Part shown: positions 1 to 43,320 of the stretch, piece after piece
How positions within the stretch are numbered: the stretch's first letter is position 1
Layout: the number at the start of each line of letters is the position of its first letter
Source: Terriglobia bacterium
GTDB taxonomy: Bacteria; Acidobacteriota; Terriglobia; Bryobacterales; Bryobacteraceae
NCBI GenBank assembly: GCA_020073115.1
Contig: JAIQFU010000005.1
Span: forward strand, 1 to 43,320
Reading direction: 5' to 3'
Length of the DNA: 43,320 nt
Notes under the pieces: model-generated
What the model was told of the DNA's origin: nothing
Seen by the model: only the letters and a program-made list of their open reading frames with translations
Database searches by the model: none
Made by a program: the position numbers and the translations under genes

Positions 1-1179
1 CCAGTCCCAGGGCCATCGGCCGGCCGGCGGAATCGCGAATCCCGCTGTTCACGGCGCTGGTGGCGAACACGCCGGTGAGCAGGGCCCCGAGCGTTCCACC
101 GATGCCGTGGACCCCGAAGGCGTCCAGCGCGTCGTCATAGCCGAACCGGCGCTTCACCCGGACCACCATGAAATAGCAGACCACGCCGGCCGCGCCGCCA
201 ATCAGCATGGCGGAAAAAGGTTGGACGAAGCCGGACGCGGGCGTGATGGCGACCAACCCCGCGACCGCGCCCGAAATCCCGCCCAACACGCTGGGCTTGC
301 CGTTGTGGATCCATTCGGCGGCAATCCAGGCCAGCGCGGCCGCGGCCGCGCCGAAATGGGTGGCCACGAAAGCGCTGGAGGCCAGTCCGGAAGCGGAGAG
401 CGCGCTCCCGGCGTTGAAGCCGAACCACCCCACCCAGAGCAGGCAGGCGCCGATGAAACTGACCACCAGGTTGTGGGGCTTAATGGGCTCGTGCGGGTAC
501 CCGAGACGCTTCCCCAGGTAGAGCGCGGAAACAAGGGCCGAAACGCCGGAAGTAATGTGCACCACCGTTCCGCCGGCGAAATCCAGGCAGGGAATCCCGC
601 CGCCCAACGCGGCGTTGAGAAAACCCCCGTTCCCCCAGACCATGTGCGCCATCGGCAGATACACGAGCAACATCCACAGGACGGTGAACAACAGCATGGC
701 GCTGAACTTCATACGCTCGGCGAACGCGCCTGAAATGAGCGCCGGGGTGATGATGGCGAACATCAACTGGTAAATCATAAAAGTCTGCTGCGGGATGGTC
801 GGCGCATAGTCCGGATTCGGAGCGCTCCCCACGCCGTTCAGCAGGGCGAACCGGAAATTTCCGATTACCGCCGACGGCCCAGCACGGTTACCACCGCCAT
901 AAGGACGAAGCTGTGCATCATGGTTCCGAGCACGTTTTTGCGCCGCACCAGACCGCCATAGAAGAGCGCCAACCCGGGGCCGGTCATCATCAGGACCAGG
1001 GCGGCGCTGACCAGCATCCAGGCGTTGTCGCCGGCGCTCTGAGCGGAACGCGCGGCGTTCTCCACGGCGGCGAGGCGCGCCTGCAGATCGGGGGTTTGCG
1101 CGAGGACGGCCGGCGCGAAGACCAGCGCGAAGGCGCACAATAAGAGCTTGTATTTTGTTGCGGGAATACTCAGGCGCAC
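1..1179 (-). pseudogene. amt: Ammonium transporter (Amt/AmtB family), broken by an internal frameshifting deletion; 3' end outside window
   Basis: Inner-membrane NH4+/NH3 channel family. The N-terminal part has a signal-peptide-like stretch (KYKLLLCAFALVFAPAVLAQ), then TM1 with GPGLALFYGGLVRRKNVL. That frame ends at a TAA at 865-867, just after AVVTVL. A second minus-strand frame takes over directly and runs to the window edge. It reads GNFRFALLNGVG, SGAFAERMKFSA, AHMVWG, LDFAGGTVVHI, WFGFNAGSAL and DAFGVHGIGGTLGALL, so the pore His region is present. By comparison with E. coli AmtB, about 30-35 nt coding for the end of TM2 (WxxxGYSLAFG) are missing at ~865-885, which also shifts the frame. 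The start is taken as GTG at 1179, with GGGAGAG upstream; an upstream ATG at 1287 is possible. Family assignment is near certain. Whether the lesion is biological or an assembly error cannot be told here. Confidence 0.88.
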
Positions 1180-1382
1180 CTGCGAACTATTCTCTCCCAG
1201 GGTTCCCCAGCGCCGAAGATAGAAGTTTCTATGGAGGGAATTGGAATTTCTTATCGCGGCGATCGCCCGGATTGCGCCATATCGCACCCACCGCCCGCCC
1301 GATTGTTCTCGAACGCACGGAAGCCGCGGCGTGGGAGACCGAATTGGGATCCGTTACTCCTGTCTAGCCGTATAATCGAAGC

Positions 1383-1516
1383 TGTTAAGAGGTAAAGCAC
1401 GACCCGGCAGCGTTGGTAGCTCCGTTTTCGCGGGTTGCGTCCAGGCGCATCGCGGGCGGGGCCGCTGCCGAGGGCCGGCGGACCGCAGCACGGGAGTCCG
1501 CCGGCCTTTTCTTTTT
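1383..1516 (+). ncRNA. Candidate small structured RNA between amt and the SET gene
   Basis: A perfect TATAAT (1371-1376) is followed about 130 nt later by a strong intrinsic terminator, with no coding frame between them. The interval can fold: CGGCAGCG (1405-1412) pairs with CGCTGCCG (1463-1470), enclosing small hairpins (CCG..CGG near 1422-1433 and TGCG..CGCA near 1436-1449). The SET gene has its own -10-like TACAAT at 1547-1552, downstream of the terminator, which favours a free-standing small RNA over a 5' leader. No -35 box is convincing. It does not resemble SRP RNA, 6S RNA, tmRNA or RNase P RNA as far as I can judge. Transcription is inferred, not shown. Confidence 0.4.
1473..1516 (+). 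terminator. Rho-independent terminator with 11-bp perfect stem and T-rich tail
   Basis: GGCCGGCGGAC (1473-1483) pairs perfectly with GTCCGCCGGCC (1496-1506) around a 12-nt loop, followed by TTTTCTTTTT (1507-1516). The tail lies on the plus strand only, so it ends a rightward transcript. No plus-strand coding sequence lies upstream, since amt is divergent. It must therefore end a small RNA or act as an attenuator for the SET-domain gene. Confidence 0.85.
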
Positions 1517-1573
1517 CCGGTGTTTCCGCCGGATCCCATCTTGGTTTACAATGCGGACACACCCCTACGAGCA

Positions 1574-2032
1574 ATGGCGACAGGTTTGGTCAAATCCCCT
1601 ATTATCGACCCCCGGCACGCGCGTTTCCGCATGGCGATCCGCGAGTCCAGGATTCATCGGCGAGGAGTTTATGCCCTGGAGCCGATCCCCCCACGCCGCA
1701 AGGTGATCGAATACACCGGCGAACGGATCAGCCGGCGGGAGACGAAACGCCGCGGTCAAGGCTCGGTGACGTACCTGTTCACGCTGGACGCCTACTGGAC
1801 TATCGACGGCGCCGTGGGCGGCAGCGGCGCCGAGATCATCAATCACAGCTGTGACCCCAACCTGTACGCCTGCATTCTCAAAGGGCACATCCTCTACATG
1901 AGCAAGCGAGCGATCGCGCCGGGCGAAGAATTGACGGTGGATTACCGTTTCTCCGACAAGATCCGCGCCGTCGCCTGCCGCTGCGGGGCTCTCCGCTGCC
2001 GCGGGACGATCAACCTGAAAGAATGTCGCTGA
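1574..2032 (+). CDS. SET-domain protein with post-SET cysteine motif (probable protein-lysine methyltransferase)
   Basis: A 152-residue protein that is almost entirely SET domain. RESRIHRRGVYA and KVIEYTGERIS form the N-SET part. NHSCDPN, the AdoMet-binding/pseudoknot motif, and EELTVDYRF, with the conserved Tyr, form the C-SET part. A post-SET CRCGALRCRG follows, whose three Cys would bind zinc with the Cys of NHSC. SET proteins transfer a methyl group from AdoMet to lysine side chains; the bacterial substrate cannot be inferred here. ATG 1574 is used because the domain begins soon after it. GTG 1520 overlaps the end of the upstream terminator and is less likely. A possible -10 (TACAAT, 1547-1552) precedes it. 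It converges with the crp-type gene. Confidence 0.85.
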   Translation: MATGLVKSPIIDPRHARFRMAIRESRIHRRGVYALEPIPPRRKVIEYTGERISRRETKRRGQGSVTYLFTLDAYWTIDGAVGGSGAEIINHSCDPNLYACILKGHILYMSKRAIAPGEELTVDYRFSDKIRAVACRCGALRCRGTINLKECR

Positions 2033-2086
2033 AACGAGACTCCCGGCATTCGGATGCGCCGGCAAAAAAACGGGGGGAAAGTCAAA

Positions 2087-2764
2087 CTAACAGTTCTGGC
2101 GCAGCCACTCCTTGAAGGCGTCGCGATAGAGGATGATCCCCTTGCGCGAGTAGCGAAGGTAACCCTGCCTGCGGAACTGGTTCATGTAATGCGTCACGAT
2201 CTCGCGCGACGTGCCCACGTATTGCGAGAGCAGTTCGTGCGTAAACGGAACCATGCGGATGGCCCCGTCCTCTTCCGAAACCCCCAGCCGCTCCGAAAAA
2301 CGGATCAGTGAACGCGCCAGCCGCCGGGCAATGTTGTCCACGGAAAAGCTCTCGATGCGGTGCGTGAACTCGATCGTGCGCTGCACCAGGATCTGCAGCA
2401 ACGCTACCGCAAGCCGGGGCCGCTTCATGATGATGTCTTCGATCTCCGAAGTGGTCCAGGTCATCAGCTTGGTGTTTTCCAGAGCCGTGGCCTGTTCCGA
2501 GCGGTGCGGCAGGTTCAGAAACGCCGATTCGCCGAAGAACTCGTCGGGCTGGTAGATGTCCACCACCACCTGATGACCGTCGTCGGCCAGCCGGGAAACC
2601 TTCACCTTCCCGTCGATCACGAGGTAAATGGCCGTGGAAGGCTGGTCCTGGTTATAGATCATCTGCCCCTTCCGGTATTCCACGATGCTGGAACACGGAA
2701 GGTGCGCCAATGGATCTTCTAAAGGTTTCTGGTTCGCTAACGCTATGGGACTGCTGGATGCCAT
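2087..2764 (-). CDS. Crp/Fnr-family transcription regulator
   Basis: A 225-residue cytoplasmic DNA-binding regulator. Residues ~20-135 form a cyclic-nucleotide-binding beta-roll (GQMIYNQDQPSTAIYLVIDGKVKV, then YQPDEFFGESAFLNLP). A dimerisation helix follows, then a C-terminal winged helix (~150-225) with the helix-turn-helix LLSQYVGTSREIVTHYMNQF. It lacks the N-terminal Cys cluster of FNR, so it is not an Fe-S oxygen sensor. The start at ATG 2764 is well supported by AAGGAGGAG ending 4 nt upstream. It is transcribed alone and converges with the SET gene. The ligand and regulon cannot be named from sequence. Confidence 0.92.
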   Translation of the reverse strand: MASSSPIALANQKPLEDPLAHLPCSSIVEYRKGQMIYNQDQPSTAIYLVIDGKVKVSRLADDGHQVVVDIYQPDEFFGESAFLNLPHRSEQATALENTKLMTWTTSEIEDIIMKRPRLAVALLQILVQRTIEFTHRIESFSVDNIARRLARSLIRFSERLGVSEEDGAIRMVPFTHELLSQYVGTSREIVTHYMNQFRRQGYLRYSRKGIILYRDAFKEWLRQNC

Positions 2765-2795
2765 GTGTCTCCTCCTTGACGTTTATCCCTATACC

Positions 2796-3182
2796 CTACT
2801 GGTGCTCTGACTCGGGGGCGCAGACATCGCTGACCGCTTCGATGCCGCGAACCCGGAACAGGGGGCGCGTCTCGCCGGGTTTGGAAGTCCCCCGTACGAT
2901 TACTTTGTGCCCCAGGTACTTGGCGAAGCCCTCCATCGGAAAACCCTCCGCCACAAGATCGGCGATCGGACTCAGACTCCGTTCGTCGACCAGAACATAC
3001 CGGCCATCCTGTTGGTCCACGCAGCCGGCCATGGATGCCGCGCCGGGACTGCGTTTAGACTTTGATGGCTCCTGTTTTTGTTGCCCCTCCATGCTGCCGC
3101 CCGCAAAGACGGCAACGGCCTCGCCGACCCAAACCAGCGAGGCAAGAACCACGAGAACCGCGACACCTGCTAAGCGGTACAT
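2796..3182 (-). CDS. Small exported protein of unknown function (DUF5818-like)
   Basis: A 128-residue protein with a clear signal peptide or membrane anchor (MYRLAGVAVLVVLASLVWVGEAVA). A hydrophilic linker with SKSKRSPG follows, then a small beta-rich domain starting MAGCVDQQDGRYVLVDE and continuing KYLGHKVIVRGTSKPGE to FRVRGIEAVSDVC. The GC(V/A)D...YVL..., GHKVxVxGT and IE pattern recurs in small exported acidobacterial proteins; DUF5818 is my best match from memory and is unverified. I prefer ATG 3182 over ATG 3239 because the signal peptide begins there and GAGG lies just upstream. It lies just upstream of the crp-type gene, with a separate translation signal. Confidence 0.65.
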   Translation of the reverse strand: MYRLAGVAVLVVLASLVWVGEAVAVFAGGSMEGQQKQEPSKSKRSPGAASMAGCVDQQDGRYVLVDERSLSPIADLVAEGFPMEGFAKYLGHKVIVRGTSKPGETRPLFRVRGIEAVSDVCAPESEHQ

Positions 3183-3502
3183 TCCGTATCCTCGTTGCAC
3201 AGCTCTCGACAGCACTTCGCGTGCCAAATCATACTTCAATTAGACACTATAATGCAACTGTTCTTCGCCGCACCGGGTCAATAGCCGATGCGCGTCCGGC
3301 GGCGCACGGGAAGATACAATGGCGCGGTAAAACAGTCCGCCGTCGGGCGCATCTGGTTGTATTCTTTACCAGCTTCGACAAACTTTACAGATGCGGTGAA
3401 TCCCTCGGGGCCCGGCCGGGAGGCGTTTTCGCCTGCAGGGGCCTGAAAGGCGGCGCGCGGCGGGGCCGCATTTTCCATCTCCTGGATTCGGCATCCTATA
3501 TC

Positions 3503-6122
3503 ATGGAGGTTGTGTTCGCCCCTTGGCGGTACGCGCTGGCGCTCGCGTTAGCTGCGGTGGCGCTTTACGCGCAGTGGCGCACGGCGCCCGCGGGGATCCG
3601 CCCTGCGTTTATCAAAGCCGGGGGGTCCATCCTGCCCGGCGGAAGGATCGTGGCGCCGGCGGGCGACCAGTATATTACCGGGGCGGGACCGTTCGGCCTG
3701 GCGTTGAGCGCCTCCGGGAAGGCGGCTGTCACGGCCAACGGCGGCCCGGGCGTCAACTCCCTCACGGCCTTGGCGCGGAACGTTTCAGGCGGGTGGGATG
3801 CGCGCCAGATCCTGGCTCGCAGCACTGATGTGAGTGAACTTGCCAGCGCCTCGGATTGGCGCGGCGTGTCGCTCGGCGTGGCCTTGTCGGGCGACCACGC
3901 GGCCTTCGTTTCAGAGGGTAACTCCGGGCGAATCAGCTTTCTGGACTGGAACTCGGACCGCCGGCGCATCATCGACCTCAACCAGGACGGCTATGCGGAC
4001 AGCTATACCGGCGACCTGGCGTTCGACCCCGAGAGCGCCCTGCTCTATGCAGCGGACCAGGCCAACTTCCGCGTGGCGGTGATCGAGGCGCGGTCGCGCC
4101 AGGTGATCGCTTCGGTGAAAACGGGGCGGCTGCCTTTCGCCCTGGCCCTCTCTCCCGATCGCCGCACGTTGTACGTGACCAACGCCGGAATGTTCCAGTA
4201 CCAGCCGATTCCCGGCGCCGACCCCAAGAATGCGCGCGCCACCGGCCTGCCCTTCCCCGCATTCGGCTTTCCGAGCGCCGAGGCCGTGGCGGGCGGGGAG
4301 CGGATGACAGCGCGCGGGCCGGTGCAGGTTCCCGGCCTGGGCGACCCCAACGCGCCCGAGGGAAACTCGCTGGCCATCGTGGATGTCTCCGACCCTTCGG
4401 CGCCGAAACTGGAAGCTCTCCTGCCCACGGGGACGCCTTTCGGGGACGAGGCGGATGGCGGCAGCAGCCCCTCGGGAGTCACGGCGGCGGCCGGCCGGGT
4501 GTTCGTCTCCAACGCCAACAGCGATTCCATCACGGTGATCGACGCCGGCGCAAAGCGGGTGGAGGCGGAAATCCCCATTCGCGTTCCGGGTCTGGAGACC
4601 TTGCGCGGCGTGTTGCCGGTTGGCATGGCGTATCACGAGGCCTCGGGATGGCTGCTGGTGGCGGAGGCGGGGATCAACGCCGTGGGAGTGATCGACGTGC
4701 GCCGCCGCACCGTGCTCGGACACGTGCCGGCGGGCTGGTTTCCCACCCGCGTGGCCCTCGCCGGGAATACCGTCTTTGTGACGAATGCGCGCGGCGTGGG
4801 CAGCGGCCGGAACGACTGGGCCGAGTGGCGGCTTCCGGGGCAATCGCGCCCCGGCTCCCTATCCGTGTTTCCGCTGCCCAAACCGGAAGAACTGGCGCCC
4901 GCGGGCGGCGCCCCAGCTGCCCGCGGGCGTCCGGCGGGTGGTCCTTATCGTCAAGGAGAACCGCACGTACGACGAGGTTTTCGGCGACATCCCGGAAGCC
5001 TCCAACGGGCCCGCCATGTGGCAGCCGGAACTGGCCCGGTTGGGAACCCGCGGCTACGTCGATGGCCGGCGCAAGCGGTTGAGCATCAAAGATATCAATG
5101 TGACCCCCAACCACCACGCGATGGCCCGCCGGTGGAGCTTCAGCGATAACTTCTATGCCGATTCGGAGGTCAGCGTGGATGGGCATCACTGGTTGGTGGG
5201 CGCCTATCCGAACGCCTGGACGGAAAGTTCGCTGATGGCCGCCTACAGCGACCAAAAAAAGGATTTCCGGCTGGGCAGCGCCCCCGGACGGCTGATCTTC
5301 GCCGGCTCCGATTCCTCGGTGCACCCGGAAGAGCAGCCGCAGGGAGGAACCATCTGGCATCACCTGGCGCGCCACGGCATCCCCTTTCGGAATTTCGGCG
5401 AGGGTTTCGAGCTGGCCGGCGTGGACGAAGGCCGCGCCCTGGAACCGACCGGCGCGCGCTTTCTGACCAACGTGCCCATGCCGGAGCCGCTATTCCGCAA
5501 CACGTCGCGCGAGTACCCGGGCTTCAACATGAATGTTCCCGACCAGTACCGCGCCTCGCAGTTCATCCGGGAGATCGAGGAGAAGTACGTGAAGACGGGG
5601 GCCGATCTGCCGCGCTTCATTTTCATTCACCTGCCCAACGACCACATGGCGCGGGCGCGCCCCGAGGACGGCTACCCTTACGAGGAATCCTTCGTCGCCG
5701 ATAACGATCTGGCGCTGGGCCGCATCGTCGAGTACCTCTCCGGCACGAAGTGGTGGAAGGAAATGGCGGTTCTCGTGACGGAGGACGACCCGCAGGGCGG
5801 GGTGGACCACATCGACGCGCACCGCACCGTGCTGCTGTGCGTGGGCCCCTGGTGCAAGAGCGACTACGTCTCCCACACCAACTCCAGTTTCCCCGGTCTG
5901 CTGAAGACCGTTTTCCGGCTATTGGGCCTGCCGCCGCTGAACCTGTTCGACGCCTCGGCCGCGGACCTGAGCGACTGCTTTACGTCCAAGCCGGATTTCA
6001 GCCCTTACAAGGCGCTGGAGGTGGACCGGCGGATCTTCGATCCGGCGGAAGCGAAGGAATCCAAGACCGCGGAGTCGCCGGCAATGGACGACCCGGGGGA
6101 AATCCGGCGGCAGAGAAGGTAA
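3503..6122 (+). pseudogene. Bifunctional YncE-like beta-propeller / phosphoesterase protein, split by a +1 frameshift at a CCCC run
   Basis: Two frames together encode an ~872-residue exported protein. The first (from ATG 3503; signal segment WRYALALALAAVALYA) is a YncE/SMP-30-like propeller with repeated blades such as LALSPDRRTLYVTNAG, VFVSNANSDSITVIDAG and LVAEAGINAVGVIDV. The second is a PF04185-type phosphoesterase beginning RRVVLIVKENRTYDEVFGDI, with NHHAMARRWSFSDNFYADSE, DGHHW, FIFIHLPNDHM and a late VTEDDPQGGVDHIDAHR. The frames switch at GGCGCCCCAG; removing one C from CCCC (4911-4914) restores a single frame. This two-domain order is common in Acidobacteria. The role is probably periplasmic hydrolysis of a phosphoester, substrate unknown. 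The lesion may be a homopolymer sequencing error. Confidence 0.85.
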
Positions 6123-6263
6123 GGGCGCGCTCCGGGCGAACGCCAGGCTGCAAAGCGGGGACTGGCTCGAATTTCGCCGTCGTTGCGAAACTTCGCGCCT
6201 GTACCCGGTTTGCCGTTTCACCGCGTGGGACCTCAAATCGGGCCGAACCCGGTCCTCGGCCGC

Positions 6264-6839
6264 CTACTTTCCGCCGAACTGCAAGAATAGCCCGGCTGTC
6301 AGGATATGCCCCCCGAAACTCCGCCCTAATAGGTCGGAGGGATTGACGAATCCCTCCGCGCGATACTCGGGCTGGATGCCCCAGTTCTCCCCGCAATAGA
6401 GGCGCACCCCGCCGCCGGCCCCCACCGCGAGATCCGTCTGGTTGGAGTTGCCTGTGAGGTTCTTGGAAAGCGTGTATCGCGCCGCTGCCACGTGCGGAAT
6501 CACCACAAAGGGCTGGACCTTTCGGTCGGCGAGGAAGCGGATCAGCAAGCCGCCGCCAACCAAGTCGTACCTGCGGGTGTAGTCTATCCGCGCCAGCGCG
6601 CCCTGCATGTAAGTCAGGTAGTAGCTCGGGTCCAGGGGAACTCTCGAATACTCTCCGAAGAGTTGCAGGTGTTGGGCTATCCAAATCCCCGCCTTGGCGC
6701 CGAATACGCCGCCGTGAGGGCTGCCCGGCGAGAGCGACGCCAGCCCTCCAAAGCCCGAAATCTCGCCCTGCGCCCGCGCCGGAACGCTCGCAAAAAGTAT
6801 GGCCGCCAGCAGCGCAACCAAGCGCCCAATCCGCGTCAT
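6264..6839 (-). CDS. Small outer-membrane beta-barrel protein
   Basis: A 191-residue protein with signal peptide TRIGRLVALLAAILFASVPARAQ, cleaved after ARA. The rest alternates short amphipathic strands with glycine turns, such as GGVFGAKAGIWIAQHLQLFGEYSRV and YDLVGGGLLIRFLADRKVQPFVVIPHVAAARYTL. It ends HILTAGLFLQFGGK, with the alternating C-terminal strand expected of an 8-stranded OmpA/OmpX-like barrel. ATG 6839 is chosen because GGGAGGT lies 3 nt upstream. It converges with the phosphoesterase gene. Function beyond an outer-membrane barrel cannot be stated. Confidence 0.8.
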   Translation of the reverse strand: MTRIGRLVALLAAILFASVPARAQGEISGFGGLASLSPGSPHGGVFGAKAGIWIAQHLQLFGEYSRVPLDPSYYLTYMQGALARIDYTRRYDLVGGGLLIRFLADRKVQPFVVIPHVAAARYTLSKNLTGNSNQTDLAVGAGGGVRLYCGENWGIQPEYRAEGFVNPSDLLGRSFGGHILTAGLFLQFGGK

Positions 6840-7033
6840 CCAACCTCCCATTTCAGCCGAAATTTCTATTTCAGATTTCCAGATCTCATTCAGTATAGGC
6901 CGGACCGCCAGTCTCTGGCCTGTTCCCGGCCTGCTGCCGCTCGATCTCAGAGACTGAAGCGCGCGGGAGGCGTACGCTACGAGAAGCCGTTAACCGTCCT
7001 GAACGGTTGCCATCGCTAGCAGGAAGCTGCAAA

Positions 7034-8086
7034 ATGTACCCGGAGGTTGTTGCTCGTATGCGCGGTCGTGCACGGCGTCATCGGCTTGGCCGCGGTTTCT
7101 GCACCCGGCCATGGGCGGATCCGGAGACGGGTGTATTACGGAAGAAGGGACGTCTTGCTCTGATTCTTTTCTGCCCCTTGCTCCTGATCGCAGGGCAAAC
7201 GGCTTCTTTATCCCCCGCAAACCCGCGATCTGGCGATGAGCAGCCCGCGACCTTTCGCGCCGATGCCAGACTGGCTCTGGTGCGTTTCCAGGTAATCGCG
7301 AAACAGAATGAGCTTGTGGCCGATCTCCAAAAGGAGGAGGTCGAACTGCGCGAGGACGGCGTACCCCAGAACATCGTCCTGTTCGAGGGTGGAAGGCTCT
7401 ACCCTCACGTTTCGAAAACCGACGTGCACCTCCTTTTCGACTGCAGCGGCAGCGTACGTAACGCGCGCGTGCTAAACCCGCGAGTCTTCAGCGCGACCCT
7501 GCTCGACGAGTTTCCGAACGTGAGGATCGCCATCTGGGGGTTTTCCGGGGACTCGCTCTCCAGTTTCACATCCCCTACCCGGGACTCAGCCGCACTCCGC
7601 AGGGGGATGGACGAAGTCCACCGTATGCCTGCCGACTTCACGCCCCTGTATCGGTCGCTGAGGGCGGTTGCGGGGCAACTCGCGGCGACGCCGGGCGATG
7701 CGGTACGCATGATCGTCGTAATTTCCGATGGCCTGGCGACCCCTGAGCAGGTGAAAGAGGACGACGCTGTAGCTGGCGCCCGAGCCGCGGGAACACCGGT
7801 CTTTCCTGTGCTGGTTAACGCTCATGGCGCATTCGAGCCACGTCAATCCGCATTCCTCTCGCTTGCGGAAGCCACGGGTGGGCGCGCATTCGACTTCAAG
7901 GGGAAAGGCCCCGCCAACCTCGTGGACCAGATCCTCACGCGCATGGCTGCGGAGATCCGATATGAGTATGTGGCCGGCTACCACCCCGCTTCCTTGGGAA
8001 AGCGTGCCAAACACAGCGTCCAGATCGTTCTCAAGAACGCGAACCGCGGGAAAGTCGCAGGAGGCGTGCGAGATGTCGAGTACTAG
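7034..8086 (+). CDS. VWA-domain exported protein (acidobacterial VWFA-related type)
   Basis: About 350 residues. After a hydrophobic segment (LALILFCPLLLIAG) comes a short beta domain typical of this family (ALVRFQVIAKQNELVADLQKEEVELREDGVPQNI), then a VWA domain. The VWA MIDAS-type motif is VHLLFDCSGSVR (DxSxS preserved), with later IAIWGFSGD, DFTPLYRSL and VRMIVVISDG. The C-terminus (EIRYEYVAGYHPASLG...HSVQIVLKNANRG) matches the terminal region of TIGR03436-like proteins. These are abundant in Acidobacteria and thought to act in the periplasm; no partner is known. ATG 7034 has AGGAAG upstream, but the long basic stretch before the hydrophobic segment makes the start uncertain. A TIGR03435-type gene follows. 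Confidence 0.85.
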   Translation: MYPEVVARMRGRARRHRLGRGFCTRPWADPETGVLRKKGRLALILFCPLLLIAGQTASLSPANPRSGDEQPATFRADARLALVRFQVIAKQNELVADLQKEEVELREDGVPQNIVLFEGGRLYPHVSKTDVHLLFDCSGSVRNARVLNPRVFSATLLDEFPNVRIAIWGFSGDSLSSFTSPTRDSAALRRGMDEVHRMPADFTPLYRSLRAVAGQLAATPGDAVRMIVVISDGLATPEQVKEDDAVAGARAAGTPVFPVLVNAHGAFEPRQSAFLSLAEATGGRAFDFKGKGPANLVDQILTRMAAEIRYEYVAGYHPASLGKRAKHSVQIVLKNANRGKVAGGVRDVEY

Positions 8087-8300
8087 CCTGGTGATCTGTC
8101 CCATGAGCAAGCACGGCTAAGCATGCCGGCAAGACCAGTGCTTTCACGCCTGACAACGTATCTACACGTCGCAGGCAATTCTATGTCGTCCCTAATATGT
8201 GCGGTTTGCTGATTGGACCGGCCCGGGGGCCGTCGAGGCCGGTGCGGCCGGGCGAACTTGGATGAAACTTCGCCTTTCGTCCATAATCCGGGCGAGGGGA

Positions 8301-8322
8301 TGCTTCCGTATAATCGGAAGCA
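8301..8322 (+). promoter_or_regulatory. TATAAT box framed by a perfect 8-bp inverted repeat
   Basis: TGCTTCCG (8301-8308), TATAAT (8309-8314) and CGGAAGCA (8315-8322) form a perfect inverted repeat whose centre is a consensus -10 box. ATG 8325 lies 10 nt after TATAAT, so transcription would begin at or next to the start codon. The symmetry suggests an operator centred on the -10 box. No convincing -35 box is visible. Confidence 0.5.
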
Positions 8323-8324
8323 TT

Positions 8325-9144
8325 ATGGCTGGACCGTCAAGGTCAGAACACCTTGGGAAGGCGCCACTGCTCGGCTGCGCGTTCGCCGCCGCTATTGTGG
8401 GCACGCTCGCGTTCGGCACTGTCCACGCGGGCGCGCAGGGCACCGGCCAATCCGGCGCTCAACCCGCTTTCGAGGTAGCGTCGGTCAAACTCCATGTCGC
8501 GGGTTCCGGCCGCGGCCGCAGCGATCCCGGCAGGTTCGTTGGAACCTTCACTCCCACGGTTTTAATCATGATGGCCTACGGGCTGCAGACGGGCCAGCAA
8601 CTCGTCCGGCCGGCATGGGCAGATGCCCTCTTCTTGGATATCAACGCCAAAATGCCGGAGGGCGCCACCAAAGAGCAGATCCCGCGCATGCTCCAGAGCT
8701 TGCTGGCCGATAGGTTGAGGCTCACCGTGCACCAGGAATCGCGGATTATGACCGTGTATCAGTTGACGGTTGGGAAGGCCGGGCCGAAGATGAAGGAGGT
8801 CGACCCTTCTAAGTTCACCGACCAAACCTTAGTGTCACCCCGGTTTCTTCGCGGGCATTTCACAATGTCCAAACTGGCCTATCTTCTCACGGAGACTCTC
8901 GACCGGCGCGTGCTGGACTCCACCGGCCTCAAAGCAATCTACGACGTTGATCTTGAATGGGCCGGTTGAGGCAAGCGCTCCGCCGGGCGCTGGGGAGGCT
9001 CCGCAGCTACTCCCGCTGGCGAGCGATCGGCCCAGCCTGTTTCAAGCGATTCAGCAGCAACTCGGGCTGAAGCTGGAATCGGGCCGCGCGCCGGCCAACG
9101 TCGTAGTAGTCGACCACCTAGAGCGGGTTCCGACCGCGAACTGA
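8325..9144 (+). pseudogene. TIGR03435-family protein, frameshifted near the C-terminus
   Basis: This family is largely confined to Acidobacteria and related soil bacteria; its function is unknown. After a signal/TM segment (LLGCAFAAAIVGTLAFG), the diagnostic PAFEVASVKLH appears, then DALFLDINAKMPEGATKEQIPRMLQSLLADRLRLTVHQESRIMTVYQLTVGKAGPKMKEVD. Residue 214 is followed by TGA (8967-8969) just after DVDLEWAG. The expected ending (PSLFQAIQQQLGLKLESGRAPANVVVVDHLERVPTAN) lies in the next frame, up to 9144. One base lost or two gained near 8955-8966 would restore the gene. ATG 8325 is chosen because it is 10 nt downstream of TATAAT. Family assignment is strong; whether the frameshift is real is open. 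Confidence 0.83.
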
Positions 9145-9413
9145 CGTAATAGCCGGTGGGGTTTGGTTCCTTTGACGATTCTCGAAACAGGCACGTGGCG
9201 ATGTGGCGAGGCCAAGCGGCTTCTGAAGCGCGCAGGTCGCGGAAACCCGCTGTGCCTGGCGACGAGGTGGCCTAGGCGTCAGGCCGACAGGCCGCCGCTG
9301 GCCCAGGGTCCTCGTCTGAAGCAAATGAACGGAACCCCGTCTATGGGCCACAATCGGTCTGGAATGGACGCTGGGGCGCTCCATCCTCGATGGCAGATTC
9401 GTCGGCCCTGCCC

Positions 9414-10958
9414 TCACCAGTACTTGCGCCCAGCAGCGGATTGTAGCCGCGCGACCAAGCCATACAGGTGCAACACCGGGTGACGTGCTCCGATCAGTAG
9501 ATCGTCTAAGCTGGCGCTGTTTTCAGGAGACCGTACCAGTGTCCGCACAGGGGCAAACCACACACAGCGCCGCTTGCCATAAACTGAACCGGCAAGGCTG
9601 CTTTCGAAAAGGTCCACGAGCGCGATGAGGATGCGGTCGCGCCCCAGATAGTTTGCCCTGGCTCCTTTACTGCGGCTTTGCCAGTATTCGCTCCAGTGCT
9701 CTTTGGCGGGGAGTTTCACGGGCGGCGGCTCCTGCTCGATCCCAAGGGCGTTTCGCAGAAGTTCCGCCTTTTCGAGATAGTACGGCGCAGGATCGCTGTC
9801 ATCGGCCGAAGGGTTTCGCCAGCCGGTGATCGAGGTGACGTAGCTCTCAATATCGGTCTTCCACTGGGCCGCTTCCTTCTCTGCAGCCTCGGCTTTACCC
9901 ATCAGCCTCCTCGTCTGATCAAACTTAAGATACTCAGCCGAATAGGAATCCCTCTTGAATGTCGGTCCGGGCGGCTCGGTCCCGGCATTTTGAATGTCGA
10001 TAACTGGTTTGGCCGCGATCAGCGGCGCCAGTTCGTCGTTGAAAAGCTGTGCGGGAGCAACGGGTTCTTGCCTACTGATGGTTCCATCCATGCTCATTGA
10101 TTGCATCGGACGCTGCGCGCATAAACCGTGCCGGCTTGCCTGCAGTACCCACGCACGCGCCTGTTGGACGAGATATTCGCGAGGACCGGCAGGGCTTGCC
10201 AGCGCAAGTTTCTTCAGCGTCTGGATGGCGTATCGAAATTCGTAAGTGAAAACGCGGCTGTCCTGGTCAAGTTTGGAGAGCCTGCCCCCGAAAGGGTATA
10301 TCAGCGCAGGCGGCTCGCTTTTCGGCTCCGACACGAGCGTCAATAAGGCCGCTGCGAACGGCTCCACCTGTGCGCTGGAGCGGAAAGTAGCAAACCGACG
10401 CAGAAGGAACTGTTCTTTCTCGGCCGGGATCGTGATCGACTTGTAGAGCGGGGCCAGGGCTGCATAGTACTCAGCAAGGTTATATGTGAAGGGTTGCTCA
10501 CACTCAGATTTCGCATCGAGGGGCAATTCGATCTGTTCGTAAAGCTCAAGCGCTGCCTTTGGATCATTTGTGAGGAGCGCCCGCGCCACCCTAACTCGCA
10601 GCGAAACCCGGTCAATCCTGGCGCCGGCAAGGGCATGAAAAGCAGCGCTCAACGGACCAGCGCCGTACCACGAAAGTGGCCCATCCTCCTGGGCATATCC
10701 GGCGAGTTGGAAGGCTTGATCTAAGAGTTCCCTCCGTTGCTCAGGATCACCAACACGTCCGGATTCGATCAGCAAGAGCAGGGCATCCGCTGCAAACTCG
10801 GGCGGAGCAACGGAAGCCGCGTCGATCACCTCCTGGACCTCCCGGTCCGCCCGCTCCCGCTCGCCTCGATTTGGCGGACGTGATTGACTGCGGACCGGCA
10901 TTGTCCAGATAAGAAGACCTAGGACAGCAATCAGACGACGCAGTGGACTTCCAAGCAT
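9414..10958 (-). CDS. Exported protein of unknown function (514 aa, mostly helical)
   Basis: I do not recognise this family. It begins with a signal peptide (MLGSPLRRLIAVLGLLIWTMPVRSQS) and is then mostly alpha-helical, rich in Ala/Leu/Glu. Weak TPR-like helical pairs are visible, e.g. FAADALLLLIESGRVGDPEQRRELLDQAFQLAGYA and SLRVRVARALLTNDPKAALELYEQI. No catalytic motif is evident. A promoter-like TTGACA is 17 bp from an AT-rich box only 6 nt before the ATG, so the message may be leaderless. It is a single gene downstream of GH2 on the same strand, 169 bp away. A lineage-specific soil Acidobacteria protein is likely. The 269 bp between it and the TIGR03435 remnant hold nothing I can identify. 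Confidence 0.72.
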   Translation of the reverse strand: MLGSPLRRLIAVLGLLIWTMPVRSQSRPPNRGERERADREVQEVIDAASVAPPEFAADALLLLIESGRVGDPEQRRELLDQAFQLAGYAQEDGPLSWYGAGPLSAAFHALAGARIDRVSLRVRVARALLTNDPKAALELYEQIELPLDAKSECEQPFTYNLAEYYAALAPLYKSITIPAEKEQFLLRRFATFRSSAQVEPFAAALLTLVSEPKSEPPALIYPFGGRLSKLDQDSRVFTYEFRYAIQTLKKLALASPAGPREYLVQQARAWVLQASRHGLCAQRPMQSMSMDGTISRQEPVAPAQLFNDELAPLIAAKPVIDIQNAGTEPPGPTFKRDSYSAEYLKFDQTRRLMGKAEAAEKEAAQWKTDIESYVTSITGWRNPSADDSDPAPYYLEKAELLRNALGIEQEPPPVKLPAKEHWSEYWQSRSKGARANYLGRDRILIALVDLFESSLAGSVYGKRRCVWFAPVRTLVRSPENSASLDDLLIGARHPVLHLYGLVARLQSAAGRKYW

Positions 10959-10964
10959 AATAAG

Positions 10965-10993
10965 TAATTAGTATTCCTAATCCCCGTTGTCAA
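10965..10993 (-). promoter_or_regulatory. Promoter of the 514-aa exported protein gene
   Basis: On the minus strand, a perfect -35 TTGACA (10993-10988) is separated by 17 bp from TAATTA (10970-10965), a poor but AT-rich -10. The start codon begins 6 nt later. ATTAG/CTAAT (5 bp, 5-nt loop) lies within the spacer. The start point would fall at or next to the ATG. Confidence 0.5.
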
Positions 10994-11127
10994 GGGATCA
11001 AATCCAAAATGTTGGCCCCCTGCGGTAGATCAGCTTAAGCTGTTAGGTGTGAAGCCACAATGGATTGGGGGCGAAAAGTGGGCTTAACCCGAAACCACGT
11101 TCTGGGAGCGGCGGCCTCACCGTCCCT

Positions 11128-14073
11128 TCACTCGTCCCGCTCGCTGAACCTCATCCGCACTTGATTGGTATATCCGGCCTTGGGGAGAACGGCGTCCTTG
11201 ACCCAATTGCCCCAGGCCAGGTTGGGGTAGTTCCATTCGTTGTTGACGATGAACCGGACGCCCTCGGGGCGCGCTTCCAGCCGCACCGCGTCCTTGCCGT
11301 CCGAGACCGCCTCGAGCCGCGCCTCCGATCCACGCAGAATGGCGGAGGCGTAGTAGATGTTTTCCTTCATGCTCCGGAAGTCTTTGGTCCCGCGCGCGCC
11401 GGCATCGTTGCGGCCGAACAGGATGAACTCGCGCTCGTCTTCGGACCAGGGCCACGACGGTTTTTCGCCGTAGCGCTGCGCGTGTCCCCTGCCCTCCCGT
11501 TGGGCGATCCCCTGTTCCCGGCCGATGTGGTCGGCGGGATAGGCGGACCATAGCCCCCTGCGGCGCCAGGACAGGCGGTCGACGTCCCCTGTGAGCACGT
11601 ACGAAACGCCAAGCTCCCAATAGCCGCCCACGTCGCGCCGGTAGCCTTGATCGACCAGGCGCCGCGTCAGCGCCGGCAGTTCGCCCAATGTGTATCGCGT
11701 GGTGATCAGCCCCTGACCATCGATGCGAATCTGGAACGTGACGTTCACCGGCCCGTAGGCCCCGTCGAGGTCCACCACGGCTTCCGAATCCGCACGCGCC
11801 GCGCGGATGCTCTTCAGCGACCACTCCCCGAGTTGCTGGCCCACCAGGTTGAGATAGGGCCCGCTCTCGATGATCCTGGCGCTTTTGTAGGATCCTTCCG
11901 TCATCAGCCCGGTCTTGCGGCTGAACGTGAGCGCGAACGCGCCGCCCTTGACGGTGATGCTGTCCGCCTGCTCTTCAAGGGCCGGAGCCGGCCCACGCGG
12001 CGCGGGCACGGCTGCGGGCGGCGGAGGGTTGACCGGCAGGTTGTATTCGTCCACCAGGATGTCGCCCATCCGGAAAATCTTCAGGTTCAGAACGTCTCCA
12101 TCGTTCCAGCGCCGCGCGGGAAGGCGCAGAACTCCCTCCTGGTGCGGCTCCACGCTCGGTCCGTTCAGCTTTCCGGAATCCCGCCCGACAGTCCACTGGA
12201 ACGAGACCTCGTTCAGGTTCGTGTGGTCGAACCAGTTCTTGACGGCCAGCGCCAGCGGCCGGCCGGCGCCCGGATTCGAAACCGGCTTATCCTCGACCCG
12301 CACCGGCGAGTACGCTTTCTTGACCAGCCAGTACTCGGGCTTCTCCCGCCGCCAGCCGTCGATGATGCCCCAGTCGTTGCGCGAGACCACCAGCCGGTCT
12401 TCGGGCGCCACGGACGAGTTGTCCACCGAACCCCAGATCGCTCCGCCCAGCGCGCCTTCGGTAGTGAAGATTTTCTCCCAGAGGATTTTGATGCTCTGCC
12501 CCCAGAAGTTGTTCACGTTGGGATCGCGCCGCAGGTCCTCGGTAATGTAGGTGGGGACGTGCGCGAACTCGTCGTGGAGCACCGGCATCGAGGATGCCTC
12601 GCCGCCCCACTCCCGGTTCCGTTCCAGGTCGCCGCCGGGCCCCGGTCCGCCGTCGGCCATGCCCCGGCGGTAGGAGGGGTAGTGGAAGCTGTAGATGTCG
12701 TAGACCTGCTTTTGCAGCTCCGGCGGCGTCAGGTGGCTCCAACTGAACATGAGCGGCCGCGTCTGATCTTCCGCCCGCGCGTATTGCGCCTCCTTCAGGA
12801 CGTTGCTGCCCCAGTTCGATTCATTTCCCAGCGACCAGATAACCACCGAGGCGTGGCTGCGGTCGCGCTCCATCATGTCGGCCAACTGGCTCAGATAGTG
12901 CGGGGTAACCGCGGGATTGCTCGCCACCCCGCCGCGCGCCATGGACACCGAGTTCTCCGATTCGATGTACATGCCATAGCGATCGGCGGCGTCCAGAAAC
13001 TCCGGATTCGTGGGGTAATGCGAGGTCCGGACATAGTTGATATTGCCGGCCCGGAAAAGGCGAATGTCTTCCTCCAGGAGTTCGAGCGGCACGCTGCGCC
13101 CGGTGAGGGGATAGATGTCTTTCCGGCATACGCCGCGAAGCTTGACCTCTTTTCCGTTCACCAGCAGCTTTTTCCCGGACACCTCCACTTTCCGGAACCC
13201 CACCTTCCGGACGACCGTGCCAAGAACCGGGCCGCCGGCGGAAATCGAGGCCTCCAGGGTGTACAGGTTCGGGTGCTCGGCATCCCATTTGAGCGGCGAC
13301 GCCACCGGGATCTCCACCGTTGTTTCGGGGTTCTCGCGCGTGAGATCCACCACCGATGGGCGCAACGCAACCGCTCTTCCCTGAGGGTCCTTCAAAGTGA
13401 GTTGAACGCGGGCGGCGCTCGCCCGGTTGAAGCTCACCGCGGACCAGACCTTCAGGACGCCGTTGCGATACTCGCCGTCCAGACCCGCTTCGATGTTGAA
13501 CCGCGTGAGGTAGTCGGGCGGTTCGGCGAAGAGCCGCACGCTGCGCAGGATGCCCCCGTTGTTGTAGCCCGACAGGCCTTCCGTTTCGTCGGTGGCGGCT
13601 ACCGTGAGCCACACCTCTTTACCCGGCGCGACGCGATCGGTGATGTCGCAGTTCCACGTGGTGAAGGCGCCGAAATGGTCGCGGAGAAAAACGCCGTCGA
13701 TCCAAGCCCTGCCCAGACCGCTGACGCCATCGAACTGGAGGATGATGCGCTTGCCGGCGAACTCCGCGGGGATGGCGATCTTTTTCTTGAAGGCATACTC
13801 TCCGCCGCGCCTGCCGACCACCCCCTGGGGGATCGCGTGGCTGGGAAGCCGAATATCCTGCCAGCCGGAGGGGTCTGCGGCGTTGTTCCAGAACTCGGCG
13901 GGCGGGGTCGTGGTGACCTTCCAGAGGCCGTTTAGAGAGAGGACCGCCTGCTTGACGCCCGCGACCGTGGCGGGAGCGGGGACGACCACCGGCCTGGGCC
14001 ACACCGGGTTGTCCGGTACGGCCGCCTGCACAAGGCCCGCGGAGAGAAATGCGAAGAGGAGACTGGCGCGCAT
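11128..14073 (-). CDS. Glycoside hydrolase family 2 (beta-galactosidase-like), exported
   Basis: A 981-residue enzyme with signal peptide MRASLLFAFLSAGLVQA. The GH2 order is visible: sugar-binding jelly-roll (GKRIILQFDGVSGLGRAWIDGVFLRDHFGAFTTW), Ig-like domain, then a TIM barrel starting LRGVCRKDIYPLTG. In the barrel, YVRTSHYPTNPEFLDAADRYGMYIESE precedes SLGNESNWG (acid/base Glu ~417). HDEFAHVP supplies the likely nucleophile Glu ~501. Members hydrolyse beta-galactosides, beta-glucuronides or related sugars in the periplasm; specificity is not decided by sequence. The barrel tryptophans of LacZ are not evident and the C-terminal domains are divergent. ATG 14073 is chosen because a TTG at 14091 precedes the signal peptide and TAGACT lies 8 nt before the ATG. 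A galactose uptake and kinase operon is encoded 10 kb away. Confidence 0.92.
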   Translation of the reverse strand: MRASLLFAFLSAGLVQAAVPDNPVWPRPVVVPAPATVAGVKQAVLSLNGLWKVTTTPPAEFWNNAADPSGWQDIRLPSHAIPQGVVGRRGGEYAFKKKIAIPAEFAGKRIILQFDGVSGLGRAWIDGVFLRDHFGAFTTWNCDITDRVAPGKEVWLTVAATDETEGLSGYNNGGILRSVRLFAEPPDYLTRFNIEAGLDGEYRNGVLKVWSAVSFNRASAARVQLTLKDPQGRAVALRPSVVDLTRENPETTVEIPVASPLKWDAEHPNLYTLEASISAGGPVLGTVVRKVGFRKVEVSGKKLLVNGKEVKLRGVCRKDIYPLTGRSVPLELLEEDIRLFRAGNINYVRTSHYPTNPEFLDAADRYGMYIESENSVSMARGGVASNPAVTPHYLSQLADMMERDRSHASVVIWSLGNESNWGSNVLKEAQYARAEDQTRPLMFSWSHLTPPELQKQVYDIYSFHYPSYRRGMADGGPGPGGDLERNREWGGEASSMPVLHDEFAHVPTYITEDLRRDPNVNNFWGQSIKILWEKIFTTEGALGGAIWGSVDNSSVAPEDRLVVSRNDWGIIDGWRREKPEYWLVKKAYSPVRVEDKPVSNPGAGRPLALAVKNWFDHTNLNEVSFQWTVGRDSGKLNGPSVEPHQEGVLRLPARRWNDGDVLNLKIFRMGDILVDEYNLPVNPPPPAAVPAPRGPAPALEEQADSITVKGGAFALTFSRKTGLMTEGSYKSARIIESGPYLNLVGQQLGEWSLKSIRAARADSEAVVDLDGAYGPVNVTFQIRIDGQGLITTRYTLGELPALTRRLVDQGYRRDVGGYWELGVSYVLTGDVDRLSWRRRGLWSAYPADHIGREQGIAQREGRGHAQRYGEKPSWPWSEDEREFILFGRNDAGARGTKDFRSMKENIYYASAILRGSEARLEAVSDGKDAVRLEARPEGVRFIVNNEWNYPNLAWGNWVKDAVLPKAGYTNQVRMRFSERDE

Positions 14074-14081
14074 AGAACCCG

Positions 14082-14087
14082 AGTCTA
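14082..14087 (-). promoter_or_regulatory. -10-like box TAGACT, 8 nt before the GH2 start
   Basis: TAGACT on the minus strand is followed by 8 nt and ATG 14073, with no Shine-Dalgarno sequence. This is one of about ten TANNNT boxes at this spacing in the window. No -35 box is clear. Confidence 0.4.
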
Positions 14088-14209
14088 ACAACGGGCGGGG
14101 AAAAGGGTATCCGACTAAGGTGGGAGCGGCAGGGGCGGTCGGAGGCAGGTCCTACCACTCCGCCCATAGGGGGATGGCGCCCCGCGCGTCCAGAGTTTAT
14201 GCTCTAGAT

Positions 14210-14222
14210 GTCCCCTGGGGAC
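14210..14222. promoter_or_regulatory. 13-bp palindrome upstream of the cupin gene
   Basis: GTCCCC (14210-14215), T, GGGGAC (14217-14222) is a perfect palindrome with a one-base centre, 17 nt before ATG 14240, in the divergent GH2/cupin gap. It could be an operator or a small mRNA hairpin just before the ribosome site. No other regulatory mark helps to decide. Confidence 0.35.
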
Positions 14223-14239
14223 CATTGAGTGGAGCGCAT

Positions 14240-15097
14240 ATGAAACACGTTGTCATTTCCTTGCTCGCGGCCGCCTCCTGCCTGCTCGCGGCGGATGGAG
14301 ACTTTCTTCGCCGCCAGGCGCAGGATGTCAAGCCGCAACCCGACGATCTGACGGCCGGCGCGAGGTCGGCCTCCTACAAACCGTTCTTCGGCGTCGGCGA
14401 TGCGAGCGCCGGCGGATTCAAGACCGTCGTCCGTTACGGCGAACTCACGCTCGGTCCCGACGGGACGAGCGCGGTGGTCAGCTATCCGGCCGAGGAGCAG
14501 ATGTACTTCATCGAAGCGGGCCGCGGCACGCTGCTGTACGGCGACGAGAAGGCCGCGGTGAAGCGGAACGACTTCATGTACCTTCCCGCCGGCGTCAGGC
14601 ACGGGATCGCGAGCGCGGGCGACGACCCCCTAAAGGTCGTGGTCATGGGATACAAGATCCCCGAGGGCGCGAACGTGCAGCCCACGCCGAAGCTGATGCT
14701 GGCCAATGCGGACGACGTCCCGCTTCAGATTCTGGGCAGCCATGGACCGACCACTCAATTCAAGTTGTTGATGGGGACCACACGGAGCACCCGCGACAAG
14801 CTCTCCGCAGCCTACGTGATGGACAGCCTGTTCATCATGGATTTCGCGCCCGGGGGGACCAATATCCCGCACAATCACGCCAACGAAGAGGAGATCTACC
14901 TTCTCCTGCGAGGCAGCGGCGACATGGTGGCGGGGAAGGACGCCGCCGGCAAGGAGGTTCGCCACGCCGTGACGCAGGGCGCGGCATTCCTGTTCAAGCC
15001 GGGCTGCCAGGTGGGGTATTACAGCAACGCGAAGGAAGGGCAGGACCACGACATCATACTCGCGGTGCGCTCCATGCTGCCGCGCGGACCGAGGTAG
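14240..15097 (+). CDS. Exported double-cupin protein
   Basis: A 285-residue protein with signal peptide MKHVVISLLAAASCLLAA and two cupin barrels. The first has EEQMYFIEAGRGTLLYGDEKAAVKRNDFMYLPAGVRHGI. The second has PHNHANEEEIYLLLRGSGDMVAGKD, with HxH...E metal ligands, and a later Gly/Pro-type motif FLFKPGCQVGYYSN. The first barrel lacks the usual HxH pair, so metal probably binds only in the second. Cupins of this kind may bind sugars or act as dioxygenases or isomerases; no substrate can be assigned. GTGGAG lies about 6 nt before ATG 14240. It is divergent from GH2, with 166 bp between the two starts. Confidence 0.85.
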   Translation: MKHVVISLLAAASCLLAADGDFLRRQAQDVKPQPDDLTAGARSASYKPFFGVGDASAGGFKTVVRYGELTLGPDGTSAVVSYPAEEQMYFIEAGRGTLLYGDEKAAVKRNDFMYLPAGVRHGIASAGDDPLKVVVMGYKIPEGANVQPTPKLMLANADDVPLQILGSHGPTTQFKLLMGTTRSTRDKLSAAYVMDSLFIMDFAPGGTNIPHNHANEEEIYLLLRGSGDMVAGKDAAGKEVRHAVTQGAAFLFKPGCQVGYYSNAKEGQDHDIILAVRSMLPRGPR

Positions 15098-15102
15098 AAG
15101 AA

Positions 15103-15166
15103 GTAGGGCCGCCCTCCGGTCGCGACAGTCTCCAGCCTGTCGCGCCCGGCCGAATGGCGGTCCTAC
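15103..15166. repeat. 64-bp palindromic element (nested inverted repeats)
   Basis: Outer arms GTAGGGCCGCC (15103-15113) and GGCGGTCCTAC (15156-15166) match at 10 of 11 positions. Inner arms CGCGACAG (15121-15128) and CTGTCGCG (15137-15144) match perfectly around an 8-nt loop. It starts 6 bp after the cupin stop codon and has no T-run, so a dispersed palindromic repeat fits better than an intrinsic terminator. A possible fragment (GGTCCTACCAC) lies at ~14150 upstream of the cupin gene. The remaining bases up to 15329 contain only a weak TTGACG (near 15272) and AT-rich GATTAT. Confidence 0.6.
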
Positions 15167-15329
15167 AGTTCCACGCGCTACTGCGTAGGTGGCTTCGCGC
15201 CGTGGCGATGCCCAGTGTGGAATAGAAGTTGTTGCCCGAGACCGACCCGCCTGGAATTCCAATGCAGCGTGTTGACGATCTCACGGAAGGCAACCGATTA
15301 TCCTAAGGTGTTTCGCGCGGAGGCCGAAG

Positions 15330-17171
15330 ATGCATCGTTTGAGAGCAGCCGCGTTCGTGCTGGTCGCCCTGGCATGCGCCGCCGCGGCGCCCAGGATCGA
15401 TAAGGTCGAGCCGCCCAACTGGTGGACGCCCCACACCTACAACCCCGTCCAGCTCCTGCTCACCGGCGCCGATCTCAAGGATGCGGCGGTCACCACTGCA
15501 TCCAAGGGCTTCAAGATCGAGGTTCGGAGCGCTTCGGACAATGGCGCGTACCTCTTTCTGTATCTCGACATCGGCAAGGAGGCGCGGCCCGGCGCTTACC
15601 GGTTTCAAGTCCGGAACAGGTCGGGCGCGGCCGAGTTCACCTTCCGGCTGGAGAGTCCGCTGGAGGCCCGCGGCCGCTTCCAGGGATTCGGCCCCGACGA
15701 CGTGATCTACCTGCTCATGCCCGACCGGTTCGCCAACGGCGATCCCTCCAACGACAGCCCGCCCGAGTACGGCCGCCCGGCCGACCGCAGCGTGGCGCAG
15801 GCGTACCACGGCGGAGATTTCCGGGGGATCCGCGAGCACCTGGGATACCTCAAAGCGCTCGGCGTGACCGGCGTCTGGATGACCCCGGCATACAAAAATT
15901 CCAGCCCCGGCGCCAGCCCGTATCACGGCTACCACACAGTGGATTTCTACGATGTGGAGCCGCGTTTCGGCTCGATGAAAGAGTTCAGGGAACTGGTGGA
16001 CGCGGCCCACCAGATGGGACTGAAGGTGGTTCAGGACCAGGTGGCCAATCACACCGGCCCGCGCCACCCGTGGGTGACGAACCCTCCGACCAAGACATGG
16101 TTCAACTACCTGGACCGCTCCCCCCGGCCCAGGAACAATTACGATATCGCCGCGCTGACGGACCCCTACGCCCGGCCGAAACGCCGCGATCTCCCCCTGC
16201 GCGGGTGGTTCGCCGGCAGCCTGCCCGATCTCAACCAGGACGATCCGCTGGTGCGCGACTATCTCATCGAGAATGCGCTGTGGTGGATCGCGATGACCGG
16301 GATCGACGCCATCCGCCAGGACACCTATCCCTACGTGGACCGGCCGTTCTGGGAAAAGTGGCAGACCGCGATCGACCGCCAGTACCCGGGGTTCGTGGTG
16401 GTGGGTGAGATCACCGCGCCCACTCCGGCCGCGCTTTCGTTTTTCGAAGGCGGCGCGCGGCGCTACGGGGTGGACACCAAACTGCCTTCCATGCTCGACT
16501 TCCCGCTGGAGGGGGCCGCCCGCGCGGTGTTCGCCCAGGGGCAGCCCATGACGAGGCTGGTCGAGATCCTGGCGCAGGATTCTCTCTACCGCCGGCCCGA
16601 CATGCTGGTGATGTTCCCCGGGAACCACGACCAGCCCCGATTTCTGACCGCCGCCAAAGGGGACGTCTCCAAGCTGATGATGGCCGAGGCCTTCACTCTG
16701 ACCACAAAACGCGTGGCGCACCTCTACTATGGCGACGAGATCGCGATGCCGGGCGGCAGCGACCCCGATAACCGCCGCGACTTCCCCGGCGGCTGGCCCG
16801 GCGATCCTGTGAACGCTTTTACCGCCGAGGGGCGGACCGGCGACGCGGCCCGGGTTTTCCAATTCACGCAGGCCCTCCTGCAATTCCGGCAGGCGCATCC
16901 GGCGCTGCGGCGCGGAGGCCTGGTTCAGCTCCTGGCCAACCAGGACCAGTATGCCTACCTCAGGACCTCGCCCGGGGAGCGGGTCCTGGTGGTGTTGAAT
17001 CGCGCCGGAAGCGCCAAACCGCTGCAGATCGACGTGGACGACCTGGGACTCCCGGAGGGGCTCCGCCTCACGTCCTTTTCCGAGGGCGTCCCGGATGCAG
17101 TGGTCTCCGGAGGCAAAATCGCCATCGAGCAGCCGAAGGACGTGCTAATCTACTGGGCGCCGGTGAAATAG
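15330..17171 (+). CDS. Exported GH13 alpha-amylase-family enzyme (cyclomaltodextrinase/neopullulanase-like)
   Basis: 613 residues: signal peptide MHRLRAAAFVLVALACAAAA, an N-terminal Ig-like domain (IDKVEPPNWWTPHTYNPVQLLLTGADL), a GH13 barrel from DDVIYLLMPDRFANGDPSND, and a C-terminal beta domain. All four GH13 motifs are present: VVQDQVANH; GIDAIRQDTY with nucleophile Asp331; VVGEI with acid/base Glu360; FPGNHDQ with Asp434. The N-terminal domain and MPDRFANGD are typical of cyclomaltodextrinase-type enzymes, which cleave alpha-1,4-glucans or cyclodextrins, here probably in the periplasm. The start is supported by GCGGAGG about 7 nt upstream. The short gap after it contains a microprotein gene on the same strand. 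Confidence 0.94.
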   Translation: MHRLRAAAFVLVALACAAAAPRIDKVEPPNWWTPHTYNPVQLLLTGADLKDAAVTTASKGFKIEVRSASDNGAYLFLYLDIGKEARPGAYRFQVRNRSGAAEFTFRLESPLEARGRFQGFGPDDVIYLLMPDRFANGDPSNDSPPEYGRPADRSVAQAYHGGDFRGIREHLGYLKALGVTGVWMTPAYKNSSPGASPYHGYHTVDFYDVEPRFGSMKEFRELVDAAHQMGLKVVQDQVANHTGPRHPWVTNPPTKTWFNYLDRSPRPRNNYDIAALTDPYARPKRRDLPLRGWFAGSLPDLNQDDPLVRDYLIENALWWIAMTGIDAIRQDTYPYVDRPFWEKWQTAIDRQYPGFVVVGEITAPTPAALSFFEGGARRYGVDTKLPSMLDFPLEGAARAVFAQGQPMTRLVEILAQDSLYRRPDMLVMFPGNHDQPRFLTAAKGDVSKLMMAEAFTLTTKRVAHLYYGDEIAMPGGSDPDNRRDFPGGWPGDPVNAFTAEGRTGDAARVFQFTQALLQFRQAHPALRRGGLVQLLANQDQYAYLRTSPGERVLVVLNRAGSAKPLQIDVDDLGLPEGLRLTSFSEGVPDAVVSGGKIAIEQPKDVLIYWAPVK

Positions 17172-17215
17172 ACGCCCTGTCACCAGGACGCCTGTTTCTG
17201 CGTCTCTAATTCTAG

Positions 17216-17305
17216 ATGCCTGAATGGCTTACGATTGTCCTGGCTGTGGGCGCGTACTTCGCGCTGATGAAGTGGGTACTGCCCCGGTTGGGCGTACCCA
17301 CTTGA
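17216..17305 (+). CDS. Candidate 29-residue single-span membrane microprotein
   Basis: An ATG-to-TGA frame of 30 codons between GH13 and the convergent pgk. It starts MPEWLTIVLAVGAYFALMKW and ends VLPRLGVPT. One hydrophobic segment (about residues 4-18) is followed by a basic, proline-containing tail, as in real single-span microproteins with a positive inside. No strong Shine-Dalgarno sequence is seen. Support is only composition and topology, so it could be a chance frame. Its 3' end overlaps a 10-bp inverted repeat. Confidence 0.45.
   Translation: MPEWLTIVLAVGAYFALMKWVLPRLGVPT
17270..17303. repeat. 10-bp perfect inverted repeat at the end of the microprotein frame
   Basis: AAGTGGGTAC (17270-17279) and GTACCCACTT (17294-17303) are perfect reverse complements around a 14-nt loop. 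The right arm ends at the first base of the TGA stop. It lies about 37 bp past the pgk stop codon. Neither strand has a U-run next to it. Confidence 0.6.
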
Positions 17306-17320
17306 ATGGCAAACACTTGC

Positions 17321-17339
17321 GACGTCGGGTCCCGACGTC
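17321..17339. terminator. 19-bp palindrome directly after the pgk stop codon (possible terminator hairpin)
   Basis: GACGTCGGG (17321-17329), T, CCCGACGTC (17331-17339) is a perfect 9-bp-arm palindrome abutting the pgk TAG (17340-17342). In RNA it makes an 8-bp GC-rich stem with a 3-nt loop. The sequence after it on the pgk strand (GCAAGTGTTTG) is not a true U-run, so this may be a U-less terminator or an mRNA 3'-end stabiliser. Confidence 0.45.
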
Positions 17340-18515
17340 CTAACGATTCAATGCAGCCACGCCGGGAAGTTGAATTCCCGCCAGAAACTCCAGAGAAGCC
17401 CCGCCTCCGGTAGAGACGTGGGTGATCCGGGAGGTGACGCCGGCGGCCTTGATCGCCTTTTCGGAGTCTCCGCCGCCGACCACCGAGGTGGCGCCCGAAT
17501 CCGCCACGGCCTTGGCCAGCGCCACCGTGCCTTTGTCGAACGGCGGCTTCTCGAAGATCCCCATCGGCCCGTTCCAGATGACCGTCTTCGCCCCGGCGAT
17601 CACCTTGGAGAACGCTTCGATGGTCTTGGGACCGATGTCCACGCCAATCTTGCTCTCGGGAATGGTCTCCACCACCTCGTTGGCAGCGCCCGGCGCGATT
17701 TCCGAAACCACCACGTGATCCGAGGGGAGCATTAGTTTGGCCCCCAGGCTCGCGAGCAGGTTCTTGGCCAGATCGACTTTGTCCTCTTCCACCAGCGATT
17801 TGCCGGTCGGCTTACCTTGGGCCTTCAGGAACGTGTAGGCCATGGCGCCGCCGATCAGCAGTTTGTCCACGACCTTGCCGAGGTTCTGGATGACCTCGAT
17901 CTTGTCCGATACCTTGGCGCCGCCCAGGATGGCCACGCACGGACGCGCGGGGTTGGTGACCGCCATCCCCAGGTACTTCAATTCCTGCTCCATGAGCAGG
18001 CCGGCGCCCGCGACGGGAACGAAGCGGATCATGCCCTCGGTGGAGGCGTGCGCGCGGTGCGCGGAGCCGAAGGCGTCGTTCACGTAGACGTCGCACAGAG
18101 AGGCCAGCTTCCTGGCGAACTCGGGGTCGTTTTTCTCCTCCTCCAGGTGGTAGCGAAGATTTTCGAGAAGCAATACCTCGCCCGGCGCGGGTTGCATGGC
18201 CTCCACGTCGGGACCGATGCAATCCGGCGCCATCTTCACGGGACGCCCGAGCAACTGCTGGAGCCGTTCGGCGGCCGGCTTGAGGCTCATTTCGGGGTTC
18301 GGCTTGCCCTTGGGACGGCCGAGGTGCGAGGCCAGGATGACGCCGGCCCCGTGGTCCAGCGCGTATTGAATCGTGGGCAGCGACGCCTTAATGCGCTTGT
18401 CGCTGGTGATTTCCATGTCGCCCTTGTCGTTTTTCTGCAGGGGAACATTGAAATCCACTCGGATGAAAACCCGTTTCCCTTTGAGATCGAGGTCGCGTAT
18501 TGACGAGTAGGCCAT
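17340..18515 (-). CDS. pgk: Phosphoglycerate kinase
   Basis: Glycolytic enzyme converting 1,3-bisphosphoglycerate and ADP to 3-phosphoglycerate and ATP in the cytoplasm. The 391-residue length is normal for the family. Motifs: [13 protein letters not shown] at the N-terminus; [55 protein letters not shown]; and the C-terminal ATP-binding [11 protein letters not shown] and [15 protein letters not shown]. It stands alone, without gap or tpiA next to it. The ATG at 18515 is preceded by TAATCT with 10 nt between, and no Shine-Dalgarno sequence, so the message may be leaderless. Confidence 0.98.
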
Positions 18516-18563
18516 AGAACAAACGAGATTAGCATGGGGCCGAATGGGCTACGATGCGGAGTG

Positions 18564-19718
18564 ATGATTCTGGAAGCCGCCGGCGCGGTTCCAATCGCCA
18601 TTTGGCTCTATCTGCTGTTGGGGCGGGGCGGATTCTGGCTTAGCAGCGGGGCGGGCCTTCCGGGCCGCCGCCGGGCTTCCCGGCGCCCCGGGCCGAAGTC
18701 CGGCGGCGGGCCGGAAGTGCCGCCCCACTCGGTCGTGGCTGTAATTCCCGCGCGCAACGAGGCGGAGAGCGTCGGACGCGCCGTAAAGTCCCTCAAAAAG
18801 CAGGACTTCCGCGGCGAATTCCATATTGTGGTGGTGGACGATAACAGCACCGATGACACGGCCGAAGCCGCGCGGGAGGCCGGCGCACTGGTGGTCCGGG
18901 GCGCCTCGCTTCCCCCGGGCTGGATGGGGAAGCTCTGGGCGGCGTCGCAGGGGGTTCGCGAAGCCGGGCGGTTTCAGCCGGACTACCTGCTGCTGACCGA
19001 CGCCGACATCGTCCATCCTCCGGACAATCTCGCCGGTCTGCTGGCGCGCGCCGAGCAGGGTTACGACCTCGCATCATACATGGCTACGCTGGAGTGCGGC
19101 ACCCTTCCGGAACGCGCCCTGGTCCCCGCCTTTGTGTTCTTCTTCTTCATGCTGTATCCCCCGGCCTGGATCCGGAATCCGCGCCGCAAAACGGCGGGCG
19201 CGGCGGGGGGATGCATCCTGATCCGCCGGGAGGCCCTGGAACGCATCGGCGGGCTGGAGGCGATCCGCGGCGAACTGATCGACGATTGCGCGCTGGCCTG
19301 GGCGGTGAAGCGCAGCGGCGGAAGCGTCTGGCTGGGGCTGAGCGCGCGGACCCGGAGCATCCGGCAGTACCGGACGTTCGGCGAGATCGGGCGCATGATC
19401 TCGCGCACGGCGTTCACACAGCTACGCTATTCCCCGGCGTTGCTGGCGGGGACCTTTGTGGGACTCGCGGTCACGTATTTGCTGCCGCCGGTCTTGGTTT
19501 TCGCGGGACAGCCGGGCCTGGGCGGCGCGGGCTGGGCGCTCCTGTCGGCGGCATACCTCCCTACCCTGCGGTTCTACCGGCGGTCGCCTCTATGGGCCCC
19601 GCTGCTGCCGCTCGCGGCGGCGTTCTTCCTGGGGGCCACGGCGCACTCGGCGGTGGCGTACTGGCGGGGAGAGGGCGGGATGTGGAAGGGCCGCTCCCAG
19701 GCGGTGAAAAGCTTGTAG
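18564..19718 (+). CDS. hpnB: HpnB-like family 2 glycosyltransferase, with a palindromic repeat in its linker
   Basis: A 384-residue membrane glycosyltransferase matching the hopanoid-associated HpnB type. After TM1 (IAIWLYLLLGRGGFW) the GT-A domain begins SVVAVIPARNEAESVGRAVKSL, with VVVDDNSTDDT, PPGWMGKLWAASQGV, LLTDADIVH (DxD-like), GAAGGCILIRREALERIGG and GELIDDCALA. C-terminal TM segments follow. The exact reaction of HpnB is not settled. Residues ~29-54 (GLPGRRRASRRPGPKSGGGP) are encoded by a palindromic repeat that is foreign to the family, inserted in frame between TM1 and the catalytic domain. ATG 18564 is chosen because TACGAT lies 8 nt upstream. No other hopanoid genes are in the window. 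Confidence 0.88.
   Translation: MILEAAGAVPIAIWLYLLLGRGGFWLSSGAGLPGRRRASRRPGPKSGGGPEVPPHSVVAVIPARNEAESVGRAVKSLKKQDFRGEFHIVVVDDNSTDDTAEAAREAGALVVRGASLPPGWMGKLWAASQGVREAGRFQPDYLLLTDADIVHPPDNLAGLLARAEQGYDLASYMATLECGTLPERALVPAFVFFFFMLYPPAWIRNPRRKTAGAAGGCILIRREALERIGGLEAIRGELIDDCALAWAVKRSGGSVWLGLSARTRSIRQYRTFGEIGRMISRTAFTQLRYSPALLAGTFVGLAVTYLLPPVLVFAGQPGLGGAGWALLSAAYLPTLRFYRRSPLWAPLLPLAAAFFLGATAHSAVAYWRGEGGMWKGRSQAVKSL
18648..18726. repeat. ~80-bp multi-hairpin palindromic repeat, copy A (inside hpnB)
   Basis: Runs from GGGGCGGGCCTTCC to GTGCCGCCCC. It contains, in order, GGCGG..CCGCC, GCCGGG-CTT-CCCGGC, an imperfect CCGGGC-CGAA-GTCCGG and GGCGG..CCGCC hairpins. Copy B at 37467-37550 has the same hairpins in the same order and plus-strand orientation, with small differences. 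This copy keeps the hpnB frame open. Confidence 0.75.
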
Positions 19719-19778
19719 ACGTGACCAGGGCTTGTGCGCGGCGTTTAAATCGGATATGTTCCTACCGTAGGCAGCCCG

Positions 19779-21422
19779 ATGCGCCGCCTCGCTCTCATCC
19801 TCCTGTGGCCCGCCGCGGCCTTCGCGCAAACCTCTGGACCCGCACCACTCAAACCCGAGGACCTTTGCAGCGTGGAAGGACACGTGTCCAGCGCGGCCAC
19901 GGGGGAACCGGTCGGGAAGTCCTCTGTGCGGCTGGCGAGGGCCAGTTCTCCGGCCGCGCAGGTTTCCGACACGTACGCCGCAACGGCCGACCTCACTGGC
20001 CGCTTCGTCCTCCGCAACGTGGAACCGGGGACTTACCAAATGCGGGTGATCCGCAACGGCTTTGTCACCGCGCAGTACGGCGCGCGGGGCTCGCGGACCC
20101 TGCTCACACTGGCGCGCGGTCAACGATTGACGCTCGACTTCCGTTTGACCCCTCACGGCGTCATTACCGGGCGAGTCCTGGATCCGGACGGCGAACCGGT
20201 CGTGGCCGCCTGGGTCCAGATCCACCGATCGCGCTACTCGGATGGCAAGAGGCGGCTGACCACCGTCGGCTCCATGAACACGAACGATCTTGGCGAATAC
20301 AGGTTTTACGGACTGGAGCCGGGCAAGTACTATGTGAGCGCGACAGGCGGGCCGTCGGCCGGACCCATCGCGGAGGAAGGCTACGTGACGACCTACTACG
20401 GCGGGGCGGCGGAAGCCGCGCGCGCGGCCCCCCTCGACCTTGCCGCCGGCGGGCAGGCGCGCGGCGTGGACCTGGCTCTGCGACGAGCGCGGTTCTACCG
20501 GGTCGCCGGAAGAGTCGTGGACGCGACGGCTACAGGCCCGCGTGCCAGTTTTCGGGTGTATGTCGAGGATCTGACAGGTGAAGGCGTCCTGCGCCAGGCG
20601 GCGCCAATCGGCCCCGCCGGGGCGTTCGAGTTCCGCGGCGTGCCGCCGGGGCGGTATTCCGTATCCGCTGTATTAGTCGGGCGCGGGAGAAATCTGTCGG
20701 CGGCGGCGCCGGTCGAGGTTGGCGCCTCGGACATCGAAGGCATCGTCATCACCATCAGCCCCGGGTTCTCGTTCAATGGGCGGCTTCGAGTGGAAGGCGA
20801 CGCGCCGCTGGAAATGCGCAAAGCCATGATCAGGCTGCAGACGGGCCCTCGGTCGCCGGAGGACTACTCCCTCGGAACCAGCGGCCCGTGGAACATACAA
20901 TCCGCGCAGGTGGCCGAGGGCGGCGGCTTCAAATTCGAGGAGGCGAACCCCGGCCGCTATGAGGTCACGGTTCTGGGCCTTCCGGACGGCTACTACATGA
21001 AAGCCGTTCGCGCGGACGGCGTGGATATCACGACCTCCGGCCTGAATCTCGCAAATGCAGCGCCGGGGCTTCTCGATATCCTGGTGAGCCCCAACGCAGG
21101 ACAGGCGGCGGGCGTAGTGCAGGATCCGGAATCGCAGCAACCCGTGGCCGGGGCGACCGTGGCGCTCGTTCCGCAAGAGAAGGATCGCCGGGCGCTGTTT
21201 ACGTTTTACCAGGACGCCTTGACGGACGAACACGGCCGGTTCCGCTTCCAGAACGTGGTTCCAGGGGAATACAGGATTTTTGCGTGGGACGAGGTGGAGG
21301 CGACCGCCTGGCTGGATCCGGATTTTATGAAGCCGCTGGAGGGCAAAGGGAAACCCATCACGATCCGTGAGGGCGGGCAGGCTAGCGTGCAGGCGACGTT
21401 GATAAGGGGAGACCAGCAATGA
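19779..21422 (+). CDS. Exported carboxypeptidase-regulatory-like protein (paralog 1)
   Basis: A 547-residue protein with signal peptide MRRLALILLWPAAAFAQ, then several CarboxypepD_reg-like beta-sandwich repeats. Repeat signatures include SVEGHVSSAATGEPVGKSSVRL...GRFVLRNVEPGTYQMRVIRNGF, GRVLDPDGEPVVAAWVQ...LGEYRFYGLEPGKYYVSA, and PNAGQAAGVVQDPESQQPVAGATVALVP...GRFRFQNVVPGEYRIFAW. No peptidase residues are present; this is a binding or structural module family common in exported acidobacterial proteins. It is a clear paralog of 22233-23855. Its TGA overlaps the ATG of the HEAT-like gene (ATGA), so the two are co-translated. TACCGT lies 10 nt before ATG 19779. Confidence 0.88.
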   Translation: MRRLALILLWPAAAFAQTSGPAPLKPEDLCSVEGHVSSAATGEPVGKSSVRLARASSPAAQVSDTYAATADLTGRFVLRNVEPGTYQMRVIRNGFVTAQYGARGSRTLLTLARGQRLTLDFRLTPHGVITGRVLDPDGEPVVAAWVQIHRSRYSDGKRRLTTVGSMNTNDLGEYRFYGLEPGKYYVSATGGPSAGPIAEEGYVTTYYGGAAEAARAAPLDLAAGGQARGVDLALRRARFYRVAGRVVDATATGPRASFRVYVEDLTGEGVLRQAAPIGPAGAFEFRGVPPGRYSVSAVLVGRGRNLSAAAPVEVGASDIEGIVITISPGFSFNGRLRVEGDAPLEMRKAMIRLQTGPRSPEDYSLGTSGPWNIQSAQVAEGGGFKFEEANPGRYEVTVLGLPDGYYMKAVRADGVDITTSGLNLANAAPGLLDILVSPNAGQAAGVVQDPESQQPVAGATVALVPQEKDRRALFTFYQDALTDEHGRFRFQNVVPGEYRIFAWDEVEATAWLDPDFMKPLEGKGKPITIREGGQASVQATLIRGDQQ

Positions 21423-22048
21423 CTGCGAAAACGAAGATGGGCAGGCCGGGGACCTGCCCCACTGCTCTCATCGAGGGCATCGGCTCGAAGACCGCGGCCG
21501 TGCGGTTCGAGTCGGCCAAAACCCTGGTGCGCATGAGCGAGACGGAGCCGGAACTGCTCTATCCGCACTTCGATCTCTTCCTGGCGATGCTCGATCACGA
21601 AAACAGCATCCTCCGCTGGAACGCCGCGCAAGTCCTCGCCGGTCTCGCTTCGGTGGACTCGGAGGAGAAGATCGAAGCGGCGCTGGACAAGTACCTGAGC
21701 CCTATTTGCGGGCCGGAGATGATCGCCGCCGCGACCGCTATGCAAGGCGCAGCGCGTATCGCGCTGGCCAAACCGCGGCTGGCGGGCCGCCTGGCGGCTG
21801 CGATTCTGTGGGTCCGGAACGCGAAGTACAAGACCGCGGAATGCCGCAATGTGGCGATCGGCCACGCGATCGTATCCCTCGGCCAGTTCTTCCACCTGCT
21901 GGCTGGGCAGGACGCCGCGGTGGCATTCGTCACGGCCCAGCTGGAAAATCCGCGGCCGGCCACGCGCAAAAAGGCCGAGGCGTTCCTGAAGGCCAGAAGT
22001 CGCCAGTCGACAGTCGGCAGTCGTCCGCCATCCGGGTCGCGCTGCTAG
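21419..22048 (+). CDS. HEAT-like helical repeat protein
   Basis: A 209-residue cytoplasmic-looking protein with no signal peptide. Helical pairs resemble HEAT/ARM repeats: LIEGIGSKTAAVRFESAKTLVRMSETEPELLYPHFDLFLAMLDHENSILRWNAAQVLAGLASVD, and later AVAFVTAQLENPRPATRKKAEAFLKA. Such proteins usually bind other proteins; no partner can be named. The ATG overlaps the stop of paralog 1 by 4 nt. The last ~15 residues (from RQSTVGSRPPSG) are encoded by a 28-bp AGTCGNC tandem repeat and its flank, so the native C-terminus was probably near KARS. A translationally coupled cytosolic HEAT protein between two exported paralogs is an unusual setting. Confidence 0.75.
   Translation: MTAKTKMGRPGTCPTALIEGIGSKTAAVRFESAKTLVRMSETEPELLYPHFDLFLAMLDHENSILRWNAAQVLAGLASVDSEEKIEAALDKYLSPICGPEMIAAATAMQGAARIALAKPRLAGRLAAAILWVRNAKYKTAECRNVAIGHAIVSLGQFFHLLAGQDAAVAFVTAQLENPRPATRKKAEAFLKARSRQSTVGSRPPSGSRC
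21998..22025. repeat. Four tandem heptamers AGTCGNC (locus 1)
   Basis: AGTCGCC, AGTCGAC, AGTCGGC and AGTCGTC follow each other without gaps, so the degenerate base takes all four values once. A second four-unit array lies at 40120-40147. It resembles short tandemly repeated heptamers known from other bacteria. It overlaps the 3' end of the HEAT-like gene. Confidence 0.8.
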
Positions 22049-22091
22049 TGCTAGTCCCGGCGGACATGCTGCCGGTCGTGCGACTGCATGT

Positions 22092-22201
22092 GGGGCGGAC
22101 GCCCCCCGTCCGCAGCCGGCTCCCTGGCCGGCTTGCAGGCGCGACAGTGTTTCCTGGGGAGAGCGCCTCCAGGGGGGCCGCGCGGAGGGGGCGTCCGCCC
22201 C
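22092..22201. repeat. 110-bp element with 15-bp perfect terminal inverted repeats (MITE-like)
   Basis: GGGGCGGACGCCCCC (22092-22106) and GGGGGCGTCCGCCCC (22187-22201) are perfect reverse complements and each is itself nearly palindromic. Between them lie GCCGGC-TCCCTG-GCCGGC (22115-22132) and a CCTGG..CCAGG hairpin. No coding capacity and no clear target-site duplication. It sits between the HEAT-like gene and paralog 2. Confidence 0.7.
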
Positions 22202-22232
22202 GCGCCGCCAATCGTCTAACCTGAAGTTGTCA

Positions 22233-23855
22233 ATGCGTTTCGCATTCCTGATGATTGCGTGCGCCGCCGTCGCCGCCGGACAGCCGGCGCCGGCGGATCT
22301 CTGCTCCGTCGAAGGGCAGGTGGTCAACTCGCTGACCGGCGAGCCGGTGAGAGGCGCCTCCGTGATGCTGGTCCGGACGGATTTCCAGAGCGTCCCGCGC
22401 ACCAACGCGTATAGCGCCTCCTCCAACCCTTCGGGCCATTTCGCGCTCGCCGGCGTCCTTCCCGGCAAATACAGGTTGAATTTCAGCCGGACGGGATTTG
22501 CGGCGTCGGCGTACTACTCCGAGCCTTCGTCCCGCCTTCCTGCCACGCTCATGCTCGAAGCGGGGCAGAGAGTGACGGACCTCGTGTTCCGCGTGACTCC
22601 GAACGGCGTGGTGAGCGGCCGCATTGTGGACGAGAACGGCGATCCCATTCCGTATGTGCAGGTGCAACTCTCGCGTTTTCGCTACCTCCTGGGCAGGAAA
22701 CAGATGTTGCCGGCGGGCGGCTCGGGCAGCACCGACGATCTCGGCGTATACCGCATTTTCGACGTCGAGCCCGGACGATACTACCTCTCCGCGCAGTACC
22801 GGCAAAACACGGTCAGGGTGTTGCGGCTCGAAGTGGCGCAGCAGGTGGAGGAGGAGTACGTTCCGACCTTCTACCCGGGCGTGACCGACTTCGCCGCCGC
22901 GGCTCTCCTCTCCATCACTCCGGGCGCCCAGCTTCAAAACGTCAACCTGAGGCTTGCGAAGACGCGCACGGTACGGGTGAAAGGGCGGGTGACCCCACCC
23001 AACGCCAGCCTCACGCTGGCCCCCCGCAACCCCACCTCCCCGGCGACGTCCACCCGGGGTGTAGCCGCGGATAGAGACGGCAATTTCGAGATCGCCGGAG
23101 TCGTTCCCGGAGCATATTATCTGATGGCCAATGTCATGCAATCCGGCAAGCCGCCGTACTCGACGCGGCAGCCGCTCGACGTCGGTCCGGCCGATATCCA
23201 GGGCATCGCAGTGTCAATCCCTCCGCCGGCCGAGACAACGGGGAGATTTCGCGCCGAAGGCGGGAAGGCGCTGCCCGGCGGGCTGCGGGCCCAACTTACC
23301 CTGTTCGACAACTCCTTCCAGTACGGGCCGCTGGCCGGCGGCCTGGTGGCGAGCGACGGGACATTCAAGTTGGAGAACATCAGTCTCGACCGGTATTACG
23401 TATCGGTGGAGGGATTGCCGCGGGGATGGTACGTGAAATCGATTCGCGCCGGCGGGACGGACGCGCTGGTTTCGGGGCTGGACGCCACCGGCGGCGCGCC
23501 GGGGCCGCTCGATATCGTGGTCAGCCCCAACGCCGGGCAGGTGACCGGGACGGCGCAGGACGCGAACGGGCAACAACCCGCCGCCGGGGTCACGGTGGCG
23601 CTCGTGCCCCAGGAAAAGGAGCGCCGCGAACGAAGCTCGTACTACCGCGAGGCCCGGGCCGACGAAGCCGGCGCGTTCACCTTCCCCAACGTAATACCCG
23701 GAGAATACAAGGTGTTCGCCTGGGACCGCGTGGAGAGCGGGGCGTACATGGATCCCGAGTTCATGAAGCCCGTGGAGAGCAAGGGAGAGGCGGTGACGGT
23801 ACGGGAAGGGGAAAAGGCGAACGTGACGGTGAAGGTGATTCCGGCGGGAGAGTAG
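22233..23855 (+). CDS. Exported carboxypeptidase-regulatory-like protein (paralog 2)
   Basis: A 540-residue protein with signal peptide MRFAFLMIACAAVAAGQ. It has the same domain plan as paralog 1: DLCSVEGQVVNSLTGEPVRGASVMLV...GHFALAGVLPGKYRLNFSRTGF, then VTPNGVVSGRIVDENGDPIPYVQVQ, and SPNAGQVTGTAQDANGQQPAAGVTVALVPQEKERR. Both proteins end with near-identical spacing (IPGEYKVFAWDRVESGAYMDPEFMKPVESKGE). The pair arose by duplication, now well diverged. The ATG at 22233 is preceded by TAACCT with 10 nt between. The upstream gap holds the 110-bp inverted-repeat element. Probably periplasmic or surface-located; function unknown. Confidence 0.88.
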   Translation: MRFAFLMIACAAVAAGQPAPADLCSVEGQVVNSLTGEPVRGASVMLVRTDFQSVPRTNAYSASSNPSGHFALAGVLPGKYRLNFSRTGFAASAYYSEPSSRLPATLMLEAGQRVTDLVFRVTPNGVVSGRIVDENGDPIPYVQVQLSRFRYLLGRKQMLPAGGSGSTDDLGVYRIFDVEPGRYYLSAQYRQNTVRVLRLEVAQQVEEEYVPTFYPGVTDFAAAALLSITPGAQLQNVNLRLAKTRTVRVKGRVTPPNASLTLAPRNPTSPATSTRGVAADRDGNFEIAGVVPGAYYLMANVMQSGKPPYSTRQPLDVGPADIQGIAVSIPPPAETTGRFRAEGGKALPGGLRAQLTLFDNSFQYGPLAGGLVASDGTFKLENISLDRYYVSVEGLPRGWYVKSIRAGGTDALVSGLDATGGAPGPLDIVVSPNAGQVTGTAQDANGQQPAAGVTVALVPQEKERRERSSYYREARADEAGAFTFPNVIPGEYKVFAWDRVESGAYMDPEFMKPVESKGEAVTVREGEKANVTVKVIPAGE

Positions 23856-23915
23856 CGTTGGCTTCAGGACGCAGGGCGCGCCGTGCCCCCATCCGTGTGG
23901 ACGCCCAATTCGCTG

Positions 23916-23932
23916 GGGCCGGATGCCGGCCC
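23916..23932. repeat. 17-bp palindrome in the gap before the symporter gene
   Basis: GGGCCGG (23916-23922), ATG, CCGGCCC (23926-23932) is a perfect 7-bp-arm hairpin about 60 bp past the stop of paralog 2. It may form part of a transcript end, but no T-run follows on the plus strand. Confidence 0.4.
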
Positions 23933-24013
23933 GATTACCGGCACGGCGAACACGAATATTCACACCAAGGCGCGAAGCCAGCCCTACAAATTGTCCCTAT
24001 GGTAGACTCAGAG

Positions 24014-24027
24014 TTCCAAATTTGGAA
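24014..24027. promoter_or_regulatory. 14-bp perfect palindrome, candidate operator of the galactose operon
   Basis: TTCCAAATTTGGAA is a perfect palindrome, AT-rich against a GC-rich background, ending 23 nt before the symporter start codon. Position and symmetry suit a dimeric repressor site. It lacks the central CG usual in LacI/GalR operators. No cognate regulator is encoded next to it. Confidence 0.5.
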
Positions 24028-24050
24028 TCTTTGTTTTTCGAGGTGTTAGC

Positions 24051-25703
24051 TTGCAGCTCGCTTCGGTTGATTACCTCATTCTGATTGTTTATTTCGCCTT
24101 CGTACTAGGCATCGGCTGGGCGCTCCGGAAACGAATGTCCAGCAGCAGCGACTTTCTCATGTCCGGACGGTCCGTGCCCGTCTGGATCACCAGCCTGGCG
24201 TTTATCGCCGCCAACCTGGGCGCGGTGGAACTGATCGGAATGTCCGCCTCCGGCGCCAAATATGGGATCATGACGGCCCATTTCTACTGGATCGGCGCTA
24301 TTCCCGCCATCCTGTTCATGGGCATTTTCATGATGCCGTTCTACTACGGCAGCAAGGCGCGCTCCGTGCCCGAGTACCTGAAGATGCGGTACGACGAAAA
24401 GACGCGCACCTATAACGCCGTCAGCTTCGCCATCATGACCATCTTCTCCTCGGGGATTTCGATGTTCGCCCTGGGCCAACTGCTGCAACTGGCGCTGGGG
24501 TGGGACTTCAACACCTCGGTGCTGGCTTCGGCGGCGATCGTCATGGCGTACACCTTCCTGGGAGGGCTGACCAGCGCCATCTATAACGAGGTGCTTCAAT
24601 TCCTGCTGATCGTGGCCGGCTTTGCGCCGCTGGCTGTCCTGTCGGTAATGAAGGCGGGCGGCTGGCAGGGCATCACCTCGCGGCTCCAGCCCGTCATGGG
24701 GCACGCATGGACCTATATGGGCAACTCCACGCAGAACCCGATGGGAGTGGAGCTTTTCGGAATGGTGTTCGGCCTGGGGTTCGTGCTCTCGTTCGGTTAC
24801 TGGTGCACGAACTTCCTGGTAGTGCAGCGCGCCATGGCCGCTAAGGACATGTCGGCCGCGCGGCGCACGCCGCTCATCGGCGCGTTCCCCAAGATGTTCA
24901 TCCCGTTCATCGTGATCATCCCCGGCATCGCGGCCGTAGCTCTGGCGAAGATGGGCGCCGGCTACGACATCCCGCTGGACGCCAAGGGCGGGCCGGATTA
25001 CAACCAGGTGATCACTACCCTGATGGCCAAGTTCTACCCGGCGGGCATGTTGGGCGTCGGCTTGACCGGCCTGATGGCATCCTTCATGTCCGGCATGGCC
25101 GGCAACGTCACGGCGTTCAACCAGGTTTGGACCTACGATATCTACCAAAGCCATATCAAGAAGAACGCGCCGGACCGGCATTACCTGAACGTGGGGCGCG
25201 TGACCACGATCGTGGGGGTGCTGCTTTCGATCGGCGCGGCGTACGTGGCGCACTACTACAACAACATCATGGACCTGCTGCAATTGGTGTTCGGCTTCGT
25301 GAATGCGCCCTTGTTCGCCACCTTCCTGCTGGGCATGTTCTGGAAGCGCAGCACGGGCCACGGCGCATTTTCGGGGCTGGTTACCGGAACGGTGGCGGCG
25401 ACATTCACCTGGTGCCTGACGGTGGCGGAGGGCAAAGGTGGAATTCTGGGGGTGGTGCACACCTTCCCGTCGTCGATGGCGCAGAGCTTCTGGATCGCCA
25501 TCATGGCTTTTGTCAGTTGCCTGGTGGTGACCGTGGTTGTGAGCATGGCCACCCAACCGCGTCCGGAGAAGGAACTGGAAGGGCTGGTGTACGGGCTGAC
25601 AAAGCTTCCCGACACCTCCTCCTACAAGTGGTATCAGCGGCCGTGGCCGCTGGCGGTGGCGGTGGGCGTGATCCTGGTGATCTTGAATATTTGGTTCGCG
25701 TGA
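24051..25703 (+). CDS. Sodium:solute symporter (SSS family), probable galactose/sugar transporter
   Basis: A 550-residue inner-membrane transporter with about 13-14 hydrophobic segments, running from DYLILIVYFAFVLGIGWALRKR to PLAVAVGVILVILNIWF. SSS hallmarks: SSSDFLMSGRSVPVWITSLAFIAANLGAVELIGMSASGAKYG, YTFLGGLTSAIYNEVLQFLLI and GVGLTGLMASFMSGMAGNVTAFN. The overall pattern is like Na+/galactose transporters of the vSGLT type. Galactokinase follows two genes later in the same tight operon, which supports galactose as substrate. The start is TTG 24051, with TCGAGGTG 5 nt upstream; no ATG fits as well. A 14-bp palindrome just upstream may regulate the operon. Confidence 0.9.
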   Translation: MQLASVDYLILIVYFAFVLGIGWALRKRMSSSSDFLMSGRSVPVWITSLAFIAANLGAVELIGMSASGAKYGIMTAHFYWIGAIPAILFMGIFMMPFYYGSKARSVPEYLKMRYDEKTRTYNAVSFAIMTIFSSGISMFALGQLLQLALGWDFNTSVLASAAIVMAYTFLGGLTSAIYNEVLQFLLIVAGFAPLAVLSVMKAGGWQGITSRLQPVMGHAWTYMGNSTQNPMGVELFGMVFGLGFVLSFGYWCTNFLVVQRAMAAKDMSAARRTPLIGAFPKMFIPFIVIIPGIAAVALAKMGAGYDIPLDAKGGPDYNQVITTLMAKFYPAGMLGVGLTGLMASFMSGMAGNVTAFNQVWTYDIYQSHIKKNAPDRHYLNVGRVTTIVGVLLSIGAAYVAHYYNNIMDLLQLVFGFVNAPLFATFLLGMFWKRSTGHGAFSGLVTGTVAATFTWCLTVAEGKGGILGVVHTFPSSMAQSFWIAIMAFVSCLVVTVVVSMATQPRPEKELEGLVYGLTKLPDTSSYKWYQRPWPLAVAVGVILVILNIWFA

Positions 25704-25706
25704 CAT

Positions 25707-25901
25707 ATGGATCTGAGAATGCCTTCGGGCCTGTTCTTCACGGTGATCGGTCTGATCCTGATTGCAATGGGCGTCTTCGCGCCGGAAACGCGCGCGGCGC
25801 TGACCGAGGCCAATGTGAATCTCTATAGCGGCATCCCCATGCTGGCGTTCGGCATCATGATGCTGATTCTGGCCCGCCGGGCCGCCGGCTCCCACTCATG
25901 A
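25707..25901 (+). CDS. Small two-span membrane protein in the galactose operon
   Basis: A 64-residue protein with two hydrophobic segments (GLFFTVIGLILIAMGVFA and IPMLAFGIMMLILARRA) joined by a polar loop. It starts 3 nt after the symporter stop and overlaps the galK ATG by 4 nt, so it is clearly part of the operon. I do not recognise a family. A helper subunit for the symporter is a natural guess from position and topology, but nothing in the sequence proves it. Confidence 0.75.
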   Translation: MDLRMPSGLFFTVIGLILIAMGVFAPETRAALTEANVNLYSGIPMLAFGIMMLILARRAAGSHS

Positions 25902-27064
25902 TCGAACGATTCCGGCAAATCTTCGGCCAAGCCGAGGGCGTGCGTGTTTTCCGCGCGCCCGGCCGGGTGAACATCATCGGCGAGCATACCGACTACAACC
26001 TCGGCTTCGTCCTGCCCATGGCGCTGGACCTGGCCACCTACGTGGCCGCCGCGCCGTCGGGCGGCCGGAACGTTCGGATCTACTCCGAGCACCGCAACGA
26101 GATGCGGGAGTTCGAAGTGGACGGACTGGCGGAACGGAAGCCCGAGCAGCATTGGACCGATTACCCCATCGGCGTGGCCCAGGAACTGATCCGCGCCGGT
26201 CACGCCCTCGGGCCGGCGGACCTGCTGATCCGGTCCACTGTGCCGGAGGGGTCGGGCCTGAGCTCCTCGGCGGCGCTCGAGGTCTCCTCCGCCCTGGCTT
26301 TCCTGAACGGCCGGGCGATGGATCCGTTGGAACTGGCGCTGCTCTGCCAACGGGCGGAGCGCAATTTCGTGGGGATGCCCTGCGGCATCATGGACCAGTA
26401 CATCTCCGTCTTCGGCCGCGAGCACGCCGCGGTGGAGATCGACTGCCGCAGCCTGGGGCGGAGGTACGTGCCTCTCCCGCACTCGGCCGCGTTCGTGGCG
26501 GTCAACACCATGGTGAAGCACGAGTTGTCCGGCTCGGCGTACAGGGACCGCGTGCGGGAATGCGCCGCCGCGGTGGAGATCCTCAAGCAACAGTACCCCG
26601 GGGTAGAGAGCCTGCGCGACGTTTCGCCGGAGCAGTTCGAGCCGGCCGCGCGTCTGCTGCCGCCGGTGGTGGCGCGGCGGGCCCGCCACGTGGTGACCGA
26701 AGACGCGCGCGTCAACCGCTTCGTGGAAGCGGGAGAAGCCGGGGAGCTCGCCCGCATGGGCAAGCTGATGCTGGAATCGCACCGCAGCCTGCAACACGAT
26801 TACGAAGTGAGCTGCGAGGAACTCGACTTCCTGGTGGATGCGGCGCTCGGCATGGAGGGCGTGTTCGGCGCCCGCATGACGGGCGGCGGCTTCGGCGGCT
26901 GCACCGTCACCCTGCTTCGTCGCGCCGCCGTTGCGGGCTTCATCGAAGGGATCACGCGGGCGTACGAGGCGAAGTTCCACCTCACGCCGCGGACTTACGA
27001 GTGCAGGCCCTCGGCCGGCGCGGGGGAGTGCAAGAATTTTGAGAAAATCCCGGCGCTGAGTTAA
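25898..27064 (+). CDS. galK: Galactokinase
   Basis: Cytoplasmic GHMP kinase phosphorylating alpha-D-galactose at C1, the first committed Leloir step. 388 residues, normal length. Signatures: FRAPGRVNIIGEHTDYN (galactokinase motif 1 with the sugar-contacting EHTDYN), PEGSGLSSSAALEVSSALA (ATP-binding loop), GIMDQYIS (catalytic Asp) and MTGGGFGGCTVTLL (motif 3). ATG 25898 overlaps the previous stop (ATGA), implying translational coupling. galT, galE and galM are not in the window. The C-terminal ~15 residues (SAGAGECKNFEKIPALS) vary in the family. Confidence 0.97.
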   Translation: MIERFRQIFGQAEGVRVFRAPGRVNIIGEHTDYNLGFVLPMALDLATYVAAAPSGGRNVRIYSEHRNEMREFEVDGLAERKPEQHWTDYPIGVAQELIRAGHALGPADLLIRSTVPEGSGLSSSAALEVSSALAFLNGRAMDPLELALLCQRAERNFVGMPCGIMDQYISVFGREHAAVEIDCRSLGRRYVPLPHSAAFVAVNTMVKHELSGSAYRDRVRECAAAVEILKQQYPGVESLRDVSPEQFEPAARLLPPVVARRARHVVTEDARVNRFVEAGEAGELARMGKLMLESHRSLQHDYEVSCEELDFLVDAALGMEGVFGARMTGGGFGGCTVTLLRRAAVAGFIEGITRAYEAKFHLTPRTYECRPSAGAGECKNFEKIPALS

Positions 27065-27108
27065 CTAAAGATATAAATAGACAATCTGAATATCCTCCTG
27101 ACGGCATG

Positions 27109-27187
27109 GTAGCGCCGGCCGGGTTTGTGGCGCCGGTCCTTTGGGTGGCTTCCAGGAACCGACCCACAAACCGAGCGCCGGCGGTAC
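27109..27187. repeat. 79-bp imperfect hairpin element between galK and the CDP-alcohol transferase gene
   Basis: Left arm GTAGCGCCGGCCGGGTTTGTGG (27109-27130, written here only as an arm of a hairpin) pairs with the right arm that starts CCACAAACC (27164) and ends GCCGGCGGTAC (27187), with a few bulges. An inner stem CGGTCCT/AGGAACCG extends it. No U-run. It is probably an mRNA-stabilising or dispersed palindromic element in the 140-bp gap. Confidence 0.55.
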
Positions 27188-27204
27188 GTTACACTCGTCT
27201 TCAG

Positions 27205-27774
27205 ATGCCCCGCTGGGTCAACCTCCCGAACCTGATCACGCTCCTGCGCCTCGCCCTGGTCCCATTCGTCATCGTGGCGGTTCTCAACGGGCAGCACGTG
27301 CTGGCCCTGACGCTTTTTGTCATCGCCGGGGTCACGGACATTCTGGACGGCGCGGCCGCCCGCCATCTGGGCGTGGCCACGCAGACCGGGGCGTACTTGG
27401 ACCCGATCGCCGATAAGTGTCTGTTGAGCGGGGCTTTCCTGGCGCTGGCCGCGGCCCGGAAGGTACCCTGGTGGCTGGTGGCGGTGATTTTCGGCCGCGA
27501 CCTCTACATCCTCGCGGGCGCGATGGCCTTCATGCTCCTCGGGCGGGCGCGGAAGTTCCCCCCGAGCGTGTGGGGCAAAGCCTCGACCTTCGTGCAGATC
27601 CTGACCGCGGTGGCGTGGATGGCACGGGACGTGCTACAAACGCGGTTATCGGAGGTGGTTTCTTCGGCCATGGTTTGGCCTTGCGCGGTCTTCACGGTCT
27701 GGAGCGGGATCCACTATACCTGGCTGGGGCTGAGGCCCCACGTGCGGATTGACGCAATCTCGGCTCGGGAGTAG
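27205..27774 (+). CDS. CDP-alcohol phosphatidyltransferase (PgsA/CLS-like)
   Basis: A 189-residue integral membrane enzyme. It starts MPRWVNLPNLITLLRLALVPF, the usual beginning of PgsA-type proteins. The full catalytic motif DxxDGxxAR(x)8GxxxDxxxD is present (DILDGAAARHLGVATQTGAYLDPIADK). The enzyme swaps CMP on a CDP-diacylglycerol for an alcohol acceptor such as glycerol-3-phosphate; the acceptor cannot be fixed from sequence. ATG 27205 is chosen over upstream codons because homology begins there and TACACT lies 9 nt upstream. It leads a probable operon with the next three genes. Confidence 0.92.
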   Translation: MPRWVNLPNLITLLRLALVPFVIVAVLNGQHVLALTLFVIAGVTDILDGAAARHLGVATQTGAYLDPIADKCLLSGAFLALAAARKVPWWLVAVIFGRDLYILAGAMAFMLLGRARKFPPSVWGKASTFVQILTAVAWMARDVLQTRLSEVVSSAMVWPCAVFTVWSGIHYTWLGLRPHVRIDAISARE

Positions 27775-27798
27775 TCTAAAGGGAGACGGGGTGGTTTC

Positions 27799-28359
27799 AT
27801 GACTTCCTATCGGCCAGCAGCCTACTACAGGTGGTTTGGAGTCGCCGCGGTCGCGCTGGCTGGGGGTTCGGCGTGGCTGGGCTGGACATGGTCCCCGATG
27901 TCGTTTGCAGCCGCCGCGCTCTTTCTGCTTACCGCTTCTCTTTTGTTCGCGGCCGCCCTCCAGCCGGCCATCGAAATCCACGAAGGTTATCTTTCCATCG
28001 GCAGACGCATTATCCCCTGGATGGACATCCGCAAGTTGGACCGCACCGGGTGGGTTTCGCCGCTGGCGGTGCGCATCGGACTCTTCGACGAAACCTCGTT
28101 CCTGCTGATCTACCCCGGCGATCTGGACTCCTGCAACAGCCTCCTGCGCCACCTGCGCAGGCTCTCCCGCGACGCCACGATCGACGGCGTTCCCTACCGG
28201 CAGTATTGGGGGGAGATGGCGGGTGGAGAGCGCAAGCAGGCGCCGCCCCCGCGGTATCGCATCCTCCGCCCGGAGGACGAAGCCGAAGTGGAGCGCCTGT
28301 ATCAGCGGCTGAAGACGGTGGGAAACCTGGATCAGAAGAACTCCTCGGACGAGAAGTAG
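27799..28359 (+). CDS. Membrane protein of unknown function with PH-like domain
   Basis: 186 residues with two N-terminal TM segments (WFGVAAVALAGGSAWLGW and FAAAALFLLTASLLFAAAL), then a cytosolic beta domain: AIEIHEGYLSIGRRIIPWMDIRKLDRTGWVSPLAVRIGLFDETSFLLIYPGD. This resembles bacterial PH-like membrane proteins. A charged helical tail (RPEDEAEVERLYQRLKTVG) follows. GGGAGACGGGG lies before the ATG. It sits 24 nt after the phosphatidyltransferase and 3 nt before the ydcF-type gene, so probably shares an operon. I cannot assign a function. Confidence 0.75.
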   Translation: MTSYRPAAYYRWFGVAAVALAGGSAWLGWTWSPMSFAAAALFLLTASLLFAAALQPAIEIHEGYLSIGRRIIPWMDIRKLDRTGWVSPLAVRIGLFDETSFLLIYPGDLDSCNSLLRHLRRLSRDATIDGVPYRQYWGEMAGGERKQAPPPRYRILRPEDEAEVERLYQRLKTVGNLDQKNSSDEK

Positions 28360-28362
28360 TTC

Positions 28363-28980
28363 GTGGAGCGCCGCCGCCGGTCCGTTTTCCAGTTTCTCCT
28401 CCTCCTCAGCGCTTTGCTCCTGCTCATGGGCTTCCTGTCGCGCTCGCTGTGGTTGCCTCGCTTCGGCTACGCGCTGGTCCGCAATGATGGGCCGGCGAAA
28501 GCCGATATCGTGGTGGTCCTGGCCGGGGACTACTACGGGCGGCGGATCCTGAAATCCGCCGAACTGGTACGGGAGGGCTACGCTCCGGCCGTACTGGTCA
28601 GCGGCGCTCCGGGTTTCTACGGCGCGCACGAGTGCGATTTGGCGGTCCCTTACGCCGTGCGGCACGGATACCCGGCCGAGTGGTTCATCCCGCTTCCGAA
28701 CGAAGCTCTGTCAACGGAGCAGGAAGCCGGCGTCATCCTCCCGGAGTTGCGCCGGCGCAACATTCGAAGGTGCCTCATCGTGACGAGCGATTTTCACACC
28801 GCCCGCGCGGCGCGCGTTTACCGCGCCGCCGAGCGCGCGGCGGGGAGCGGCCCGGCGATCCGCTTCGTGGCCGCGCCGGACGAGTTCTTCACTCCCGGTT
28901 CGTGGTGGCGGACGCGGGAGTCGCAGAAGGTCGCGTTCTTCGAGTGGAGCAAGACGCTGGCTTACGCCCTGGGCTTCTGA
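28363..28980 (+). CDS. YdcF/SanA/ElyC-family protein (DUF218)
   Basis: 205 residues with one N-terminal TM anchor (SVFQFLLLLSALLLLMGFL) and a periplasmic DUF218 domain. Motifs: ADIVVVLAGDYYGRRILKSAELVREGYAPAVLVSG, EALSTEQEAGVILPELRRR and CLIVTSDFHTARAARVY, the conserved TSDFHT segment. Family members influence envelope polysaccharide or lipid-carrier metabolism in enterobacteria; the biochemical reaction is not established. The start is GTG 28363, 3 nt after the previous stop. The ABC exporter begins 3 nt after this gene. The cluster with a phosphatidyltransferase and a lipid-type exporter suggests envelope lipid metabolism. Confidence 0.9.
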   Translation: MERRRRSVFQFLLLLSALLLLMGFLSRSLWLPRFGYALVRNDGPAKADIVVVLAGDYYGRRILKSAELVREGYAPAVLVSGAPGFYGAHECDLAVPYAVRHGYPAEWFIPLPNEALSTEQEAGVILPELRRRNIRRCLIVTSDFHTARAARVYRAAERAAGSGPAIRFVAAPDEFFTPGSWWRTRESQKVAFFEWSKTLAYALGF

Positions 28981-28983
28981 CGT

Positions 28984-30723
28984 ATGTGGGAGTCGCTCAA
29001 AACCGTCCGCAAATATCTCTGGCGCTACCGCTGGGGCATGGCCGTGGGACTGCTGTGCCTGGTGCTGAAGGACGTGGCGCAGACGGCGCAGCCGCTGATG
29101 ATCCGGGGCGCGGTGGATGCCCTGGCCGGCGGACGTTCCGGGCCGGGGCTGCCGAAATTCGCGCGCTACGCCGCGTACCTCGTGGGCCTGGCGCTGCTGA
29201 AGAGCGCTTTCCAGTTCTGGATGCGCGTCATCCTGATCGGCATCTCGCGCGACATCGAATACGACCTGCGCAACGACCTGTTCCGCCGCCTGATCGGCCT
29301 CTCGCCGGACTACTACGCGCGCACGCGCACCGGCGATATCATGGCCCGGGCCACGAACGATCTGAACGCGGTCCGCATGATGCTCGGGCCGGGCATCATG
29401 TACTGGACCGAGACCAGCCTCACGTTTCTGTTCGCCATCGCGGTGATGTTTTCGGTGGATTGGCGGCTCGCCATTTTCGCTATCCTCCCGGCGCCGGCGG
29501 TGAGCCTCTCGGTGATCCTCTTCGGACGGCGGATCCACGCGCGTTTCGAGCGCATTCAGGCAATGTTCTCCGACATCTCGAGCCGGGTGCAGGAGAACCT
29601 CTCCGGGGTGCGGATGGTCCGGGCGTTCGTCCAGGAGCGAGCGGAACTGCGACGCTTCGAGGAACTCAACCGGGAGTACATTGCGCAGAACCTCAAGCTG
29701 GTGCGCATCCAGGGTTTTTTCCAGCCGTTGCTGGAGACGCTGATCGGCGTGACGTTCCTGCTGGTTTTGTGGGTGGGCGGCTACCAGGTGATCGAGGGGC
29801 GGATCTCCATCGGCGGCTTCGTCATGTTCAACACGTACATGGGGATGCTGATCTGGCCCATGATCGCGATGGGCTGGGTGGTGAACCTCATGCAGCGCGG
29901 CAGCGCTTCGCTGGAGCGCATCAACCAGATCCTCCGCGAGGAGCCGTCGATCACGGGCCGGGGTTCGCTGCCAAGCGTTAGGGGAGGAATCGAGTTCCGC
30001 GGGGTTTACGTGGAGTACGGCGGGATTCGCGCGCTGGATGGCGTCGATCTGCGGATCGAGGCGGGGGCCACGGTGGCGGTGGTCGGGCACACGGGTTCGG
30101 GCAAGAGCACGCTGGCGGGCCTGGTTCCCAGGCTGCTCGATCCAACCAGCGGCCTGGTAACGCTCGACGGAGTGGACCTGCGGGACCTGGATCCGCGCGA
30201 ACTGCGGCGGCACATCGGGTTCGTGCCGCAGGAGACGTTCCTGTTCAGCGCCACGATTGCGGAGAACATCGCGTTCGGAGTGGAGAGCGCCACCGAAGAG
30301 CAGATCCGCCGCGCCGCCGAACTGGCGGGCCTGGCGGCCGATATCGAAAGTTTTCCAAAGGCCTACCAGACCATGGTGGGCGAGCGGGGCATCACGTTGT
30401 CGGGCGGGCAGAAACAGCGAACGGCCATCGCCCGCGCCATTCTGCGCGATCCGCGCATCCTGATCCTGGACGACGCGCTCTCCAGCGTGGATACCCTGAC
30501 CGAGGAGCAAATCCTGAATCATTTGGCCCAGATCATGCGGGGGCGGACGGTGATCCTGATTTCGCACCGCGTTTCTACCGTGCGGCAGGCGGACCGGATC
30601 GTGGCGCTGGAAAAGGGGCGGATTGGAGAGCAGGGCACGCATGCGGAACTGATCGCGGCGGGCGGGTATTACGCGGAGCTGTTCAGGAAACAGATGTTGG
30701 AAGAAGAGCTGGAAGCGATTTAG
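28984..30723 (+). CDS. ABC transporter, fused permease and ATPase (MsbA/MdlB-like exporter half)
   Basis: 579 residues. The N-terminal ABC-membrane type 1 domain has six predicted TM helices (GMAVGLLCLVLKDVAQ to FVMFNTYMGMLIWPMIAMGW), including coupling-region LSPDYYARTRTGDIMARATNDLNAVRMMLG. The C-terminal ATPase has Walker A GHTGSGKST, Q-loop FVPQETFLFSATIAENI, signature LSGGQKQRTAIARAIL, Walker B ILILDDALSSVD and the switch His in LISHRVS. All ATPase residues are intact. A homodimeric exporter of lipid or drug type is likely; substrate unknown. It is the last gene of the 27205-30723 cluster, 3 nt after ydcF. Confidence 0.93.
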   Translation: MWESLKTVRKYLWRYRWGMAVGLLCLVLKDVAQTAQPLMIRGAVDALAGGRSGPGLPKFARYAAYLVGLALLKSAFQFWMRVILIGISRDIEYDLRNDLFRRLIGLSPDYYARTRTGDIMARATNDLNAVRMMLGPGIMYWTETSLTFLFAIAVMFSVDWRLAIFAILPAPAVSLSVILFGRRIHARFERIQAMFSDISSRVQENLSGVRMVRAFVQERAELRRFEELNREYIAQNLKLVRIQGFFQPLLETLIGVTFLLVLWVGGYQVIEGRISIGGFVMFNTYMGMLIWPMIAMGWVVNLMQRGSASLERINQILREEPSITGRGSLPSVRGGIEFRGVYVEYGGIRALDGVDLRIEAGATVAVVGHTGSGKSTLAGLVPRLLDPTSGLVTLDGVDLRDLDPRELRRHIGFVPQETFLFSATIAENIAFGVESATEEQIRRAAELAGLAADIESFPKAYQTMVGERGITLSGGQKQRTAIARAILRDPRILILDDALSSVDTLTEEQILNHLAQIMRGRTVILISHRVSTVRQADRIVALEKGRIGEQGTHAELIAAGGYYAELFRKQMLEEELEAI

Positions 30724-30774
30724 CGGGTGGCGTGGGCCCTGGCAGGCTGCGGGAAAACTCAAAAAGAAAACTGG

Positions 30775-30804
30775 CCACGGATGAACACGGATTAACACGG
30801 ATAA
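30775..30804. repeat. Tandem ACGGATNA repeat (CGGATGAAC family, copy 1)
   Basis: Three near-repeats with 11-12 nt period (ACGGATGA, ACGGATTA, ACGGATAA separated by AC or AAC) in the ABC/GH3 gap. The core matches the left arm of the inverted repeat at 41534-41584. Very similar sequences are common in gaps of environmental bacterial genomes. Here only one arm is seen. Confidence 0.65.
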
Positions 30805-30866
30805 AGCGAAGCGCAAAGATTCGGCTGAAAGCCCACTCCACGTTCGGCGGTAGAATTCGGACTGCA

Positions 30867-33074
30867 ATGATACTCCGGATTGCTCTGCCGCTCGCTCTCA
30901 TGAGTTCGCTCGTAAACGCGCAGGACGTCGAGCGCCGTATCGACGCGCTACTTTCCCGCATGACCCTGGAGGAAAAACTGGGGCAGATGTCCCAGTCCAC
31001 CTCCATGCGGACGCCCATTTCCGAACCGATCAGAGACGAGATCCGCAAGGGCCGGTGGGGCTCGTTTCTGAACGCCGGCAGCCCCGCGGACCGCGCCGAG
31101 GCGCAGCGCATCGCCCTCAAGGAAAGCCGGCTCGGGATTCCGCTGGTGTTCGGGCGCGACGTCATCCACGGTTATCACACGATCTTCCCGATTCCGCTCG
31201 GCCAATCGGCCAGTTGGGATCCGGAACTGATCCGCGATGCCGCGCGGATCGCCGCGCGGGAAGCGGCGGGTGAAGGCATCCAGTGGACTTTCGCGCCGAT
31301 GATCGATATCGCCCGCGACCCGCGCTGGGGGCGCGTGGCGGAGACATTGGGCGAAGATCCGTACCTCACCAGCGCGCTGGGCGCGGCCATGGTCCGCGGA
31401 TTTCAGGGCGGCTCGCTGGCATCGCCGGACGCGGTGGCCGCCTGCGCCAAGCACTACGTGGGCTACGGCGCGGCGGAAGGCGGGCGGGACTACAACAGCA
31501 CGTGGATTCCCGAGATCCTGCTGCGGCAGGTTTATCTGCCGTCGTTCCGCGCGGCGCGCGACGCGGGCGTGGCTACCTTCATGACCTCCTTCAACGCGCT
31601 GAACGGCGTGCCGGCAACCGGCAACCGCTTCACCTTGCGGCAGGTGCTGCGGGACGAGTGGAAGTACGACGGCATGGTGGTGAGCGACTACACGGCGGTG
31701 ACCGAGATGATCCCGCACGGCTATGCCGCGGACAACGCCGACGCCGCGCGCGAGGCGGCGCTGGCCGGCGTCGACATGGAGATGGTCAGCACCACCTACT
31801 TCGACCACATGAAGGCGCTCATCCAGAGCAAGCAGGTGGACGCGAAGCTGATCGACGATGCGGTGCGCAATATCTTGCGGCTGAAGTTCCGGCTGGGGCT
31901 GTTCGATAACCGTCCGCAGCCCGCGGCGGAAACCCGGCCGGTTGCGGAGGCGCTCGACACCGCGCGGCGGCTGGCCGTGGAATCCGTTGTTCTGCTGAAA
32001 AACGAGGGCAATCTGCTGCCGATTTCCGCCTCCATCGGAAAAGTGGCGGTGATCGGGCCCTTGGCCGACAGCCCCACGGACCAGATGGGCACGTGGGTGA
32101 TGGACGGCCGCGCGCAGGATGTGCAGACGCCCCTGGCGGCGCTGCGGCGGATGCTGGGGCCGGACCGGTTGGTGTATGCGCGCGCCCTGCGCAACAGCCG
32201 GGACAACACCCACGACGGTTTTGCCGCGGCTGCGGACGCGGCGCGCAACGCCGATCTCGCGCTGCTATTCCTGGGAGAGGAGCAGATCCTCTCCGGGGAG
32301 GCGCACTCCCGCGCGTTCCTCACCCTGCCCGGCGCGCAGGAAGCTCTGGTGGAAGAGATCGCCAAGGCAGGCAAGCCGATCGTAGCGGTGATCCTGGCCG
32401 GAAGGCCCCTGACATTCCAGGGCGCCAGTTCCCGGGCCGGCGCAGTGCTTTACGCGTGGCATCCGGGCACGATGGGCGGGCCGGCTATCGCCGATCTCCT
32501 GTTCGGGCGCGCCGCGCCCTCCGGGAAATTGACCATCACGTTCCCGCGCACGGTGGGGCAGGTCCCGATCTACTACTCGCATCTCAACACCGGACGGCCG
32601 CCGTCGCCCGGTGAACTGGGGATCCCGATGGGCAACCCCGTCGAGCCGAAGGGCTACACCTCCAAGTACCTGGACGTGGACTTCACGCCGGAATACCCCT
32701 TCGGATATGGGCTGTCGTACACGGCCTTCGAATACTCCAACCTGAGGCTGTCGGGCGCGACCCTGCGGAGCGGCGGGACCCTAACCGTGTCGGCCGATGT
32801 GGCTAACACCGGGACGCGCGAGGCCGATGAGGTGGCGCAGTTCTATATCCGGGACCTCGTAGCCAGCGTGGTTCAGCCCGTGCGGGCGCTGAAGGGGTTC
32901 CGGCGAGTGCATCTGAAACCGGGCGAGAAGCAGACCGTGCAGTTCACGCTCACGGCCAACGACCTGGCGTTCTACAACGAGCAGGCCAAGCTGGTGACGG
33001 AGCCGGGCCGGTTTCAGGTGTGGGTGGCTCCGGACTCGGCGCGGGGAGTGCCGGGAGAATTCACGCTGGAGTAG
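30867..33074 (+). CDS. Glycoside hydrolase family 3, exported beta-glucosidase (BglX-like)
   Basis: 735 residues with signal peptide MILRIALPLALMSSLVNAQ. The GH3 N-domain starts MTLEEKLGQMSQ, with GIPLVFGRDVIHGYHTIFPIPLGQSASWD and GAAEGGRDYNST. The nucleophile is Asp ~273 in DGMVVSDYTAV. The C-domain includes ESVVLLKNEGNLLPI, FLGEEQILSGEAHSR (acid/base region) and VVAVILAGRPLTF. A fibronectin-III-like domain ends the protein (ADVANTGTREADEVAQFYI). It hydrolyses terminal beta-glucosides, probably in the periplasm. ATG 30867 is chosen because TAGAAT lies 10 nt upstream and the signal peptide starts there. Its last 14 nt overlap the convergent hisA, so no terminator separates the two. Confidence 0.95.
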   Translation: MILRIALPLALMSSLVNAQDVERRIDALLSRMTLEEKLGQMSQSTSMRTPISEPIRDEIRKGRWGSFLNAGSPADRAEAQRIALKESRLGIPLVFGRDVIHGYHTIFPIPLGQSASWDPELIRDAARIAAREAAGEGIQWTFAPMIDIARDPRWGRVAETLGEDPYLTSALGAAMVRGFQGGSLASPDAVAACAKHYVGYGAAEGGRDYNSTWIPEILLRQVYLPSFRAARDAGVATFMTSFNALNGVPATGNRFTLRQVLRDEWKYDGMVVSDYTAVTEMIPHGYAADNADAAREAALAGVDMEMVSTTYFDHMKALIQSKQVDAKLIDDAVRNILRLKFRLGLFDNRPQPAAETRPVAEALDTARRLAVESVVLLKNEGNLLPISASIGKVAVIGPLADSPTDQMGTWVMDGRAQDVQTPLAALRRMLGPDRLVYARALRNSRDNTHDGFAAAADAARNADLALLFLGEEQILSGEAHSRAFLTLPGAQEALVEEIAKAGKPIVAVILAGRPLTFQGASSRAGAVLYAWHPGTMGGPAIADLLFGRAAPSGKLTITFPRTVGQVPIYYSHLNTGRPPSPGELGIPMGNPVEPKGYTSKYLDVDFTPEYPFGYGLSYTAFEYSNLRLSGATLRSGGTLTVSADVANTGTREADEVAQFYIRDLVASVVQPVRALKGFRRVHLKPGEKQTVQFTLTANDLAFYNEQAKLVTEPGRFQVWVAPDSARGVPGEFTLE

Positions 33075-33765
33075 CGTCATCGGGTTGCAGCGCCGCCAGT
33101 TCGTGCAGGCTCAAGCGCCCCGTGTAAATCGCCATCCCCAACGCTGGATTCACGTTCATCGCGAGCAACGCGCGCACCTCGTCCATCGTCGTAATGCCGC
33201 CGGCCGCGGTCAACTCCAGCGAGGTGGCGGCGCGCAGGCGCCGGAACCACGCCAGGTCCGTCCCCTGCATCATGCCTTCCTTATCCACGTACGTGCAGAG
33301 GAAGCCGGAGCAGTAGGGCTCCAGCGACCGGAGGACCTCTTCGGCGACCAGTTCGGTGGACTCCTGCCAGCCCTTCACCACGATGCGGCCGGCTTTGGAA
33401 TCGAGCGCGACGATGATGCGGTCGCGGCCGATGGCCTCGGCCAGAGATTCCAGGAATCCGCCGTTGAGCAGCGCCGCAGTGCCTACAATCACCTTCCGCG
33501 CGCCCTGCTCCATCAGCGCCTGCGCGCGTTCCACGGTACGGACGCCGCCGCCGACGCGCGTTCTGGCCCTGGCCGCCAGCATGCGTACCAGGCCGTCGTT
33601 CGAGCCGCGGCCCAGGGCGGCGTCTAGATCGATCACCTGGATCTCCGGGAAAGCGGCGAAGCGGCGAAGCATCTCTTCGGGAGAATCGGCCTCCAGAGCC
33701 TTCTCGCGGCCCTGGACCAGCTGGACCACTTTCCCGTCCATGAGGTCGATGCAGGGAATGATCAT
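33061..33765 (-). CDS. hisA: HisA, ProFAR isomerase
   Basis: A 234-residue (beta/alpha)8 enzyme isomerising ProFAR to PRFAR in histidine biosynthesis. Signatures: [19 protein letters not shown] with catalytic Asp in [40 protein letters not shown]; and [14 protein letters not shown] with the second catalytic Asp. It is the last gene of the operon, with its ATG overlapping the hisF stop (ATGA). Some relatives (PriA) also serve tryptophan synthesis; the sequence does not decide this. Its 3' end overlaps the convergent GH3 gene by 14 nt. Confidence 0.96.
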
Positions 33766-34523
33766 GCGGGCCTCACGGGGATGCCGCGGCGGTCCAGTTC
33801 CTCTTTGAGCCGGGCGACGGTATAGGTCCCGTAGTGGAAGATGGACGCGGCCAGCGCGGCGTCGGCGCAGCCATCGGTCAGGACCCGGACGAAGTGGTCC
33901 GGCTTCCCCGCCCCGCCGCTGGCGATCACGGGAACGCGCGTGGCGCGCGAAACGGCGCGGGTGAGATCGCAATCGAAGCCCTCCTGGACGCCGTCGGTAT
34001 CCATGGACGTGAGGAGGATCTCCCCGGCGCCGAGTTCCTCGCCGCGGGCGGCCCAGCCGACGGCGTCGATCCCTTCGTCGTCGCGGCCGCCGCGGGTGTA
34101 GACATGCCACTCTCCCGGCGCCTGGCGGCGGGCATCGATGGCCAGCACCACGGCCTGCGCTCCGAATTCCGAGCTGAGCTCCGAAATCAGCTCGGGGCGG
34201 CGCACGGCCGCGGTATTGACCGAGATTTTGTCGGCTCCCGAAAGCAGGATCCGGCGCGCATCGGCCACGGAGCGGATGCCGCCGCCCACCGCCAGCGGGA
34301 TGAAGACCTTGCGCGCCGTCCGCGCCACCACGCCGGCCATGATCTCGCGGGCATCGCTGGAGGCCGTGATGTCGAGAAAGACAAGCTCGTCGGCGCCGTC
34401 GCGGTTATAGCGCTCTGCCAGTTCGACCGGATCGCCGGCATCGCGCAGGGTGACGAAGTTGATGCCCTTGGCCACGCGGCCGGCGGTGACGTCGAGGCAG
34501 GGGATGATGCGTTTCGCTAGCAC
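33762..34523 (-). CDS. hisF: HisF, imidazole glycerol phosphate synthase cyclase subunit
   Basis: 253-residue (beta/alpha)8 subunit that uses ammonia from HisH to convert PRFAR to imidazole glycerol phosphate and AICAR. Motifs: [34 protein letters not shown] (catalytic Asp in CLDV), [54 protein letters not shown] (second catalytic Asp) and [13 protein letters not shown]. The start is GTG 34523, overlapping the end of hisH by 7 nt. It is encoded next to hisH, its obligate partner. Confidence 0.97.
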
Positions 34524-35110
34524 TCGAGGAAATTCCTTACAATCCGCAGCCCCAGAGGTCCCGATTTCTCGGGGTGGAATTGCACTCCGAAGATGTTCTC
34601 CGATTCGAGCGCGGCCGTGTAGGGCAGTTCATACGTGCACGTGGCGGCCGCGCGGGCGTTTTCCTGGACGTAGTAACTGTGTGCGAAGTAGACGAACGGA
34701 TGGCGGCCGAGGCCGCGCAGGAGCCGGGAATCGCCGCGGACTTTCAGTTCATTCCAACCCATGTGCGGCACGCGCGCACCCGGGGGAAACCTGCGGACCG
34801 CGCCTTCGAAAACGCCCAGCCCGCGCACTTCCGGCGCCTCTTCGCTGGTTTCGAACAGCGCCTGCAGGCCCAGGCAGATGCCGAGAAACGGAACGCCGGC
34901 GCGGATCCGGCCGAGCAGGGCTTCGCGCACCTGCAGCGCGTCCAAAGCCCGTATCATCTGGCCGAAATGGCCCACCCCGGGGAGGATGATTTTCGACGCC
35001 CTTCGCAGCGCTTCAGCGTCGCGCGCCAGCGCGTACTCACAGCCGATTTCGCCGAGCGTGTTTTCCACCGAGCGCAGGTTCCCGGCTCCGTAATCGAAGA
35101 TGGCGATCAT
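34517..35110 (-). CDS. hisH: HisH, imidazole glycerol phosphate synthase glutaminase subunit
   Basis: 197-residue class I glutamine amidotransferase that feeds ammonia to HisF. Triad: Cys in [13 protein letters not shown], and His and Glu in [11 protein letters not shown]. It begins [19 protein letters not shown], typical for HisH, with [11 protein letters not shown] for the oxyanion loop. ATG 35110 overlaps the hisB stop (ATGA). Confidence 0.97.
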
Positions 35111-35694
35111 AGCAAGCCCTTGGTGGACGGCAGCTGATCTTTCAGCCGGGCGTCGGTGGAACAGGCGTACTTCATGGCCCGGGCGAAGCACTTGAAAATG
35201 GCCTCGATCTTGTGGTGGCTTGATCGGCCGTACAATACTTTCGCGTGCAGGTTGGCTCCGGCGTGATGGACGAAGCCTACGAAGAAATCTTCGATCAATT
35301 CGGTTTGCAGGTCGCCGACGAGCCGGACTTTCACGAGGTCCTTGTAGACCAGGGCGGGGCGGCCGCCGAGATCGACCGCGACGACCGCAAGCGTCTCGTC
35401 CATCGGCATGACGAAGTAACCCGCGCGGTTGATGCCCTTGCGGTCGCCCAGAGCCTGCGCGAACAATTGCCCGAGGACGATGCCGGCGTCTTCCACGGTG
35501 TGATGCTGATCCACGTCCAGGTCGCCTTCGGCGTGGAGCGTGAGGTCGAAGCCGCCGTGTTTCGCGAACAGCTCCAGCATGTGGTCGAGGAAGCGGATGC
35601 CGGTGGAGATTTCATACCGCCCGCGGCCTTCGATTTTCAGCGAGCCGGCGATGCGGGTTTCCTTCGTATCCCGGCGGACAGACGCGGTCCTCAC
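35107..35694 (-). CDS. hisB: HisB, imidazoleglycerol-phosphate dehydratase (monofunctional)
   Basis: 195 residues converting imidazole glycerol phosphate to imidazole acetol phosphate. Mn-binding histidines: [32 protein letters not shown], and [27 protein letters not shown]. There is no N-terminal HAD phosphatase domain, so a separate histidinol-phosphatase is needed; the HAD gene directly upstream is the obvious candidate. The start is GTG 35694, overlapping the HAD stop (GTGA). Confidence 0.97.
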
Positions 35695-36371
35695 GACGCG
35701 AACACCTCGTGCAGGTAATTGATGTCGTCCACGATGGCATACGCCCTTTCAGCCTGGAACAGAAACACCAGGTCGATGTAGGAGGGGTTCGACGGCCCCG
35801 CAATCCCGATAAACGGAACGCCGGCGGCGCGGGCGCAGCGGGCGTCGTCCACCGTGTCGCCCACGTAGAAGACTTCGCAATCGCAGTTGTCCTTCAGGAT
35901 CCGGAGCAGCCCCTCGGGGTGGGGTTTGTGATTCTCCACTTCTTCCATGGCGATGACGGGGTCGAACACCAGGTTTCCGGCGAAGCGGCGCAGGGTGATC
36001 GCGGCTTCGGCGCGGGGGCGGCCGGTGAAGATGGCGAAGCGGAATCGCTCCGCGAGGCTCTCCAGCGCCCCCGGGCGGCCGATCCACCGCTCCCGCAGGA
36101 TCAGGCCGTCGGACCCGTTTCCGAGAAAGAGCTGCTGAAACCGGTCGTGCACGGCCTCGAAGGGAACGCTTACGCCGGCGTCGGTGACGATCTGGTGAGT
36201 GAGCCGCCAGTCGTCATTGAAGCCGCCGCGATTCTTGTACTCCTGGATCTGTTCGCGCGTGACGGCGGCGCCGGTGAAAGATTCCGCCGTCCGCGCGATG
36301 GTTTCGCGGTACGACTCGGTCACGTCCACCAGCACGCCATCCATGTCGAAGACCAGGATCGGTTTGCTCAT
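35691..36371 (-). CDS. HAD-superfamily phosphatase in the his operon (candidate histidinol-phosphatase)
   Basis: A 226-residue HAD subfamily IA hydrolase. Motif I is [17 protein letters not shown] (nucleophile Asp and +2 Asp). A helical cap follows. Motif II is [12 protein letters not shown], with Lys in NHKPHPEG (motif III) and motif [22 protein letters not shown]. It overlaps hisC (ATGA) and hisB (GTGA) and is thus embedded in the operon. HisB here lacks the phosphatase domain, and no PHP- or IMPase-type histidinol phosphatase is in the window. The protein differs from HisB-N, whose motif I is FIDRDGTL. It resembles the TIGR01548 group as I recall it. The role in removing phosphate from histidinol phosphate is inferred from context only. 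Confidence 0.85.
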
Positions 36372-37453
36372 CGGTTCCAGATCTCTTCCAGGGCGGCCAG
36401 CAGGCGCCGCGTCTGCTCGCGCGTGCCCACGGTGATGCGCACGCAACCGGCGGCTTCGTAACTGCGGTCGCGCACCAGGATGCCCTGCCCGCGCAGGGCG
36501 TCGCGGACTTCGATGGCGCGGTCGCCAAAACGGCCCAGAACGAAATTGGCGGAGCTCGGAATATACGCAATGCCGAGCAGTTCCAAACCCAGGCACAGGA
36601 GTTCGCGCGCGGCCAGCACTTCCGCCACATAGGATTGAATGAACCCGGCGTCCTCCACCGCCGCCTGCGCGGCCAGTACGGCCAGGGAGTTCACGCTGTA
36701 AGGCGACTGCGCTTTGTGCAGGAACGCGACGTTCGCCTCATGTGAAAACAGGCAGCCGAGCCGCATGGCCGCCATCCCAAAGACCTTGGAAAACGTCCGG
36801 CTGACGAACAGGTTGGGGACGCGCTCGATTTCCGTGAGCGCGGTCAGGCCCGAAAATTCGTAGTAAGCCTCGTCCACCAGCACCACTCCCTTGCGCGCGC
36901 GGTGGAGGATGCGCTCGATGCCCAGCAGCGACACTCCCGTACCGGTAGGGTTGTTGGGGTTGGCCAGGATCACAGCGCGGGTCTCGGGCGTTATGGCGTC
37001 GAGCACCTCCTGGAGGGGAAACTCCAGGCCGGGCTGTGGGAACGGCGCCTCGGTGATTTTCGCGCCGGCCACCTCGCAATAGAAGCGGTACATGGCGTAG
37101 GCCGGCTTGAGGAGCACGACTTCCTGGCCGTCGTCGAGGTAGGTGTTGACGAAAACCTGGATGGCCTCGTCGGTCCCGTTGGTGAAGACGAACTGCTCGG
37201 GGCGGACGTGGAAGTACCGGGCAATGGCCTGCTTAGCTTCGCCATATTCGGGGTAAACGGCGAGTCGGCCGGCGTCCAGGCGTTCTTTGAGAGCGGCGAT
37301 GACGCGGGGGGAGCATCCCACGGTGTTCTCGTTGAAATCGAGCCGAAGTTTATCCGCGCGGCCGGCGGTGGGCGGAGAGTAAGGCGCCATGGAGAGGACC
37401 GCGGGCCGGGGCTTGACGGCGCCTTTGGGGAGCTTGAGCGATTTGGCGGTCAT
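36368..37453 (-). CDS. hisC: HisC, histidinol-phosphate aminotransferase
   Basis: 361-residue fold-type I PLP aminotransferase making histidinol phosphate. Motifs: [15 protein letters not shown] near the N-terminus; [50 protein letters not shown]; and [16 protein letters not shown] with the PLP-binding Lys. The C-terminal [16 protein letters not shown] has the substrate Arg. ATG 37453 has a near-perfect AGGAGGT 4-5 nt upstream, so HisC can be made alone. The same frame is open upstream into hisD, so a HisD-HisC fusion may also be produced. Confidence 0.95.
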   Translation of the reverse strand: MTAKSLKLPKGAVKPRPAVLSMAPYSPPTAGRADKLRLDFNENTVGCSPRVIAALKERLDAGRLAVYPEYGEAKQAIARYFHVRPEQFVFTNGTDEAIQVFVNTYLDDGQEVVLLKPAYAMYRFYCEVAGAKITEAPFPQPGLEFPLQEVLDAITPETRAVILANPNNPTGTGVSLLGIERILHRARKGVVLVDEAYYEFSGLTALTEIERVPNLFVSRTFSKVFGMAAMRLGCLFSHEANVAFLHKAQSPYSVNSLAVLAAQAAVEDAGFIQSYVAEVLAARELLCLGLELLGIAYIPSSANFVLGRFGDRAIEVRDALRGQGILVRDRSYEAAGCVRITVGTREQTRRLLAALEEIWNR

Positions 37454-38719
37454 CGGGACCTCCTGTGGGGCGGGGCTTCCGCCCCGCCGCCGGGCTTCTG
37501 CCCGGCGCGCCGGCCGGAAGACCGGCTGCGGCCCGGAAGGGCGGCCCCCCGGAGCCAGCCGCTTCAGCGCCCCTTCGCTCAACTCCTGCACGGAAATCAC
37601 CTTGAGGAAATCGGTTACCGACAGTCCCCCGCGGATGCGCGCGGCGCCGCTGGTCGGCAGCACGTGGTTCGGCCCGGAGGCGTAATCGCCCGCGGCTTCG
37701 GGACTGAACGGGCCAATAAAGACGCTCCCCGCGTGCTTTACCTCGGGGAGCAGGCTCTCATCGGGAATGCTCAGGTGCTCGGGCGCGAACCGGTTGGAGA
37801 TCTCAATGGCCTCGTGGAGCGAGCGCACGAGCACGATGGCCGAGTTCCCGGATATTGCCTGCGAGGCCGTTGGGGCCGTGGGCAGGTCCGCAAGTTGCCG
37901 CTCCACTTCGGCGGCGACGGCCGTGGCGAGCCGCCTGGAGGTGGTCAGCAGGACCGCCGAGGCGTCCACGTCATGCTCGGCCTGGGCCAGCATATCGGCG
38001 GCCAGGAGCCGCGGATCGCCCTCCGCGGCGATGATCAGGATCTCGGTGGGACCGGCGATGAAGTCGATAGCCACCTCGCCCGCGAGCAGCTTCTTAGCCG
38101 CGGCCACGTAGATATTGCCGGGGCCCACAATGCGGTCCGCCCTGGGGACCGGCCCGGCGCCGAAAGCGAACGCGGCAATGGCTTGCGCGCCGCCCATTCG
38201 GAAAGCGTCCTGCACCCCGAGCATGGACGCCGTCCCGAAGACCTCCCCGTTCATACCGGGCGAAGCCACGCAAATCCGCGGGACCCCCGCCACCTGCGCC
38301 GGGACCACCGTCATGATCACGGTGGAAGGCAACGGATACCGCCCCGCCGGAATATAGGCGGCCACGGTATCGAGCGGCCGCACCACCTGGCCCAGGCGCA
38401 GCCCGGGTTTTACGTCGCGCAGCCAAGCCTCGGGCATCTGCCGCTCGGCGAAGGCCCGGACCCCGCTGGCCGCGGTGACCACGGCGTCCAAGAATGCGGG
38501 CGCCAGCCCGCGGCGGGCGGCCAGCAGGTCTTTCGGCGGCACCCGCACGCTCTTGCCGTGGAACCCGTCGAACTTGCGCGCGAATTCCAGGAGCGCGCCC
38601 TCGCCGCCCTTGCGAACCCCTTCCAGAATCGGCGCAACGGCCGCTTCCGCTTCCGTGAGCCGCGCCGCCTTGCGCGTCAGCAGGCACCCGGCTTCCTTGC
38701 TGTTGAGGATGCGAATCAC
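36368..38719 (-). CDS. hisD: HisD with C-terminus replaced by a repeat; open frame continues into HisC
   Basis: Histidinol dehydrogenase oxidises histidinol to histidine in two NAD+ steps. From GTG 38719 about 388 residues match His[41 protein letters not shown] (zinc Gln and His), [11 protein letters not shown] (catalytic Glu-His) and [15 protein letters not shown] (zinc Asp). After [15 protein letters not shown] the usual last ~25 residues, with the fourth zinc ligand (His419 in E. coli), are missing. Instead, 31 Arg/Gly/Pro-rich residues encoded by an 84-bp repeat lead without a stop into HisC, giving a possible 783-residue fusion. GTG overlaps the hisG stop (GTGA). Activity is doubtful unless another hisD exists. 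Confidence 0.9.
37467..37550. repeat. 84-bp multi-hairpin palindromic repeat, copy B (hisD/hisC junction)
   Basis: Four hairpins in a row: GGGGCGG-GGCTT-CCGCCCC (37467-37485), GCCGGGC-TTCT-GCCCGGC (37489-37506), GCCGGCC-GGAA-GACCGGC (37509-37526, one mismatch) and GCCC-GGAA-GGGC (37531-37542). The same order is seen in copy A inside hpnB. It ends just before the hisC ribosome site and occupies the 3' end of hisD. It is the only his-operon junction in this run without overlapping genes. Confidence 0.8.
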
Positions 38720-39585
38720 AGTACGATTTTGTTCAGCGGGTACTCGACGATTCCCTGCCCGCCCGCCTCTTTCAGCCGGGGAATGATGTCGCGCACGGTG
38801 GACTCGTCCAGGATAGTGTTCACCGCCAGCCACTCCTCGTCGCTCAAATGCGAAATGGTGGGCCGCTTCAGCGCCGGCAGGACGTTCAGCACCGCCGCCA
38901 GGTTGTCCCGGTGAACGTTGAGCATCAGTCCCACCTTGCCCAGGGCGTTGATGGCTCCCTCCAAGAGCATTTTGATGTCTTCCAGCTTGCGCCGCTTTTC
39001 GGCGTCCTCCCAAGATTGCCGGTTGGCGATGAGCTGGGTGTTGGATTCGAGCACCGTATCGATGATCTTCAGCTTATTGGCGCGCAGCGAGGAACCCGTT
39101 TCGGTTACCTCCACGATGGCGTCGGCCAGCACCGGGGGCTTCACTTCCGTGGCGCCCCAACTAAACTCCACTTTCGCGGTGACGCCGTGCGCGGCCAGGT
39201 ACCGGCGCGTGGCGCCCACCAGTTCCGTGGCGATGATTTTGCCTTGGAGGTCCTTCACGGTATGGAAGCCGGAGGATTCCGGCACGGCCAGGACCCAGCG
39301 GACTTTTCCGAAGCTCTGCTTGGCGTAGATCAGGTCCGCCACGGCCACCACGTCGGCTTCGTTTTCTTCCACCCAGTCGCGGCCGGTGAGCCCCGCGTCG
39401 AGAATTCCGTCTTCCACGTAGCGCGCCATCTCCTGGGCGCGGATCAGCATGCACTCGATATCGGGATCGTCAATGCCGGGGAAGTAGGAGCGGCTGGCGG
39501 TGGTGATGGCGAAGCCCGCCCGGCGGAAGAGGTCGATGGTGGCGCTTTCCAGGCTGCCCTTGGGAATGCCGAGCTTGAGCTTCAT
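38716..39585 (-). CDS. hisG: HisG, ATP phosphoribosyltransferase (long form)
   Basis: 289 residues; first step of histidine synthesis, condensing ATP and PRPP. Motifs: [57 protein letters not shown], and the PRPP loop region [21 protein letters not shown]. The length and the C-terminal ~75 residues ([26 protein letters not shown]...) show the regulatory HisG_C domain. This is therefore the long, histidine-inhibited form that does not need HisZ. ATG 39585 overlaps the hisI stop (ATGA). Confidence 0.97.
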
Positions 39586-39962
39586 GCCTTGCCTCCGTAG
39601 ACCGCGCCCGGATCGTAGGCCCGCTCCTCCGAGGTCTTCCACGCACCATCTTCGAGACGGCGGAAGAAGCAGCTCACATATCCTTCGTGGCACACGCCGG
39701 GACCGAGCGCTTCCACTTTGACCAGGATGGCGTCGCGGTCGCAGTCGGTCGAGATCTCTTTTACGACAAGCCGGTGCCCGGAGGTCTCGCCTTTGATCCA
39801 GAGCTTGCGCCGCGAGCGGCTGTAGAAGGTGACAAAGCCCGTTTCCACGGTTTTGCGGAAGGCTTCTTCGTTCATGTACCCGAGCATGAGGACACGGCCG
39901 GTGGCGTGGTCCTGAATGACCGCCGGCGCCAGGCCGTCCGCTTTTTCGAAATCCAAGGTCAT
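39582..39962 (-). CDS. hisI: HisI, phosphoribosyl-AMP cyclohydrolase (monofunctional)
   Basis: 126 residues opening the purine ring of PR-AMP. Motifs: [19 protein letters not shown], the aromatic-rich [22 protein letters not shown], metal-binding [13 protein letters not shown] (three Asp) and [13 protein letters not shown] (zinc Cys). There is no HisE domain, and hisE is absent from the window. It is the first structural gene of the operon. ATG 39962 comes 12 nt after the attenuator U-run, without a clear Shine-Dalgarno sequence. Confidence 0.96.
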
Positions 39963-39970
39963 CGTGTGAG

Positions 39971-40002
39971 CAATAAAAAAGCCCGCCGTTTTCGCGGCGG
40001 GC
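39971..40002 (-). terminator. his attenuator terminator hairpin (segments 3:4)
   Basis: On the minus strand GCCCGCCG (40002-39995) pairs perfectly with CGGCGGGC (39988-39981) around a CGAAAA loop, followed by TTTTTTATTG. It lies between the leader peptide gene and hisI, so termination here would prevent expression of the whole operon. Confidence 0.92.
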
Positions 40003-40027
40003 GTCCTTTCCGATGGTATGCGTGAGA

Positions 40028-40096
40028 TTAGGACAAGGCCCGTCGCGTGAAGGCGTGATGATGATGATGGTGATGCCGGGCGACGGCCAGTGTCAT
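40028..40096 (-). CDS. hisL: his leader peptide with seven consecutive His codons
   Basis: 22 codons and a TAA. The peptide starts MTLAVAR, has seven His in a row (CAT CAC CAT CAT CAT CAT CAC) and ends AFTRRALS. It is followed by a Rho-independent terminator and then hisI. A run of His codons in front of a his operon identifies it as the regulatory leader; the peptide itself has no other expected role. TATACT lies 8 nt before the ATG, so the transcript may begin at or next to the start codon. Confidence 0.92.
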
Positions 40097-40119
40097 AAAC
40101 TTCGAGTATAGCAAAAGGC

Positions 40120-40147
40120 AGTCGTCAGTCGCCGGTCGTTAGTCGTC
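40120..40147. repeat. Four tandem heptamers AGTCGNC (locus 2)
   Basis: AGTCGTC, AGTCGCC, GGTCGTT and AGTCGTC in tandem, in the divergent gap between hisL and the POTRA protein gene. The array starts 10 bp upstream of the hisL -10 box and covers the place where its -35 would be. It is the same family as 21998-22025. Confidence 0.75.
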
Positions 40148-40190
40148 GGTAACGGACTGAGCCATGCCGCGCGTCTACCATGGATAAGGT

Positions 40191-41534
40191 ATGAAGCGGC
40201 TGTTCATCGGAGTGACGTGCCTGGCGTTGATTCTCGCGCCGTCCGGTTTGGCGCAACGCAAGGCGCGAAAGAAGGCGCCCGCCAAGACTGCGGCCCCCAC
40301 GGTTCCGGCCGACAAATGGCCGATTGCCACGCTCGCGGTAGACGGAAATCAGGTGTATCCCACGCGGGAGATCCTGGCGATCGCCGGTTTGAAGATCGGG
40401 CAACTCGCCGGGAAAGAGGAGTTCGACGCGGCGCGCGACCGCCTTCTGGCAAGCGGCGCGTTTGAGACGGTCGGCTATAAGTTCGCGGCCGCCGCGAATG
40501 GGAAGCAATACGCCGCCACGTTCCAGGTTACCGAGGTGCAGGCGCTCCCCGTCCGCTTCGAGGACCTGGGCGCGCCGGATGCCGATCTGGAAGCCATGCT
40601 GCGCGCCAGGGACCCGCTGTTCTCCATCGACCGCGTTCCCGCCAGCAAGCCGGTGATGGAGCGCTACAGGCGGTGGATCTCGGAATACCTGGCATCCAAG
40701 GGCCTGGACAGTAAAATCGACGGGAGCGTTACGCCGTGGCCGGAGAAGATGGCGATCGTCTTCCGGCCTCTGAAGAGACTCCCCGCGGTGGCCCAGGTGA
40801 CCTTCGAAGGCAACCAGTCCGTTCCGCAGGATGCGCTGCGCAGGGCAATCGCCGGGGCGGCCATCGGAGCGCCCTACCGGGAGGACCGCTTCCGCGAGAT
40901 TCTGGAATCCTCCATTCGGCCCGTCTATGAAGCGCGCGGCCGCGTGCGCGTGGCGTTCCCCAAGGTCCGCACGGAGCCCGCCAAAGACGTGGAAGGGCTG
41001 CACGTTTTCGTCACCGTGAGCGAAGGCGAGATCTTCAAGCTGGGGCGCGTGGAAGTGGTTCCTCCCACGCCGCTCCGCCCCGCGGAGCTCCTCAAAACCG
41101 GCGACTTCAAAACCAATGACGTGGCCAATTTCGATCGCGTCAAGGAAGGCCTCGAGAACATCCGCAAGGCCGTGCGCCGCGCCGGCTACCTGGACGTGAA
41201 TGTCACGACGGACCGCAACATCCACGACGCGGAGAAGACGGTGGATCTGGCCGTTCGCGTCGATGCCGGACCGCAGTACGCCATGGGGAAGTTGAACATC
41301 GTCGGGCTCGACCTGGACGGCGAAGCGGAGATGCGCCGCATCTGGGGTTTGAAGGAAGGCAAAACGTTCGACCCGGAGTATCCGGACGTCTTCCTCACCA
41401 CCGCGCGCGGCATGTTCGACAACCTGGGGGAGACGAAAGCGGAAACGAAGGTGGACGAAGAGAAGCGAACCGTGGATGTGACGTTGAGGTTCGCGGGAAG
41501 CGCGCCATCCACTACGCGGAAAAAACAACTTTAG
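40191..41534 (+). CDS. Exported POTRA-repeat protein (BamA N-terminal-like, no barrel)
   Basis: 447 residues with signal peptide MKRLFIGVTCLALILAPSGLAQ and a basic linker (RKARKKAPAK). About four POTRA-like beta-alpha-alpha-beta-beta repeats follow: ATLAVDGNQVYPTREILAIAGLKIGQ (~45-115), AQVTFEGNQSVPQDALRRAIAGAAIG (~198-265), FKLGRVEVVPPTPLRPAELLKTGDF (~280-350) and MGKLNIVGLDLDGEAEMRRIWGLKEG (~365-440). It ends after the last repeat, with no 16-strand barrel, so unlike BamA it is a periplasmic protein. It may help barrel assembly or bind outer-membrane partners. TACCAT lies 9 nt before the ATG. It is divergent from the his operon. Confidence 0.85.
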   Translation: MKRLFIGVTCLALILAPSGLAQRKARKKAPAKTAAPTVPADKWPIATLAVDGNQVYPTREILAIAGLKIGQLAGKEEFDAARDRLLASGAFETVGYKFAAAANGKQYAATFQVTEVQALPVRFEDLGAPDADLEAMLRARDPLFSIDRVPASKPVMERYRRWISEYLASKGLDSKIDGSVTPWPEKMAIVFRPLKRLPAVAQVTFEGNQSVPQDALRRAIAGAAIGAPYREDRFREILESSIRPVYEARGRVRVAFPKVRTEPAKDVEGLHVFVTVSEGEIFKLGRVEVVPPTPLRPAELLKTGDFKTNDVANFDRVKEGLENIRKAVRRAGYLDVNVTTDRNIHDAEKTVDLAVRVDAGPQYAMGKLNIVGLDLDGEAEMRRIWGLKEGKTFDPEYPDVFLTTARGMFDNLGETKAETKVDEEKRTVDVTLRFAGSAPSTTRKKQL

Positions 41535-41584
41535 CCGCGGATGAACGCGGATAAGAAAAGGTTCTATCCGTGTCCATCCGTGGC
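41534..41584. terminator. 20-bp imperfect inverted repeat (CGGATGAAC family, copy 2), possible two-way terminator
   Basis: GCCGCGGATGAACGCGGATA (41534-41553) and TATCCGTGTCCATCCGTGGC (41565-41584) pair at 17 of 20 positions, plus two G-U pairs. It begins on the last base of the POTRA gene stop codon and lies between two convergent genes. A T-rich stretch (GTTGTTTTTT) follows about 6 nt later on the minus strand. The repeat core also occurs at 30775-30804. Confidence 0.6.
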
Positions 41585-41594
41585 CAAAAACGTT

Positions 41595-43241
41595 TTATGC
41601 CTTTACCGTGTGGAACTCCCAGCCCTTGCGGAAGACCGGCTTCAGCAGCTTGTCGGCCTCGGCATTGTTGGTGATCCGCATCTTGTCGGAATCGTACTGC
41701 AGTTTGCCTTCGTGCCGGAGGGCGATCACCCCGATCACCATCCATTCCACGAACGGCGCCGCCACGTTGAAATTCGAGCAGGCCGGGTCGCCGCCCTTGC
41801 AGGCGCGGATGAAATCGCGCATGTGGCCGGGGGAGCGGGTGAGCAGCGGCGGCGGCATGCGGTAATCTTTCATTTTGTCGGCCGGGACCAGGCGCGTCAT
41901 GTCGCCATAGGTGCCGGTGGTCATCATGCCCTTGTCGCCGACGAAGAGGCTGCCGTCGGGCATGGGCATGCGCGGCGGGGTGGGGGAGTTCTTGAGAGCT
42001 TCGTACTCGGTCCAGCTGAAAACGCTGCCGGGCGAGCGGAATTCGTTGGAGGCCGGACGCATCATTCCCGGACCGCCGGCGCCGCCCGCAGCGCCGGGAC
42101 CACCCGCACCGCCGGGAGCGCCCGCGCCCTGGCCGCGGCCCGCGGCGCCGGCAGCGCCCGCGCCCTGTCCACGCCCGCCCGCCCCGCCGCGGCCGCCCAT
42201 CCCACCGCCGCCGCGCGGCATGTCGCCGATGTACTCGCCCTCCGGAACGCCTTTAATCTTGGGGTTCTCCTTCAGCCCGTCGTACCAGTAGATGGTGACC
42301 GGGGGCATGTTCTGGTAGGCCGCGAAGTCGAACCGGATCACCGACTTCTTGGGGAACATGAACGGGCTCGTGCCCTCCTTGCTGATGCACTCCACGCTGA
42401 GCAGCTTGCGGTAGGAGAGGTGCAGGGCCATGTTGGGCGCGCCCAGGATGTGGCACGCCATGTCGCCCAGGGCGCCGCAGCCGAAATCGTAGAAGCCGCG
42501 CCAGTTGAACGGCTGGTAGTAGAATCCGCCGTTGCGGTCGGGTTCGGTCTTGCCGCCGGCCGTGAAGGGGCGCTTTTCCGCGGAGCCCAGCCAGAGGTCC
42601 CAGTCGAGGGTGGATGGAATCGGATCGGGCGCCGGGATTTCGGTCAGGCCCTGCGGCCACATGGGCCGGTCGCTCCACGCGTGCACCTCGGTCACGCCGC
42701 CGATATCGCCATTCCAGACGATCTCGGCCGCCTGCCGCGTGCCTTCGTTGGAGTAGCCCTGGTTCCCCATCTGGGTGGCGACGCCATACCTGTTGGCCGC
42801 CGCCTTCAACTGCCGGGCTTCCCACACCGTGCGCACGAGCGGCTTTTGCACGTAGACGTGCTTCCCGAGTTCCATGCAGCGAACCGCCGCGGTGGCGTGC
42901 ATGTGGTCCGGAATGGCCACGATGACGGCGTCGATGTTCTTGCCTTCCTTGTCCAGCATCTGGCGGAAGTCTTTGAACTTCGGCGCGTTCGGAAATCTCT
43001 GGAAGGTGCTGCCCGCGCGGCGCTCGTCGACGTCGCACAGCGCGACGATATTCTCCGTGGGGGCGGCCGCGCTGATGTTCGACGCTCCCTGGCCGCCGGA
43101 GCCGATGGCGGCGAAGTTCAGCTTCTCATTCGGGGATTTATACCCGAGCGTCTTGAGTGAGGGCGTGCTGCCGAAGCCCCCAGCCGGAACAGCGCCGGCC
43201 AGAAGCGTACCGTAGAAAAAGTGCCGCCTGGAAAACTCCAT
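41595..43241 (-). CDS. Gfo/Idh/MocA-family oxidoreductase, Tat-exported, with Gly/Ala-rich insert
   Basis: 548 residues. The N-terminus (MEFSRRHFFYGTLLAGAVPAGG) is a Tat-type signal. The Rossmann domain has NFAAIGSGGQGASN, ALCDVDERRAG, AVIVAIPDHMHA and the family Lys in KHVYVQKPLVRT. The C-terminal domain includes GFYDFGCGALGDMACHILGAPN. An insert of ~55 residues (about 338-393), mostly Gly, Ala, Arg, Gln and Pro, interrupts it. Members oxidise sugars or sugar derivatives with NAD(P); Tat-exported forms are common in Planctomycetes and Acidobacteria, usually of unknown substrate. The ATG has GGGAGGT about 7 nt upstream. Confidence 0.92.
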   Translation of the reverse strand: MEFSRRHFFYGTLLAGAVPAGGFGSTPSLKTLGYKSPNEKLNFAAIGSGGQGASNISAAAPTENIVALCDVDERRAGSTFQRFPNAPKFKDFRQMLDKEGKNIDAVIVAIPDHMHATAAVRCMELGKHVYVQKPLVRTVWEARQLKAAANRYGVATQMGNQGYSNEGTRQAAEIVWNGDIGGVTEVHAWSDRPMWPQGLTEIPAPDPIPSTLDWDLWLGSAEKRPFTAGGKTEPDRNGGFYYQPFNWRGFYDFGCGALGDMACHILGAPNMALHLSYRKLLSVECISKEGTSPFMFPKKSVIRFDFAAYQNMPPVTIYWYDGLKENPKIKGVPEGEYIGDMPRGGGGMGGRGGAGGRGQGAGAAGAAGRGQGAGAPGGAGGPGAAGGAGGPGMMRPASNEFRSPGSVFSWTEYEALKNSPTPPRMPMPDGSLFVGDKGMMTTGTYGDMTRLVPADKMKDYRMPPPLLTRSPGHMRDFIRACKGGDPACSNFNVAAPFVEWMVIGVIALRHEGKLQYDSDKMRITNNAEADKLLKPVFRKGWEFHTVKA

Positions 43242-43274
43242 AATGAGACCTCCCTGGAAACTTGAGTTTAGCGT

Positions 43275-43280
43275 ATTATA
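43275..43280 (-). promoter_or_regulatory. -10 box TATAAT of the oxidoreductase gene
   Basis: A perfect minus-strand TATAAT 33 nt before the oxidoreductase ATG leaves room for a ~25-nt leader with the ribosome site GGGAGGT. No clear -35 box is visible. Confidence 0.5.
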
Positions 43281-43320
43281 CTCGGGCGCGGAGTACCGCC
43301 GGTGGTCGGTTTTCGCCCCC

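Follow-up and report, generated by a model that had tools for sequence, protein, structure and literature searches.

A predicted histidine-specific transcription attenuator upstream of the his genes in Bryobacteraceae and other Acidobacteriota

A compact RNA device, which is very probably a histidine-specific, ribosome-mediated transcription attenuator, precedes the histidine biosynthesis genes in the stretch of acidobacterial DNA analyzed here (43,320 nt, hereafter the window). The original prediction, made from the letters alone, had placed the device at positions 39971 to 40110, and these coordinates proved right, with the device reading on the minus strand. The features that define this class of attenuator are found together at the locus: a His-rich open reading frame (ORF) whose translation is predicted, 2:3 and 3:4 pairings that exclude each other, and a terminator located before the first structural gene. 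The case is built on the sequence elements, their conservation in relatives and the folding predicted for each position of the ribosome, and from these we infer where transcription starts, that the ribosome stalls, that transcripts terminate and that the device responds to histidine. An acidobacterial host had likewise been assumed, in agreement with family loci that match Bryobacteraceae records, e.g. Candidatus Sulfopaludibacter SbA3.

Organization of the leader region and the his cluster

Between positions 40113 and 39962 the minus strand carries, in this order, an extended -10 element, the leader ORF, a GC-rich hairpin with a T6 run, and hisI (Table 1). The leader is the one originally read from the letters, 22 codons with seven histidines in a row, and it ends in a stop codon at the 3' edge of segment 2. 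The terminator stem (40002-39981) comprises eight G-C pairs and a loop of six nucleotides followed by T6; the hairpin ends 18 nt upstream of hisI, and about 65 nt separate the leader stop from the hisI start. Since the neighboring gene on the other side is divergent (40191-41534, plus strand), the terminator cannot serve an upstream gene but only a transcript heading into hisI. A scan for sigma-70 promoters requiring a -35 box found no promoter, and the sequence suggests an extended -10 promoter. A plus-strand ORF at 40013-40111, which is the antisense of the leader, was rejected as unsupported.

Table 1 Features of the putative attenuator and the his gene cluster in the window.
Feature	Position	Strand	Evidence
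Putative extended -10 promoter element TGC-TATACT (TGCTATACT)	40105..40113	-	sequence
Leader peptide gene, 22 codons, ATG to stop	40028..40096	-	sequence and conservation
Seven consecutive His codons, CAT CAC CAT CAT CAT CAT CAC	40055..40075	-	sequence
Segment 1, GGCCGUCGC, partner of segment 2	40080..40088	-	fold; own 1:2 pairing beats swapped partners
Segment 2, CGCGACGGGCCUUGUCC, overlapping the last codons of the leader	40030..40047	-	fold and family alignment
Segment 3, GGACGCCCGCCGCG; predicted antiterminator with segment 2, terminator with segment 4	39993..40006	-	fold and co-variation with both
Predicted intrinsic terminator: stem 40002-39995 / 39988-39981 (segment 4), U6 39980-39975	39975..40002	-	terminator scan, fold, covariation
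hisI, phosphoribosyl-AMP cyclohydrolase, first structural gene	39582..39962	-	NCBIfam NF000768, 152.1 bits (cut-off 126)
hisG, start approximate	38716..39600	-	TIGR00070, 176.6 bits; TIGR03455
hisD and hisC, single uninterrupted frame as assembled	36368..39013	-	TIGR00069, 439.8 bits; TIGR01141, 289.7 bits
HAD-family hydrolase, probable true start around 36371	35691..36596	-	Pfam HAD_2, 1.7e-20; TIGR01548, 133.8 bits (below cut-off 140.2)
hisB	35107..35694	-	NF002111, 256 bits
hisH	34517..35191	-	TIGR01855, 207.7 bits
hisF	33762..34523	-	TIGR00735, 364.3 bits
hisA, ORF as listed, domain from about residue 116	33061..34110	-	TIGR00007, 180.4 bits (below cut-off 228.95, yet best family)

The downstream cluster had been described as a nine-gene his operon, and profile matches identified all nine genes, in the order hisI, hisG, hisD, hisC, a HAD hydrolase gene, hisB, hisH, hisF and hisA. 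The frame that holds both hisD and hisC encodes 881 amino acids, with the HisD match ending about 20 positions before the end of the profile, and represents either a fusion or an assembly frameshift. The HAD hydrolase gene is placed between hisC and hisB, no other histidinol-phosphate phosphatase was seen in the cluster, and its product may be the histidinol-phosphate phosphatase of the cluster. No hisE was seen within the cluster.

The arrangement is not a product of chance, and conservation is the stronger evidence for this. Shuffles of the window gave an expectation of 0.00 for at least five consecutive His codons, and the sole run of five His codons inside a short ORF in the whole 7.2-Mb genome is that of the leader; the other genomic runs of five all lie within long frames and were discarded, none being a leader. 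Terminator-like sites numbered 0.3 in shuffles of the region, and the fold of the 148-nt region (z = -2.7) was equaled by none of 200 shuffles.

Conservation in Bryobacteraceae and beyond

The family sample comprised 101 genomes, in which the sequence preceding hisI was examined at 91 loci, including that of the window. Conservation of the His run in relatives had been proposed as a check on the device, and the run is conserved in 81 of these 91 loci, taking as criterion a leader ORF with at least four His in eight residues, and far beyond the family. Five more loci have three His, and a convincing leader is absent from five of the 91 (L048, L050, L065, L067 and L068). Leaders with at least three His form a scored set of 87, in which the entry from L068 is a chance ORF rather than a leader, and the terminator is present in all 87. 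The family consensus reads TATACT-n(5)-TTC-ATG, then the His codons, GCGnCGGGC, and finally AAAGGAnGCCCGCCGC-loop-CGGCGGGC-T6; the number of His residues varies, and the run is sometimes interrupted.

The same set bears on the 5' end of the transcript. A -10-like hexamer with at least four of six matches to TATACT precedes 78 of the 87 leaders, compared to 15% for shuffled upstream sequence; in 69 leaders its distance to the ATG is 8-9 nt, and in 72 it carries a TG extension. The three bases preceding the ATG are mostly pyrimidines (TTC or TTT), and motifs resembling a Shine-Dalgarno sequence are rare (13% of family leaders). The spacing of the -10 hexamer, the pyrimidines before the ATG and the scarcity of such motifs together suggest that transcription probably starts 0-3 nt from the leader ATG, which would make the leader gene leaderless.

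In L067 and L068, from a Bryobacteraceae genus denoted g2, TATACT leads straight into GGAATTGGAAAGGA and the terminator, the leader ORF and segments 1-2 having been lost. The motif AAAGGA (window 40004-40009), which lies directly before the 5' arm of the terminator and is conserved in relatives according to the family alignment, can pair with UUCU or GUCC of segment 2, and it is retained in L067 and L068 although segment 2 is missing there; judging from its retention, the motif may have a second role beyond pairing with segment 2.

Loci that keep promoter and terminator without the leader and segments 1-2 would suit a fixed terminator or a small RNA gene, giving rise to a constitutive short transcript alongside a leader ORF of no regulatory function. 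A permissive Rfam scan also returned weak small RNA matches, which together with matches to Thr_leader were the only ones obtained; all were below threshold, were driven by the terminator and were rejected. A constitutive transcript would not explain, however, why the His codons and segment 2 are conserved across many genera, nor why the leader always precedes the first his gene, and we consider this explanation very unlikely.

Beyond Bryobacteraceae we chose the loci ourselves, one or a few per family. Within the same class the device recurs in the majority of the other families: the leader was found before hisI in 14 of 14 loci of family f2, 10 of 10 of f66 and 8 of 11 of f65, and in the small samples of f67 (2/2), f63 (1/1) and f70 (1/1). 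In f72 it occurs in four of 12 loci, the gene order being the same, and it was absent from all 12 sampled loci of f64, f68 and f69. With few exceptions these 12 differ in gene order and in hisG, to which the short-form profile gives the higher score. The loci concerned (L124-L126, L150-L157) look as if the entire his operon had been replaced. In other classes of Acidobacteriota the leader was present in about 15 of 44 loci, before whichever of hisI, hisG or hisD comes first. The background frequency of such His-rich short ORFs elsewhere in the same DNA is 0.0033 per 450 nt. Trp-rich leaders before trpE were also sought in the relatives, and none was seen in place.

Poly-His peptides generally bind Ni and Zn, and the His-rich peptide could itself be the active product, for example by binding metal ions, with its location before the his genes being incidental. 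Against this, the residues outside the His run follow the RNA pairing, as in three families whose segment 2 encodes RRA, CQRA or CQWA, and CPRR, respectively. Moreover, the number of His residues is variable, interruptions are tolerated, and the gene always stands before his genes, so that a function of the peptide as such appears exceedingly improbable.

Competing pairings and the proposed switch

Folding and the terminator scan recovered the 1:2, 2:3 and 3:4 pairings and the U-run terminator in the order originally described before the his cluster. The predicted 1:2 helix, GGCCGUCGC with GCGAC-GGCC, encloses the His codons, which had accordingly been placed correctly in the 1:2 loop. The 2:3 antiterminator (-21.5 to -22.1 kcal/mol in the window) and the 3:4 terminator (about -19) are predicted to be mutually exclusive, segment 3 being common to both.

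Compensatory change, a further check that had been proposed, likewise upheld the device: the terminator covaries and segment 2 tracks segment 3 across families, although covariation of the 2:3 pairing taken alone within the family does not rise above shuffles. For the terminator, the covariation score inside the family exceeds those of all 500 shuffles. The null result for 2:3 within the family alignment is attributable to the invariant core CGGGC/GCCCG and to the poor alignment of helix 3, and partner swaps and anchored flanks were therefore tested instead. The resulting p-values treat related sequences as independent and are to be taken as support, not as exact probabilities: the segment 3 of a leader is paired better by the segment 2 of that leader than by those taken from other families (p = 1.5e-10) or from the same family (p = 0.009), and the segment 3 positions flanking the CCCG anchor covary both with segment 4 (p about 0.0005) and with segment 2 (p about 0.0015 at the first position and 0.0005 at the second). 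Segment 3 differs between families, with segments 2 and 4 changing alongside. One flanking base, for example, is C in the family of the window, where segment 4 has G and segment 2 has A or G; L122 and L158 have G at this position, facing C in both partners. The adjoining base, C facing G in both segments, is replaced in f65 by T facing A in both.

Folds of the free RNA were then compared for the two ribosome positions. With the ribosome on the His codons, 2:3 was formed in 81 of 86 family leaders and 43 of 47 others, and a ribosome placed at the stop allowed the terminator to form in 85 of 86 and 45 of 47, i.e. in 130 of 133 leaders. Pairing of 2:3 in the stalled state was obtained for 93% of leaders, compared to 56% when segment 2 was shuffled.

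In the proposed mechanism, RNA polymerase would initiate at most a few bases away from the leader ATG and be followed by a ribosome translating the leader. If His-tRNA is scarce, the ribosome would stall at the His run and cover segment 1, 2:3 would form before segment 4 is synthesized, and the terminator would be pre-empted, allowing transcription of the his cluster. If His-tRNA is plentiful, the ribosome would reach the stop and hide segment 2, leading to formation of 3:4 and termination. It is the position of the stop codon at the 3' edge of segment 2 that would let a finishing ribosome hide this segment whereas a stalled one leaves it free. Without translation both 1:2 and 3:4 would form, and transcription would stop. 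Because 3:4 usually beats 2:3 at equilibrium in the relatives, the switch would have to be kinetic.

Stalling might instead act on translation, either by altering access to the hisI start or by permitting re-initiation, the hairpin then being no regulated terminator. The leader stop lies close enough to hisI to make this conceivable, and re-initiation at leader genes has been proposed for Acidobacteria among others (PMC4833913). However, a strong hairpin with a U-run is found in 87 of 87 family leaders and 47 of 49 leaders outside Bryobacteraceae, the complementarity of segment 3 to both segments 2 and 4 is maintained, and the hairpin is positioned upstream of the hisI start (median distance about 19 nt) without covering it. 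Control at the level of translation is hence unlikely, and these features argue for attenuation of transcription.

Relation to known attenuators

No Rfam family reached its gathering score anywhere in the window, including His_leader (RF00514) and the T-box (RF00230). For RF00514 there was also no match up to E = 10 in the region and none in 61 family genomes (0/61), while the E. coli control was positive. A histidine T-box, or another RNA sensing tRNA or a metabolite, would have precedents in that some his genes of Firmicutes and Actinobacteria are under T-boxes (PMC9413887, PMC3896937), but with no family at gathering score and no T-box among the matches of the region up to E = 10, there is scarcely any likelihood of such an RNA here.

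The mechanism of ribosome-mediated attenuation is already known; what is new is this member and how far it extends, and probably also the leaderless start. Similar to the hisL attenuator of E. coli and Salmonella (RF00514), the device combines seven His codons in a short leader with alternative pairings and a terminator before the his operon. In contrast to hisL, four segments suffice, and the first gene is hisI instead of hisG. The leader ATG in E. coli lies inside a 5' UTR, whereas here it follows the -10 box by about 8 nt.

The original prediction regarded his attenuation as best known from Gammaproteobacteria, a view that needs widening, since His-leader attenuators have been predicted in several Firmicutes, namely in the Bacillus cereus group, Peptostreptococcaceae and Erysipelotrichales (PMC9413887) and for hisZ/hisS* in bacilli (PMC2965389). 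These, too, are non-proteobacterial leader peptides with terminator and antiterminator, known by comparison only; they belong to another phylum and to few species each, whereas the device described here is conserved across one family and much of its phylum. Leader ORFs beginning at the transcript 5' end also have counterparts, with measured 5' ends, in the leader-peptide attenuator trpL of Sinorhizobium meliloti (PMC7298713) and in mycobacterial poly-Cys leaderless ORFs, the latter as cited in PMC13236596. The codons there are for Trp or Cys in place of His, and in the present case the -10 spacing points to the 5' end.

In a comparison from 2005, the regions preceding actinobacterial histidine operons showed no conserved RNA structure (PMC1262725), and a wide-ranging screen for attenuators had functions for almost none of those in Acidobacteria (PMC2965389). 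No description of a his attenuator in Acidobacteriota was found in Rfam or in the literature searched, a search with most subscription journals outside its scope, which leaves priority unproven. A survey relying on Rfam models arrived at a possible gammaproteobacterial origin of amino-acid attenuators, with hardly any transfers (PMC3766115). A conserved his attenuator that spans the phylum and is missed by Rfam suggests that this picture stems from the models and not from nature. The device furthermore predicts, in mechanistic terms, how amino-acid control may work in a soil phylum that is dominant and poorly studied, and with more than 100 comparable leaders the frequency at which such switches evolve can now be addressed.

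Little sequence is retained in leaders of this kind, and shared descent with the enterobacterial device therefore cannot be read from them. We tentatively put forward, as a possibility with less than even chances, that leaderless four-segment his attenuators constitute a separate type, which would have arisen in Acidobacteriota independently of the proteobacterial one, would have been present early in the phylum, and would have disappeared wherever replacement or rearrangement affected the his operon. Similar leaders were also seen before hisI in three contigs labeled Armatimonadetes (L226), Ferrithrix (L225) and Cyanobacteria (L294), reflecting either mislabeled bins or horizontal transfer.
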